A stretch of 42,089 nt of DNA from Candidatus Kapaibacterium sp. (lineage in GTDB: Bacteria; Bacteroidota; Ignavibacteria; Kapaibacteriales; Kapaibacteriaceae), in assembly GCA_030833725.1 (NCBI GenBank), contig JAURGP010000015.1, positions 1-42,089 of the forward strand, in the 5' to 3' direction. Below, piece after piece: positions 1-42,089 of the stretch (position 1 is its first letter; every line of letters begins with the position of its first letter). The notes beneath the pieces were generated by a model, which saw only the letters and a program-made list of their open reading frames with translations, searched no databases and was not told the DNA's origin. The position numbers and the translations under genes are program-made.

Positions 1-1030
1 GTGTTCCGGTTCCACAGTAGAGATCCCACACAACGTCGGTTGGTTGAATCGAGGCAGCCAACAGCGTGCGTTCCACCAGATGTGGTAGTTGTTGCGTATT
101 CGTCTGGAAGAACGAAAACGGAGAAATCTGATACGTCACACCGTGGGATTCCTCCACAAGGTATCCAGGTCCGTCCATCTGCACCACGTCACCTACGGCA
201 ACGGGTGAACGAGTATCATTCACGGCATGCAGGAGCGTGCTCCCCGCTGGCATCTGCGATGCCAACTGCATCCACCTCTCCACGAAACGGCGTTCAAGCT
301 CCGACTCGGGCGTCGTAGTGATCAATGCGGACATGACGGACGAAGTAGTGGTACTCGTTCGCACCACAAGATGACGCAGAAACCCGGTATGCAGCCGAGC
401 GTGGTGCGCTTCTACAGGGAACTGCTCGCGGAGCTGGTGCACGGCAGCCAACAGTGTATTGGCCGCCTCGGCCTGCAAAAAGCAGTGGTCGATGTTGCGC
501 ACCTTATCGAACCGGCCTGGCACGTGCAAGCCAAGAGCAAAGTTGCGGTCGTAGTCCTCGGCATGTTCCATTTCCATTGCCGTCAGCCACCGTGAAGCGC
601 TGAATGAGAACTCCATTTTGTTCCGGTATCCGAACTCTGAGGGTGCTTGGAGTGTGGGATGCAGCGTGCCGACGTCCACCTTGGCTAGGCGCTCGAAGGC
701 ATCAGCTACATGCCGCTGTTTCCAAGCGGCCTGATGGTCGTAGGCCAGATGCTGCCACTTGCAGCCACCGCATACGCCAAAATGCTCGCATGGTGGAGTC
801 CGTCGGGAGGGGGCTGCCGAGAGGATCTCGACTGTCTCGGCTTCCACGTACGAGGACTTGCTTCGCACCACACGTGCGCGCACTCGCTCGCCGGGCAAAG
901 CCCCCTTCACAAAATGAACCACGCCATCGATCCGTCCGATGGACACTCCCTCGAATCCGATGGCCGTGACGTCGATGTCAACGAATCGCTCTTCCGAGGA
1001 CCCTCGGCGGTGTTTGCGCGTGCGTGTCAT
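1..1030 (-). CDS. rlmD: 23S rRNA (uracil-5-)-methyltransferase RlmD-like, partial (3' end beyond left edge)
   Basis: This SAM-dependent enzyme of the RumA/RlmD family makes 5-methyluridine in 23S rRNA. I translated 343 codons from the ATG at 1030; the frame stays open to the left edge. An N-terminal TRAM-like beta-barrel (about residues 15-72) is followed by the [4Fe-4S] cysteines C81, C87 and C90 (CX5CX2C), with C183 in 'NIDHC' as the likely fourth ligand. The family motif 'YRNKMEF' (about 135-141) and 'SFFQTNTQQ' (about 306-314) are present, and SAM motif I 'VWDLYCGTG' (334-342) is cut by the window end. The catalytic Cys/Glu region lies outside the window. It is divergent from corA with a 39-bp gap. 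RlmCD specificity cannot be excluded from this half. Confidence 0.9.
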   Translation of the reverse strand, partial: MTRTRKHRRGSSEERFVDIDVTAIGFEGVSIGRIDGVVHFVKGALPGERVRARVVRSKSSYVEAETVEILSAAPSRRTPPCEHFGVCGGCKWQHLAYDHQAAWKQRHVADAFERLAKVDVGTLHPTLQAPSEFGYRNKMEFSFSASRWLTAMEMEHAEDYDRNFALGLHVPGRFDKVRNIDHCFLQAEAANTLLAAVHQLREQFPVEAHHARLHTGFLRHLVVRTSTTTSSVMSALITTTPESELERRFVERWMQLASQMPAGSTLLHAVNDTRSPVAVGDVVQMDGPGYLVEESHGVTYQISPFSFFQTNTQQLPHLVERTLLAASIQPTDVVWDLYCGTGT

Positions 1031-1033
1031 TGG

Positions 1034-1041
1034 TAACTTTG
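1034..1041 (+). promoter_or_regulatory. Bacteroidetes-type -7 element for corA
   Basis: TAACTTTG is an exact match to the TAnnTTTG -7 consensus known from Bacteroidetes. It ends 28 bp before the corA ATG. A TTTG lies 17 bp upstream (1013-1016) and could serve as a -33 element. Confidence 0.6.
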
Positions 1042-1056
1042 AGCCACTAGAAAGAA

Positions 1057-1064
1057 CGAAGTTA
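1057..1064 (-). promoter_or_regulatory. Candidate -7 element for rlmD
   Basis: TAACTTCG on the minus strand matches TAnnTTTG at 7 of 8 positions and sits 26 bp before the rlmD ATG. It faces the corA element in the same 39-bp gap, so the two promoters would occupy overlapping DNA. Confidence 0.4.
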
Positions 1065-1069
1065 CGCCG

Positions 1070-2098
1070 ATGATCTCTGTCCGTCGATACAACCAAGGGA
1101 TGGTTGAGGACATTGCCGTGTCCGAGCTCCTGACGATGGAGCTTGACCAGGGCGATGAACGTACGATGGTATGGGTAGACCTCCTCCAACCAACGGCCGA
1201 CGAAGAAGCATTGATTCTTGGTTCGTGGTTCCCCATTAGTGAGCTCGAGCTGTCGGATGCACGGAGGGCCCACCACGTGTCAGATGTAGATGAGTTGCAC
1301 TTTCCCAAGTTGGAGGAGTTCGAGTCCCACGTGTTTCTGATCGTGCATGGTTCGCTGATTCCTCCACGAGGGCCGTCGCAATCGCTGGAGGACTACATCC
1401 CGCAGATTCGAGGATCGCAGCTCAACATCTTCCTCAACCATCGCGTCATCATCACGCATCGGGCTGTGGATATGGGGATCGTGCGCCGGGTACAGCATAT
1501 GCTGGCACAAAACCCGCGGCTTGCACTGCGTGGTCCGGACTTCGTGGCCGCCCAGCTCATCGACGTTACCGTAGACGACGTCCTGCACATTGGCAACGTG
1601 ATTGAGGAGCGACTCCTAGAGCTGGAGCATACCATTCTGGAACGCGATGTGCGCGACATGGCCGCCCGTCTGATGAAGTACCGCCGTCGTGTCCACCTGC
1701 TGCGTCGCGCTCTTGGTTACCAGCAAGGTTTGTGCTCGCGTCTCGCGACCGGCGAGTCTGATTTTGTGAATGCCGATGAAACGATCTACTACCGCGACGC
1801 CATCGACCATCATGTGCAGGCCATCGACCAGCTCGACCTGCTTCGGGTGACGGTCGACAGCTTGATGGATCTTTACTTCTCGATGACATCCAATCGCTTA
1901 AATCAAGTCATCCGCATTCTGACGGTTATCAGCACAGTATTCCTCCCCATCACGTTCATTACGAGCTGGTACGGCATGAACTTCACGCACATGCCAGAGA
2001 TCCACTGGCCCTATGGCTACCTTTGGGTGATTGGTCTCGTTGGAAGCGTGGGCGCCATCATGTTGATCCAGGCAAAACGCAGGGGGTGGCTTGGGTAA
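1070..2098 (+). CDS. corA: CorA-family magnesium/cobalt transporter
   Basis: This is an inner-membrane divalent cation channel of the CorA (2-TM-GxN) family, 342 aa. A long cytoplasmic domain with a helical stretch (about residues 170-280) precedes two C-terminal membrane segments: about 284-305 ('RILTVISTVFLPITFITS') and about 318-335. They are joined by the selectivity signature YGMNF (about 304-308), followed by an acidic 'MPEIHWP' loop. The family imports Mg2+, and some members carry Co2+ or Ni2+. The ATG at 1070 follows a consensus -7 element. The stop codon at 2096-2098 lies inside the next gene, so the amidase is probably translationally coupled. Confidence 0.93.
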   Translation: MISVRRYNQGMVEDIAVSELLTMELDQGDERTMVWVDLLQPTADEEALILGSWFPISELELSDARRAHHVSDVDELHFPKLEEFESHVFLIVHGSLIPPRGPSQSLEDYIPQIRGSQLNIFLNHRVIITHRAVDMGIVRRVQHMLAQNPRLALRGPDFVAAQLIDVTVDDVLHIGNVIEERLLELEHTILERDVRDMAARLMKYRRRVHLLRRALGYQQGLCSRLATGESDFVNADETIYYRDAIDHHVQAIDQLDLLRVTVDSLMDLYFSMTSNRLNQVIRILTVISTVFLPITFITSWYGMNFTHMPEIHWPYGYLWVIGLVGSVGAIMLIQAKRRGWLG

Positions 2099-3251
2099 GG
2101 GGCTCGTAATCCTCGTAATCCTCGTAATCCTCGCGACCCTCGGAATCGCACGGAGTGCGCCGCTGCGTGCCACTGTACCCATCGCTGCCGTGGTCTGCTC
2201 AGCAACGGACACGGAACTCACGCTGGAGTTTCGCAGCAGCGGTGAGCCCATTGAGAAGTATCAACGTGCCGAGGTTGTCGGGAACCAGATCGTTGTGCGT
2301 ATCGTGGACGCCGTCATTCCGGAAACACCGCCGTCGGCGTCCTGTGTCGACAACCTGAGCATCAAGGCAGAACAGATCCGGGAGTTCGCCGTATTCCGCA
2401 TCCATGCTCCGGCATACGATGGCGACATCACCGTGAAGCGCCTGAGCCCTACATCCATTGCTCTTGTGGTCAACAAGACTTCGGCTTCTGCACGAACTTC
2501 TGCACCAGCTATCTCCACAGCAGCACCTTCGGCCTCCAAGAAGTGGAAACTCGATGTGATCGTCATCGACGCCGGGCACGGCGGCAAGGATGCCGGTGCC
2601 AAGGGCGTTAATGGTGTGTATGAGAAAACAGTTACGCTCGCATTGGCCCAGCGCTTGCGGGATCTAATCGTGCACAACCTCCCTGGCACCAAGGTGGTGA
2701 TGACGCGCGACAATGACACATTCGTTGAACTCCATCGACGAACCAAGATTGCCAACAACGCCAACGGAAAACTGTTTGTGAGCATCCATTGCAACAGTAT
2801 GCCAACGATCCCCCATCCCGCACGAGGCTGTGAAACCTACATCCTGCGTCCGGGACGCAATGAGGATGCTGCGCGCGTGGCAGCCACCGAGAATGCTTCT
2901 ATTGCTCTGGAACAGGCGCAGAGTACCTACACGGGGCTCACCGAAGAGGAGCTAATCGTGGCCACGATGGCACAGCGCTCCTTTGTTCGCTTTTCGGAAG
3001 CGTTTGCCTCGCTGGTACAGCAGCACGCACCGCGGTACACCGGCCTGAAGAATCGTGGTGTGAATCAAGCGGGTTTTCTGGTGCTCGTAGGCGCGTCGAT
3101 GCCCAACATTCTGTTCGAGACCGCCTTTCTGTCGAATCCAGACGATGCCCGGATTATCTCTTCGAAAGAGGGACAGGAACAGATGGCACAGGCCATGCTG
3201 CAGGCCATCAAGGACTATGCGGAACTGTATCAATCCACGTTGGACAACTAA
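2091..3251 (+). CDS. N-acetylmuramoyl-L-alanine amidase (Amidase_3) with AMIN-like N-terminus
   Basis: This secreted zinc amidase cleaves the MurNAc-L-Ala bond of peptidoglycan, as AmiA/AmiC do at cell separation (386 aa). The predicted TTG start at 2091 overlaps corA by 8 bp and is preceded by a good purine-rich site (AGGGGGTGG, 2081-2089). A hydrophobic export signal (about residues 4-22) is built from a DNA tandem repeat. Residues about 30-130 resemble an AMIN domain. The Amidase_3 domain starts near 156 with 'VIDAGHGGKDAG' (first Zn His), then the Zn Glu in 'YEKT' (about 181), Zn His in 'SIHCN' (about 231) and catalytic Glu in 'FETAFLSNPDD' (about 343). No LysM or SPOR domain is visible. 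Confidence 0.9.
   Translation: MGKGLVILVILVILATLGIARSAPLRATVPIAAVVCSATDTELTLEFRSSGEPIEKYQRAEVVGNQIVVRIVDAVIPETPPSASCVDNLSIKAEQIREFAVFRIHAPAYDGDITVKRLSPTSIALVVNKTSASARTSAPAISTAAPSASKKWKLDVIVIDAGHGGKDAGAKGVNGVYEKTVTLALAQRLRDLIVHNLPGTKVVMTRDNDTFVELHRRTKIANNANGKLFVSIHCNSMPTIPHPARGCETYILRPGRNEDAARVAATENASIALEQAQSTYTGLTEEELIVATMAQRSFVRFSEAFASLVQQHAPRYTGLKNRGVNQAGFLVLVGASMPNILFETAFLSNPDDARIISSKEGQEQMAQAMLQAIKDYAELYQSTLDN
2103..2147 (+). repeat. 9-bp tandem repeat, five units, at the amidase 5' end
   Basis: CTCGTAATC occurs three times exactly (2103-2111, 2112-2120, 2121-2129), followed by two degenerate units (CTCGCGACC, CTCGGAATC). In the amidase frame each unit adds three residues, giving LVI-LVI-LVI-LAT-LGI in the signal peptide core. 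Confidence 0.85.
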
Positions 3252-3266
3252 GGATACCACCGTACC

Positions 3267-5102
3267 GTGCGCGACCCCTCCTCCTATAGCGTTGGCGAAC
3301 TCACACGACGGATTGCTCCGTTCGTGCGACCCTTTACCGGGCTTGTGATTCTGTCCTTTGGAGCCAACCTGCTGTTCTCCCTGATGGATGCAGCAGTGCT
3401 TGCCATCGTCGACCCGGTGTTTCGTACGCTGTTTGGCGGTGAAAGTCCTACTGCTGCCTCTACGAAGCCCATCGTTGGCGGTGGCGTGAAGCAGATGTTC
3501 GATGCCTTCATCTTCCGCGTTGTGATTGCACCGGATTTTTTCGACTCCATTCGCAACCTGAGCATCTTCATCTTTCTGCTGTTCCTCATACGAGGCCTTG
3601 CCAAGTACGTCGGTCGTCTGGTGAGTGTACGAATCGAGGAAGGCATCATGAAGTCGGTTCGAGATGCGCTGTTCACGCACGTATCGTCGCTGTCGATGGA
3701 CTACTTTTCTCGGAGGAAGACGGGCGACATCATGAGCTTGCTCACCAATGATGTGGGCGTGCTCAACCAAGCAACAGTGCAGTCGATTACCACGCTCTGG
3801 AAAGAGACCACGTCCGTCGTGATTTTCCTGGCAGTGCTCTTCTCCATCAGCGCCAAGCTCACCCTCATTGCCTTTGGTGTGAGCATCACAGGATTGCTCC
3901 TGATCCGAACGGCCACCACCGTCCTGCGTCGGTACGGCTCTCGCATGCAACAAGCGCAGGCTGATTATACCAGCACGCTGCAGGAATCCGTCTTAGGCAT
4001 TCGTGTCATCAAGGCACTCGGCGTTGAGCAGGCCATGATCAATCGCTTTCGCGAACAGACCTACCAGTACGTTCGCATGGCCGTGCGCAACGGTCGCGTG
4101 ATGGGGCTGGTGCCGGTGGTCAACGATACCTTCGGGATCCTGGCCCTTGTTGGTGTATTCTTCGCCGGAGGCGTCAGTCTTGCCAATGGTGAGATCGAGC
4201 CCTCAAGTCTGGTCACGTTTCTCTTCTTGCTGTTCGGGTTGATGTCGCCGATTACGGCCATTGTCTCCACGATCTCCAACATGCAGCGGGGTATCGCAGC
4301 AGGCGCAAACATCACCGCAACGCTGGATGAGCAGCCAACGATCTCCAATGGCATAGAGTCTGTTGCACGCTTTTCATCAGCGATCGAGGTGCGCAACGTC
4401 TCGTTCTCGTACGGGCACGAAGAGGTTCTCCGAAACGTATCCTTTACCATCCGCAAAGGAGAAACCATTGCCTTGGTAGGCTCCAGTGGCAGCGGTAAGT
4501 CCACCATGCTGGACTTGCTCCTTCGGTTCTACGATCCACAGCATGGATCCATCACCATCGACGGTCGGGATATCCGTACGCTGCAACAGGGCCCCTATCG
4601 ACAACTCTTCGGCATGGTGTCGCAGGAAACCATTCTGTTCAACGATACGGTTGAGGAGAACATCCGCCTTGGTAGTCCTACTGTAAGCAGCGAGGCAGTT
4701 GTTGCCGCAGCTACAATTGCCCACGCCGATATCTTCATCCGCCAGCTGGGCAAAGGCTACCACACCGTGATCGGAGATCGGGGTATGCGGCTCTCCGGTG
4801 GACAGCGTCAGCGTTTGGCCATTGCGCGTGCTCTCGTCCGACAGCCAGACGTCCTGCTCTTCGACGAGGCGACGTCGGCCCTGGATACGGAATCTGAGCG
4901 GATCGTTCAAGAGGCCATCAGCGATGTCCTCACCGATCGCACGGCCGTCATTGTGGCCCATCGGCTCTCAACCGTGGTGCATGCTACCAGGATTCTCGTC
5001 TTCGATCAGGGATCCATCGTCGAGGAGGGCACGCATTCCGAACTTCTTGCGCGCGACGGCGTGTATGCTCGCCTGCACGCACTACAATTCCATCACGTGT
5101 AA
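3267..5102 (+). CDS. ABC exporter, MsbA/lipid-A-flippase type (TM-NBD half transporter)
   Basis: This is a 611-aa fused ABC half-transporter that acts as a homodimer in the inner membrane. The N-terminal half has six predicted membrane segments (about residues 20-330) and the C-terminal half is a complete nucleotide-binding domain. Walker A 'GSSGSGKST' is near residue 406, Q-loop 'VSQETILF' near 450, signature 'LSGGQRQR' near 510, Walker B 'VLLFDEATSALD' near 528 and H-loop 'VAHRLST' near 562. All catalytic residues are intact. The GTG at 3267 lies 15 bp after the amidase stop, so the two are likely one envelope operon. Lipid A or another amphipathic substrate is plausible, but the sequence does not decide the cargo. 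Confidence 0.88.
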   Translation: MRDPSSYSVGELTRRIAPFVRPFTGLVILSFGANLLFSLMDAAVLAIVDPVFRTLFGGESPTAASTKPIVGGGVKQMFDAFIFRVVIAPDFFDSIRNLSIFIFLLFLIRGLAKYVGRLVSVRIEEGIMKSVRDALFTHVSSLSMDYFSRRKTGDIMSLLTNDVGVLNQATVQSITTLWKETTSVVIFLAVLFSISAKLTLIAFGVSITGLLLIRTATTVLRRYGSRMQQAQADYTSTLQESVLGIRVIKALGVEQAMINRFREQTYQYVRMAVRNGRVMGLVPVVNDTFGILALVGVFFAGGVSLANGEIEPSSLVTFLFLLFGLMSPITAIVSTISNMQRGIAAGANITATLDEQPTISNGIESVARFSSAIEVRNVSFSYGHEEVLRNVSFTIRKGETIALVGSSGSGKSTMLDLLLRFYDPQHGSITIDGRDIRTLQQGPYRQLFGMVSQETILFNDTVEENIRLGSPTVSSEAVVAAATIAHADIFIRQLGKGYHTVIGDRGMRLSGGQRQRLAIARALVRQPDVLLFDEATSALDTESERIVQEAISDVLTDRTAVIVAHRLSTVVHATRILVFDQGSIVEEGTHSELLARDGVYARLHALQFHHV

Positions 5103-5105
5103 TCA

Positions 5106-5123
5106 CCGCGTGTTTACATGCGG
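5106..5123. terminator. Weak hairpin between convergent msbA-type and GT39 genes
   Basis: CCGC-GTG-TTTA-CAT-GCGG can fold with a CCGC/GCGG stem and one internal G-T pair. It covers the 11-bp gap and the stop codon of the minus-strand gene. No T-tract follows on either side, so this is a weak candidate. Confidence 0.2.
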
Positions 5124-6754
5124 CGATACAACGTGTACTGACCCTGTTTCAGCTCCACCCTGTAAAGGGCTCCAAGAATCTGATCAACGATCGCCTGCTG
5201 GTCCTCAGCGATGGCTTGGGGATGATAGTACACGATCCATGATTGTTGGGCAGCTAGGGCTTGGAGCACCACTGCTGGGTCTACAGAGCTCGCAGGCAGC
5301 GCAACGCTCGTGTACGTATAGCTAGGCACCCAGCCACACATCCAGCCACCAAGGTACCAGGCGAGCTGTGGGTTCATAGCATCACCAGCGTTGTAGCGAT
5401 GAAACAGGTAGGTAAACGACGACCCATCCTGTGACTGCTCCAGCATGGTCGTGGCCGTAGACCGACCACCACGGACGTGGTGGTCGGCTCCGAGCACAAC
5501 AAAGGCCATTGCTCGCAGAACACCCACGGCGAGCACCACCACCAGCACCGACTGGTAGCCGTAGGCCATCATCCGCCGACGTATCCCATCGGGCGCAACA
5601 AGCGTTACGATCATCACGGCAGCAACGAGGCCAACAACAGCAACTGCCTCGAGCGGATACTGACGTACTAGCTGACGAATACCGTCGATGCTAACGAGTA
5701 CTGCGATGACTAACGCCGCGAACAGCACCACCATCCTGCGACCACGCACCGTTGTTGCCAGAAGACGCTCATATCCATACACCGACACGAGCGCTGCAGC
5801 TGGCAACAGCATCACGACGTAATGAGGATTCTTGGTAGCAGCAATGCTCAGCACAAGCATAAGTCCAACGAACCAGGCCACTACCTGCCCTGCGCCACGA
5901 TGCTGCTGAGCGGGCAGAGCAGCGCGATACACCGTGGCCACTACGACGTACACAAAGGCCGACACCATGAACGGGTTCGATCGCAACAGGTGATGGACGT
6001 AGTAGAGGTACTGCCACACGGCACCGGAAGCACCGGCGTTACCTTCAACAGGTGTGGTGAGGTGCGGAATCATCATCGACAGCCACACGTCGTTACCGTA
6101 GCGGATCAACATCGTGGCATACCACGGAGCCGCCAAGGCGATGCCGGCAGCAATGATGCCAGCAGCCTGCCAACGCACACTGCGATCTCGCAGCACGGGA
6201 AGGAAGAACAGTACCGGAATGATGCCCACGGTCATCTTCGACAGTAACGCACCAGCAATGGCTACCACGCCCCACCATCGGTGGTGATCGGTACGAAGCG
6301 CTGCCCAGAGGCCCAACAGGGTGAAGGCCATTAGTGGCACCTCCGTCATCGCTTGGCGCGAGTACTCCACCCAGTGCAGCGACGTTCCCAGCAGGACCAC
6401 TGCTGCGATCGCACCACGATAGGACAGCATAGATCTGCCGATCTGATACGTGAGCCAGAGGGCAAGCACAGACCAACCGATTGTCATGAATCGAACGCCA
6501 TATGCCGTTCGGCCGAACAATGACGTGCCGATGGCAACGCCCCACGAGGTTACGGGAGGAGGAGTACTGGAGTAGAGACCGCCCAAGGCGTGGGGAGTCT
6601 GATCCCACCACTCGTCAAAAAGAATCATGCTCTCGCCACGAACGGCATACAAGCCCTCATCCCAGGGCTGAATCTCCACCGATGACAGGCGCATGAGGTA
6701 GAATCCAGCAAACACGAGTAGCAATGCCGTTAGGGTGTGGTTCCGCTGTGTCAT
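5114..6754 (-). CDS. GT39/PMT-family (ArnT-like) membrane glycosyltransferase
   Basis: This polytopic membrane protein (546 aa from the ATG at 6754) resembles the dolichyl/undecaprenyl-phosphate-sugar mannosyltransferase family (GT39, ArnT). It begins with a membrane helix followed by 'QPWDEGLYA' (about residues 32-40), where the conserved Asp-Glu of the first periplasmic loop sits. About a dozen hydrophobic segments follow, with a soluble periplasmic tail of about 110 residues. Such enzymes move a sugar from a lipid carrier onto lipid A, protein or polysaccharide; the acceptor is unknown. A start at 6814 is possible in frame but lies inside the upstream gene and the stop-codon repeat, so I prefer 6754. 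It is last in the lysS-M50-GT39 run. Confidence 0.82.
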   Translation of the reverse strand: MTQRNHTLTALLLVFAGFYLMRLSSVEIQPWDEGLYAVRGESMILFDEWWDQTPHALGGLYSSTPPPVTSWGVAIGTSLFGRTAYGVRFMTIGWSVLALWLTYQIGRSMLSYRGAIAAVVLLGTSLHWVEYSRQAMTEVPLMAFTLLGLWAALRTDHHRWWGVVAIAGALLSKMTVGIIPVLFFLPVLRDRSVRWQAAGIIAAGIALAAPWYATMLIRYGNDVWLSMMIPHLTTPVEGNAGASGAVWQYLYYVHHLLRSNPFMVSAFVYVVVATVYRAALPAQQHRGAGQVVAWFVGLMLVLSIAATKNPHYVVMLLPAAALVSVYGYERLLATTVRGRRMVVLFAALVIAVLVSIDGIRQLVRQYPLEAVAVVGLVAAVMIVTLVAPDGIRRRMMAYGYQSVLVVVLAVGVLRAMAFVVLGADHHVRGGRSTATTMLEQSQDGSSFTYLFHRYNAGDAMNPQLAWYLGGWMCGWVPSYTYTSVALPASSVDPAVVLQALAAQQSWIVYYHPQAIAEDQQAIVDQILGALYRVELKQGQYTLYRRM

Positions 6755-6781
6755 CCCCGTTACCCCCGTTATTCCCGTTAT
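6755..6781 (-). repeat. 9-bp tandem repeat triplicating the stop codon of the M50 gene
   Basis: On the minus strand the units are ATAACGGGA, ATAACGGGG and GTAACGGGG, directly followed by the ATG of the GT39 gene. In the M50 frame every unit carries an in-phase TAA, so the stop is present three times. The last GGGG abuts the next start codon. Confidence 0.85.
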
Positions 6782-7827
6782 CCGACGACGTAGATGATCT
6801 GTGCCGGCATACACAGTACGAGGATGGCCATCGACATCCAGCCGAGGACTCGGCGGCCTGTCCCGATCGATTCCTGATCAGGAAGCTCCGGATGGTCTAC
6901 CTTCACCAGGAAGCGCACAAAGAGTGCCCATACCAACCACCCTTCGCCAATGTGGAATAACCACGGTACGGCACGGTCGATGGCTGTAAGGGGCTCGCCA
7001 ATCGTGTTCTGCAGGAACACCACAAAGGCTGATGGCGATGGCTCCTGCAGGTAGAGGTTGATGATGCCCACCAGACTCAGGATGCCAAGTGTGAACACCG
7101 TCCACCACAGCACGCGGGCGATCCTGCGCTGCCATACGCCCCCTACCAACGCATACAGGATATGGCCTCCGTCAAGGCTGCCGAACGGCGCCAGGTTCAG
7201 TGCGGTAACGAATAGTCCGAACCACCCCACACAGAGAAATGGATAGTGGTAGAACTCATTCATTGGGGGCATCCACTGCTCGGCGTCGACAAACCAGGAA
7301 CGGAAGGCGGAGAACAGGATGGTGTCACCGAAGAACATGCCTGTTGCCGGAATGCCTCCTTCTGCGACGTACTCGGGATGGATGACGTAGAGTGATTCAA
7401 TTCCGGGAAGATGGGTAAACCCGTAGACGAGAATGCCCAGACTCACAACGAAGCCCGAAAGTGGCCCGGCAATACCGATATCAAACAGGACAGTTCGGCT
7501 GGGGATGATGGACCGCGTGCGGATCACGGCTCCCATTGTTCCGAAGAGAATGAGTGGCATCGGAATGAAGTACGGAAGCGATGCATCCACGCCATGAATC
7601 CGCGCCGCAATGTAGTGGCCAAATTCATGGGCGCTGAGGAACAGTATGATGAGCAAGGCATAGGTGAGACCAGCACCCCAATTGGTGATCTCACTGAACT
7701 GCTCCGGCGAGAGCCCAGCCCACTGAGCTCCCGCCATCATGGTGCTGAGAAACGTCAGGACGAACAACAGGGCATGCAACCAGTACCGATCTCGTGTGCG
7801 GGACCGTGCACCTATGAGTTCACGCAT
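6778..7827 (-). CDS. Site-2-type M50 family intramembrane metalloprotease
   Basis: This multi-pass membrane zinc protease of 349 aa is related to S2P/SpoIVFB/RseP. The zinc motif 'HEFGH' is at residues 67-71 in a hydrophobic segment, and the third-ligand motif '[12 protein letters not shown]' lies in a later membrane segment (about residue 230; usually NPxxG...DGG, here N-L-A-P-F). No PDZ domain is visible, unlike RseP. I chose ATG 7827, giving an 8-bp overlap with the lysS end; an ATG at 7875 would put 48 bp further inside lysS. Known relatives release anti-sigma factors or process membrane proteins. The substrate here is unknown and no anti-sigma gene is adjacent. Confidence 0.87.
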
Positions 7828-9343
7828 GGTGATCGCCAGATCGCTCCGGGCGCATTTGCGGGAAGAAGACCACATCGCGAATCGAGGTATTGTCCGTCAG
7901 CAGCATCACGAGGCGGTCGATGCCAATACCCAGCCCAGCCGTTGGCGGCAGACCCACCTCAATGGCATGCAGAAAGTCCTCATCAACAATCATGGCTTCG
8001 TCGTCGCCAGCTGCTCTGATGCGCGCCTGTTCTTCGAGGCGCTCTCGCTGATCAATGGGGTCGTTCAGCTCGCTGAAGGCATTGGCGATCTCCTTGCCAT
8101 TGATGAATAGCTCGAAACGCTCCACCAAGCCTGGCTCGGATCGGTGAGCTTTGGCCAGGGGCGACATCTCCACTGGGTAGTCCATCACGAAGGTTGGCTG
8201 CACCAGATGCTCTTCAACCCGCTCACTGAAGATCTCATCCAGAATCTTCATGGCACTCCACGTTGGATCGACCGACACACCAATGACTCCGGCGGCCTCT
8301 ACCAGTTCCTGGCGACTCAAGCCGCGCAACTGCATGCCGGTGTACTGCTCAAACAGGTCAAACATCCGTGCTCGCCGAAACGGCATGGCAAAGCTGATCT
8401 CGGTGCCATCAACCGACACTGTGCTGCCACCATGGACCTCCTGCACCAAACTGTTCAGCAGGTGCTCGGTCATGTCCATCATCCAGAGGTAGTCCTTGTA
8501 GGCAACGTAGATCTCCATCGACGTGAACTCGGGGTTGTGGGTCTTGTCCATTCCCTCGTTCCGGAAGTTCTTCGAGATCTCGTACACACCCTCAAAGCCC
8601 CCTACAATCAAACGCTTCAGGTAGAGCTCATCGGCAATCCGAAGGTAGAGCTCCACATCAAGAGCATTATGATGCGTCACGAAGGGTCGGGCCGTAGCTC
8701 CTCCATACAGTGGTTGGAGAATCGGCGTTTCCACTTCCAGCCAGCCACGGTCATCGAAGTACCGACGCATCGCCGAGATCACCTTCGACCGTGTAACGAA
8801 CGTGTTCTTGATGTTGGGATTGGCGATGAGATCAAGGTAGCGTTTGCGGTATCGCTGCTCCTTATCGGCAAAGGCGTCGTACCGTGTGACGGTTCCGTCG
8901 TCGGCAACTTCCTCCTTGGCCAGTGGGATCATGGCAACCGACTTTGTGAGCAAGGTGAAGGACCGTGCATACACCGTGGTTTCACCGGTCTGCGTGCTGA
9001 ACACGTAGCCCTCGGCACCGATGATGTCGCCCAGATCCAGCTTCTTCAGCACATCGTAGGCCTGTTCACCAACATCGTCGCGTTTGAAATAGATCTGAAT
9101 CCGTCCGCTCTGATCCTGAATGTGACAAAACGTGGCCTTCCCCATGCGTCGAAGTGCCATGATTCGCCCAGCTACGGCCACTGTAGCATAGTCTGCTGCC
9201 GCATCTGGTGAAAAACCATCCAGGATGGCATGGGCATCGTGTGTCTTGCCAAACGTCGGCGGATAGGGTTCAACACCCATGGCCCGGATCTCGGCTAGCT
9301 TGATCCGACGTTGTTCTTCTTGCTCGTTGCGGGTTTCTGACAT
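7820..9343 (-). CDS. lysS: Lysine--tRNA ligase (class II)
   Basis: This cytoplasmic class II lysyl-tRNA synthetase (507 aa from ATG 9343) is full length for the family. The N-terminal OB-fold anticodon-binding domain covers about residues 50-150. The catalytic core shows class II motif 2 ('[20 protein letters not shown]') and motif 3 ('[12 protein letters not shown]') near the C-terminus. An in-frame ATG at 9388 would lie upstream of the predicted transcription start given by the -7 element at 9369-9376, so 9343 is the better start. It heads a run with the M50 protease and GT39 genes, overlapping the first by 8 bp. Confidence 0.95.
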
Positions 9344-9368
9344 CGTTACGGTGTGTATTCGTGGAGAA

Positions 9369-9376
9369 CAAAGATA
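9369..9376 (-). promoter_or_regulatory. -7 element for lysS
   Basis: TATCTTTG on the minus strand is an exact TAnnTTTG match, 25 bp before the lysS ATG at 9343 and 26 bp after the rlmB stop. It separates lysS from the kynU-rlmB pair. Confidence 0.6.
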
Positions 9377-9402
9377 GGGCGCCGACAAAGCTCCAGCATT
9401 GG

Positions 9403-10167
9403 CTACGTCCGCGCGCGCCGCTGTCGAACCACTTCGAACAGCACGATACCAGCGGCTACCGAGGCGTTGAGCGATCCAATGCGGCCCTGCATCGGAATCT
9501 CCACCACATGATCGCAGTGATCAAGGACGCGCTGATGCAACCCCTCTCCCTCACTGCCAATCACGATGATGGTTGGTCGCCAGTAATCGACGGCATCGTA
9601 CGCAGTGGTGGCAGGAATGGCCGTACCGATGATGGTCCATCCTGCCTCGGCACAGGCCGCCAGTGCGGTAGACACGCGTTGCACCTTGGCAAGTGGCAGG
9701 TGCTCAAGAGCGCCAGCCGAAGCCTTCACTGCCGTAGGCGTGACTGGTGCCGTGTAGAGCTCTGGAATGATGAGGCCGGCAGCACCGGCAGCCTCTGCGC
9801 TGCGTGCGATAGCTCCAAGGTTGTGTGGGTCCGTGATTCCATCCAGCACGACAAGCAATGGATGGTCGGATGCGGCCCGAGCGTCCGTTAACAGTTGATC
9901 CAGCGTTATCGGATCACGTACGGGTCGCAGTGCAATCACGCCTTGAGCGTCATTTCGAGCAACGCCAAGATCACGCTCTAACTGCTGGAACTTCCTGCGA
10001 TCCATGGTCGAACATGGGACCTTACCACGGTCAGCCTGGGCACGGATGCGATTGAGCGGCGCGTCGTCGGCACCGTAGCTCAGGAAGATCTTCTCAAGTG
10101 GCAGACCGGATTCCAGTGCTTCGGCTACTGCACGGCGACCAACAACATAGCGTTGCGTGTTCATCAT
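9403..10167 (-). CDS. rlmB: TrmH/SpoU-family 23S rRNA 2'-O-methyltransferase (RlmB-like)
   Basis: This SPOUT-class methyltransferase (254 aa) probably forms Gm2251 in 23S rRNA. An N-terminal substrate-binding domain ('[12 protein letters not shown]', about residues 7-18) precedes the knotted SAM-binding domain. The latter has SPOUT motif 1 '[20 protein letters not shown]' (about 110-129), motif 2 '[10 protein letters not shown]' (about 203-212) and motif 3 '[22 protein letters not shown]' (about 225-246), with the conserved N and R residues. It starts in an ATGA overlap with the kynU stop; a second ATG follows one codon later. A tRNA-directed TrmH activity is the main alternative, but the N-terminal domain favours RlmB. 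Confidence 0.88.
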
Positions 10168-11459
10168 GAGGCCGTCTCCACCAGAGATTCAGCTAGGTGT
10201 TTGCCGAACTCGGCAACATCTGCAAAGGAGTTGTAGAGTGGGGCCGGAGCCATCCGAATCACGTTCGGTACTCGCCAATCCACTATAACGCCTCGTCGTG
10301 TGAGGGCATCGAACACTGCCCGACCATGGTGATCAAACTGGATCGACAGTTGTGCTCCTCGACGGGAGGGATCGGCCGGCGTAATTATGCGCACATCTGT
10401 GCGATCAGCCACAACGTCCGTGATCACGTCCCACGCAAAGGCCGTCAGCTGATCTCGTTTTCTGGCAATGCGATCCATGCCGGCTTCCATGAAGATGTCG
10501 AGTGAAGCCTTGTGCGCGGCCATAGGTAGAATCTGTGCGTTGGACAACTGCCATCCATCGGCACCAGGTGTCGGCACAAAATCGTGGTCCATGTGAAACC
10601 GCGTGGCTTCATCATTGCCCCACCAACCGGCAAGGCGCACCAGATCCGTGCGATGCGCGTGACGCTCATGCACAAAGGCACCCCCGACACCACCGGGGCC
10701 CGAATTGAGGTACTTGTAGCTACACCACACGGCAAAGTCAGCTCCCACCTCGTGGAGATCTGGTTGAACGTTACCGGCAGCGTGCGCAAGGTCGAATCCC
10801 ACCATCGCTCCAACAGCGTGAGCCGTTCGCGTGATCAGGTCCAGCGGAAACAGCTGGCCGGTATAGTAGTGGACAGCGCTGATCATCACCAGCGCCAGCG
10901 AGTCGGCATGCGACTCGATGGCCGACACAATCTGCTCGTCGGTGATCTCGAACGTGCCGGGAGCAGATTCCACCTCCAGCAGGCCCTCGTGTGGATCGAA
11001 CCCATGCCACTGCAGTTGTGAGGCCACCGCATACCGATCCGACGGAAACTCATGCCCTACCATCAACACCTTATAGCGCTCCTGTGTTGGCTTGTAGAAC
11101 GATGCCAGCATTAGATGGAGATTCACCGTAAGGGTATTCATAGCAACGACTTCCTGCGGCTTGCCCCCCACAATCATGGCAAGGGGCTCTTTGAACTGAT
11201 GATGGTAGCTCCACCACGGATTCCGTGCCGACAGGTGGCCGTCGACGGCTAAACGCGCCCAGTCGTCCAGTTCGCGCTGGACGTACGTAGCTGCTGTTGA
11301 CGGCTGCAACCCCAGTGAGTTGCCGGTGAAGTACAGTACACGATCCGATGACGTGTCGGGAAAGATGAATCGATCACGAAACGTAGCCAGTGGATCAGCA
11401 GCATCCAATGCTGCTGCCCGTTCGGCATGAGCTACGTGAAGATCAGGCGGGGTGGACAT
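10164..11459 (-). CDS. kynU: Kynureninase
   Basis: This PLP-dependent enzyme (431 aa, usual length) cleaves kynurenine to anthranilate and alanine, or 3-hydroxykynurenine to 3-hydroxyanthranilate, in tryptophan breakdown or the kynurenine route to NAD. Visible family marks are 'RFIFPD' near residue 30, 'FTGNSLGLQP', 'VGHEFPSDRYA' (about 138-148), the PLP-phosphate/aspartate region 'VGFDLAHAAGNV' and the Schiff-base lysine in 'WCSYKYLNSGPGG' (about 244-256). No other kynurenine-pathway gene is in the window; its operon partner is rlmB. A consensus -7 element lies 43 bp upstream of the ATG. Confidence 0.93.
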   Translation of the reverse strand: MSTPPDLHVAHAERAAALDAADPLATFRDRFIFPDTSSDRVLYFTGNSLGLQPSTAATYVQRELDDWARLAVDGHLSARNPWWSYHHQFKEPLAMIVGGKPQEVVAMNTLTVNLHLMLASFYKPTQERYKVLMVGHEFPSDRYAVASQLQWHGFDPHEGLLEVESAPGTFEITDEQIVSAIESHADSLALVMISAVHYYTGQLFPLDLITRTAHAVGAMVGFDLAHAAGNVQPDLHEVGADFAVWCSYKYLNSGPGGVGGAFVHERHAHRTDLVRLAGWWGNDEATRFHMDHDFVPTPGADGWQLSNAQILPMAAHKASLDIFMEAGMDRIARKRDQLTAFAWDVITDVVADRTDVRIITPADPSRRGAQLSIQFDHHGRAVFDALTRRGVIVDWRVPNVIRMAPAPLYNSFADVAEFGKHLAESLVETAS

Positions 11460-11502
11460 GGACTTCCTTCAAAACGATCTGAACTGCATCTACAAGGCCG
11501 TA

Positions 11503-11510
11503 CAAAGGTA
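11503..11510 (-). promoter_or_regulatory. -7 element for kynU-rlmB
   Basis: TACCTTTG on the minus strand is an exact TAnnTTTG match, 43 bp before the kynU ATG. Confidence 0.55.
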
Positions 11511-11519
11511 GGCACGTGT

Positions 11520-11527
11520 TAATTTCG
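11520..11527 (+). promoter_or_regulatory. Candidate -7 element for the lipoprotein gene, 4 bp before its ATG
   Basis: TAATTTCG matches TAnnTTTG at 7 of 8 positions. It ends only 4 bp before the ATG at 11532, which would give a leaderless or near-leaderless mRNA. It lies back to back with the kynU element. Confidence 0.35.
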
Positions 11528-11531
11528 GATC

Positions 11532-11993
11532 ATGATCAATGCTCGACGCATCTCTCTCCTACTTCTACTCGGCAGCCTAACGACACTCGCAGGCTGCTCC
11601 TACAACTACCTTGCCAAGCCTCGCCCCATGGTACTGCACTGCCCCGTTGAGCGCAGTGAGTACATGCGCACGGCCGCAAACATCTTTGAACGAAACGGCT
11701 ACTCCGTTACAGAGCAGGATCAACAACTGGGAATCCTGATGGTACAGGACTCCATCACCGACGTAGCCTGGCGATACGAGTCGCTGGTTCGCACGTGGAA
11801 GATCCAGCATCGTGTGGACTCCGTTATCGTAGAGGTGTGGAGCGTGTCCACGCGGAAGGATGGCAGCGATGTCAAGCAGACGTGGGATAAACGCTGGTCG
11901 GACGAGATCGTCAAGGAATGGATGCGTCCGGTACTTACGTCACTTGAATCTGCCTGTGGCCTTGGTAGTCCCCTTCGACCATCGGGACGATAA
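11532..11993 (+). CDS. Small predicted lipoprotein of unknown function
   Basis: This 153-aa protein has a lipoprotein signal peptide: positive start (MINARR), hydrophobic core and lipobox 'TLAGC' (Cys at about residue 22). The mature part is a compact mixed alpha/beta region beginning 'SYNYLAKPRPMVLHCPVERSEY', without a motif I recognise. The residue after the lipid-anchored Cys is Ser, which does not suggest inner-membrane retention by the E. coli rule. It is monocistronic between the divergent kynU and the convergent AtuA-like gene, whose stop is 4 bp away. Function unknown. Confidence 0.75.
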   Translation: MINARRISLLLLLGSLTTLAGCSYNYLAKPRPMVLHCPVERSEYMRTAANIFERNGYSVTEQDQQLGILMVQDSITDVAWRYESLVRTWKIQHRVDSVIVEVWSVSTRKDGSDVKQTWDKRWSDEIVKEWMRPVLTSLESACGLGSPLRPSGR

Positions 11994-11997
11994 ACCC

Positions 11998-12327
11998 TTA
12001 GACAACCAGATCATTGGGGACGTCAACCTCCATCAACAACATTGCCGAGGCAATGGTCTTGCCCTGAGCGTCAAGTTTCAGGGAAACGGTACCGCCTCCC
12101 CCCAGCGTGTTATGCAGGACAAAGTTCAGCGCCCAGAGATTGGGCAGCTCGTACCGATCCACCTCACCTAAGCAGATGCCCGCAAAGTGCGCTTTGACGC
12201 GTTCAACCGTCAGCACGTCGCGAAGTACGGGATAGTAGGCTTCGTTGAATGCAATAACACCACAGTTTGCGGCGTCGCCCTTGTCGCCACTACGGGCGTG
12301 AGCAAGCTTGGACAGTTGTACTCTCAT
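11998..12327 (-). CDS. Stand-alone AtuA-like ferredoxin-fold domain protein
   Basis: This 109-aa protein matches the C-terminal domain of the acyclic terpene utilisation AtuA (DUF1446) family. The signature 'LAHARSGDKGDAANCGVIAFN' is at about residues 8-28, with later 'LPNLWALNFVLHNTLGGGGT'. In many organisms this domain is fused to a larger AtuA N-terminal domain or sits next to it and an acyl-CoA carboxylase. Here it stands alone, convergent with the lipoprotein gene and divergent from panD. The ATG at 12327 gives the family-like start 'VQLSKLAHARSGDKG'. The start region is exactly duplicated 14 bp upstream. Substrate and partner are unknown. Confidence 0.8.
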   Translation of the reverse strand: MRVQLSKLAHARSGDKGDAANCGVIAFNEAYYPVLRDVLTVERVKAHFAGICLGEVDRYELPNLWALNFVLHNTLGGGGTVSLKLDAQGKTIASAMLLMEVDVPNDLVV

Positions 12328-12341
12328 AGTTGTACTCTCAT
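12314..12341 (-). repeat. Exact 14-bp tandem duplication containing the start codon of the AtuA-like gene
   Basis: Two identical 14-bp copies (12314-12327 and 12328-12341) read ATGAGAGTACAACT on the minus strand. The upstream copy opens a five-codon frame MRVQL that stops at TGA (12326-12324), overlapping the true ATG by two bases. Confidence 0.9.
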
Positions 12342-12349
12342 AGCGATGA

Positions 12350-12356
12350 CAAGATA
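12350..12356 (-). promoter_or_regulatory. Weak -7-like element for the AtuA-like gene
   Basis: TATCTTG on the minus strand resembles TAnnTTTG with one T missing. It lies 8 bp before the upstream (duplicate) ATG and 22 bp before the chosen ATG, and 9 bp from the divergent panD element. Confidence 0.25.
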
Positions 12357-12365
12357 CGAAAGCGG

Positions 12366-12373
12366 TAACTTTG
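12366..12373 (+). promoter_or_regulatory. -7 element for panD
   Basis: TAACTTTG is an exact TAnnTTTG match, 25 bp before the panD ATG. It is identical in all eight bases to the corA element. Confidence 0.6.
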
Positions 12374-12398
12374 CAGGTCCCTTTCCTAGAGGATCCGT

Positions 12399-12794
12399 AT
12401 GAACCGAATCATGTTTAAGTCGAAACTCCATCGGGCCCGCATTACGCAGGCAGACCTATACTACGAAGGTAGCCTGACGATCGATGAGGACCTGATGGAT
12501 GCTGCCGACCTCCTTGCCTACGAAAAGGTGTCGGTGGTCAACATCAACAATGGCGAGCGGTTTGAGACGTACGTCATACCGGGTACGCGCGGCAATCGCG
12601 AAATCTGCCTGAATGGAGCCGCTGCGCGCAAAGGACAGATAGGTGACGACGTGATCATTATCTCCTACACCACCATGCCCGATGCCGAGGCGCGAAAGCA
12701 TGAACCCACGGTGGTCCTCGTAGACGAGAACAACCGGATCGTGTCGACCTCCCGTTCCGTGGATGCCTACACGTACGTAGGACGCAAGAACTAA
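12399..12794 (+). CDS. panD: Aspartate 1-decarboxylase (pyruvoyl enzyme)
   Basis: PanD makes beta-alanine from aspartate for pantothenate/CoA synthesis (131 aa, cytoplasmic tetramer). The self-cleavage site Gly24-Ser25 in '[11 protein letters not shown]' is intact; Ser25 becomes the pyruvoyl group. Lys9, Arg54 and Tyr58 occupy the catalytic positions known from E. coli PanD. The ATG at 12399 reproduces the usual spacing from the N-terminus to Gly-Ser, so the ATG four codons later is less likely. It heads a plus-strand run and its stop codon sits in a 12-bp tandem repeat. Confidence 0.96.
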
Positions 12795-12836
12795 CGCCAG
12801 AACTAGCCCCAGAACTAACCTTCTTCCAGCTTCCAG
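12787..12836 (+). repeat. Three 12-bp repeats duplicating the panD stop, then two 7-bp repeats
   Basis: AGAACTAACGCC, AGAACTAGCCCC and AGAACTAACCTT (12787-12822) are imperfect 12-bp units. In the panD frame each holds Asn-stop (AAC TAA, AAC TAG, AAC TAA). CTTCCAG then occurs twice (12823-12836) up to the next start. Confidence 0.85.
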
Positions 12837-12840
12837 CTTG

Positions 12841-13608
12841 ATGATGCAACACTCTCCACTGGCCGTGGTGATCCTAGCCGCAGGCCAAGGCAAACGCATG
12901 GGAAACCCCGAGCGTGCTAAGGTACTTACCCCATTGCATGGAAGGCCACTGATCAAGTACGTGCTCGACACCGCTTCAGCACTCCATGCCAGTCCTGTGG
13001 TGGTGATTGTTGGTCACCAGCGTGAAGCCGTCACCGACTTCGTGCAGACGGTTCTACCAACAGCAGCGTGCGTGGTGCAAGAAGAACAGCTCGGCACCGG
13101 CCATGCCGTGGCACAGACGCAGACCGTACTCCACAACTTCGCTGGAAGTGTCTTGATCCTGAGTGGCGACGTACCTCTGCTGACGAACGAAACACTCACG
13201 GCTATGATCGATGAGCACCGCTCCCACGGTGCCGCTCTCACGGTACTGACCACGCGTGTTCCGGATCCTACGGGATATGGGCGCATTGTACGAAGGTCGG
13301 ATGACCTCCTAGAGCGGATCGTTGAGCACAAGGATGCTACTGAGGAAGAGCGCACCATCCACGAGATCAACTCAGGTGTATATCTCGTCGAAGCACCACT
13401 GCTGTTCGATGCCCTGTCGCGTGTGGGCCGATCCAATGCCCAAGGCGAGTATTACCTGACAGACATTGCTGGCATCCTACGGAATGATGGTCGCGATGTG
13501 CGTGTGTTTTCTACACCACGTTGGCACGAAGTCCATGGCATCAACACTCCAGTAGATCTGGCAGAAGCAGAACAGTATCTTCGGCGATCAGCGTCATCTC
13601 TCCTCTAA
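12841..13608 (+). CDS. GlmU-type sugar-1-phosphate nucleotidyltransferase lacking the acetyltransferase domain
   Basis: This 255-aa single-domain protein matches the pyrophosphorylase half of GlmU, which makes UDP-GlcNAc. The nucleotide-binding loop is 'LAAGQGKRM' (GxGKRM instead of the usual GxGTRM), followed by 'KVLTPLHGRP', 'EEQLGTGHAVAQ', 'LSGDVPLL', 'TGYGRIVR', 'IVEHKDATEEER' and 'INSGVYL', all GlmU-like in order. The left-handed beta-helix acetyltransferase domain is absent, and the usual 'VNNR' near the domain end reads 'INTPVDL'. A separate acetyltransferase would be needed for a full GlmU role; another sugar nucleotide is possible. Start: ATG 12841 (or 12844) after the repeat. Confidence 0.83.
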   Translation: MMQHSPLAVVILAAGQGKRMGNPERAKVLTPLHGRPLIKYVLDTASALHASPVVVIVGHQREAVTDFVQTVLPTAACVVQEEQLGTGHAVAQTQTVLHNFAGSVLILSGDVPLLTNETLTAMIDEHRSHGAALTVLTTRVPDPTGYGRIVRRSDDLLERIVEHKDATEEERTIHEINSGVYLVEAPLLFDALSRVGRSNAQGEYYLTDIAGILRNDGRDVRVFSTPRWHEVHGINTPVDLAEAEQYLRRSASSLL

Positions 13609-13615
13609 GTACCAC

Positions 13616-14017
13616 ATGATCACACAGATAGACCACATCGGCATCGCCGTCCAGGATCTCGAAGCTGCGATGGAGCTCTATCGCGGTCTGTTTGGGGTAG
13701 AAACCTTCCACCAAGAGACGGTCGAAAGCCAGGGCGTTGCCATCGCATCGTTTCTTGTAGGGCAGGTACGGATTGAGCTCACGGCAGCGCTGAACAGCGA
13801 TTCCCCCATTGCATCATTTTTGGCTAAGCGTGGTGAAGGCATTCATCACGTTGCCTTTCGGTCGGACGCCATCGAGGGTGACCTTCGTCGGGCCCAGGAT
13901 CGTGGCGTTCAGCTGATCAATCACGAGCCCCAGCCAGGTGCTCACGACATGCTTATTGCCTTCCTCCACCCGAAGAGTACGGGAGGAGTCCTCATGGAAT
14001 ACTGCACGGAGAAATGA
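13616..14017 (+). CDS. mce: Methylmalonyl-CoA epimerase
   Basis: This 133-aa vicinal-oxygen-chelate protein interconverts (R)- and (S)-methylmalonyl-CoA in propionyl-CoA/succinyl-CoA metabolism. Two beta-alpha-beta-beta-beta modules are visible. Metal ligands are His7 in 'QIDHIGIAV', His in 'GIHHVAF' (about residue 81) and Glu in 'VLMEYCTEK' at the C-terminus; the catalytic Glu is probably in 'VRIELTA' (about 46-52). Length and motifs fit the family. It lies 7 bp after the GlmU-like gene and 6 bp before gpmA. No mutase gene is in the window. Confidence 0.9.
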   Translation: MITQIDHIGIAVQDLEAAMELYRGLFGVETFHQETVESQGVAIASFLVGQVRIELTAALNSDSPIASFLAKRGEGIHHVAFRSDAIEGDLRRAQDRGVQLINHEPQPGAHDMLIAFLHPKSTGGVLMEYCTEK

Positions 14018-14023
14018 CAGACC

Positions 14024-14632
14024 ATGGCAACGTTAACCCTCCTGCGTCACGGGCAGTCCCAGTGGAATCTTGAAAATCGCTTTACCGGCTGGGTGGACGT
14101 CGACCTATCTCCATTGGGAGAAGAGGAAGCCCGGATCGCGGGAGAAAAACTCCGAGACGTGCCCGTGGACGTGGTGTTTACGTCCGTCCTGAAGCGATCC
14201 ATCCGCACGGCAGACCTTGCCTTGGAAGCCGCTGGAAAACTGGAGCTACCAACGCATCGCAGTCAGGCACTCAATGAGCGCCATTATGGCGACCTGCAGG
14301 GACTCAATAAGGCCGAAACTGCTGCCGTCCACGGCGATGAGCAAGTACGACTCTGGCGGCGCTCCTACGATATCGCCCCGCCGAACGGCGAGTCGCTCAA
14401 GGATACGCGGGACCGCGTAGAGCCGTACTACCGAGAACAGATCGCTCCATTGCTTCGCGCCGGCGTAAACGTGTTAGTCGTGGCGCACGGCAACTCACTG
14501 CGGTCGCTCATCATGCTGATTCAACACCTCACCCCAGATCAGATTCTGGCCACCGAGGTTGCCACGGGCATTCCCATTGTTTATGAACTTGACCAGGATC
14601 TTCACGTTGTTCGCTCCTCAACTCTCGGCTAG
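14024..14632 (+). CDS. gpmA: 2,3-bisphosphoglycerate-dependent phosphoglycerate mutase
   Basis: This glycolytic enzyme interconverts 3- and 2-phosphoglycerate through a phosphohistidine (202 aa, the short form without the C-terminal tail of the 250-aa E. coli enzyme). The phospho-acceptor motif is 'LLRHGQSQWN' (His9), then 'FTGWVDVDLS', 'ALNERHYGDLQGLNK' (general acid Glu near 86), 'PPNGESLKDT' and 'VVAHGNSLRS' (second catalytic His near 157). The ATG at 14024 is 6 bp after the epimerase stop. Its last 50 bp overlap the next gene's likely start. Confidence 0.94.
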   Translation: MATLTLLRHGQSQWNLENRFTGWVDVDLSPLGEEEARIAGEKLRDVPVDVVFTSVLKRSIRTADLALEAAGKLELPTHRSQALNERHYGDLQGLNKAETAAVHGDEQVRLWRRSYDIAPPNGESLKDTRDRVEPYYREQIAPLLRAGVNVLVVAHGNSLRSLIMLIQHLTPDQILATEVATGIPIVYELDQDLHVVRSSTLG

Positions 14633-17600
14633 ACTCACCTGCACCATCACCTTCTGCCTTGCGATTCTAGCACCCGCGCTGCCGGCACAGAACGCACCAG
14701 ACGATGCCGTCATCACGGCGCTTCGCACCGAGGTGGCGCGTTCCATGCAGGGGCTTTCCCACCGGACCCCAGCCCCCTACATGATCAGCTACGGGGTTAC
14801 CGAGACGTCGACGACGCTGATTGTTGCCTCGTTTGGCAATCTGTTGACGAGCAGCACCACAACACAACGTGTGCTGGACGTTGACCTGCGCGTTGGCGAC
14901 TACACACTCGACAATACCCGGTCGATCCGCGGTGTTGCCTTTGAGCTTGGTCGAGGTACGCGAGGCGTGCAGCTCCCCCTGGGTAATGATGTTTCAGCCC
15001 TGCGCACAGCCGTGTGGCGTGCCACCGATCAGGCCTACCGGTCGGCTGCCGAACGGTATGAAAAGGTACTGACGAACCTGAAGGTCAAGGTGCGCGAAGA
15101 AGACTCGTCAGCAGACCTGTCGCGCGAGGTACCGTCCACGTTCATCCAGCCACCGGTTGCCGTGGCCTTTGATACCGTTCTGTGGCGCCGGCGCGTAGTG
15201 GAGCTCTCCTCGATCTTCAGCGGCTACCCCGAGATCTATACGGGCAGGGTGTCGTTTCAGTCGGACGTGGTTACGAAGACCATCATTACAAGCGAGGGCA
15301 CAACTGTTCGACAATACGAGCCGATCATCAAGCTGTTTGTCTACGTCAAAACAAAGGCCGATGACGGAATGAGTCTGCCGGTGTATGAGAGCTACTCCGC
15401 TTACACGGCCGACCGCCTTCCCTCCATGGAGCAGCTGCGAACCGATGCCAATCGGCTGCTGGATATATGCAGGAAACTGCGCACGGCTCCACTCATGGAA
15501 ACCTACTCTGGACCGGCCATTCTCTCTGGCCGATCGGCAGGAGTGTTCTTCCACGAGATTTTCGGCCACCGCGTAGAAGGGCATCGTCAGAAAGATGCCA
15601 ACTCCAGCCAGACCTTCAAAAACTTTGTCGGTCAGCGCATTCTCCCACCCTTCATCGACGTGGTCTTCGACCCTACGATCCGCTCTCTGGAGGGTATCGA
15701 TGTGGTGGGCTCGTACCAGTACGATGATGAAGGCATGCTGGCGCAGCGCGTTCAAGCTGTTGACAAGGGCATCTTTCAGAACTTCTTAATGTCGCGCTCC
15801 CCGATCGAAAACTTTCCATCCAGTAACGGCCACGGCCGACGTCAAGCCGGCAACAAGGCGGTTTCGCGGCAGTCAAACCTCTTGGTGATTGCGCAGGAGT
15901 CCGTGCCGGTGGAGGATCTTCGCTCGGCACTTCGTGATGAGTGTCAGCGCCAAGGCAAGGAGTTCGGCCTGTACTTCGAGGATATTCAAGGGGGCTTTAC
16001 GTTCACGGGACGAACGGTGCCCAATGCCTTCAACGTCCAGCCACTGATCGTCTACAAGGTGTTCGCCGATGGGCGCCCGGACGAGCTCGTCCGGGGTGTG
16101 GATCTGATTGGCACGCCCCTTACCACCTTCACCAACATCACGTTGGCTGGCAACGACCTGGGAATCTTCAATGGCGTATGTGGTGCTGAGTCCGGCGGTG
16201 TTCCGGTGAGTGCATCATCTCCGTCGCTGTTGGTGTCGCAGATCGAAGTGCAGAAGAAGCAAAAATCACAGGCAAAGCCGCCAATCCTTGCCGATCCGAC
16301 ATCGGTGGCTGGATCCTCACCCGCTCCATCGGCCTCTTACACCACCGGCATGATTCAGGCGATGCAGGATGAGATTGCACGGTCCATGCAGGAGCTGCGT
16401 ATCGATGATTTGCCAGCACCGTACGTGATTGAGTACACGATCACGGAGCGCGACCGGATTGGCGTTCACGCCACACTAGGATCGATCGAGGACATCGACA
16501 CGACGTCCATGACAACCCTCACCGTGCGGGTGCGTGTCGGTGATCCGTCCTTCGACAACACGAACTTCTTTGACGTATCCTTAGGCTTCTTTGGATCCAG
16601 CGACGACGAGGAGTCGTTCCGAAACCGCATGATTCCGCGCGATCTGTCCTATGCCGATCTGCGACGCGAACTCTGGCTAGCCACCGACGCCTGTTACAAA
16701 CAAGCCGTTGAAATCTACGCCAAGAAAACAGCTAGTCTCAAGAACCGTACACGGTCCGATACGACGTGGGACTTCACGCTGCTACCTCCGGATACGTTGA
16801 CCGATACGTCCGGAGTCTCGAGGCCAACTGATCGCGAGTCGGTTGCTACGATGGCAAAGGACCTGAGTGCAGCCATCAGCGCAGAGTTCCGCAACTACCC
16901 AGCGATCCATGCATCGCGCGTTGGGATGGAGTACGTGCCAGAGCGAACCATCTACGTGAACTCCGAGGGGCGCGTGATGGTGAAGTCCGAAGTTTTTACC
17001 GGAGTGGAGATCGTGGCTACCACACAGGCTTCTGATGGCCAGCCGATTTCCGATGCCTGGGCAGCCTACAGTGCCAATCCATCTGACCTACCATCGATCG
17101 ACAGCCTACAACAGATTGTGCGCAACCTGTGCTCCTCCATCACCGCTCAACAGCAGGCCGAGAAGATCGAACCGTACTCCGGTCCCGTGCTGCTGGAGGG
17201 ACAAGCTGCTGCGCAGTTCTTTGCGCAGGAGTTTGCCCCGATGCTCGTAGCGCAGCGCAAGCCCTTGTCGGAAGGGGGCTTCTCCACCGATGAACGCTCG
17301 ATGGCTTTTCAGAATAAGATCGGTGCCCGGGTGCTGCCGGAGTTTCTCTCGGTGCATGCTCGGCCATCGCTCGCCTCATGGAACAATAGTCCCGTTGCAG
17401 GCACCACCACCCTGGACGACGAGGGGATGCCGGCACAGGATGTAACCCTCGTTGAGGACGGCTACCTCCGTAGCCTCCTTTCCAGCCGTGTGCCAACACG
17501 CCGCGTGAAACAATCGAACGGCCATCAGCGCGGCGGAGCTGCCATGCTGAGTGTTCTCAGCGTATCGGCATCGGACACCACGCATCAGCTGTCGCAGGCT

Positions 17601-18047
17601 GACCTACGAGCCGAATTGCTCGAGTTGGTGGCACGACGCGAGCTTCCCTACGGTGTTGTCATACGACGCATCTTGGACCGCAACCTTCTTGCTACCGGAG
17701 TGTATCCCCTGCTTGCAGGAAGTGCTACCATTCGGCTTCAGCCTGGGGTGGTCCTGATTCTCGATGCTGTGCGTCTCTACCCTGATGGCCATGAGGAGCC
17801 AATCCGTGGTGCCGAACTTGCGGGGTTGTCGGCCTACACGTTTAAGGACATCGTCCACACAGGGACGGCCGCGTACGTCCACAACTACCTCGCTCCTTCC
17901 GTGGTGCCGGCGTTTATCACTGGAGGCTCGCAGTACGTCATGAGTACCATCATCACACCAGATGTGCTTCTCGATGATGCCGAGGTGCGACAGCCCGAAG
18001 GCGACCTGCCCACACTGCCAGTGTTGGCACATCCGATGGCGCCCTAG
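14583..18047 (+). CDS. Secreted double TldD/PmbA-family protein: active half plus zinc-ligand-less half
   Basis: This 1154-aa protein contains two tandem TldD/PmbA modules. A signal peptide (hydrophobic core 'ITFCLAILAPALPAQ') predicts export. Module 1 (about residues 40-560) has 'SAGVFFHEIFGHRVEGHRQKD' in shortened form HEIFGH (HExxxH zinc site, about residues 324-329) and the Cys ligand region 'FNGVCGAESGG'. Module 2 (about 590-1154) aligns throughout ('ARSMQEL', 'DLPAPYVIEY', 'SGPVLLEGQAAAQFF', 'KQSNGH') but reads AQEFAP where HEIFGH should be, and the Cys region is also lost. Known TldD/TldE are separate chains, only TldD binding metal. Start 14583 overlaps gpmA by 50 bp; an in-frame TTG near 14607 is possible. 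Confidence 0.85.
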   Translation: MNLTRIFTLFAPQLSARLTCTITFCLAILAPALPAQNAPDDAVITALRTEVARSMQGLSHRTPAPYMISYGVTETSTTLIVASFGNLLTSSTTTQRVLDVDLRVGDYTLDNTRSIRGVAFELGRGTRGVQLPLGNDVSALRTAVWRATDQAYRSAAERYEKVLTNLKVKVREEDSSADLSREVPSTFIQPPVAVAFDTVLWRRRVVELSSIFSGYPEIYTGRVSFQSDVVTKTIITSEGTTVRQYEPIIKLFVYVKTKADDGMSLPVYESYSAYTADRLPSMEQLRTDANRLLDICRKLRTAPLMETYSGPAILSGRSAGVFFHEIFGHRVEGHRQKDANSSQTFKNFVGQRILPPFIDVVFDPTIRSLEGIDVVGSYQYDDEGMLAQRVQAVDKGIFQNFLMSRSPIENFPSSNGHGRRQAGNKAVSRQSNLLVIAQESVPVEDLRSALRDECQRQGKEFGLYFEDIQGGFTFTGRTVPNAFNVQPLIVYKVFADGRPDELVRGVDLIGTPLTTFTNITLAGNDLGIFNGVCGAESGGVPVSASSPSLLVSQIEVQKKQKSQAKPPILADPTSVAGSSPAPSASYTTGMIQAMQDEIARSMQELRIDDLPAPYVIEYTITERDRIGVHATLGSIEDIDTTSMTTLTVRVRVGDPSFDNTNFFDVSLGFFGSSDDEESFRNRMIPRDLSYADLRRELWLATDACYKQAVEIYAKKTASLKNRTRSDTTWDFTLLPPDTLTDTSGVSRPTDRESVATMAKDLSAAISAEFRNYPAIHASRVGMEYVPERTIYVNSEGRVMVKSEVFTGVEIVATTQASDGQPISDAWAAYSANPSDLPSIDSLQQIVRNLCSSITAQQQAEKIEPYSGPVLLEGQAAAQFFAQEFAPMLVAQRKPLSEGGFSTDERSMAFQNKIGARVLPEFLSVHARPSLASWNNSPVAGTTTLDDEGMPAQDVTLVEDGYLRSLLSSRVPTRRVKQSNGHQRGGAAMLSVLSVSASDTTHQLSQADLRAELLELVARRELPYGVVIRRILDRNLLATGVYPLLAGSATIRLQPGVVLILDAVRLYPDGHEEPIRGAELAGLSAYTFKDIVHTGTAAYVHNYLAPSVVPAFITGGSQYVMSTIITPDVLLDDAEVRQPEGDLPTLPVLAHPMAP

Positions 18048-20047
18048 AACGCATCTGCACGCCACCGTATGCCGAGGTACACCATCCTCGGACTGGTGGG
18101 CCCCCATGCCATGGAAGCGTCGAAGTATCGGCTGAACGGGTCATTCGCAGCAATCACTGGATCCTGCTGAACAAAACCGTTCAGGTTTTCACCTCCCACG
18201 TAGACGTCGAATCCCGGAAACCGACGGGTGATCTGCGCCGTCGCTCGCCAGTAGCCGGGAAAGGTCTCCATCATGGAGTACTCCATGGGATTGCCCAACG
18301 TTGTGGGCATCCGTCCAGCTCCGTTGTAGGATACCGTACCGTCCACCTGCCACTCAGCCCCCTGCGTTTCCCAAGCAAGGGTGAGCAACACACGATCCCT
18401 CGAGAGCATGGGTGCTACTTGAAGCGTACCGTTGTACGGTGATTGCACGTCAAGCCATCGGTAGGCGATGCCAACATCCAGACGTGGGACGGGTGAGGCT
18501 TGCACCTGGGCCATGATCGATGTTGAGTAGCTTCTACCGTCAAGGTTGGTCACCCACAGATGACGCACGGACCGATCGAAATCAACAACAACGCGATTAC
18601 TGAATTCCGTGTGGTACACCTCTGCATCAACTACGATGGGTCGGTCTGCAACGGAGAACGACGTGGTAAACGATGCGCCGTAGTTCCAGGCTTGCTCGGG
18701 TCGAAAGAGCGGATCCAGATGCAGCGTGCGGCCATTGATGAAGGCTGAAAGGTTTTCGGTGATCGCACTTGGTACTCTCCAGCCACTACCCACTGATGCT
18801 CGGATCGACGTGAGCGATCCAGCCTGCCATTTCACGTGCATGCGTGGTGTGAGTCGCGAACCGAACTGATTGTGCCAATCCGATCGCAGTCCAGCGACGA
18901 TGGTAAGGGGCTGCACAGGTGCCCAAGTCGCCTCGGCATACACACCGGGCACCGACTCCGTTCGGTTGAGTTGGGTTCCGCTCGTCGTATCTGTGCGAAG
19001 TGTTTCCCCCACCTGATCCCATCGATAACTCACGCCGGTGTTGAGTTGAAAGCCCTCCCAGAGGGTCGCAGCGAAGACGGCCTTGGCCTGCAGCGTGCGT
19101 TCACGGGCGTCTAAGCTGCGCTCACCGAACTGCGAGGACATGTTGTGGATCGCTCCGGAAACAATCAACGCCACCGAGCTCTGATCGAGATCGTCGATCA
19201 CGTCCAGCAAACCGTACTTCGCATAGGATTCCAGTCGCTCGATATCGGTAGCGATGCTATAACGTTGATCGCGAACGATAGCCGTGCTTGTGTTACCCGA
19301 CTCATAGGCGTCCAGCACACCGTGGATAAAGAACTGCCACTCCGTTTCATCATCGTTGTAGTACCACTTGTTCACGGCATTGAGTTGACGAAACAGGGGC
19401 GTGTCGAGAAAGCCGTCGCCATTGCCATCGATCTCACGCTCCAGAATTCGGCCATGCAGCATGGTGATCGTCGACAGTGCGTCCGATACGTGTTGAGCTC
19501 CGTACAGGTTCAACTCGGCTCTACCAAAGGTGTTGCCGTAGGCGTTCACGTAGAACGGCTCCTCGGTTGCCAGTGGATCCAGCATGCAGATGTTAATCTG
19601 TCCGGTCATTCCCTCGTAGCCATTGGTGACCGTAGCTGCCCCTTTGGCGATGCTGATGTTATCCATGAACGGCCCTGGGATGTGATCCAGGCCAAACGGA
19701 ATCTCCAGCGAGAGCATCAGTGGAACAGCGTCCGTCAGCAGTTGGGTGTACTGCCCACCAAGACCCAGTAAACGGATGGTGCGAGCGCCACTCACGGCAT
19801 CGGTAAACGAGACCTCCACCGACGGACTTCGTTCAAAGGATTCGGCCAGCGAACAGCATGCAGCTCGGGAGAGCTCCTTTCGGGTGACCACTTCAGTGCG
19901 CAGGGGTGCGGAACTGATGGTAGGAGCATCTGCCTCTACGCGAACTTCCTTGGTGGTCACGGAATCCGCAGGGTACTCTGGCTGTGCAACCATGACGACT
20001 GCCATGGACGCCAGCATCCACGCAGAGTGAAAACATCGAGAAAACAT
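18044..20047 (-). CDS. TonB-dependent outer-membrane receptor (AACC-plug type, possibly metal-related)
   Basis: This 667-aa protein has a signal peptide, plug and 22-strand-type barrel. The start ATG 20047 gives a normal signal ('MFSRCFHSAWMLASMAVVMVAQ'); the ATG at 20092 adds 15 unlikely residues. The mature N-terminus has no CarboxypepD_reg domain. The plug carries 'SRAACCSLAESFERSPSVEV' (Cys pair near residue 62) and 'ARTIRLLGLGGQYTQLLTDAVP', marks of a Bacteroidetes receptor subfamily often found beside HYC_CC_PP proteins and heavy-metal genes. The barrel ends 'YLGIRWRADAF' with terminal Phe. It is the second gene after a HYC_CC_PP-like protein (53-bp gap) and overlaps the convergent TldD gene by 4 bp. 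The substrate is unknown; a metal chelate is a guess. Confidence 0.88.
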   Translation of the reverse strand: MFSRCFHSAWMLASMAVVMVAQPEYPADSVTTKEVRVEADAPTISSAPLRTEVVTRKELSRAACCSLAESFERSPSVEVSFTDAVSGARTIRLLGLGGQYTQLLTDAVPLMLSLEIPFGLDHIPGPFMDNISIAKGAATVTNGYEGMTGQINICMLDPLATEEPFYVNAYGNTFGRAELNLYGAQHVSDALSTITMLHGRILEREIDGNGDGFLDTPLFRQLNAVNKWYYNDDETEWQFFIHGVLDAYESGNTSTAIVRDQRYSIATDIERLESYAKYGLLDVIDDLDQSSVALIVSGAIHNMSSQFGERSLDARERTLQAKAVFAATLWEGFQLNTGVSYRWDQVGETLRTDTTSGTQLNRTESVPGVYAEATWAPVQPLTIVAGLRSDWHNQFGSRLTPRMHVKWQAGSLTSIRASVGSGWRVPSAITENLSAFINGRTLHLDPLFRPEQAWNYGASFTTSFSVADRPIVVDAEVYHTEFSNRVVVDFDRSVRHLWVTNLDGRSYSTSIMAQVQASPVPRLDVGIAYRWLDVQSPYNGTLQVAPMLSRDRVLLTLAWETQGAEWQVDGTVSYNGAGRMPTTLGNPMEYSMMETFPGYWRATAQITRRFPGFDVYVGGENLNGFVQQDPVIAANDPFSRYFDASMAWGPTSPRMVYLGIRWRADAF

Positions 20048-20100
20048 GAGAGTCTCCGTGTGTGAGTTAATGAGTTCAACAGAAAAACACACCGGAGATT

Positions 20101-20487
20101 CTAGATCAGGAACACCGCCAACATTGGTTGTTCGGGGGGCTCAGGAGGATGAGCCTGCTCATACACGCGCAACCACTGCAACGAGTGGCGTTGCACGGCT
20201 AGGATAGACTGCAACGGAAGGATGTCAATGACGTCGTTGACGGGCGTTGCCAGGTGATGCGACTCCTGAGCAACGGACTGACCATCGACTTTATTAACGA
20301 CGACCTCTGTTTCGCAACAATCGCAATCGGACTCGCAGCAGGGATCCGACTCGACGGCCGCCGTAGCGGCAATAGGAACATCACAGCAATACGATACCAC
20401 GACCGGCAGGCCCGTAGTTGCCAGAGCAAACAGGACTGCAAGGAGGCTGGTCACGACGGATCTGAATGTGATGATCGACAGTAACAT
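20101..20487 (-). CDS. Small exported Cys-rich HYC_CC_PP-family-like protein
   Basis: This 128-aa protein has a signal-peptide-like hydrophobic N-terminus ('ITFRSVVTSLLAVLFALATTGLP', start ATG 20487). The mature part has a 'SYCC' motif (about residue 33), a cysteine cluster 'DPCCESDCDCCETE' (about 49-62) and a Pro-rich tail 'HPPEPPEQP'. This order (YC, CC, PP) fits the Bacteroidetes HYC_CC_PP family, which is typically encoded next to a TonB receptor, as here. The six cysteines in 14 residues suggest metal binding, which is inference. The longer start at 20520 would run through the -7 element at 20493-20500. Confidence 0.72.
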   Translation of the reverse strand: MLLSIITFRSVVTSLLAVLFALATTGLPVVVSYCCDVPIAATAAVESDPCCESDCDCCETEVVVNKVDGQSVAQESHHLATPVNDVIDILPLQSILAVQRHSLQWLRVYEQAHPPEPPEQPMLAVFLI

Positions 20488-20492
20488 TTGCA

Positions 20493-20500
20493 CAAAGATA
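20493..20500 (-). promoter_or_regulatory. -7 element 5 bp before the HYC_CC_PP-like gene
   Basis: TATCTTTG on the minus strand is an exact TAnnTTTG match. It ends 5 bp before the ATG at 20487, predicting a leaderless or near-leaderless transcript for this gene and the TonB receptor. Confidence 0.5.
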
Positions 20501-20607
20501 TCATCATCTCGTGTCGTCACTAACGATGCATATCAAGTTTTTTTTCCACTCCCTTGCGAAACACGTCGAAACGTCGTTATTTCCCCCATCACCTGTGGAG
20601 GTTCCTG

Positions 20608-20841
20608 ATGGAAGAGATCAAAACCTATTCCAGTAAGGATGTTACGGTCGTTTGGCGACCGGCTCTTTGTGAACACTCGACACACTGTTTTCGCAGTTTA
20701 CCCGAAGTGTTCAACGTGCTCGTCAACCCGTGGATTCAACCCGAAAAGGCTGCCGCAGAGCGCGTGATCGACGTTGTTCGGCGCTGCCCCTCCGGCGCAT
20801 TAACAATACAGGGCACCACAGAAGATCGAACGTCGGAATAA
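20608..20841 (+). CDS. YjdI-type (4Fe-4S) mono-cluster protein
   Basis: This 77-aa protein (start ATG 20608) matches the Fer4_19/YjdI family of single-cluster proteins. Visible signature: 'VVWRPALCEHSTHCFRSLP' (Cys21, His23, His26, Cys27), 'VFNVLVNPWI' (about 34-43) and a third Cys60 in 'RRCPSGAL'. Only three cysteines are present, as in the family, so one histidine or another residue may complete the cluster. An in-frame ATG at 20554 would add 18 basic residues unlike the family. The 120-bp gap upstream holds a T-run (20538-20546) and no consensus -7 element. Physiological role unknown. Confidence 0.85.
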   Translation: MEEIKTYSSKDVTVVWRPALCEHSTHCFRSLPEVFNVLVNPWIQPEKAAAERVIDVVRRCPSGALTIQGTTEDRTSE

Positions 20842-20850
20842 CCCACTTCG

Positions 20851-20858
20851 TATCTTTG
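20851..20858 (+). promoter_or_regulatory. -7 element 6 bp before the FnIII-like gene
   Basis: TATCTTTG is an exact TAnnTTTG match ending 6 bp before the ATG at 20865. If used, the mRNA begins at or very near the start codon. Confidence 0.5.
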
Positions 20859-20864
20859 CAGCAT

Positions 20865-21287
20865 ATGAGAAGTGTACTACTCATCTCTGTTGTTCTCGCT
20901 GCCGTTGCCACGGCATTTGCTGTGGAAGCGACGGTAGACTATCTCCGTGCCAGGTCTACTGGTTCAGAGGTTGTTATCGAGTGGCGCTCGGGAGACGAGT
21001 CGAATGTGCGACACTACATCGTTGAGAGAGCCGGCGAAGATCAGGTGTTCCGCACGGTGACGACCGTTCGTGCAGAGGGTTCGAACAAGACCTACACCTA
21101 CAAGGACACCGAGGCGTTTGGCAAGGATGAGGGTGCCGACCGTCAACTCGCTGGAACGTACTTCACCTATCGCCTGAACATCGTGATGTCCGACAACTCC
21201 TCTACTTACTCCACCACTGCCGGTGTATCGCACAACGTAAGTACGGTACGCAGAACGTGGGGTATGATCAAGGAATTGTTCCGCTAA
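20865..21287 (+). CDS. Small exported protein with a fibronectin-III-like fold
   Basis: This 140-aa protein has a cleavable signal ('MRSVLLISVVLAAVATAFA'). The mature part looks like one FnIII domain: 'GSEVVIEWRSGDESNVRHYIVERAGED' (tryptophan strand followed by Y-x-V-E-R), 'TYTYKDTEA', 'TYFTYRLNIV'. It ends 'VRRTWGMIKELFR' in an amphipathic basic tail, without a T9SS sorting domain. The start ATG 20865 is set by the signal peptide and by the -7 element just upstream; a frame opening at 20730 runs through the preceding gene. It leads a three-gene run with the metalloprotease (4-bp gap). Function unknown. Confidence 0.75.
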   Translation: MRSVLLISVVLAAVATAFAVEATVDYLRARSTGSEVVIEWRSGDESNVRHYIVERAGEDQVFRTVTTVRAEGSNKTYTYKDTEAFGKDEGADRQLAGTYFTYRLNIVMSDNSSTYSTTAGVSHNVSTVRRTWGMIKELFR

Positions 21288-21291
21288 TTCC

Positions 21292-22926
21292 GTGACTGCC
21301 CGCCTTGCCGTCCTGAGCGGTAGCTTTCTCCTCTGGGCCACTCTACATCTCCCTGCCTCCGATGCCACACACTCCGGTAGATGCGGCACGCTCGCTGTCT
21401 CCGAAGTTCAGCGTGTACAGGAGCTGGAAGCAGGCATCCAGTCCGATCGTCCGCGCCCAGTCCTCCCATTGTACCTCGACGCACCGAGCGGATGGTTTCG
21501 CGTCCACTACGCGATCACCGGCCCCGATGCCGTCCCCGATGCTGATGACGATGGCGACGGCATTCCTGACTACGTGCAGGAGGCCATCATAGCCCTTGAT
21601 CGCTCGTGGAACATCCAGCAGCAGTATCAGGCGCCACCACAGCCGCTCTCCGACGGTATGGCAGGGGGCTCTCCAGCACTGGACATCTACCTTCGAGACC
21701 TCTCCATGGCTGGCCCGGCAGGAGCTGGCTACTACGGGATCACCATTCCGGATAGTCTTGTGAGTAGCGGCGTTGGGCGCTGGCCACGCTTTACGACGTG
21801 GCTGGAAGTCGACAACGATTTTGCTCCGGGTGACACCAACGTGTACGGAGACACGGTGTTTGGTACCACTGGAGTTGCCGGCTTGCGCATCACGTGTGCC
21901 CACGAACTCCATCACGTAGCTCAGCTCGCACAGTTCGGCACTGCAAATGTTCAGCTCATGCTGTACGAGCAGATGGCCACCTACATGGAACTCATCTGCT
22001 ATCCAGAGTATGACGATTGGCGGATCTACGCGACGAAGTTTTTCCGCGACCCAGCGGCGTACGCTCTGGGAGACGCATCAGCCTTCGCTGGCTATGTATG
22101 GGGGTGGTTCCCCCGTGTGTATGGCGCCAGCGATGTTCAGGTATATGCAGGCGTCTTCTCAGCCATGCAGCAGGGCGAGCGTCCGTTTACGGCCATGGTA
22201 CAGGCTACCGCGGCCATTGGGCATCCACTAGATAGCACGTTCACACGCTTGCTACCACTCCTGTTCTACACAGGTGATCGAGCCGGCGACACAACTACAA
22301 CGGCTGGACCTCCCACCCCAGAGCTTTTGCCAACCCTCTCATGGCATCGCGCTGAAATCGCACAGGCTCCTGCTGTCCTTTCGTCGGGAGAGCTACGACC
22401 GTTCGAAGTTCGGGCGTTGCAGTTTACCATCCCCACAACGGATGGTGCCGAACCGGTATCGACCTCGGTGCTACTGAGTTGGACAAATCTTGAAGCATAC
22501 CAATCAACAGAGTTTCCATCCCGTCGCGGGTATCAGTTGGTGTTGCAGCGGTCTCCTGATGAACGATTCCAGCCCATTGCAGGTACGTCATGGGGCGTTC
22601 GTATTGAGCCTGCTGATGTTACCATGTGGATCGATAATGCCGCAACGGTGCGTCCGGCACAGCCATATCCCCTACCCGTAGCTCTGCAGACCGACCCAAC
22701 CGTGTACGTTCCCGTACCAGGTGCGCTACCCGGCGATCCAGTGGTGGTACATTTGCGAACGGCGGCCATGGGCATGATATACGAGCATCGGGGTACGGTG
22801 CAGTACGACCGAGATCGCATCGTGGCTCAGGTACCGCTTCCGTCCGTGCTTGTGCCTGGAGTGTACCTGTTGACCGCCGACTGCAACGGTACAACCGTCC
22901 TTCACAAAATTGTTGTGCAGCGATGA
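21292..22926 (+). CDS. Secreted metalloprotease, MXAN_6640-like, with T9SS-like C-terminal tail
   Basis: This exported 544-aa protein starts at GTG 21292, 4 bp after the previous stop, with a signal peptide ending near 'LPASDA'. The acidic run 'DADDDGDGIPDYVQEA' (about residues 83-98) resembles a Ca2+-binding TSP3-type loop and is typical of the MXAN_6640 family of putative metalloproteases. The zinc motif 'CAHELHHVAQ' (HExxH, about 204-213) is followed by 'MATYMELICYPEYDD', whose Glu (about 232) could be the third ligand. The C-terminus 'VPGVYLLTADCNGTTVLHKIVVQ' resembles the last strands of a T9SS type A sorting domain. Its stop overlaps the ABC ATPase start (ATGA). Confidence 0.8.
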   Translation: MTARLAVLSGSFLLWATLHLPASDATHSGRCGTLAVSEVQRVQELEAGIQSDRPRPVLPLYLDAPSGWFRVHYAITGPDAVPDADDDGDGIPDYVQEAIIALDRSWNIQQQYQAPPQPLSDGMAGGSPALDIYLRDLSMAGPAGAGYYGITIPDSLVSSGVGRWPRFTTWLEVDNDFAPGDTNVYGDTVFGTTGVAGLRITCAHELHHVAQLAQFGTANVQLMLYEQMATYMELICYPEYDDWRIYATKFFRDPAAYALGDASAFAGYVWGWFPRVYGASDVQVYAGVFSAMQQGERPFTAMVQATAAIGHPLDSTFTRLLPLLFYTGDRAGDTTTTAGPPTPELLPTLSWHRAEIAQAPAVLSSGELRPFEVRALQFTIPTTDGAEPVSTSVLLSWTNLEAYQSTEFPSRRGYQLVLQRSPDERFQPIAGTSWGVRIEPADVTMWIDNAATVRPAQPYPLPVALQTDPTVYVPVPGALPGDPVVVHLRTAAMGMIYEHRGTVQYDRDRIVAQVPLPSVLVPGVYLLTADCNGTTVLHKIVVQR

Positions 22927-23543
22927 CCACGCTCTCCTTAGACAGCGTAGCGAAGAGCTTCAACAATCGACACGTGCTCCGCGATGTAACGCTGGCGGCT
23001 ACCAGTGGTGACGTCTTTGGCATTGTGGGGCCGAATGGCTCTGGAAAATCTACGCTGATTCGCATGGCAGCCGGGATGCTGCGGCCGGATGCAGGCACGG
23101 TGACGCTCACGGTGAGCGATGCACGGATACCCATCGAACAGCACCACCTCCACGTTGGTGTGGTTGCCCCGTACCTCAGGATCTATGAGGAGTTCACGCC
23201 ATTCGAGCATCTCCACCTGCAAGCCAAGCTTCGTGGAGCCGCCAGCTCCGCCCAGGAGATTCGGAGTACGCTGGAATCCGTCAACCTCGCTAGCCGTCAG
23301 AACGACCCTATTCGACTGTTGTCGTCGGGGTGGAGGCAGCGGGTCCTCGTGGCTCTGGCACTCCACCATAAGCCGGCGGTGCTGCTCTTGGACGAGCCGA
23401 CCCTTACGCTCGACGATGATGGCCGAGAACTCGTACGCCACCACGTGGTAGATCACTACCGGCGTGGTGGCGTAGTTCTTCTTGCAACGAATGATGAGCG
23501 TGAGCGGCAGTGGTGTACTACCGAGCGATCCCTACGAGACTAG
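22923..23543 (+). CDS. ABC transporter ATP-binding protein, CcmA-like, with atypical signature
   Basis: This 206-aa soluble nucleotide-binding domain has no partner permease in the window. Walker A 'GPNGSGKST' (about residues 36-44) and Walker B 'AVLLLDEPTLTLDDD' (about 155-169) are intact. The signature reads LSSGWRQRV instead of LSGGQ; LSxGWxxR variants occur in CcmA-type haem-exporter ATPases, which also fits the size. The H-loop region is 'LATNDERER', with Asn where His is usual, again CcmA-like. It is coupled by an ATGA overlap to a secreted metalloprotease, an unusual neighbour. If it is CcmA, a CcmB/C must be encoded elsewhere. Confidence 0.75.
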   Translation: MTTLSLDSVAKSFNNRHVLRDVTLAATSGDVFGIVGPNGSGKSTLIRMAAGMLRPDAGTVTLTVSDARIPIEQHHLHVGVVAPYLRIYEEFTPFEHLHLQAKLRGAASSAQEIRSTLESVNLASRQNDPIRLLSSGWRQRVLVALALHHKPAVLLLDEPTLTLDDDGRELVRHHVVDHYRRGGVVLLATNDERERQWCTTERSLRD

Positions 23544-23553
23544 ATAGAACGGC

Positions 23554-24354
23554 TTACTTCGCGCTCTTCTGAAACACAGGGCTGGAGCTTTCTTTCACGA
23601 AACCGTAGGCACGAACCTCGAGCGTTGGGTAGTCTGGGTGATTCGTTTTTGCCGATACCAGCGCCGAGTACTGTCCCTTCAATCCCGGAATCAGTGTTGC
23701 GACTAACTCCATCGACTCTTTTGGAGCGAGCTTCTTCGTACCGGAGACGTTAATCGCCAAGTCGTTGTCGGCTGCCCAGTTGGAGAACACGATTTCCTGA
23801 TCCGAGTTGTTCTTGATCTGGATCTTTGTTTCCGCCTGCTTACCTACTTCGAGGTCCTGGAAGGAAAGGTAGATCGACGGTGTCATCACGATAGCCCGCT
23901 GAATATCTGCTTTCAGGAAGATGAAGGCCACCTTTTCATTCGTGTCGAGGTTGGCAGCCACATCACCACCACGCTTGCGGAACTCGTCGCGAGCCTTGAT
24001 GCCATCGGCATCACCCCAACGCACCGTAATGCTTTTGGTGACCGGTCCGGACTGAGCTGGAGAGATATTCAGCTTCACCGGCATGGTGCTTACCTCACCT
24101 GGCAGCAGTTCCATCTTGTCCGGATCTGTCTTGGTACAGCCGCATCCAGGCTTGATTTCCGTGAGTTTCAGTGGCTTGTCGCCAACATTCTTCAACTTGA
24201 TGACGGCGTCAAGGTTGCCGTCCGCCGGTGGCTTCACGGCACCCCAGTTATAGGTTTCGCCGCCTTCAATCTCGAGCTTGGCCTGAGCAACGGCTCCAGA
24301 TGTGCCCACAGCCAAGAGCATCACCAGCCATAGCATGGTAGAACGCATGAACAT
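23554..24354 (-). CDS. DUF1573-domain exported protein
   Basis: This 266-aa protein has a signal peptide ('MLWLVMLLAVGTSGAVAQA'). The DUF1573 domain near the N-terminus has 'YNWGAVKPPADGNLDAVIKLKNVGDKPLKL' in outline, followed by 'IKPGCGCTKTD' (about residues 68-78), the Cys-x-Cys common to this family. A second Ig-like/ASH-like half (about 150-250) follows. Such proteins are periplasmic or surface-exposed in Bacteroidetes; no biochemical role is established. Start could be ATG 24354 or 24348. It has its own -7 element and ends 10 bp from the convergent ABC gene. Confidence 0.82.
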   Translation of the reverse strand: MFMRSTMLWLVMLLAVGTSGAVAQAKLEIEGGETYNWGAVKPPADGNLDAVIKLKNVGDKPLKLTEIKPGCGCTKTDPDKMELLPGEVSTMPVKLNISPAQSGPVTKSITVRWGDADGIKARDEFRKRGGDVAANLDTNEKVAFIFLKADIQRAIVMTPSIYLSFQDLEVGKQAETKIQIKNNSDQEIVFSNWAADNDLAINVSGTKKLAPKESMELVATLIPGLKGQYSALVSAKTNHPDYPTLEVRAYGFVKESSSPVFQKSAK

Positions 24355-24408
24355 AGTCTCCTACATGATGAACGTATTGAACAACACGCCCTCAAGACGC
24401 ATTAGTCA

Positions 24409-24416
24409 CAAAATTA
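24409..24416 (-). promoter_or_regulatory. -7 element for the DUF1573 gene
   Basis: TAATTTTG on the minus strand is an exact TAnnTTTG match, 54 bp before the ATG at 24354. Confidence 0.5.
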
Positions 24417-24428
24417 GCATAACTATCT

Positions 24429-24452
24429 GCGGATCGTGTGCTCACAATCCGC
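24429..24452 (-). terminator. Candidate hairpin at the 3' end of the nuoM-nuoN-outer-membrane run
   Basis: GCGGAT (24429-24434) and ATCCGC (24447-24452) form a perfect 6-bp stem, with TGTG/CACA able to extend it inside. The stop codon of the outer-membrane gene (24442) lies in the loop side. No clear T-tract follows. Confidence 0.3.
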
Positions 24453-25209
24453 GGACGATGCGAAGTCCCGCTGAGGCCTGAAGATACGTCCATGGATGCG
24501 TAGCGCTCACACTCCAGAGCGGCATCTGTACGCTCACCATGGGCGAGATCACGAATCCCAGCTGCAACGGAAGATCATACTGAAACAGTAACGACGGTTC
24601 CAGTAGCACGGAAGAGGAGGAATACAACACCTGTTGGTCGATCGCTATCGACGAACTTCCATCGGCAAACCGGTAGTCGTCCGGACTCACCACGCGCTCG
24701 GTGAGGGTGTACTCGGCCGCAACCCGCACCATGGCGCGGAGGTCCAGCCCAATCGAAGCCATCGACCCGAACAATCGCTGGCGCACCCCTCCTTGCAGAT
24801 GCAGGTACCGGAAACTCGTCTCTAAATCATATGCCGTTTCAACGGTGCCGTACTCTACCGTCGGGAATCCCTGTGTAGCCGCGGTGAACACTCCAGATGT
24901 CTGACTGTATCCCAACCCCGCCGTCACGGCCGTCTGTGGGGCAACCCAGCGCTCGGCAATCACGGCAAACCGCAACGGTGTGCCCGTTCCGTCGGCGAAG
25001 GTGCAACAGGTGATGAGATCCTCCACATACGGCAGGGTTGTGCGATGGAGAGCCGAGCCGATAGCCCCTTCCACCCCAACGAAGGTGCGCGGCATCACCC
25101 GCGGAGACCTGGGTGACCACTCCCAGTGGTAGCGCTGTGCCCATAGGTTGTTTCCACCAACCAGCATCGCCAGCACGGCAACCATCCAGAAGTTCCTTCG
25201 CAGGGTCAT
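24442..25209 (-). CDS. Predicted outer-membrane beta-barrel protein, function unknown
   Basis: This 255-aa protein has a signal peptide ('MVAVLAMLVGGNNLWAQ'). The mature part alternates Gly/aromatic-rich amphipathic strands ('TFVGVEGAIGSAL', 'TAVTAGLGYSQTSG', 'FRYLHLQGGVRQRLFGSMASIGLDL', 'FVISPMVSVQMPLW'), as in small outer-membrane barrels of Bacteroidetes. One 'LITCCTF' Cys pair is present. It starts in an ATGA overlap with the large T9SS protein upstream, so the two are co-translated and may act together on the surface. No family assignment is possible by eye. Confidence 0.65.
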   Translation of the reverse strand: MTLRRNFWMVAVLAMLVGGNNLWAQRYHWEWSPRSPRVMPRTFVGVEGAIGSALHRTTLPYVEDLITCCTFADGTGTPLRFAVIAERWVAPQTAVTAGLGYSQTSGVFTAATQGFPTVEYGTVETAYDLETSFRYLHLQGGVRQRLFGSMASIGLDLRAMVRVAAEYTLTERVVSPDDYRFADGSSSIAIDQQVLYSSSSVLLEPSLLFQYDLPLQLGFVISPMVSVQMPLWSVSATHPWTYLQASAGLRIVRGL

Positions 25210-27557
25210 CGCTGCACCATCACAGGTACGGTGATCGGAATGGATGTCGGAATGGACGTCGGAATCATCGTTAGTGTGTCACTACCTCGCACCTGTACGT
25301 AGGCGGCGCCCGGAGGAACGTGACGCAGATCCAGCGGAAGGATCGTGAGTCCCTCATGCACGGGATGCTGTAGGGGGCTCGCCAGCATGCGTCCAAAGGC
25401 ATCAACGATGGTCACGGTAACCATCTGCGCTCGACCGGCAACGATGGTCACGGTAGCATCCTCGGCAACGGGATTCGGAAATACCGCTGCTCGTATCATC
25501 GCACTCCGAGGTTGGACGAGCTTGCTGGACAATCCGCAGAGGGAGTCGATGGTGAAACGGCCATCGGTGATTCGCACTGCCAAGGCATTGGGACAGTCTA
25601 GAGTGCCAAACGTCGTACTCGTAGAACTCAGCGTAAGTGCGGTGGAGGCAACTCTCCCCACAAAGGTTGCGAACTCCACGACGATCAGTGTGTCCGAAGC
25701 AATGAAGGAGGCTGCTGGCTGCACCATCTGGAGCGTCAGTCGGCCGGCTTCGCCATCGGCACTTGTTTGAACCGACGCACCGGCCGTGGCGGTAGAAGCA
25801 TTCTGGAACGATCGGTATTGCAGAACAGACGGATCGTAGGTCAGCTGAATTAGGCCACGTTGCGCCAGACTGATGTCGCGCGCTGAGACGAGGATAGGTA
25901 GTCGCAGCAGCGTGCCCGGTTGAAGACGGAACGTATCTGCTACGGCGATGCGTACCGTATCAGGCTCGCGGCACTCCCCCGTCAGGTGGATACGAGGCTG
26001 CTGGCTAGTATTCGTGGTAACAACGAGATGGGCATCCAGGACGCCAACTGCATCAGGTTCGTAGCGCAGCTGGATCACAGCGACACTATCGGGGGGAAGT
26101 CGCAGCTCTGATCGATCCAAGGCGACTGGAACGCTCGGCGGTTCGAGGGTGAGTTGCCCCGTAAGAAGGGCTGTCCCGACATTCCGGATTCGAATCGTAC
26201 GCGTGCTGCTGCTCTCGCACTGCTGCGGCACCAGTGGCAGCGACCCAAAGTTCAGGGCAGTATCAGAAACTTCTGGTCGAGGCACGATGGCCTTGCCCAT
26301 CAGGATGATGGTGTGGTACTGCGCATCCTCGGGAACTCCGGCAATCGATGTTCGACGATGGAGATCCGTCGTGACGCGATACCGTGCGATGTAGGTCTCG
26401 CTCCCCACCGGCTCGAATCGGACCACGATCGTGTCGAATTCATTGGTACGGATCGTAGAACGCACCGGCGCGTCGCCATGCAGAAGCGGCCGACGTATCT
26501 GGAAACTGGCCGTATCGGCCTGCGTCCGTCCTGATTTCTGCTCCGCCTCGACGAAGATGTTGGTATTCCCCGTGTTTCGCAGGATCACCGTTGCATCCAC
26601 CGAGGAGTACAGGCCGGCATCCAGCGTACCAAAATCGACCGTATCGCCGCGCACCTGAAGTGTGACCTGATCTACAGTGTCGGTGGCCGACACAACCTCG
26701 AGACGCTGCTCCACACCGATACCCGAAAGACGCGTGACGACGGTGTCGCCGCGGGTGTTAGGATTCGGCTGGTAGACCACCTGAAACTCGGCACTATCGA
26801 ATCCAGTGTTGCGTGGCTTGTACGACAACGCCCAACGCAGGACGTCGCGAGGACCGAACGAGGCATTGACCAGCGTATCAGCGAAAAACTCGACCGAATC
26901 GATGACACTGGACCGAGGTACAATCCTCTGCGCAATCACTGGGAAAGAACGATTCGTGACGTTATCTACCCGAAACGACTGCTGCGGTGCCGGGACTGGG
27001 CGCACATACACTGAATCAAATCGAAGGGAAGGAGAACTTGTTGCAACGAACTGGGCCGTCTTGATGCCCTTGAGCCGAAACCTCTTCTCCGTCCACGGCC
27101 CTAACGGTTGGCGAAGACGTACCACCTTGAGTTCCAGCAACACTTCGGCCAGTGTCTCTTCCGGCAGGTTGGGAAGATCCTGGGCAAGGTAGCTTACGAA
27201 GAGTTGGGACGTACCGCCAGGCGGTACGATAAACGGCGTGGCAAGAATCACCGGACTAAACTCGAGCTTCCAGTCAGGAATCTGCGGTGCCCCTGGAATG
27301 TCGAGAATGGCGTAGTACGTGAGTTGATCCGTAGGCAGGATCGCTACAGTGTCTGTGCCGGGATTCTCGACGGTAATAGCAATGGGAACCGGGTTGCCGA
27401 TCGTAGTCACACCAAAATCGACCACCGTATCGGCACGGTTTGACGGATTCCAGTAGATCTCAACGGCGGGTTGGGCAAGTGCCGGGAGGCCAGCAACCGT
27501 GATCCACGCGGCTAGCAAAAGGTAGGCGTAGCGGGAAGCCCCCTGCCACACTACCAC
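25206..27557 (-). CDS. Large T9SS surface protein with ASH-type repeats and a cohesin-like domain
   Basis: This 783-aa protein has a signal peptide ('YLLLAAWITVAGLPALAQ'). Several ASH/choice-of-anchor-D-like beta-sandwiches follow (for example 'VVDFGVTTIGNPVPIAITVENPGTDTV', 'TVDFGTLDAGLYSSVDATVILRNTGNT' in part, 'ALNFGSLPLVPQQCESS'). A cohesin-like domain covers about residues 535-672 ('RLQPGTLLRLPILVSA', 'GLIQLTYDPSVLQY'). The C-terminus is a T9SS type A sorting domain ('FPNPVAEDATVTIV', 'VTIVDAFGRML', end 'VPVMVQR'), interrupted before the last strand by the repeat-encoded TSIPTSIPITVP. The GTG start at 27557 (or 27551) overlaps nuoN by 7 bp. Likely exported and surface-anchored. Confidence 0.8.
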   Translation of the reverse strand: MVVWQGASRYAYLLLAAWITVAGLPALAQPAVEIYWNPSNRADTVVDFGVTTIGNPVPIAITVENPGTDTVAILPTDQLTYYAILDIPGAPQIPDWKLEFSPVILATPFIVPPGGTSQLFVSYLAQDLPNLPEETLAEVLLELKVVRLRQPLGPWTEKRFRLKGIKTAQFVATSSPSLRFDSVYVRPVPAPQQSFRVDNVTNRSFPVIAQRIVPRSSVIDSVEFFADTLVNASFGPRDVLRWALSYKPRNTGFDSAEFQVVYQPNPNTRGDTVVTRLSGIGVEQRLEVVSATDTVDQVTLQVRGDTVDFGTLDAGLYSSVDATVILRNTGNTNIFVEAEQKSGRTQADTASFQIRRPLLHGDAPVRSTIRTNEFDTIVVRFEPVGSETYIARYRVTTDLHRRTSIAGVPEDAQYHTIILMGKAIVPRPEVSDTALNFGSLPLVPQQCESSSTRTIRIRNVGTALLTGQLTLEPPSVPVALDRSELRLPPDSVAVIQLRYEPDAVGVLDAHLVVTTNTSQQPRIHLTGECREPDTVRIAVADTFRLQPGTLLRLPILVSARDISLAQRGLIQLTYDPSVLQYRSFQNASTATAGASVQTSADGEAGRLTLQMVQPAASFIASDTLIVVEFATFVGRVASTALTLSSTSTTFGTLDCPNALAVRITDGRFTIDSLCGLSSKLVQPRSAMIRAAVFPNPVAEDATVTIVAGRAQMVTVTIVDAFGRMLASPLQHPVHEGLTILPLDLRHVPPGAAYVQVRGSDTLTMIPTSIPTSIPITVPVMVQR
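25230..25265 (-). repeat. 12-bp tandem repeat inside the sorting-domain coding end
   Basis: Three units (GGTGATCGGAAT, GGATGTCGGAAT, GGACGTCGGAAT on the plus strand) encode IPTS-IPTS-IPIT in the minus-strand gene, 24 bp before its stop. Removing them would leave a typical sorting-domain end. Confidence 0.85.
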
Positions 27558-28993
27558 GCTCCAAGGATGCCATTCAGCAGGCTTGGGAAGATACCCAGAA
27601 GGACGACGGCGGCGGTACAGACGGCCAACGTAATGCCAGCCAATCCCACAGAGGTTCCGGTCTCTGACGTCGACTCAGCATCAGCGAAATACATCTTTGC
27701 GACCACGCCAAGGTAGAACCACACCGACACCACGGACGATACGACTGCCACAATGGTCAGCCACGTAAAGCCCCCTTCAATCGCTGCCATGAAGAGCTGG
27801 TACTTACCCCAGAAGCCAGCAAAAGGAGGTATGCCGGCAAGGGAGAACATAAACAAGGCAAGGAATCCGGCGAGGATGGGACGGCGCTTGGCCAGACCGC
27901 GATAGTCGTCGATTTCCAGCCCTGTACCGTCGGTGTGCTCGATCAAGCCCACGATGACGAAGGCTCCCAGCTGCATGAACATGTAGGCCGTGGCATAGAA
28001 CATGATGGCCGAGTGGCCAGTAGCCGTGTTGGCGACGATACCCATCAGAAGGTAGCCGGCATGGGCCACTGAGGAATAGGCCAGCATACGCTTGATGTTG
28101 GTCTGCACAACAGCTGTCACGTTCCCGACCAGCATCGTGATGGCTGCCATGATCGCTAAGGCAAGCTGGAGTGGAAGGGGCTCGGCACTTCCTTCGGTGA
28201 ACACAAACGGCATGATCACGGCAAACACACTCAGGAACGCACTGAAGGCGGCGGCTTTGCCGGCCGTGCTCATAAATGCGGTCACAACGGTTGGTGCACC
28301 CTCATACACATCTGGTGCCCACTGGTGGAATGGGAACGCAGCAATCTTGAACGAGAGACCCACGGCAAGCAGTACACCGCCCACGGCAAGCAAGGTTGGG
28401 AAGGACGTCGTGCCGTTCACCACCACATCGAAGATGCGATCATACTGCAGCGACCCCGTGGCTCCGTAGAGCATCGACATTCCGTAGGCAAGAAAGCCGG
28501 AAGCAAAGGCACCAAGCAGGAAGTACTTGAGTCCAGACTCCACGCTGCGAATGTTCGTACGCAGAAATCCGGCCATGATGTAGAACGAAATCGACATCAG
28601 CTCTATACCTACAAACAGAACCACCAGGTTCTGGGCGTGTGCCATAAACATCATACCGGCGATCGACGAAACCAGCATCGTGTAGAATTCGTCGAGATGT
28701 GCATCATGGCGCGTGAGATAGTCGCGTGCGGCAAACATGGTGAAGATACCAGCCACTGCGAACAGGACGTCGAAGTAGGCAGCGTTGCCACCAACGGAGA
28801 TCATGCCGTTGAACGACGAACCCTCCATCTGCCACGTCGCGCCACCAAGAATGGCGGTAATGGCGAGCACGGCCACATAGTAGCCATATACCAGCTTGGA
28901 TTCCCCCTTGGTAAAGGCTTGAATGACGATACCAACGGCACCGAGTGCCAGCCAGATCACAACAAGGGGCAACGAACCAACGAAATCGATCAT
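27551..28993 (-). CDS. nuoN: NADH-quinone oxidoreductase subunit N
   Basis: This polytopic antiporter-like membrane subunit of respiratory complex I (480 aa, usual length) takes part in proton pumping. About 14 hydrophobic segments are visible. Conserved family features include 'HQWAPDVYEGAPTVVTAFMST' (about residues 223-243) and 'NIKRMLAYSSVAHAGYLLMG' (about 298-317) with the key lysine in TM8. 'GIPPFAGFWGKYQLF' near residue 395 is also typical. It follows nuoM by 21 bp on the minus strand. The other nuo genes are not in the window. Confidence 0.95.
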   Translation of the reverse strand: MIDFVGSLPLVVIWLALGAVGIVIQAFTKGESKLVYGYYVAVLAITAILGGATWQMEGSSFNGMISVGGNAAYFDVLFAVAGIFTMFAARDYLTRHDAHLDEFYTMLVSSIAGMMFMAHAQNLVVLFVGIELMSISFYIMAGFLRTNIRSVESGLKYFLLGAFASGFLAYGMSMLYGATGSLQYDRIFDVVVNGTTSFPTLLAVGGVLLAVGLSFKIAAFPFHQWAPDVYEGAPTVVTAFMSTAGKAAAFSAFLSVFAVIMPFVFTEGSAEPLPLQLALAIMAAITMLVGNVTAVVQTNIKRMLAYSSVAHAGYLLMGIVANTATGHSAIMFYATAYMFMQLGAFVIVGLIEHTDGTGLEIDDYRGLAKRRPILAGFLALFMFSLAGIPPFAGFWGKYQLFMAAIEGGFTWLTIVAVVSSVVSVWFYLGVVAKMYFADAESTSETGTSVGLAGITLAVCTAAVVLLGIFPSLLNGILGAW

Positions 28994-29014
28994 AGTAGGT
29001 ACCTGAAGGTAGGA

Positions 29015-30520
29015 TCACTCGCCGTCAAGGACGCGCGTCACAACACTCTGAATTGCTTTTTCGGAATAGTCCATAAAGGTCTTCGGCGCAACGCCGATCC
29101 ACACCATCAGAATCACGAGGGGCACAAGCTGCCAGTACTCCATCTTCGTAAGATCACGCAGGTGATGGTTCTCGGGATTGGTGTTCTCGCCGAACATGAC
29201 ACGTTGGAACATCCAGAGCAGGTACACGGCAGCGAAGATCACGCCGGTAGCCGCAATCACGGCATACGACCAGTGGTTCAGGACAGGACTGGTGAAGGCA
29301 CCAAGAAGCGTGAGGTACTCACCAATGAAACCATTCAAGCCCGGCAGACCGACCGACGCCAACATGGCTATGGTGAACAGTACGGCGAACCGGGGCATAA
29401 CACTGGTAATACCACCGTAATCGCCAATCTCTCGCGTGTGTCGGCGTTCGTACAGCACGCCCACGGCAAGAAACAGTGCACCGGTCGACAGACCATGATT
29501 CACCATTTGAATGACGGCACCCTGTACACCTTCAACGGTCAGCGAGAAGATACCCAGGACAACGAAGCCCATGTGACTTACCGAGGAGTACGCCACAAGT
29601 TTCTTGATGTCGGTTTGCACCATGGCTACGAGTGCACCGTAGATGATGCCAAACACAGCCAGAGCACTAATGATGCCAGAAAGCTCCATCGACGTATGCG
29701 GGAAGAGCTCAAGGTTGTATCGAATCAGACCATAGGTTCCCAACTTCAACAAGACGCCGGCCAGGATCACCGATCCCGCAGTAGGCGCCTGCACGTGAGC
29801 ATCGGGAAGCCATGTGTGGAAGGGGAACAGCGGAACCTTGATCATAAAGCTCAGACCGAACGCCATAAACAGCCAAAACTGCACGTTGTGGTCGAGCTGA
29901 GCACCAACGGACTGGAGCTTGAGAAGGTCGGTCGTAAAGCCACCCAGAAGCGGTGCGGCTTCAAACGACAACCACAGGATCGCAATCAGCATGAGTAGCG
30001 ATCCCACGAGGGTGTACAGGAAGAACTTGATCGACGCGTAGATGCGGTCCTTGCCTCCCCAGATACCGATGATGAAGTACATCGGAATCAGGATGAGCTC
30101 CCAAAAGACGTAGAACAGGAAGGTATCCAGGGCCAGAAACACGCCCGTCATGCCAAACTGCAGCAGGAGCATTAGCGCGTAATACTCCTTCTCCATCTTC
30201 TTGATCGAGTGGTACGAGGCCAACAGCGCAATAGGCATGATGAGCGTTGTCAGCAGCACCAGCAACAGGCTTGTTCCATCAATGCCCAGACGTAATCCCG
30301 CGTCGATGGCCGGGATCCACGATACGTCCACACCAAACTGCATTGCGGCAGTAGACTGGTCGAACCCTGGCAACAGGAAGAGCGAGGCCACAAAGGTGAA
30401 CACCGTAATACAGAGTGCTACCAGCTTGATGGCCTTCGTCTGATCTCGCTGGATGAGCGAGATCACGGCCATACCTGCCAGCGGAGCAAAGAGAGTTGTC
30501 AGAAGTGCTGCTACGCCCAT
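29015..30520 (-). CDS. nuoM: NADH-quinone oxidoreductase subunit M
   Basis: This antiporter-like proton-pumping subunit of complex I (501 aa) has about 14 membrane segments. Key marks are 'FYVFWELILIPMYFIIGIWGG' in part (conserved Glu of TM5, about residue 140), 'FPFHTWLPDAHVQAPTAGSVILAG' in part (about 220-240) and 'TDIKKLVAYSSVSHMGFV' (about 295-312) with the conserved lysines. It is the first gene of its minus-strand run; the usual upstream nuoL is absent and a divergent pth gene lies 106 bp away. No exact -7 element is visible in that gap. Confidence 0.95.
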   Translation of the reverse strand: MGVAALLTTLFAPLAGMAVISLIQRDQTKAIKLVALCITVFTFVASLFLLPGFDQSTAAMQFGVDVSWIPAIDAGLRLGIDGTSLLLVLLTTLIMPIALLASYHSIKKMEKEYYALMLLLQFGMTGVFLALDTFLFYVFWELILIPMYFIIGIWGGKDRIYASIKFFLYTLVGSLLMLIAILWLSFEAAPLLGGFTTDLLKLQSVGAQLDHNVQFWLFMAFGLSFMIKVPLFPFHTWLPDAHVQAPTAGSVILAGVLLKLGTYGLIRYNLELFPHTSMELSGIISALAVFGIIYGALVAMVQTDIKKLVAYSSVSHMGFVVLGIFSLTVEGVQGAVIQMVNHGLSTGALFLAVGVLYERRHTREIGDYGGITSVMPRFAVLFTIAMLASVGLPGLNGFIGEYLTLLGAFTSPVLNHWSYAVIAATGVIFAAVYLLWMFQRVMFGENTNPENHHLRDLTKMEYWQLVPLVILMVWIGVAPKTFMDYSEKAIQSVVTRVLDGE

Positions 30521-30611
30521 ACGGGTTCAACGTCCATTCGTGGTTGTTTCGGAGGCTGTCGACAGAGGCTGAAGACGATGGCTGATAAACCGTCGCAATA
30601 TAGCAAATGCG

Positions 30612-30619
30612 TAGGTTCG
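30612..30619 (+). promoter_or_regulatory. Candidate -7 element for pth
   Basis: TAGGTTCG matches TAnnTTTG at 7 of 8 positions and ends 7 bp before the pth ATG. Confidence 0.3.
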
Positions 30620-30626
30620 CAGCCGT

Positions 30627-31262
30627 ATGAGAGAACCTGTCAAACAACCTACGAGACAACCTACGCGACAACCCACCGTTACCCCCGACTACGTGTTCTG
30701 CTTCCTCGGTAACCCGGGGTCGGAATACCACGAGACACGTCACAACATCGGCTTCATGGTAGCTGATGCCTTCGCCAAACGCCGCTCCACGGAGTGGATC
30801 CATCGCGACCCCCTCTTTGACGAAGCTGTGGTGACGTATGCTCGAAAAACCTGCATGCTCATCAAACCGCTCACCTACATGAATCTGTCTGGCAATGCCG
30901 TACGTAAGGTGATTGCCGCCCACCAGCTTCAGGCAAAACACGTCGTGGTGGTGGTAGACGAGTACAACTTCCCGGTTGGACGCGTACACCTCCGCTCTGG
31001 CGGAAGCAGTGGCGGCCACAACGGCGTGGCCAGCGTGGAGGCCGAGCTGAAATCGGCAGCCTTCTGGAGACTGCGTTGTGGCATCGACCGCAACTTTGGT
31101 CCAGGAGGACTGGTTCCGTACGTGCTCAGTCCGTTTGATCCCGAGGAGGCGACTGGAGTGCAGGCCATGGTGGAGCGGGCCTGTGATGCCTTAGATCTGA
31201 TCCTGAAGCATGGACCACCTCAGGCAATGAACGGTATCAACCGGTTGGAGCCCGCCGAATAA
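30627..31262 (+). CDS. pth: Peptidyl-tRNA hydrolase with repeat-coded N-terminal extension
   Basis: This cytoplasmic enzyme recycles peptidyl-tRNA (211 aa). Family marks: 'CFLGNPGSEYHETRHNIGFM' (catalytic His39), 'KPLTYMNLSG' (Asn near 87), 'VVVVDEYNFPVG' (catalytic Asp near 111) and 'GGSSGGHNGVAS' (Asn near 131). Two departures are visible: the residue before the catalytic Asp is Val where His is common, and the usual 'DLDLP' reads 'EYNFP'. The first ~19 residues (EPVK-QPTR-QPTR-QPTV) come from a 12-bp tandem repeat and are absent from typical Pth; the GTT at 30678 or a later codon is not a likely start. It overlaps the convergent SpoIIE gene by 26 bp. Confidence 0.92.
   Translation: MREPVKQPTRQPTRQPTVTPDYVFCFLGNPGSEYHETRHNIGFMVADAFAKRRSTEWIHRDPLFDEAVVTYARKTCMLIKPLTYMNLSGNAVRKVIAAHQLQAKHVVVVVDEYNFPVGRVHLRSGGSSGGHNGVASVEAELKSAAFWRLRCGIDRNFGPGGLVPYVLSPFDPEEATGVQAMVERACDALDLILKHGPPQAMNGINRLEPAE
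30632..30679 (+). repeat. 12-bp tandem repeat at the pth 5' end
   Basis: ACAACCTACGAG (30644-30655), ACAACCTACGCG (30656-30667) and the degenerate ACAACCCACCGT (30668-30679) follow a further degenerate unit (30632-30643). They encode QPTR-type tetrapeptides. Confidence 0.85.
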
Positions 31263-32493
31263 CCACGATGGTACGGTCGTCCGTGTAGGGGGCTCCCACA
31301 CTGTAGGCGGTGACTGCATCAAGGACGGCATGGGCAATGTCCTGGGGTGAGGAGCCTGCATGCGACAGCACGATCTGCGTGAGGCGGTCCTCTCCGAAGG
31401 GCATCCCCGCAGCATCCAGAGCTTCGCTGATACCATCAGTGTACAGTACGAGGTAGTCTCCAGGGGAGAGATTCACGTTTTCAACGCTGAAGTGCTGGTC
31501 CTCGATGATGCCAAGGATGCCTCCCGTTGGCTGAAGGTACTCCGCCGTACCTGATGCCGCTCGCAGGTGAATCGGCGGACAATGTCCAGCATTGACATAG
31601 AGCACCAACCCCGTGGTTGAAGACATGAACTCCGCATAGAAGAGCGATACGAACCGCTCGTTCGGGAACGTATCGTAGATCAGCTGATTCAATCGTGCCA
31701 CGAGGTCCGACATCTTGCTGTTAAACGATACGCCCATGCGAAGGGCACCGCTCACGAACAGAGCCTGGACGGCTGCCGGAAGCCCCTTGCTGGCCGCATC
31801 GCTTATCACAACACCAAGGCGGTCATTCGCCTCGGTGGGTTGGATGTAGTCGAAGTAGTCGCCTCCTACCGTGGCATCCGGAACGGAAACGCCGTAGATG
31901 TCCAGATCGCGGTAGGCCACGTGGTGGTCTGGAACGAGTCCACGCTGAATTCTCCAGGCCGAGTCTAGATCCTTTCGGAGAGCCTGATCGCGCACGGCCG
32001 CCCGCTGGTTCCGCAGTGCCGTCGTTGCCGCACTGGACACCACCAACATGGTATCGATGAACTCTTCGGTGACGTCGTGGGCTGTAAAGGCAATGGCAAA
32101 TGGCGGAACTGGTCCGTACGCACTGTGTACAGGATCACCGACACCCGTCAGAGAGTACACGCGCGTTCCGCGAGTGCCCATATCCATCGGTTCGGTTGTT
32201 AGCGTGGCCCTGCTAGCCAGCGACAAGGTACCCGGCATTTCATCGATCCGTCGACGGACGCCCAGATCTAGGGACTCCAGCTCTCCGTACTGGTATCGCA
32301 GGACGTAGGAGTTGGCATCGGCGGAGTCGTCGAACTGCCACACACGTCCTCCGGTAACCACCACGTCCGAGGAGTCTACCATGAAGTTGACCAGCGATGA
32401 CAACACACGAATTGGACTATCCTCCTGCGCCGAAAGGAGCTGATCGATCAGTTTGTAGATCGTACGCTGCGATTGACCAGGTGTGTACTTCAT
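31237..32493 (-). CDS. SpoIIE/RsbU-type PP2C serine phosphatase with N-terminal sensory region
   Basis: This 418-aa protein starts at ATG 32493 in an ATGA overlap with the LON-domain gene; the frame continues open upstream to 32781 but only through that gene. Residues about 1-170 form a GAF-like region after a short helix. The PP2C_SIG domain (about 200-415) has its metal-binding acidic residues: 'VGGDYFDYI' (about 220), 'VISDAASKGLPAA', 'LYTDGISEA' (about 360) and 'DDRTIVVI' at the end. Such phosphatases dephosphorylate anti-sigma-factor antagonists or other Ser/Thr-phosphorylated proteins. No STAS or HPK partner is in the window. It is the last gene of the SUF cluster. Confidence 0.85.
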   Translation of the reverse strand: MKYTPGQSQRTIYKLIDQLLSAQEDSPIRVLSSLVNFMVDSSDVVVTGGRVWQFDDSADANSYVLRYQYGELESLDLGVRRRIDEMPGTLSLASRATLTTEPMDMGTRGTRVYSLTGVGDPVHSAYGPVPPFAIAFTAHDVTEEFIDTMLVVSSAATTALRNQRAAVRDQALRKDLDSAWRIQRGLVPDHHVAYRDLDIYGVSVPDATVGGDYFDYIQPTEANDRLGVVISDAASKGLPAAVQALFVSGALRMGVSFNSKMSDLVARLNQLIYDTFPNERFVSLFYAEFMSSTTGLVLYVNAGHCPPIHLRAASGTAEYLQPTGGILGIIEDQHFSVENVNLSPGDYLVLYTDGISEALDAAGMPFGEDRLTQIVLSHAGSSPQDIAHAVLDAVTAYSVGAPYTDDRTIVVIRRAPTG

Positions 32494-33128
32494 GACGTTG
32501 TGTCGGAGTCGATCGCCGGAAGGTATCCGTCGTTCCGAACAATGCGCTGCACGAGGTCGGCTTTGCGCAGCGTTGGAAGGAGTTCGGACAGGTGATCGTG
32601 CAGGACTTCCAGCCGCACACGTTCGGACGTGAGCTCCAGTAAATGCTGTTTCTGGTCCAGCGACAAACCGCACTTCGGCGCAATCTTGAACGACAGGTAT
32701 GGCTCCGCCGAGCGAATGGTATAGGCTTCGCCCTCCGATCCGTAGGCGATGGCCAGCACCTCGTGGTAGAGATCGATACATTGCTGCTGCAGCTCTGTTG
32801 TGACGGGCTCTGCAACATCCTCCATCGCATCAACCTCGGCAACGGCATACGGTTTATCCGAAGTCCTCATCTCCAACAGTCGAACTCTGCCCGTCCCCTG
32901 CACCATGATGTCCATGCGCCCGTCATCGTACTCCTCGACCATCTCGACCACGGTTGCCCTGCACCCTACCGGATAGAGATGGCCGTGATCGATTAGATGA
33001 ATACCAAACGACGAGCCCCCTTCCCAACACTCCCGAATAAGGGTGCGGTAACGGGGCTCGAAGATGTGCAAGGGAAGACGCGAATCCGGGAACAGGACCA
33101 CGTGCAGTGGGAACAGACCGAGCGTCAC
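32490..33128 (-). CDS. Stand-alone LON substrate-binding domain protein
   Basis: This 212-aa protein matches the N-terminal LON (PUA-like) domain of the Lon protease: 'LFPLHVVLFPDSRLPLHIFEPRYRTL' in outline at residues 5-30, 'FGIHLI', 'VGCRATVVEMVEEYDDGRMDIMVQGTGRVRLLEM' in outline, then a helical tail. There is no ATPase or protease domain. Free-standing LON-domain proteins are widespread but poorly characterised. Both ends overlap neighbours by 4 bp (ATGA with sod upstream and with the phosphatase downstream), so it is made together with both. Confidence 0.85.
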   Translation of the reverse strand: MTLGLFPLHVVLFPDSRLPLHIFEPRYRTLIRECWEGGSSFGIHLIDHGHLYPVGCRATVVEMVEEYDDGRMDIMVQGTGRVRLLEMRTSDKPYAVAEVDAMEDVAEPVTTELQQQCIDLYHEVLAIAYGSEGEAYTIRSAEPYLSFKIAPKCGLSLDQKQHLLELTSERVRLEVLHDHLSELLPTLRKADLVQRIVRNDGYLPAIDSDTTS

Positions 33129-33751
33129 TTGGCAAACTTCAGGTAGCGGGCGTTAATCCTGCCCCAGTGAAGATTGTTCAGGAAATTCTCGATGTAGGCC
33201 TTACGTCCTGGGCCATCCTTGTGGTAATAGGCGTGCTCGAACACGTCGCAGGAAATCAGTGGAATACCACCCCAGATCGCCCCGTAATGGTGCTCGTCTA
33301 CCAGAACATTCAGCAAGCGGCCCGAGTAGAGCTGATCCAATGTGAGTACTCCCCATCCGGACAGTTTGGCTGCCAGCGACGTCGCAAGGAAGTCGGCCTT
33401 CCAAGCATCGATGGACCCGAACTCCGCTTCGATGGCTGCTACAACGTCCGGACCTTGCGTGTGGTCGCCGTCGCCGCCGAGCACCTCCCAATACACGTCG
33501 TGGAGGACCGTACCGGCGTGATTCCACGTGAGCCGACGCTTCAGCTCACCAAAATCGCTCCAGTTACCGTTGGCAGCAGACTTGTCGGCTGATGGCAACT
33601 TCTCCTCGATCTTGTTGAGGAACGTGACGTACCCTTTGTGGTGCGTGTTATAGTGCCAGTCTGACGTTTCCGGCGACACGACACCCTTGAGTAACTCTTT
33701 GGCCTCTTCATCCGAGTACGGACGTGGGTTGAACTTCCATTCCTTCGACAT
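33125..33751 (-). CDS. Fe/Mn superoxide dismutase
   Basis: This 208-aa cytoplasmic-type enzyme (no signal peptide) converts superoxide to O2 and H2O2. Metal ligands: first His in 'WHYNTHHKGYV' (about residue 33), second His in 'LTWNHAGTVLHDVYW' (about 77), Asp and His in 'CDVFEHAYY' (about 170-178). The residue before the Asp is Cys and the usual 'VWEHAYY' reads 'VFEHAYY'. The 'HAGTVLHDVYWEVLGG' segment resembles a subgroup seen in archaea and some environmental bacteria. Iron versus manganese use cannot be told by eye. It lies 46 bp after sufA and overlaps the LON gene. Confidence 0.92.
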   Translation of the reverse strand: MSKEWKFNPRPYSDEEAKELLKGVVSPETSDWHYNTHHKGYVTFLNKIEEKLPSADKSAANGNWSDFGELKRRLTWNHAGTVLHDVYWEVLGGDGDHTQGPDVVAAIEAEFGSIDAWKADFLATSLAAKLSGWGVLTLDQLYSGRLLNVLVDEHHYGAIWGGIPLISCDVFEHAYYHKDGPGRKAYIENFLNNLHWGRINARYLKFAK

Positions 33752-33788
33752 ATGCTCTCCGCAGGTGTTAGGTGGTGATGTACTGACG

Positions 33789-33810
33789 ATGCGCTAACTA
33801 TGCGCTGAAC
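33789..33810 (-). repeat. 11-bp imperfect tandem repeat at the sufA stop codon
   Basis: ATGCGCTAACT and ATGCGCTGAAC (plus strand) are adjacent 11-bp copies with 9 matches. On the minus strand AGCGCATAG, which holds the sufA stop, is followed two bases later by AGCGCATCG. Confidence 0.6.
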
Positions 33811-34220
33811 GATGAGCCGCAGCCACACGTCTTGGTTGCGTTCGGATTGTTGAACACGAAGCCCTTTCCCATCAAGCCGTCACTGAAATCAAGCGTCATG
33901 CCCATCAGGTAGAACATACTCTTGGTATCAATAAAGACCGGCACGCCATCGGCTTCCAGCACAAGGTCGTGTTCACGAGCCTCGGGGTCGAAGCCAAGCG
34001 TGTAGGACATTCCCGAGCAGCCACCACCCTTGACGCCGAGTCGCAGGCCATAGGACTCCGGAATGTTGTTCTCCGCCTTGACGGTCTTGACTTGTTTGAT
34101 GGCCTTTGCCGTAACGGTGATGTTATCGCCAGCGTCGGTTCCGGTGATGCCTGTGGGGATCGAGACGTCCTCGACGCCCATCATCATCATGGTTGTAGTG
34201 TCATGCGCAGTATCGTTCAT
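33798..34220 (-). CDS. SufA/ErpA-type iron-sulfur carrier (HesB/IscA family)
   Basis: A-type Fe-S carrier protein of 140 aa. The three cluster cysteines are present: Cys68 in 'GGGCSGMSY' and Cys132/Cys134 in 'TCGCGSSF'. The core starts near residue 33 ('NITVTAKAIKQV'); the first ~32 residues are an extra Met/Thr-rich tail (four consecutive Met) that is not part of the family fold. ATG 34220 lies in an ATGA overlap with the rrf2 stop and is therefore preferred, though later Met codons (residues 11-14) could serve. It sits in the SUF cluster and probably receives clusters from SufBCD. Confidence 0.92.
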   Translation of the reverse strand: MNDTAHDTTTMMMMGVEDVSIPTGITGTDAGDNITVTAKAIKQVKTVKAENNIPESYGLRLGVKGGGCSGMSYTLGFDPEAREHDLVLEADGVPVFIDTKSMFYLMGMTLDFSDGLMGKGFVFNNPNATKTCGCGSSFSA

Positions 34221-34663
34221 GGTACCTCCAGTTGTACTGTTCGTGCTATCGTGCGTTGTGGCCGCACAAGATCGGCCACGGTCATTGTTTTCAGTGTTGT
34301 AAGAATCTGTTCGTTGAGAATGGCAAGGGGCTCACGAATCGTGCACGTCACCTGCTTGTCACAGCCATCGTGGTTCGGTTCCTGACAGTCCACCAGACTG
34401 CCTTGCTGACCCTCCACCGCCTCGATCACGTCGGCAACAGACACATCCGTGGTACCCCGCTTAAACCTGTATCCTCCACCGGCACCCATCACGGACGTAA
34501 GAATCTGTCCTTTGACTAATGCCTGGACCACCTTTGCCATCAATGCCGGAGGAAGCTCGAGTCGTCTAGCGAGGTCCTTGGCTGAAATCTGTACGTGGGG
34601 ACGAACCGCCATGTACTGCACAACCATGAGGGCATACTCTGTCTTTTTGGAAAGTCTCACCAT
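34217..34663 (-). CDS. Rrf2-family transcriptional regulator with three cysteines (IscR/SufR-like)
   Basis: This 148-aa winged-helix protein has an N-terminal HTH ('LSKKTEYALMVVQYMA', recognition region 'SAKDLARRLELPPALMAKVVQALV' in outline, wing 'GGGYRFKRG'). Three cysteines C93, C101 and C107 ('DCQEPNHDGC', 'VTCTIREPL') sit where IscR binds its [2Fe-2S] cluster, although spacing (7 and 5 intervening residues) differs slightly from IscR. It is encoded in the middle of the SUF cluster, 52 bp after the ferredoxin gene, and probably regulates it; an inverted repeat over the sufB promoter is a candidate operator. Confidence 0.88.
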   Translation of the reverse strand: MVRLSKKTEYALMVVQYMAVRPHVQISAKDLARRLELPPALMAKVVQALVKGQILTSVMGAGGGYRFKRGTTDVSVADVIEAVEGQQGSLVDCQEPNHDGCDKQVTCTIREPLAILNEQILTTLKTMTVADLVRPQRTIARTVQLEVP

Positions 34664-34715
34664 TGTGATACCTCGACGATCGTCATGAGTGCTGGATCAC
34701 TGTTGTCGTGGCCAG

Positions 34716-35042
34716 TTACTGGTCATAGTCTGCAAAGACGTCATCCGTGAGTGGATGGGATTGGCACGTCAGAACGTAGCCTTCGGCGATCTCTTCATCA
34801 GAGAGTGCTTCGCGCTCGTCCATCTGAACCTTACCCGACAACAACTTTGCTCTACAGGTGCAGCATGCACCAATCTGACAGGCATAGGGCGGATCGATGT
34901 CTGCACGCTGTGCTGCCGTCAGGATCGTCTCCTCGGGGCGCACATCGAACTCGTGCTCTTCGCCGTACATGCGAATCTTGACGCGCTTGGTTTGCGACGC
35001 TGCATCGGTGTGTTCTGATTGATACTCGTGATCGTGTGTCAT
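34716..35042 (-). CDS. 2Fe-2S plant-type ferredoxin
   Basis: This 108-aa ferredoxin has the plant-type/PaaE-like pattern: Cys55, Cys60, Cys63 ('ACQIGACCTCRAKLLSG', with an extra Cys61) and Cys93 ('VLTCQSHP'). The beta-grasp fold spans about residues 20-105, with 'EEHEFDVRPEETILTAAQRADID' in outline before the cluster loop. It may supply electrons for SUF cluster assembly. It is separated from sufT by an 80-bp gap with a possible hairpin and a -7-like element, so it may also have its own promoter. Confidence 0.92.
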   Translation of the reverse strand: MTHDHEYQSEHTDAASQTKRVKIRMYGEEHEFDVRPEETILTAAQRADIDPPYACQIGACCTCRAKLLSGKVQMDEREALSDEEIAEGYVLTCQSHPLTDDVFADYDQ

Positions 35043-35080
35043 AGCGTGATTGGGTGTGGTTGCGGCAAGTGCTTAGGCTT

Positions 35081-35088
35081 CAAAATTC
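35081..35088 (-). promoter_or_regulatory. Possible internal -7 element before the ferredoxin gene
   Basis: GAATTTTG on the minus strand matches TAnnTTTG at 7 of 8 positions, 38 bp before the ferredoxin ATG. It lies in the largest gap of the SUF cluster. Confidence 0.25.
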
Positions 35089-35122
35089 GGAATATGTGGC
35101 GCAAAAGCGCACTGCGAACAAT

Positions 35123-35467
35123 CTAGTATAATCCCATGGCAAAGAGAGCGGCCTCCGACATCATGGTTTTATCCCATGGCGGATCAAACGTGAGTTTGAT
35201 GTGCACATCTGTGACGCCATCTACCGAGCGCGCAGCTTTTTCTACGTCCTGGGGCAGAGTCTGTGCCGAGGGACAGTTTGGTGTTGTCAGGGTCATCACG
35301 ATCAATACGCCACCATCAAGCGACGTTACCACTTCGTAGATCAGCCCCAGCTCGTACACATCTACGGGTATCTCCGGATCATAGACGGTTTTGATCGCCT
35401 CGATCACGCGATCGCGCAGATGGGCGGCATGATTGGCATCCTGAACCTCACGAACCACGTCGCTCAT
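35123..35467 (-). CDS. SufT-like MIP18/DUF59 Fe-S assembly protein
   Basis: This 114-aa DUF59 protein matches the SUF-associated subgroup: 'AIKTVYDPEIPVDVYELGLIYEV' in outline (about residues 23-46), 'MTLTTPNCPSAQTLP' with the single conserved Cys (about 70), and the family end 'PPWDKTMMSEAALFAMGLY'. In other bacteria SufT helps mature Fe-S proteins under high demand. ATGA overlap with sufE upstream. Confidence 0.9.
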   Translation of the reverse strand: MSDVVREVQDANHAAHLRDRVIEAIKTVYDPEIPVDVYELGLIYEVVTSLDGGVLIVMTLTTPNCPSAQTLPQDVEKAARSVDGVTDVHIKLTFDPPWDKTMMSEAALFAMGLY

Positions 35468-35892
35468 GAACTCGCTCCAGATACTTTGTAGGCCAAGGCA
35501 TACAGTGCCAGCTGCTTCATCATGGCAGACAGTCCATTGGCTCGGTTTTGCGAAAGGTGGGCATCTAGACCAAGCCGGGATACAAAGTCCGACGGTACGG
35601 AGAGAATCTCGTCGGGAGTACGGTGATTGTAGATCTTCATGAGCATTGCTACAAGCCCCTTGACAATCAGGGCTTCACTATCGGCATCAAAATGGACCAC
35701 ACCCTGATCCATCGACGGATGCAGCCACACACGCGACTGACAACCACGCACGAGAAAGTCGTCCGACCGGAATTCCTCCGGATACTGTTGCAGGTGCTTC
35801 CCCATGGCGATGATATGGGCGTAGCGATCTTCCCAGTCAGAAAATTGTTCTAACTGCTCTGCGAGGTCGGCAATGGTCTCGGCAATGGTCAT
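35464..35892 (-). CDS. sufE: SufE sulfur-acceptor protein
   Basis: SufE (142 aa) takes persulfide sulfur from SufS and passes it to SufB. The active Cys51 lies in 'FLVRGCQSRVWL', the family signature. Helices flanking it ('QFSDWEDRYAHIIAMGK' at about 16-32; 'RANGLSAMMKQLALYA' near the C-terminus) fit the fold and length. It begins in an ATGA overlap with sufS, its functional partner. Confidence 0.95.
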   Translation of the reverse strand: MTIAETIADLAEQLEQFSDWEDRYAHIIAMGKHLQQYPEEFRSDDFLVRGCQSRVWLHPSMDQGVVHFDADSEALIVKGLVAMLMKIYNHRTPDEILSVPSDFVSRLGLDAHLSQNRANGLSAMMKQLALYALAYKVSGASS

Positions 35893-37124
35893 CGTAGCAT
35901 CCGTACAGCTTTCGTTAACGCACGTTCAAACACATCAAGGTCTTCGTTGGTCGAGTATGCTGCAAAGGACACTCTGCACGTTGAGCCCACGTGGAATCGC
36001 TCGAGCAGTGGCATCGTACAGTGGTGGCCGGTGCGTGTTGCAACGCCTTGTTCGTCCAGCAGCATGCCAAGGTCGGTACCGTGAACACCCTCGATCACAA
36101 ACGACACGACACCAATCTTTCGTGGTGCCTCACCGATCACGCGTGCCCCTTCCACCTGATAAATGATGGACGTGGCTCGGTGAGTGAGTCGATCCTCGTG
36201 CTGTGCCATAGCGTCCAGATCCAACGTATCAAACCAGTCGATTGCTGCCCCAAGGCCAGCGGCACCAGCAATGTGAGGTGTTCCCGCTTCAAACCGCAGG
36301 GGTGGTGCCTCGTACACCGAGCGCTCGAGCGAAACGTGCTGGATCATGGCTCCACCTCCTTGGTACGGCGGCATGGCATCGAGAAGATCATACCTCCCCC
36401 ACAGAACACCAAGTCCCGTGGGACCGTAGAGCTTGTGAGCCGAGAACACGTAGAAGTCGCATCCGATGGCCTGAACATCCACGGGCTGATGCAGCACTGC
36501 CTGGGCACCGTCCACAAGCGTACGAACACCCTTGGCAGCAGCCATGGCACAGAGCGCACCTACATCGTTGATCGTGCCAGTGGTATTGCTGGCATGCACC
36601 ATCGCAAACAATCGGGTGCGATCCGTAAGGAGCGCATCAATGGCCGAGATGTCCAGCGACCCATCTTCCAGAACTGGAACGGCCTTGAGCACGGCTCCCG
36701 TGCGCTCACAGAGCAACTGCCATGGGACGATGTTGGCATGGTGCTCCATGCCGGTGATGAGGATCTCGTCTCCGGCGTGCACGTTCATCGATCCCCACGA
36801 AGCGGCCACGAGATTGATCGACTCCGTGGTCCCACGGGTGAAGACCACTTCCTCGGTGCGCTGGGCGCCAAGGAACCGTGCCACACGCGCGCGAGCCCCT
36901 TCCCAGATCGACGTAGCCTCGGCACTCAAGGCATGGGCTGCCCGATGTACGTTGCTATTCGACCTGCGGTAGAACTGATCAATCGCCGTGATGACGGCAT
37001 CGGGTTTTTGCGTTGTAGCGGCACTGTCGAGGTACACCAGCGGCACACCACCATGGACCGTGCGGCTCAGAATCGGGAACTGAGCACGAACAGCATACGG
37101 GTCATAGTGGCGCTGGGAACTCAC
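35889..37124 (-). CDS. sufS: SufS cysteine desulfurase
   Basis: This PLP enzyme (411 aa, group II desulfurase) releases sulfur from cysteine as persulfide. Marks: 'VYLDSAATTQKP' (about residues 30-41), 'FTRGTTESINLVA' (about 94-106), PLP lysine in 'VFSAHKLYGPTGLGVLWG' (about 228-245) and the catalytic Cys in 'RTGHHCTMPL' (about 366), in the SufS-type short-loop context. It is coupled to sufD upstream and sufE downstream by 4-bp overlaps. Confidence 0.95.
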   Translation of the reverse strand: MSSQRHYDPYAVRAQFPILSRTVHGGVPLVYLDSAATTQKPDAVITAIDQFYRRSNSNVHRAAHALSAEATSIWEGARARVARFLGAQRTEEVVFTRGTTESINLVAASWGSMNVHAGDEILITGMEHHANIVPWQLLCERTGAVLKAVPVLEDGSLDISAIDALLTDRTRLFAMVHASNTTGTINDVGALCAMAAAKGVRTLVDGAQAVLHQPVDVQAIGCDFYVFSAHKLYGPTGLGVLWGRYDLLDAMPPYQGGGAMIQHVSLERSVYEAPPLRFEAGTPHIAGAAGLGAAIDWFDTLDLDAMAQHEDRLTHRATSIIYQVEGARVIGEAPRKIGVVSFVIEGVHGTDLGMLLDEQGVATRTGHHCTMPLLERFHVGSTCRVSFAAYSTNEDLDVFERALTKAVRMLR

Positions 37125-38419
37125 CGAGAAACCTCCAGCTTTTGAGCGATGTGCTGTTCCAAGAGAGAACGCAGCCCCTCATGTGGGAAACGCTCCACCA
37201 CTTCGGCAGCAAAGGCGTACGTCATGAGCGCCTTTGCAGCAGCACGATCGATGCCGCGCGCCTGCATGTAGAAGACCGCCTCCTCGTTCAGTTGACCGGT
37301 GGTAGCCCCATGCGAGCACTTGACGTCGTCGGCCCAGATCTCTAACTGCGGTTTGGCATTCATGCGAGCACGATCACTCAGCAGCAATGCATGACTGCTC
37401 TGGTAGGCTTCCGTTTTCTGGGCATGCGGCTGCACAAAGATCTTGCCGTTGAACACACCTACCGATCGATCATCGTACACGCCCTTGTACAGCTCCTCGC
37501 TCCGGCAATGCGGAGCGCGATGATCAACCACGGTGTGATTGTCGGCCATCTCAGAACCATGCAGTACCGACACACCATTCAAGATCGCTGAGGCAGAAGG
37601 CTCAATCAGCTGGACAACCAGATCATTACGTGTAAAGGCACCGGCCAGGCAGGCAACATGCGACGCATACGTGGCATCCCTCGCTACCGTAGCTGCCGTG
37701 TAGCCGACGTGCTTTCCCTGTCCCTCATCAGCAACGATCTTGACGTGCTGAAGGTGTGCACCTGCCTGCACGACCACTTCCGTTACCGGTACACATACGG
37801 CAGCATGTTCTCCCACCGTGTGGTGACTCTCGACGATCAAGGCTGACGATCCGGACTCGGCAACCACGAGAACACGGGGTGCGTGTAGCTGTGTACTTGT
37901 AGTAGTGTCGGCCGAACACACAACATGGATCGGCCGCTCGAGATGAACATTCCGATGCAGATGAATCACCACCGTGCTGTCGTGCACGGCCGTATTCAGT
38001 GCTACAAACGGATGATCGTCCACCTTCGCAATCGAAGCAAGAAACTGAAGGTCATCCGTGGTAGCACCTGCACGCAGGTCATACAGGTCAACACCCTCTA
38101 TCACCGAATGCTCATCTTGCTGCAATCGGCCGTTCTGTACATGCAGCACGATCACGTCTGCACCCAGGGCTCTCGTGATTTCTGCACCGCTGGTTGCCGG
38201 ACGTTGTGCGGCATCCGTGGCACCGATCACCAGCGTACCATCAAAGATCGACGTCACGTTGGTGTACTTCCACTCCTCATGTCGTGGCGTAGGGATCGAC
38301 AGCCGCTCAAACGCTGAAAAGCCATGCCGGCGCAGGGCCGCGTACGCATCTTCCGATGCCGCGGTGTCGTGATGCTGAGCAAGACTGCGAATCCGCTCGG
38401 TGAAGGCTGATACGGACAT
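37121..38419 (-). CDS. sufD: SufD Fe-S scaffold subunit
   Basis: SufD (432 aa) forms the SufBC2D scaffold. The N-terminal region has 'RHEEWKYTNV' (about residues 49-58), common in SufD, and the core is a right-handed beta-helix. The C-terminal family block 'DRARMNAKPQLEIWADDVKCSHGATTG' in outline ends with the conserved His. 'GVFNGKIFVQPHAQKTEAYQ' in outline is also typical. Start ATG 38419 overlaps the sufC stop by 1 bp (TGATG); a longer frame from 38452 lies within sufC. Confidence 0.94.
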   Translation of the reverse strand: MSVSAFTERIRSLAQHHDTAASEDAYAALRRHGFSAFERLSIPTPRHEEWKYTNVTSIFDGTLVIGATDAAQRPATSGAEITRALGADVIVLHVQNGRLQQDEHSVIEGVDLYDLRAGATTDDLQFLASIAKVDDHPFVALNTAVHDSTVVIHLHRNVHLERPIHVVCSADTTTSTQLHAPRVLVVAESGSSALIVESHHTVGEHAAVCVPVTEVVVQAGAHLQHVKIVADEGQGKHVGYTAATVARDATYASHVACLAGAFTRNDLVVQLIEPSASAILNGVSVLHGSEMADNHTVVDHRAPHCRSEELYKGVYDDRSVGVFNGKIFVQPHAQKTEAYQSSHALLLSDRARMNAKPQLEIWADDVKCSHGATTGQLNEEAVFYMQARGIDRAAAKALMTYAFAAEVVERFPHEGLRSLLEQHIAQKLEVSR

Positions 38420-39186
38420 CAGGCCTCCACGGAAGATTCGGTCTTGATCCAATCGTAGCCACGCTCTTCCAACGTGAGGGCAAGATCCTTACCACCCGTT
38501 CGAACGATGCGGCCGTTCCACAGCACGTGCACCACATCAGGGACGATGTAGTTGAGGAGACGTTGATAGTGTGTAATCACGATCATACCATTGTGAGGTG
38601 TTCGCTGAGCGTTAACACCATTGGCTACGATGCGCAGAGCATCGATGTCGAGTCCAGAGTCGGTCTCATCCAGGATTGCCAGCGTTGGTTCCAACATGGC
38701 CATCTGGAAGATCTCGTTGCGCTTTTTCTCACCACCTGAGAACCCCTCGTTGAGGGACCGTTGCAAGAAGGCGGGATTCATCTCTACTAGCGCCATACGT
38801 TCCTTCATCAACGCCAGGAACTCCGCAGGCTCTAATGGCGACAGGCCACGATGTGCACGCTGTGCATTGACTGCCGACTTGAGGAAGTTGGCTGTTGATA
38901 CGCCGGGGATCTCAACGGGATACTGGAAGGCAAGGAACAGGCCTTCGCGGGCCCGATCTTCGGGAGACATGTCTAGGAGGTCGTGTCCGTGAAACACCAC
39001 GGTGCCTTCCGTGACCGTATACTCTTCCCTTCCAGCAAGGACGCTTGCCAGCGTGCTCTTACCCGAGCCGTTCGGCCCCATGACTGCATGGACTTCTCCA
39101 GGCTGAATAGTAAGGTTGATTCCTTTCAGAATCTCGGTGCCGTCGATGCTGGCATGCAGGTTTGTGATTTCAAGAATCGGTGTCAT
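38419..39186 (-). CDS. sufC: SufC ATPase of the SUF scaffold
   Basis: SufC (255 aa) is the cytoplasmic ABC-type ATPase of SufBC2D. Walker A 'GPNGSGKST' (about residues 36-44), '[14 protein letters not shown]' Q-loop, signature 'FSGGEKKR' and Walker B '[16 protein letters not shown]' with the family's D-E-T-D-S-G-L-D are intact, as is 'VITHYQRLL' (H-loop). Start ATG 39186 overlaps the sufB stop by 1 bp (TAATG); the frame is open 83 codons further upstream, but only as a shadow of sufB. Confidence 0.96.
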
Positions 39187-40640
39187 TAGCCTACGCTTCC
39201 TTCCAGAGATATAGCAAGCAGTTTCTGTGCTTCCACGGCGAATTCCATGGGGAGCTGGTTGATCACGTCGCGGGCATAACCGTTCACGATGAGTGCCACG
39301 GCGGCTTCGGTGTCGATTCCGCGTTGGTTGCAGTAGAACAGCATGTCCTCCCCAATCTTGGACGTCGTAGCCTCGTGTTCTACGGTAGCCGTGCTGTTCG
39401 CTGTTTCGAGGTATGGGAACGTGTGAGCTCCGCACTGATCTCCGATCAATAGCGAATCACACTGGGAGTAGTTCCAGCCGTTCGTGGCTGTGGCGTTCAT
39501 CCGCACCAGACCGCGGTACGAGTTCTGCGATCTTCCAGCGGAAATACCCTTGGAGACAATCCGAGAGCGTGTGTTCTTCCCAATGTGGATCATCTTCGTA
39601 CCGGTATCGGCCTGCTGGTAGTGATTGGTGACAGCAACGCTGTAGAACTCACCGATGGAATGGTCGCCCTTGAGCACACAGCTCGGATACTTCCACGTTA
39701 CGGCCGAGCCGGTTTCCACCTGCGTCCACGAGATCTTGCTACGAGCCCCCTCACAGATACCTCGCTTGGTGACGAAGTTGTAGATACCACCCTTCCCCTC
39801 GGCATCACCAGGGTACCAGTTCTGTACGGTGGAGTACTTGATCTCCGCGTCCTGATGCGCCACGAGCTCGACAACAGCAGCATGGAGTTGGTTCTCGTCA
39901 CGTTGAGGTGCCGTACAGCCCTCGAGGTAGCTGACGTATGAACCCTCATCGGCGATGATCAATGTTCGCTCGAACTGGCCCGTGTTACGCGCATTGATGC
40001 GGAAGTACGTGCTCAGCTCCATGGGGCAACGCACACCCTTGGGAATGTAGACAAAGGAGCCATCGCTAAAGACCGCGGAGTTGAGAGCTGCATAGAAGTT
40101 GTCGCCAACAGGTACAACGGAGCCGAGGTACCTCCGCACGAGATCGGGGTGCTCCTGAATCGCCTCCGACATCGGACAGAAGATCACGCCTACCTTCTTG
40201 AGCGCTTCCTGGAACGTGGTCTTGACGGACACAGAGTCCAGAACGGCATCAACAGCAACGCCGGTGAGCATCTTCTGCTCATCCAGCGGAATACCCAGCT
40301 TCTCAAACGTTGCCAGCAACTCTGGATCAACCTCATCCAGGGAGGCGGGCCCTTCTTTTTTCTTTGGTGCAGCCCAGTAGATGATGTCCTGGAAGTCGAT
40401 GACCGGATAGGTCACGTTAGGCCATGTGGGCTCCTTCATCCGCTGCCACGTGCGAAACGCCTCCAGCCGCCACTCCAGCATCCACTCGGGTTCCTGCTTC
40501 TTGGCGGAGATGAATCGAACGGTGTCTTCGCTTAGGCCTTTTTCGAGGAGCTCCTGTTCAATGTCGGAGCTAAAGCCATACTGATACTCGCGCTGGACAA
40601 CGTCGTCCAGCACGTGTTGGGAGTCTGGAACTTCAGACAT
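39186..40640 (-). CDS. sufB: SufB Fe-S scaffold subunit
   Basis: SufB (484 aa, usual length) is the main site of Fe-S assembly in SufBC2D. It has the family segments '[16 protein letters not shown]' (about residues 50-65), '[24 protein letters not shown]' in outline, '[21 protein letters not shown]' in outline, 'YLEGCTAP' and the C-terminal '[19 protein letters not shown]' (conserved Cys). It is the first gene of the cluster, 29 bp downstream of a consensus -7 element. Confidence 0.97.
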
Positions 40641-40669
40641 GGAACCTTACTCAGTGTTGTGGTGAGGCA

Positions 40670-40677
40670 CAAATATA
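40670..40677 (-). promoter_or_regulatory. -7 element of the SUF cluster
   Basis: TATATTTG on the minus strand is an exact TAnnTTTG match, 29 bp before the sufB ATG. It is overlapped by an inverted repeat. Confidence 0.6.
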
Positions 40678-40696
40678 CGACTAGTTCAGTCCGATA
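40674..40696. promoter_or_regulatory. Imperfect inverted repeat over the SUF promoter, candidate operator
   Basis: TATACGACT-AGTTC-AGTCCGATA is a 23-bp imperfect palindrome (7 of 9 arm pairs match: GACT/AGTC inside, TAT/ATA outside). It overlaps the -7 element by 4 bp. Its size is close to the 25-bp sites of Rrf2 regulators, and an Rrf2 gene lies in the cluster. Assignment to that protein is inference. Confidence 0.4.
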
Positions 40697-40715
40697 TAAC
40701 CCGTGCATCGACCCT

Positions 40716-40739
40716 AGAGTTCCAACCAAGAGTTCCAAC
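40716..40739. repeat. 11-bp direct repeat upstream of sufB
   Basis: AGAGTTCCAAC occurs exactly at 40716-40726 and 40729-40739, two bases apart, between the sufB promoter and the terminator of the upstream gene. Confidence 0.75.
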
Positions 40740-40743
40740 AGAA

Positions 40744-40773
40744 AGGCCACTGGGAGAAAAATCCCAGTGGCCT
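40744..40773 (-). terminator. Perfect 12-bp hairpin after the T9SS surface-protein gene
   Basis: AGGCCACTGGGA and TCCCAGTGGCCT pair perfectly around a 6-base loop (GAAAAA). The hairpin begins 25 bp after the stop codon of the minus-strand gene at 40799 and is followed on that strand by TTTCTGTT. It is the best intrinsic-terminator candidate in the window and insulates sufB. Confidence 0.7.
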
Positions 40774-40798
40774 GAACCGTCTTAGAGTGCGTAGTTGA

Positions 40799-42089
40799 CT
40801 ATCGAGCGATCAGCAGCATGCCTCGAAGCATGCGACCGTCCAGCAGCATCTCGAGACCGTAGGTACCTGACGTCAGAGCTGAGACATCCAGATCCATGGT
40901 TTGTACCCCACCGAGCACCATGATGCCATCAAGGAGCGTCGTACTCCGGCCATGCATGTCAATCACTCGGATCGTTGCCGTGGTGGAATGTGGTGCGCTC
41001 ACCTGTAATCCGACCGTCGTCGACGACGGGGTAGGTCCAAGGATGCGAAGGTCGTACCCTGCGATGACATCCTCGTCAACCGATGTCGCCGGGCGAACCT
41101 CCACCGACGCAGCCTCGGAAACCACATCGCCGCAGGTTCCCGTCACCTTGCACGAGTAGGCGCCAGCATCCGATTCTGCAGCTGCCGAAATGCGGAATGT
41201 CGCCTCTGTTGCGTCGGCGATGTCGGCGCCATCCTTCATCCACTGATAGGCGAGGTTGCCACCAGCGGCTGTCACAGATAGCACAACTTCCTTGCCCAGA
41301 TCAACAGTCACGTTCTCGGGTTGCTTCGTTACCGACGTTGCGGCCTCTACCGACACCGTTACGGCACTGCTCGTCACGTTTGGATTGCAGGAACCCGTCA
41401 CGATGACGTCGTAGGTTCCTGCGATGCCGGCCGACAGCGACGGAATCTGGAACACTGCCGATGTTGCACCATTGATGTTCTGACCATTCTTCCGCCACTG
41501 ATACCGCAACTCTGCTCCCGACGCCTCCACACTCAACTGGACTGGACTGCCAGCACAGCCGGCAACGCTTGTTGGCTGCGTCGTGATGGAAGGGGGCTCT
41601 GCCAGCGTAAAGGCGCGCGACTCGGTGCCATGACCGCGGCCGCTGCGCACACGGGCAATGTACTGCCCATCAGTTGATAGGCTGGCAGGAATCTGCCATT
41701 GGTAGGACGTCGATGTCAAGTTCTTTGCGATCTCGGTCCAGGTGGCACCCTCGTCATCGGAGATCTCTACGGTGTAGCGATCATCACTGCGCATGGCAAT
41801 TGCCGACCACGAAATGCCGCGGGTCGAGCCTTTGCACCAGACTTCTCCACCCGATGGCGAAGAGAGGACAATGTCACCATCCGACCATTTTCCGACGTAT
41901 CCGGACATGCCCTCTGGCTGCGTCCGCATCCATGAAGTACGACCGGTATACAGATCGGGAGATTGACTTTCCAGCACGTAGTAGTAGTCTCCAGATGCAT
42001 CCGTGTGGGCGCTGATGATCTCGTCTGGTCCAACACCACCAACCAAGGTAATGTACTGGTTCGACGCCGTGTTCACGGCAGCAATGAAG
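40799..42089 (-). CDS. T9SS surface protein with Ig-like domains, partial (5' end beyond right edge)
   Basis: The frame is open to the right edge (codons before the GTG at 42076 read F-I-A-A), so the N-terminus is missing. In order: a segment like a beta-propeller blade ('DASGDYYYVLESQSPD'), a Kre9/Knh-like domain ('LSSPSGGEVWCKGSTRGISW' ... 'YTVEISDDEGATW'), and two Ig-like domains of about 85 residues ('ITTQPTSVAGCAGSPVQLSV', 'VTKQPENVTVDLGKEVVLSV'), each with a Trp core ('YQWRKNG', 'YQWMKDG') and a Cys pair. A T9SS type A sorting domain follows ('IRVIDMHGRSTTLL' to 'GTYGLEMLLDGRMLRGMLLIAR'). Likely exported by T9SS and attached to the cell surface. Confidence 0.85.
   Translation of the reverse strand, partial: FIAAVNTASNQYITLVGGVGPDEIISAHTDASGDYYYVLESQSPDLYTGRTSWMRTQPEGMSGYVGKWSDGDIVLSSPSGGEVWCKGSTRGISWSAIAMRSDDRYTVEISDDEGATWTEIAKNLTSTSYQWQIPASLSTDGQYIARVRSGRGHGTESRAFTLAEPPSITTQPTSVAGCAGSPVQLSVEASGAELRYQWRKNGQNINGATSAVFQIPSLSAGIAGTYDVIVTGSCNPNVTSSAVTVSVEAATSVTKQPENVTVDLGKEVVLSVTAAGGNLAYQWMKDGADIADATEATFRISAAAESDAGAYSCKVTGTCGDVVSEAASVEVRPATSVDEDVIAGYDLRILGPTPSSTTVGLQVSAPHSTTATIRVIDMHGRSTTLLDGIMVLGGVQTMDLDVSALTSGTYGLEMLLDGRMLRGMLLIAR

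Follow-up and report, generated by a model that had tools for sequence, protein, structure and literature searches.

A one-chain TldD-type protein with a predicted export signal, a predicted catalytic half and an inactive twin in Candidatus Kapaibacterium sp.

TldD and TldE form a heterodimer inside the cell, and the general role of this pair is unclear. According to the part of the E. coli study on which we draw (PMC5810440), the active site of TldD/TldE is open only to unfolded peptide ends, which is described as a 'pencil sharpener' model, and a salt bridge between Lys456 and Asp272 of TldD tethers a clamp; the words fused, fusion, phylogen-, periplasm- and signal peptide do not occur in the main text of that article. 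An exported or fused TldD/TldE was likewise described in none of the titles and abstract openings that we searched, a set lying mostly outside the subscription journals. The window analysed here is a stretch of 42,089 nucleotides from a draft genome of Candidatus Kapaibacterium sp., and it contains a gene in which two TldD-like modules are joined (Table 1). Our preferred reading, to which we give a probability of about three in four, is that this gene encodes an exported one-chain metalloprotease in which module 1 would be catalytic and module 2 would complete the shell, that it was fused from an adjacent gene pair, and that its inactive twin arose independently of TldE.

Table 1 Features of the fused gene and its upstream neighbour (positions in the window)
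Feature	Residues	Position	Strand	Basis or remark
Upstream histidine-phosphatase/gpmA-like gene		14024..14632	+	overlaps start of fused gene
Whole gene, TldD-type protein, fused, predicted exported		14583..18047	+	1154 aa
Signal-peptide-like N-terminus	1 to ~36	14583..14690	+	hydrophobic stretch TCTITFCLAILAPALPA
Module 1, TldD-like, predicted catalytic half	~40-572	14700..16298	+	PF19289, NF040952, fold match
HEIFGH, predicted zinc-binding/catalytic motif	324-329	15552..15569	+	aligned to E. coli TldD
Cys533, predicted third metal ligand	533	16179..16181	+	aligned to E. coli TldD C454
Linker	573-589	16299..16349	+	17 residues between modules
Module 2, zinc-ligand-less twin	590-1154	16350..18044	+	PF19289, model, fold match
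AQEFAP, degenerate HExxxH site	881-886	17223..17240	+	both His absent

The reading frame is uninterrupted when counted from the ATG at 14583, but translation might instead begin at a TTG at residue 3 or 9, which leaves the exact start uncertain. The first 50 bases are shared with the 3' end of the upstream gene. Neither an Rfam nor a tRNA scan gave a match anywhere in the window. As a first-pass annotation of this DNA had claimed, the two halves align end to end (576 columns with 28.5% identity, E = 1e-54). The alignment scores 181 bits, whereas shuffling the second half 100 times never gave more than 26.6 bits. H262, E263, H267 and C454 of E. coli TldD align with H324, E325, H329 and C533 of module 1 and with A881, Q882, P886 and A1104 of module 2, which bears out the earlier claim that the second half reads AQEFAP at the metal site and lacks the Cys region.

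Domain models place both halves in the TldD/PmbA family. PF19289, the PmbA/TldD C-terminal domain, matches module 1 with 90.5 bits and module 2 with 55.1 bits (cut-off 22), and PF19290, the central domain, is a borderline case, scoring 22.8 bits on the whole chain (cut-off 20.9) but a sub-threshold 18.2 on module 1 alone and being unlisted for module 2. The N-terminal domain PF01523 has no match in the fused protein at E up to 1, elsewhere in its genome or in the family f1 to which this genome belongs; the corresponding region is nevertheless covered by the fold match of both modelled modules. The whole chain scores below both TldD equivalog models (63.5 bits for NF008006, which needs 513, and 118.3 bits for NF040952, which needs 635), and the fused protein is thus a relative of TldD and not an orthologue. 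It also falls below the PmbA equivalog NF008268 (438 bits needed), with 32.5 bits for the whole chain and 21.5 bits for module 2 alone, and module 2 shares with TldE/PmbA the same fold and the absence of metal ligands.

The fold was examined with AlphaFold2. The alignment behind the full-chain model (pLDDT 87, pTM 0.84) had 12 full-length rows, ten of them obtained by reading through the stops that part adjacent genes, as well as 33 module-2 rows, which left module 1 with a shallow alignment. Alignments A4, A5 and A8 were discarded, as identity to the first row showed that single-module rows had been placed on the wrong half (module-2 rows on the module-1 half in A4 and A5, and module-1 rows on the module-2 half in A8). 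Module 1 of the model matches E. coli TldD (5nj5_A) with Z 33.1 over 440 residues at rmsd 3.3, and module 2, modelled alone with pLDDT 92.1 and pTM 0.92, matches the same chain with Z 31.1 over 441 residues at rmsd 3.6; solved folds outside the TldD/TldE family gave nothing above Z 5.3 for either half. The whole-chain pTM, which is a confidence estimate, suggests a fixed arrangement of the halves; by this indirect measure there is no sign of unpaired halves, one of the outcomes that the first-pass annotation had named as counting against its proposal. Taken with the motif and domain matches, these models are consistent with the earlier proposal of a covalently joined, asymmetric TldD-type protein with a built-in pseudo-subunit.

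The fused protein is predicted to be exported (periplasmic or secreted). Signal peptides were judged by hydrophobicity: the best 11-residue Kyte-Doolittle mean within the first 42 residues is 2.42, and the first 40 residues of 32 canonical TldD/TldE controls reach at most 1.67 and in no case 2.0, with stretches that differ slightly between modules and controls. The signal peptide proposed in the first-pass annotation agrees with this difference. Residues 1-38 of the full-chain model have pLDDT below 50. A hydrophobicity of at least 2.0 was also found at the N-terminus of 76 of the 77 split module-1 genes and 65 of the 68 split module-2 genes scored; since both halves of the separate-gene relatives start signal-like, export is not peculiar to the fusion.

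The parallel with TldD/TldE that had been drawn earlier stood for the asymmetry and the fold, but module 2 is unlikely to be TldE. If the whole TldD/TldE pair had been inherited, module 1 would be an exported TldD and module 2 an exported TldE whose zinc site was lost once, before both pairs arose. The identical asymmetry and fold would fit such a descent, as would Foldseek, which for module 2 places the PmbA/TldE chains 1vl4 (4.5e-26) and 5njb_B (5.3e-26) slightly ahead of 5nj5_A (2.2e-24), and the PmbA model, which scores module 2 higher than module 1 (21.5 against 13 bits). However, the best VIA-align match of module 2 is TldD, above the PmbA/TldE chains at 24.0-27.6, although the TldD chain is also longer, and neither half matches PF01523. 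In trees with a thin TldD/TldE sample, the exported halves cluster together, apart from both TldD and TldE, which implies that a dead partner evolved twice. The grouping of the N-terminal half with TldD and of the C-terminal half with TldE was rejected on all 444 columns (AU p 4e-6) and on the 221 C-terminal columns under LG+C20+F+G4 (p 0.006) and LG+G4 (p 0.026); the last is the weakest of the three sets, its two alternatives having p 0.026 and 0.020. These quartet tests could be misled chiefly by long branches and by ancient gene conversion within the tandem pair. We therefore rejected TldE orthology of module 2 on the three sets of AU tests, with the Foldseek E-values leaning slightly the other way, and consider inheritance of the whole pair unlikely; in the trees, module 2 groups with its own catalytic partner.

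The family is usually encoded by two genes, and the one-chain form is rare. Profiles of the pair match 122 of the 123 genomes of the order, and most genomes searched in the order lack a canonical TldD/TldE pair, the exported pair being near-universal; homologues were also found in records titled Acidobacteriota, Aminicenantes, Gemmatimonadota and Gammaproteobacteria. Separate genes stand side by side on the same strand at 68 of 80 loci, and one chain was seen only in our genome and in two sister genomes, G086 and G304 (= L070). Further fusions suspected in six genomes (G212, G164, G196, G287, G109 and G146; frames above 1000 aa) were dismissed, their DNA containing 1 to 19 stops between two in-phase frames; a TAA reported within the G086 match is that gene's own terminal stop. 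Among 72,556 plasmid records, 35 match module 1 and one covers at least 80% of it; the product-annotated matches are named TldD, TldD/PmbA family or 'TldD-related', plus one hypothetical protein. The gene neighbours of 81 loci (80 fetched and our own) provided no clear functional lead. On the upstream side, a gpmA-like cluster lies in 24 of them, and further clusters occupy the position of our panD in 24 and that of our IspD-like and glyoxalase-like genes in 29; Wzz-like, O-antigen-ligase-like and PBP2-like genes follow downstream in 10-11, the Wzz and ligase matches being weak and partly under the Pfam cut-offs. These neighbours look like a general conserved gene order.

Where our protein has its linker, split relatives have a stop codon, an intergenic stretch and another signal peptide. 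A grouping of the three fused genes by themselves was rejected (AU p 0.0009), and an adjacent pair that lost its intervening stop codon and second signal was thus probably fused twice. A single ancestral fusion that was later split again in the two-gene relative L066 would agree with a FastTree of module 1 alone, in which our gene with L066 is sister to G086 with L070, and the position of G086/L070 in the concatenated tree has weak support (47.6/77); we judge it less likely because re-splitting would require a new signal peptide. A multi-phylum exported TldD branch may have made its own dead partner separately from TldE, so that an active subunit with an inactive twin would have evolved on this fold at least twice, with the exported pair fused twice in one Kapabacteria genus, each time losing the second signal, to give a self-contained extracytoplasmic protease of unfolded peptides, a history that we hold to be fairly probable.

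In the mechanism that we propose, one Sec-type signal would be removed from the chain after export, His324, His329 and Cys533 would bind zinc or iron, and Glu325 would act as the catalytic base. The metal-site-free module 2 may pack on module 1 and close the shell, and by analogy with E. coli only unfolded peptide ends would gain access to the active site. The role may be the clearing of unfolded peptides outside the cytoplasm, and the inactive twin would derive from a duplication within the exported family, distinct from that of TldE. The details of module 1 do differ from E. coli TldD, because Lys456 and Asp272 are replaced by Ala535 and His334. This replacement would suit a protein that retains the TldD fold but serves in structure or binding and is no active extracellular peptidase. 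However, HE[IV][FL]GH is kept in all 108 module-1 rows and the Cys ligand in 107, the remaining row having a gap, as expected from the earlier claim that the first half retains both, and the stabilising residues Arg362 and Glu270 of E. coli TldD are conserved in all 18 module-1 rows examined. We thus find a non-peptidase role distinctly improbable and retain the one-chain exported metalloprotease as the preferred reading.

Two further explanations concern the gene itself. The fusion in our genome is read from a single draft assembly of 92 contigs, and the halves are separate genes in sister genomes G305, G059 and G232, as would be expected if the single frame came from faulty assembly or annotation of two genes. 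However, the 17 codons between the halves hold no signal-like stretch (Kyte-Doolittle score 0.75), so that a single-base error could not conceal a second signal peptide, and the two further assemblies are fused with a linker unlike ours, which makes an artefact hardly credible. Recent decay, in which module 2 would be a duplicated protease that has newly lost its zinc site and the asymmetry would be meaningless, is consistent with its lower mean column identity (52% versus 63% for module 1), but we rejected it as practically untenable, since not one of the 91 module-2 rows that could be read, which come from records of several phyla, has histidine at both ligand columns, its dN/dS is 0.06-0.14 across the four comparisons made (0.094, versus 0.045 for module 1, in the fused G086/L070 lineage), and the module-2 profile by itself matches 122 of the 123 genomes. 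Module 2 is therefore under purifying selection and did not decay recently, contrary to what the first-pass annotation had named as the outcome that would count against it.

A TldD relative with export signals would put a closed-shell peptide shredder outside the cytoplasm, and if its inactive partner is separate from TldE, it would represent a natural experiment on the need of this fold for a dead twin. The natural single chain fixes a 1:1 stoichiometry, and the roles of the halves would thus be testable by mutating one at a time. The PmbA/TldE-type structures 3qtd, 3tv9, 1vl4, 6j6a and 1vpb have the fold of each half (Z 24-29) but are single-module and unfused, whereas our protein carries its catalytic partner. 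Canonical pairs in family f4 of the same order (L196-L206), with an HEA.GH TldD of ~470-520 aa beside a TldE of ~450 aa, are a separate lineage, and f4 genomes contain it alongside the exported pair. The split exported pairs of Kapabacteria, Ignavibacteria, Acidobacteriota, Aminicenantes and others (L066-L145 except L070) have the same two modules, with module 1 being 47-74% identical to ours and each half having its own signal-like N-terminus, but they are encoded by a pair of genes, which lie next to each other or, in some relatives, apart, whereas ours is one chain with one signal. E. coli TldD/TldE (PDB 5nj5; PMC5810440) has the fold seen in our two halves (Z 33 and 31) and, like our protein, has HExxxH and a remote Cys in one partner and none in the other. 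However, its subunits are separate chains (481 and 450 aa) that do not start signal-like and belong to a family with the PF01523 domain, whereas our protein is a single chain that starts signal-like, has modules of ~530-565 aa and gives no PF01523 match, and its inactive half groups with the catalytic twin and not with TldE.

The two halves of the protein, the TldD-like module 1 and the ligand-less module 2, are homologous from end to end (28.5% identity, E = 1e-54, 181 bits; best of 100 shuffles, 26.6 bits), and both match Pfam PF19289, which in this genome (1.98 Mb, 92 contigs) is matched by this gene alone, twice; PF01523, the N-terminal domain of canonical TldD/TldE, has no match there. 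The first-pass annotation had described aligned halves with HEIFGH and the Cys in the first and AQEFAP without the Cys in the second, and this observation is confirmed; the alignment places Ala in module 2 where module 1 has the Cys. Its interpretation as an asymmetric, covalently joined and predicted exported TldD/TldE-like pair with a built-in pseudo-subunit is supported with two corrections, namely that signals for export are a common feature of the whole family and that the twin is probably not TldE. The start codon is uncertain, because ATG 14583 overlaps an upstream gpmA-like gene and TTG alternatives lie at residues 3 and 9.

Features of the window, the protein and the compared loci (L) and genomes (G)
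Location	Strand	Feature	Remark
window 14583-18047	+	one-chain protease gene	ORF of 1154 aa
residues 324-329		HEIFGH	module 1
residue 533		Cys533	module 1
		AQEFAP	module 2, at the position of HEIFGH
window 11532-11993	+	ORF	no Pfam match at E 0.001
window 20101-20520	-	ORF	no Pfam match at E 0.001
window 20730-21287	+	ORF	no Pfam match at E 0.001
window 21292-22926	+	ORF	no Pfam match at E 0.001
window 24442-25209	-	ORF	no Pfam match at E 0.001
window 18044-20092	-	TonB-dependent receptor gene	convergent with protease gene; ends overlap by four bases
L102:9375-13592		Wzz-like, O-antigen-ligase-like and penicillin-binding (PBP2-type) genes	downstream of pair; also in 9-10 further loci (10-11/81)
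L066:2045-2200		short tandem repeat, units like GAGCAGCGAGTAGC	between split genes of closest relative, just upstream of second signal peptide
G321:C56:4913-8454		second adjacent exported pair	more divergent, besides main one
G367:C32:2400-5917		second adjacent exported pair	more divergent, besides main one
G368:C26:21414-24931		second adjacent exported pair	more divergent, besides main one
L065 (G128:C67:7400-10800)		divergent module-1 relative	another family of class; HETPGH at zinc motif; 362-aa open frame
L200 (G287:C26:3400-7000)		canonical TldD of f4	twin-arginine-like start

The predicted signal peptide is supported: the first 42 residues contain a signal-like hydrophobic stretch scoring 2.42, whereas 32 canonical TldD/TldE proteins reach at most 1.67 in their first 40 residues. 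Such a stretch is not peculiar to the fusion, since split relatives have one per gene. In the 35 residues preceding the module, scores were at least 2.0 in 76 of 77 module-1 and 65 of 68 module-2 genes and at least 1.88 in all 145, after exclusion of fused rows and of those truncated at the start or lacking the module start; a separate pass requiring a start codon found one module-1 row (L138) without one in the allowed range. The junction between fused modules scored 0.75 in our gene and 0.17 in L070, a fused locus.

Among named records, the nearest matches come from metagenome assemblies whose titles read Candidatus Kapaibacterium, Ignavibacteria, Bacteroidetes or simply bacterium, and the window probably belongs to this group. 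The protein was matched in 48 of 296 genomes of the phylum, and reading the ORFs of the loci fetched from these 48 gave a single chain only in its own genome and G086, the remaining pairs being two genes that are adjacent, on separate contigs or distant on the same contig (G283). In the window's family, 23/23 genomes match. Judged by open-frame length in the stronger matches, those listed for the order's 123 genomes, single chains occur only in these two and G304, which makes three of the six genomes of the genus. L070 and L066, the closest split relative, belong to the genomes G304 and G305, respectively, as identical stretches show, and L070 shares 88% DNA identity with the G086 locus. The relatives proposed for comparison exist in both forms: across 80 loci, both modules were separate same-strand genes in 68, fused in one (L070), and module 1 stood alone in 11, some of which are explained by a contig end. 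Six further long-frame candidates were rejected, because in each of them the DNA separates the two halves by 1 to 19 stop codons. Tandem repeats like that in the L066 gap could promote gene-fusing deletions.

There were probably two separate fusions, one in our lineage and one in G086/L070, whose linkers differ. A tree built from 26 concatenated pairs joins our gene to L066, a split pair (SH-aLRT 99.8, bootstrap 100), and the alternative in which all three fused sequences are constrained to be monophyletic is rejected (delta lnL 45.2, AU p 0.0009). Because G086/L070 is weakly placed in this tree (47.6/77) and a FastTree of module 1 alone sets our gene and L066 beside G086 and L070, a single fusion followed by re-splitting in L066 is possible, although re-splitting would need a new signal peptide; these are all gene trees.

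AlphaFold2 modelled the full chain with a mean pLDDT of 87.2 and a pTM of 0.84, which would be unexpected for two equal halves if their relative position were left free in the model. Module 1 aligned to E. coli TldD at Z 33.1 (440 residues). A separate model of module 2 (pLDDT 92.1, pTM 0.92) aligned to TldD at Z 31.1 (441 residues) and to chains of the PmbA/TldE type at Z 24.0-27.6, whereas by Foldseek E-value some PmbA/TldE chains rank a little higher than TldD. For either module, the best chain outside the TldD/TldE family reached Z 5.3. The parallel with TldD/TldE holds for the fold and the asymmetry in zinc ligands, but probably not for the twin's identity. In a 56-sequence tree, the two modules cluster with each other and separately from TldD and TldE (100/100), and a quartet test (18 sequences of each module, from our gene and 17 of the 80 loci, with 13 TldD and 13 TldE after dropping six near-duplicate canonical rows) preferred module 1 with module 2 and TldD with TldE. 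Pairing module 1 with TldD and module 2 with TldE was rejected on 221 C-terminal columns (AU p 0.026 under LG+G4; 0.006 with the same columns and trees under LG+C20+F+G4), as was the reverse pairing (0.020 and 0.003), and on all 444 columns both fell to 4e-6 and below. TldD/TldE sampling was thin and long-branched (one Kapabacteria family, E. coli, Deinococcus, Sphingomonas, Cetobacterium and Acetoanaerobium). On these trees, module 2 is probably not TldE and would have lost its zinc site independently; the grouping may alternatively stem from ancient gene conversion within the tandem pair.

HE[IV][FL]GH is present in 108/108 module-1 rows and the predicted metal-ligand Cys in 107, with a gap in the other (28 rows from the window and further genomes plus 80 loci, which may repeat one genome). 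Of 95 module-2 rows, 4 have a gap at the site, and none of the remaining 91 has His at both positions. When the fused gene of G086 is compared with that of L070, dN/dS is 0.045 for module 1 and 0.094 for module 2; the corresponding values for our gene against L066, where synonymous sites are nearly saturated, are 0.11 and 0.14. By these sequence measures, the twin is old and constrained, and its recent decay is rejected on both the His counts and the module-2 dN/dS.

Among the matches listed, module profiles reached 122 of the order's 123 genomes (G345 weakly), each profile also detecting the other module. PF01523 matched 27 of the 123, 25 in family f4 and 2 in f3 (partial hits in G342 of f4 and in G212 and G315 of f3), and the window's family had no hit. 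Both f3 matches are probably spurious, because the open frame found at the one in G212 (L207) resembles a Clp-type ATPase. Genomes of f4 such as G287 and G160 carry both the exported pair and the canonical system; therefore, the former is not simply a re-located TldD/TldE.

Canonical TldD of f4 begins with RRDFLK, RRDFIK or RRSFIK in L200, L196, L198, L203, L205 and L206; the motif is absent in L197, L199, L201, L202 and L204. TldE adjoining the twin-arginine type has no signal-like start (scores 0.1-1.2), and such a pair could be exported pre-folded through the Tat pathway, TldE travelling as a hitchhiker; our literature search found no paper on Tat-type export of TldD/TldE.

According to PMC5810440, the E. 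coli TldD/TldE heterodimer is hollow, only TldD in it binds metal (His262, His267, Cys454), activity requires both proteins, and unfolded peptides are thought to enter N-terminus first. By analogy, the simplest reading of our gene is one exported chain with the same division of labour, in which module 1 would be catalytic and module 2 its inactive partner. The clamp residues differ, Lys456 and Asp272 of E. coli TldD being Ala535 and His334 in module 1, and substrate handling may therefore differ from that of E. coli.
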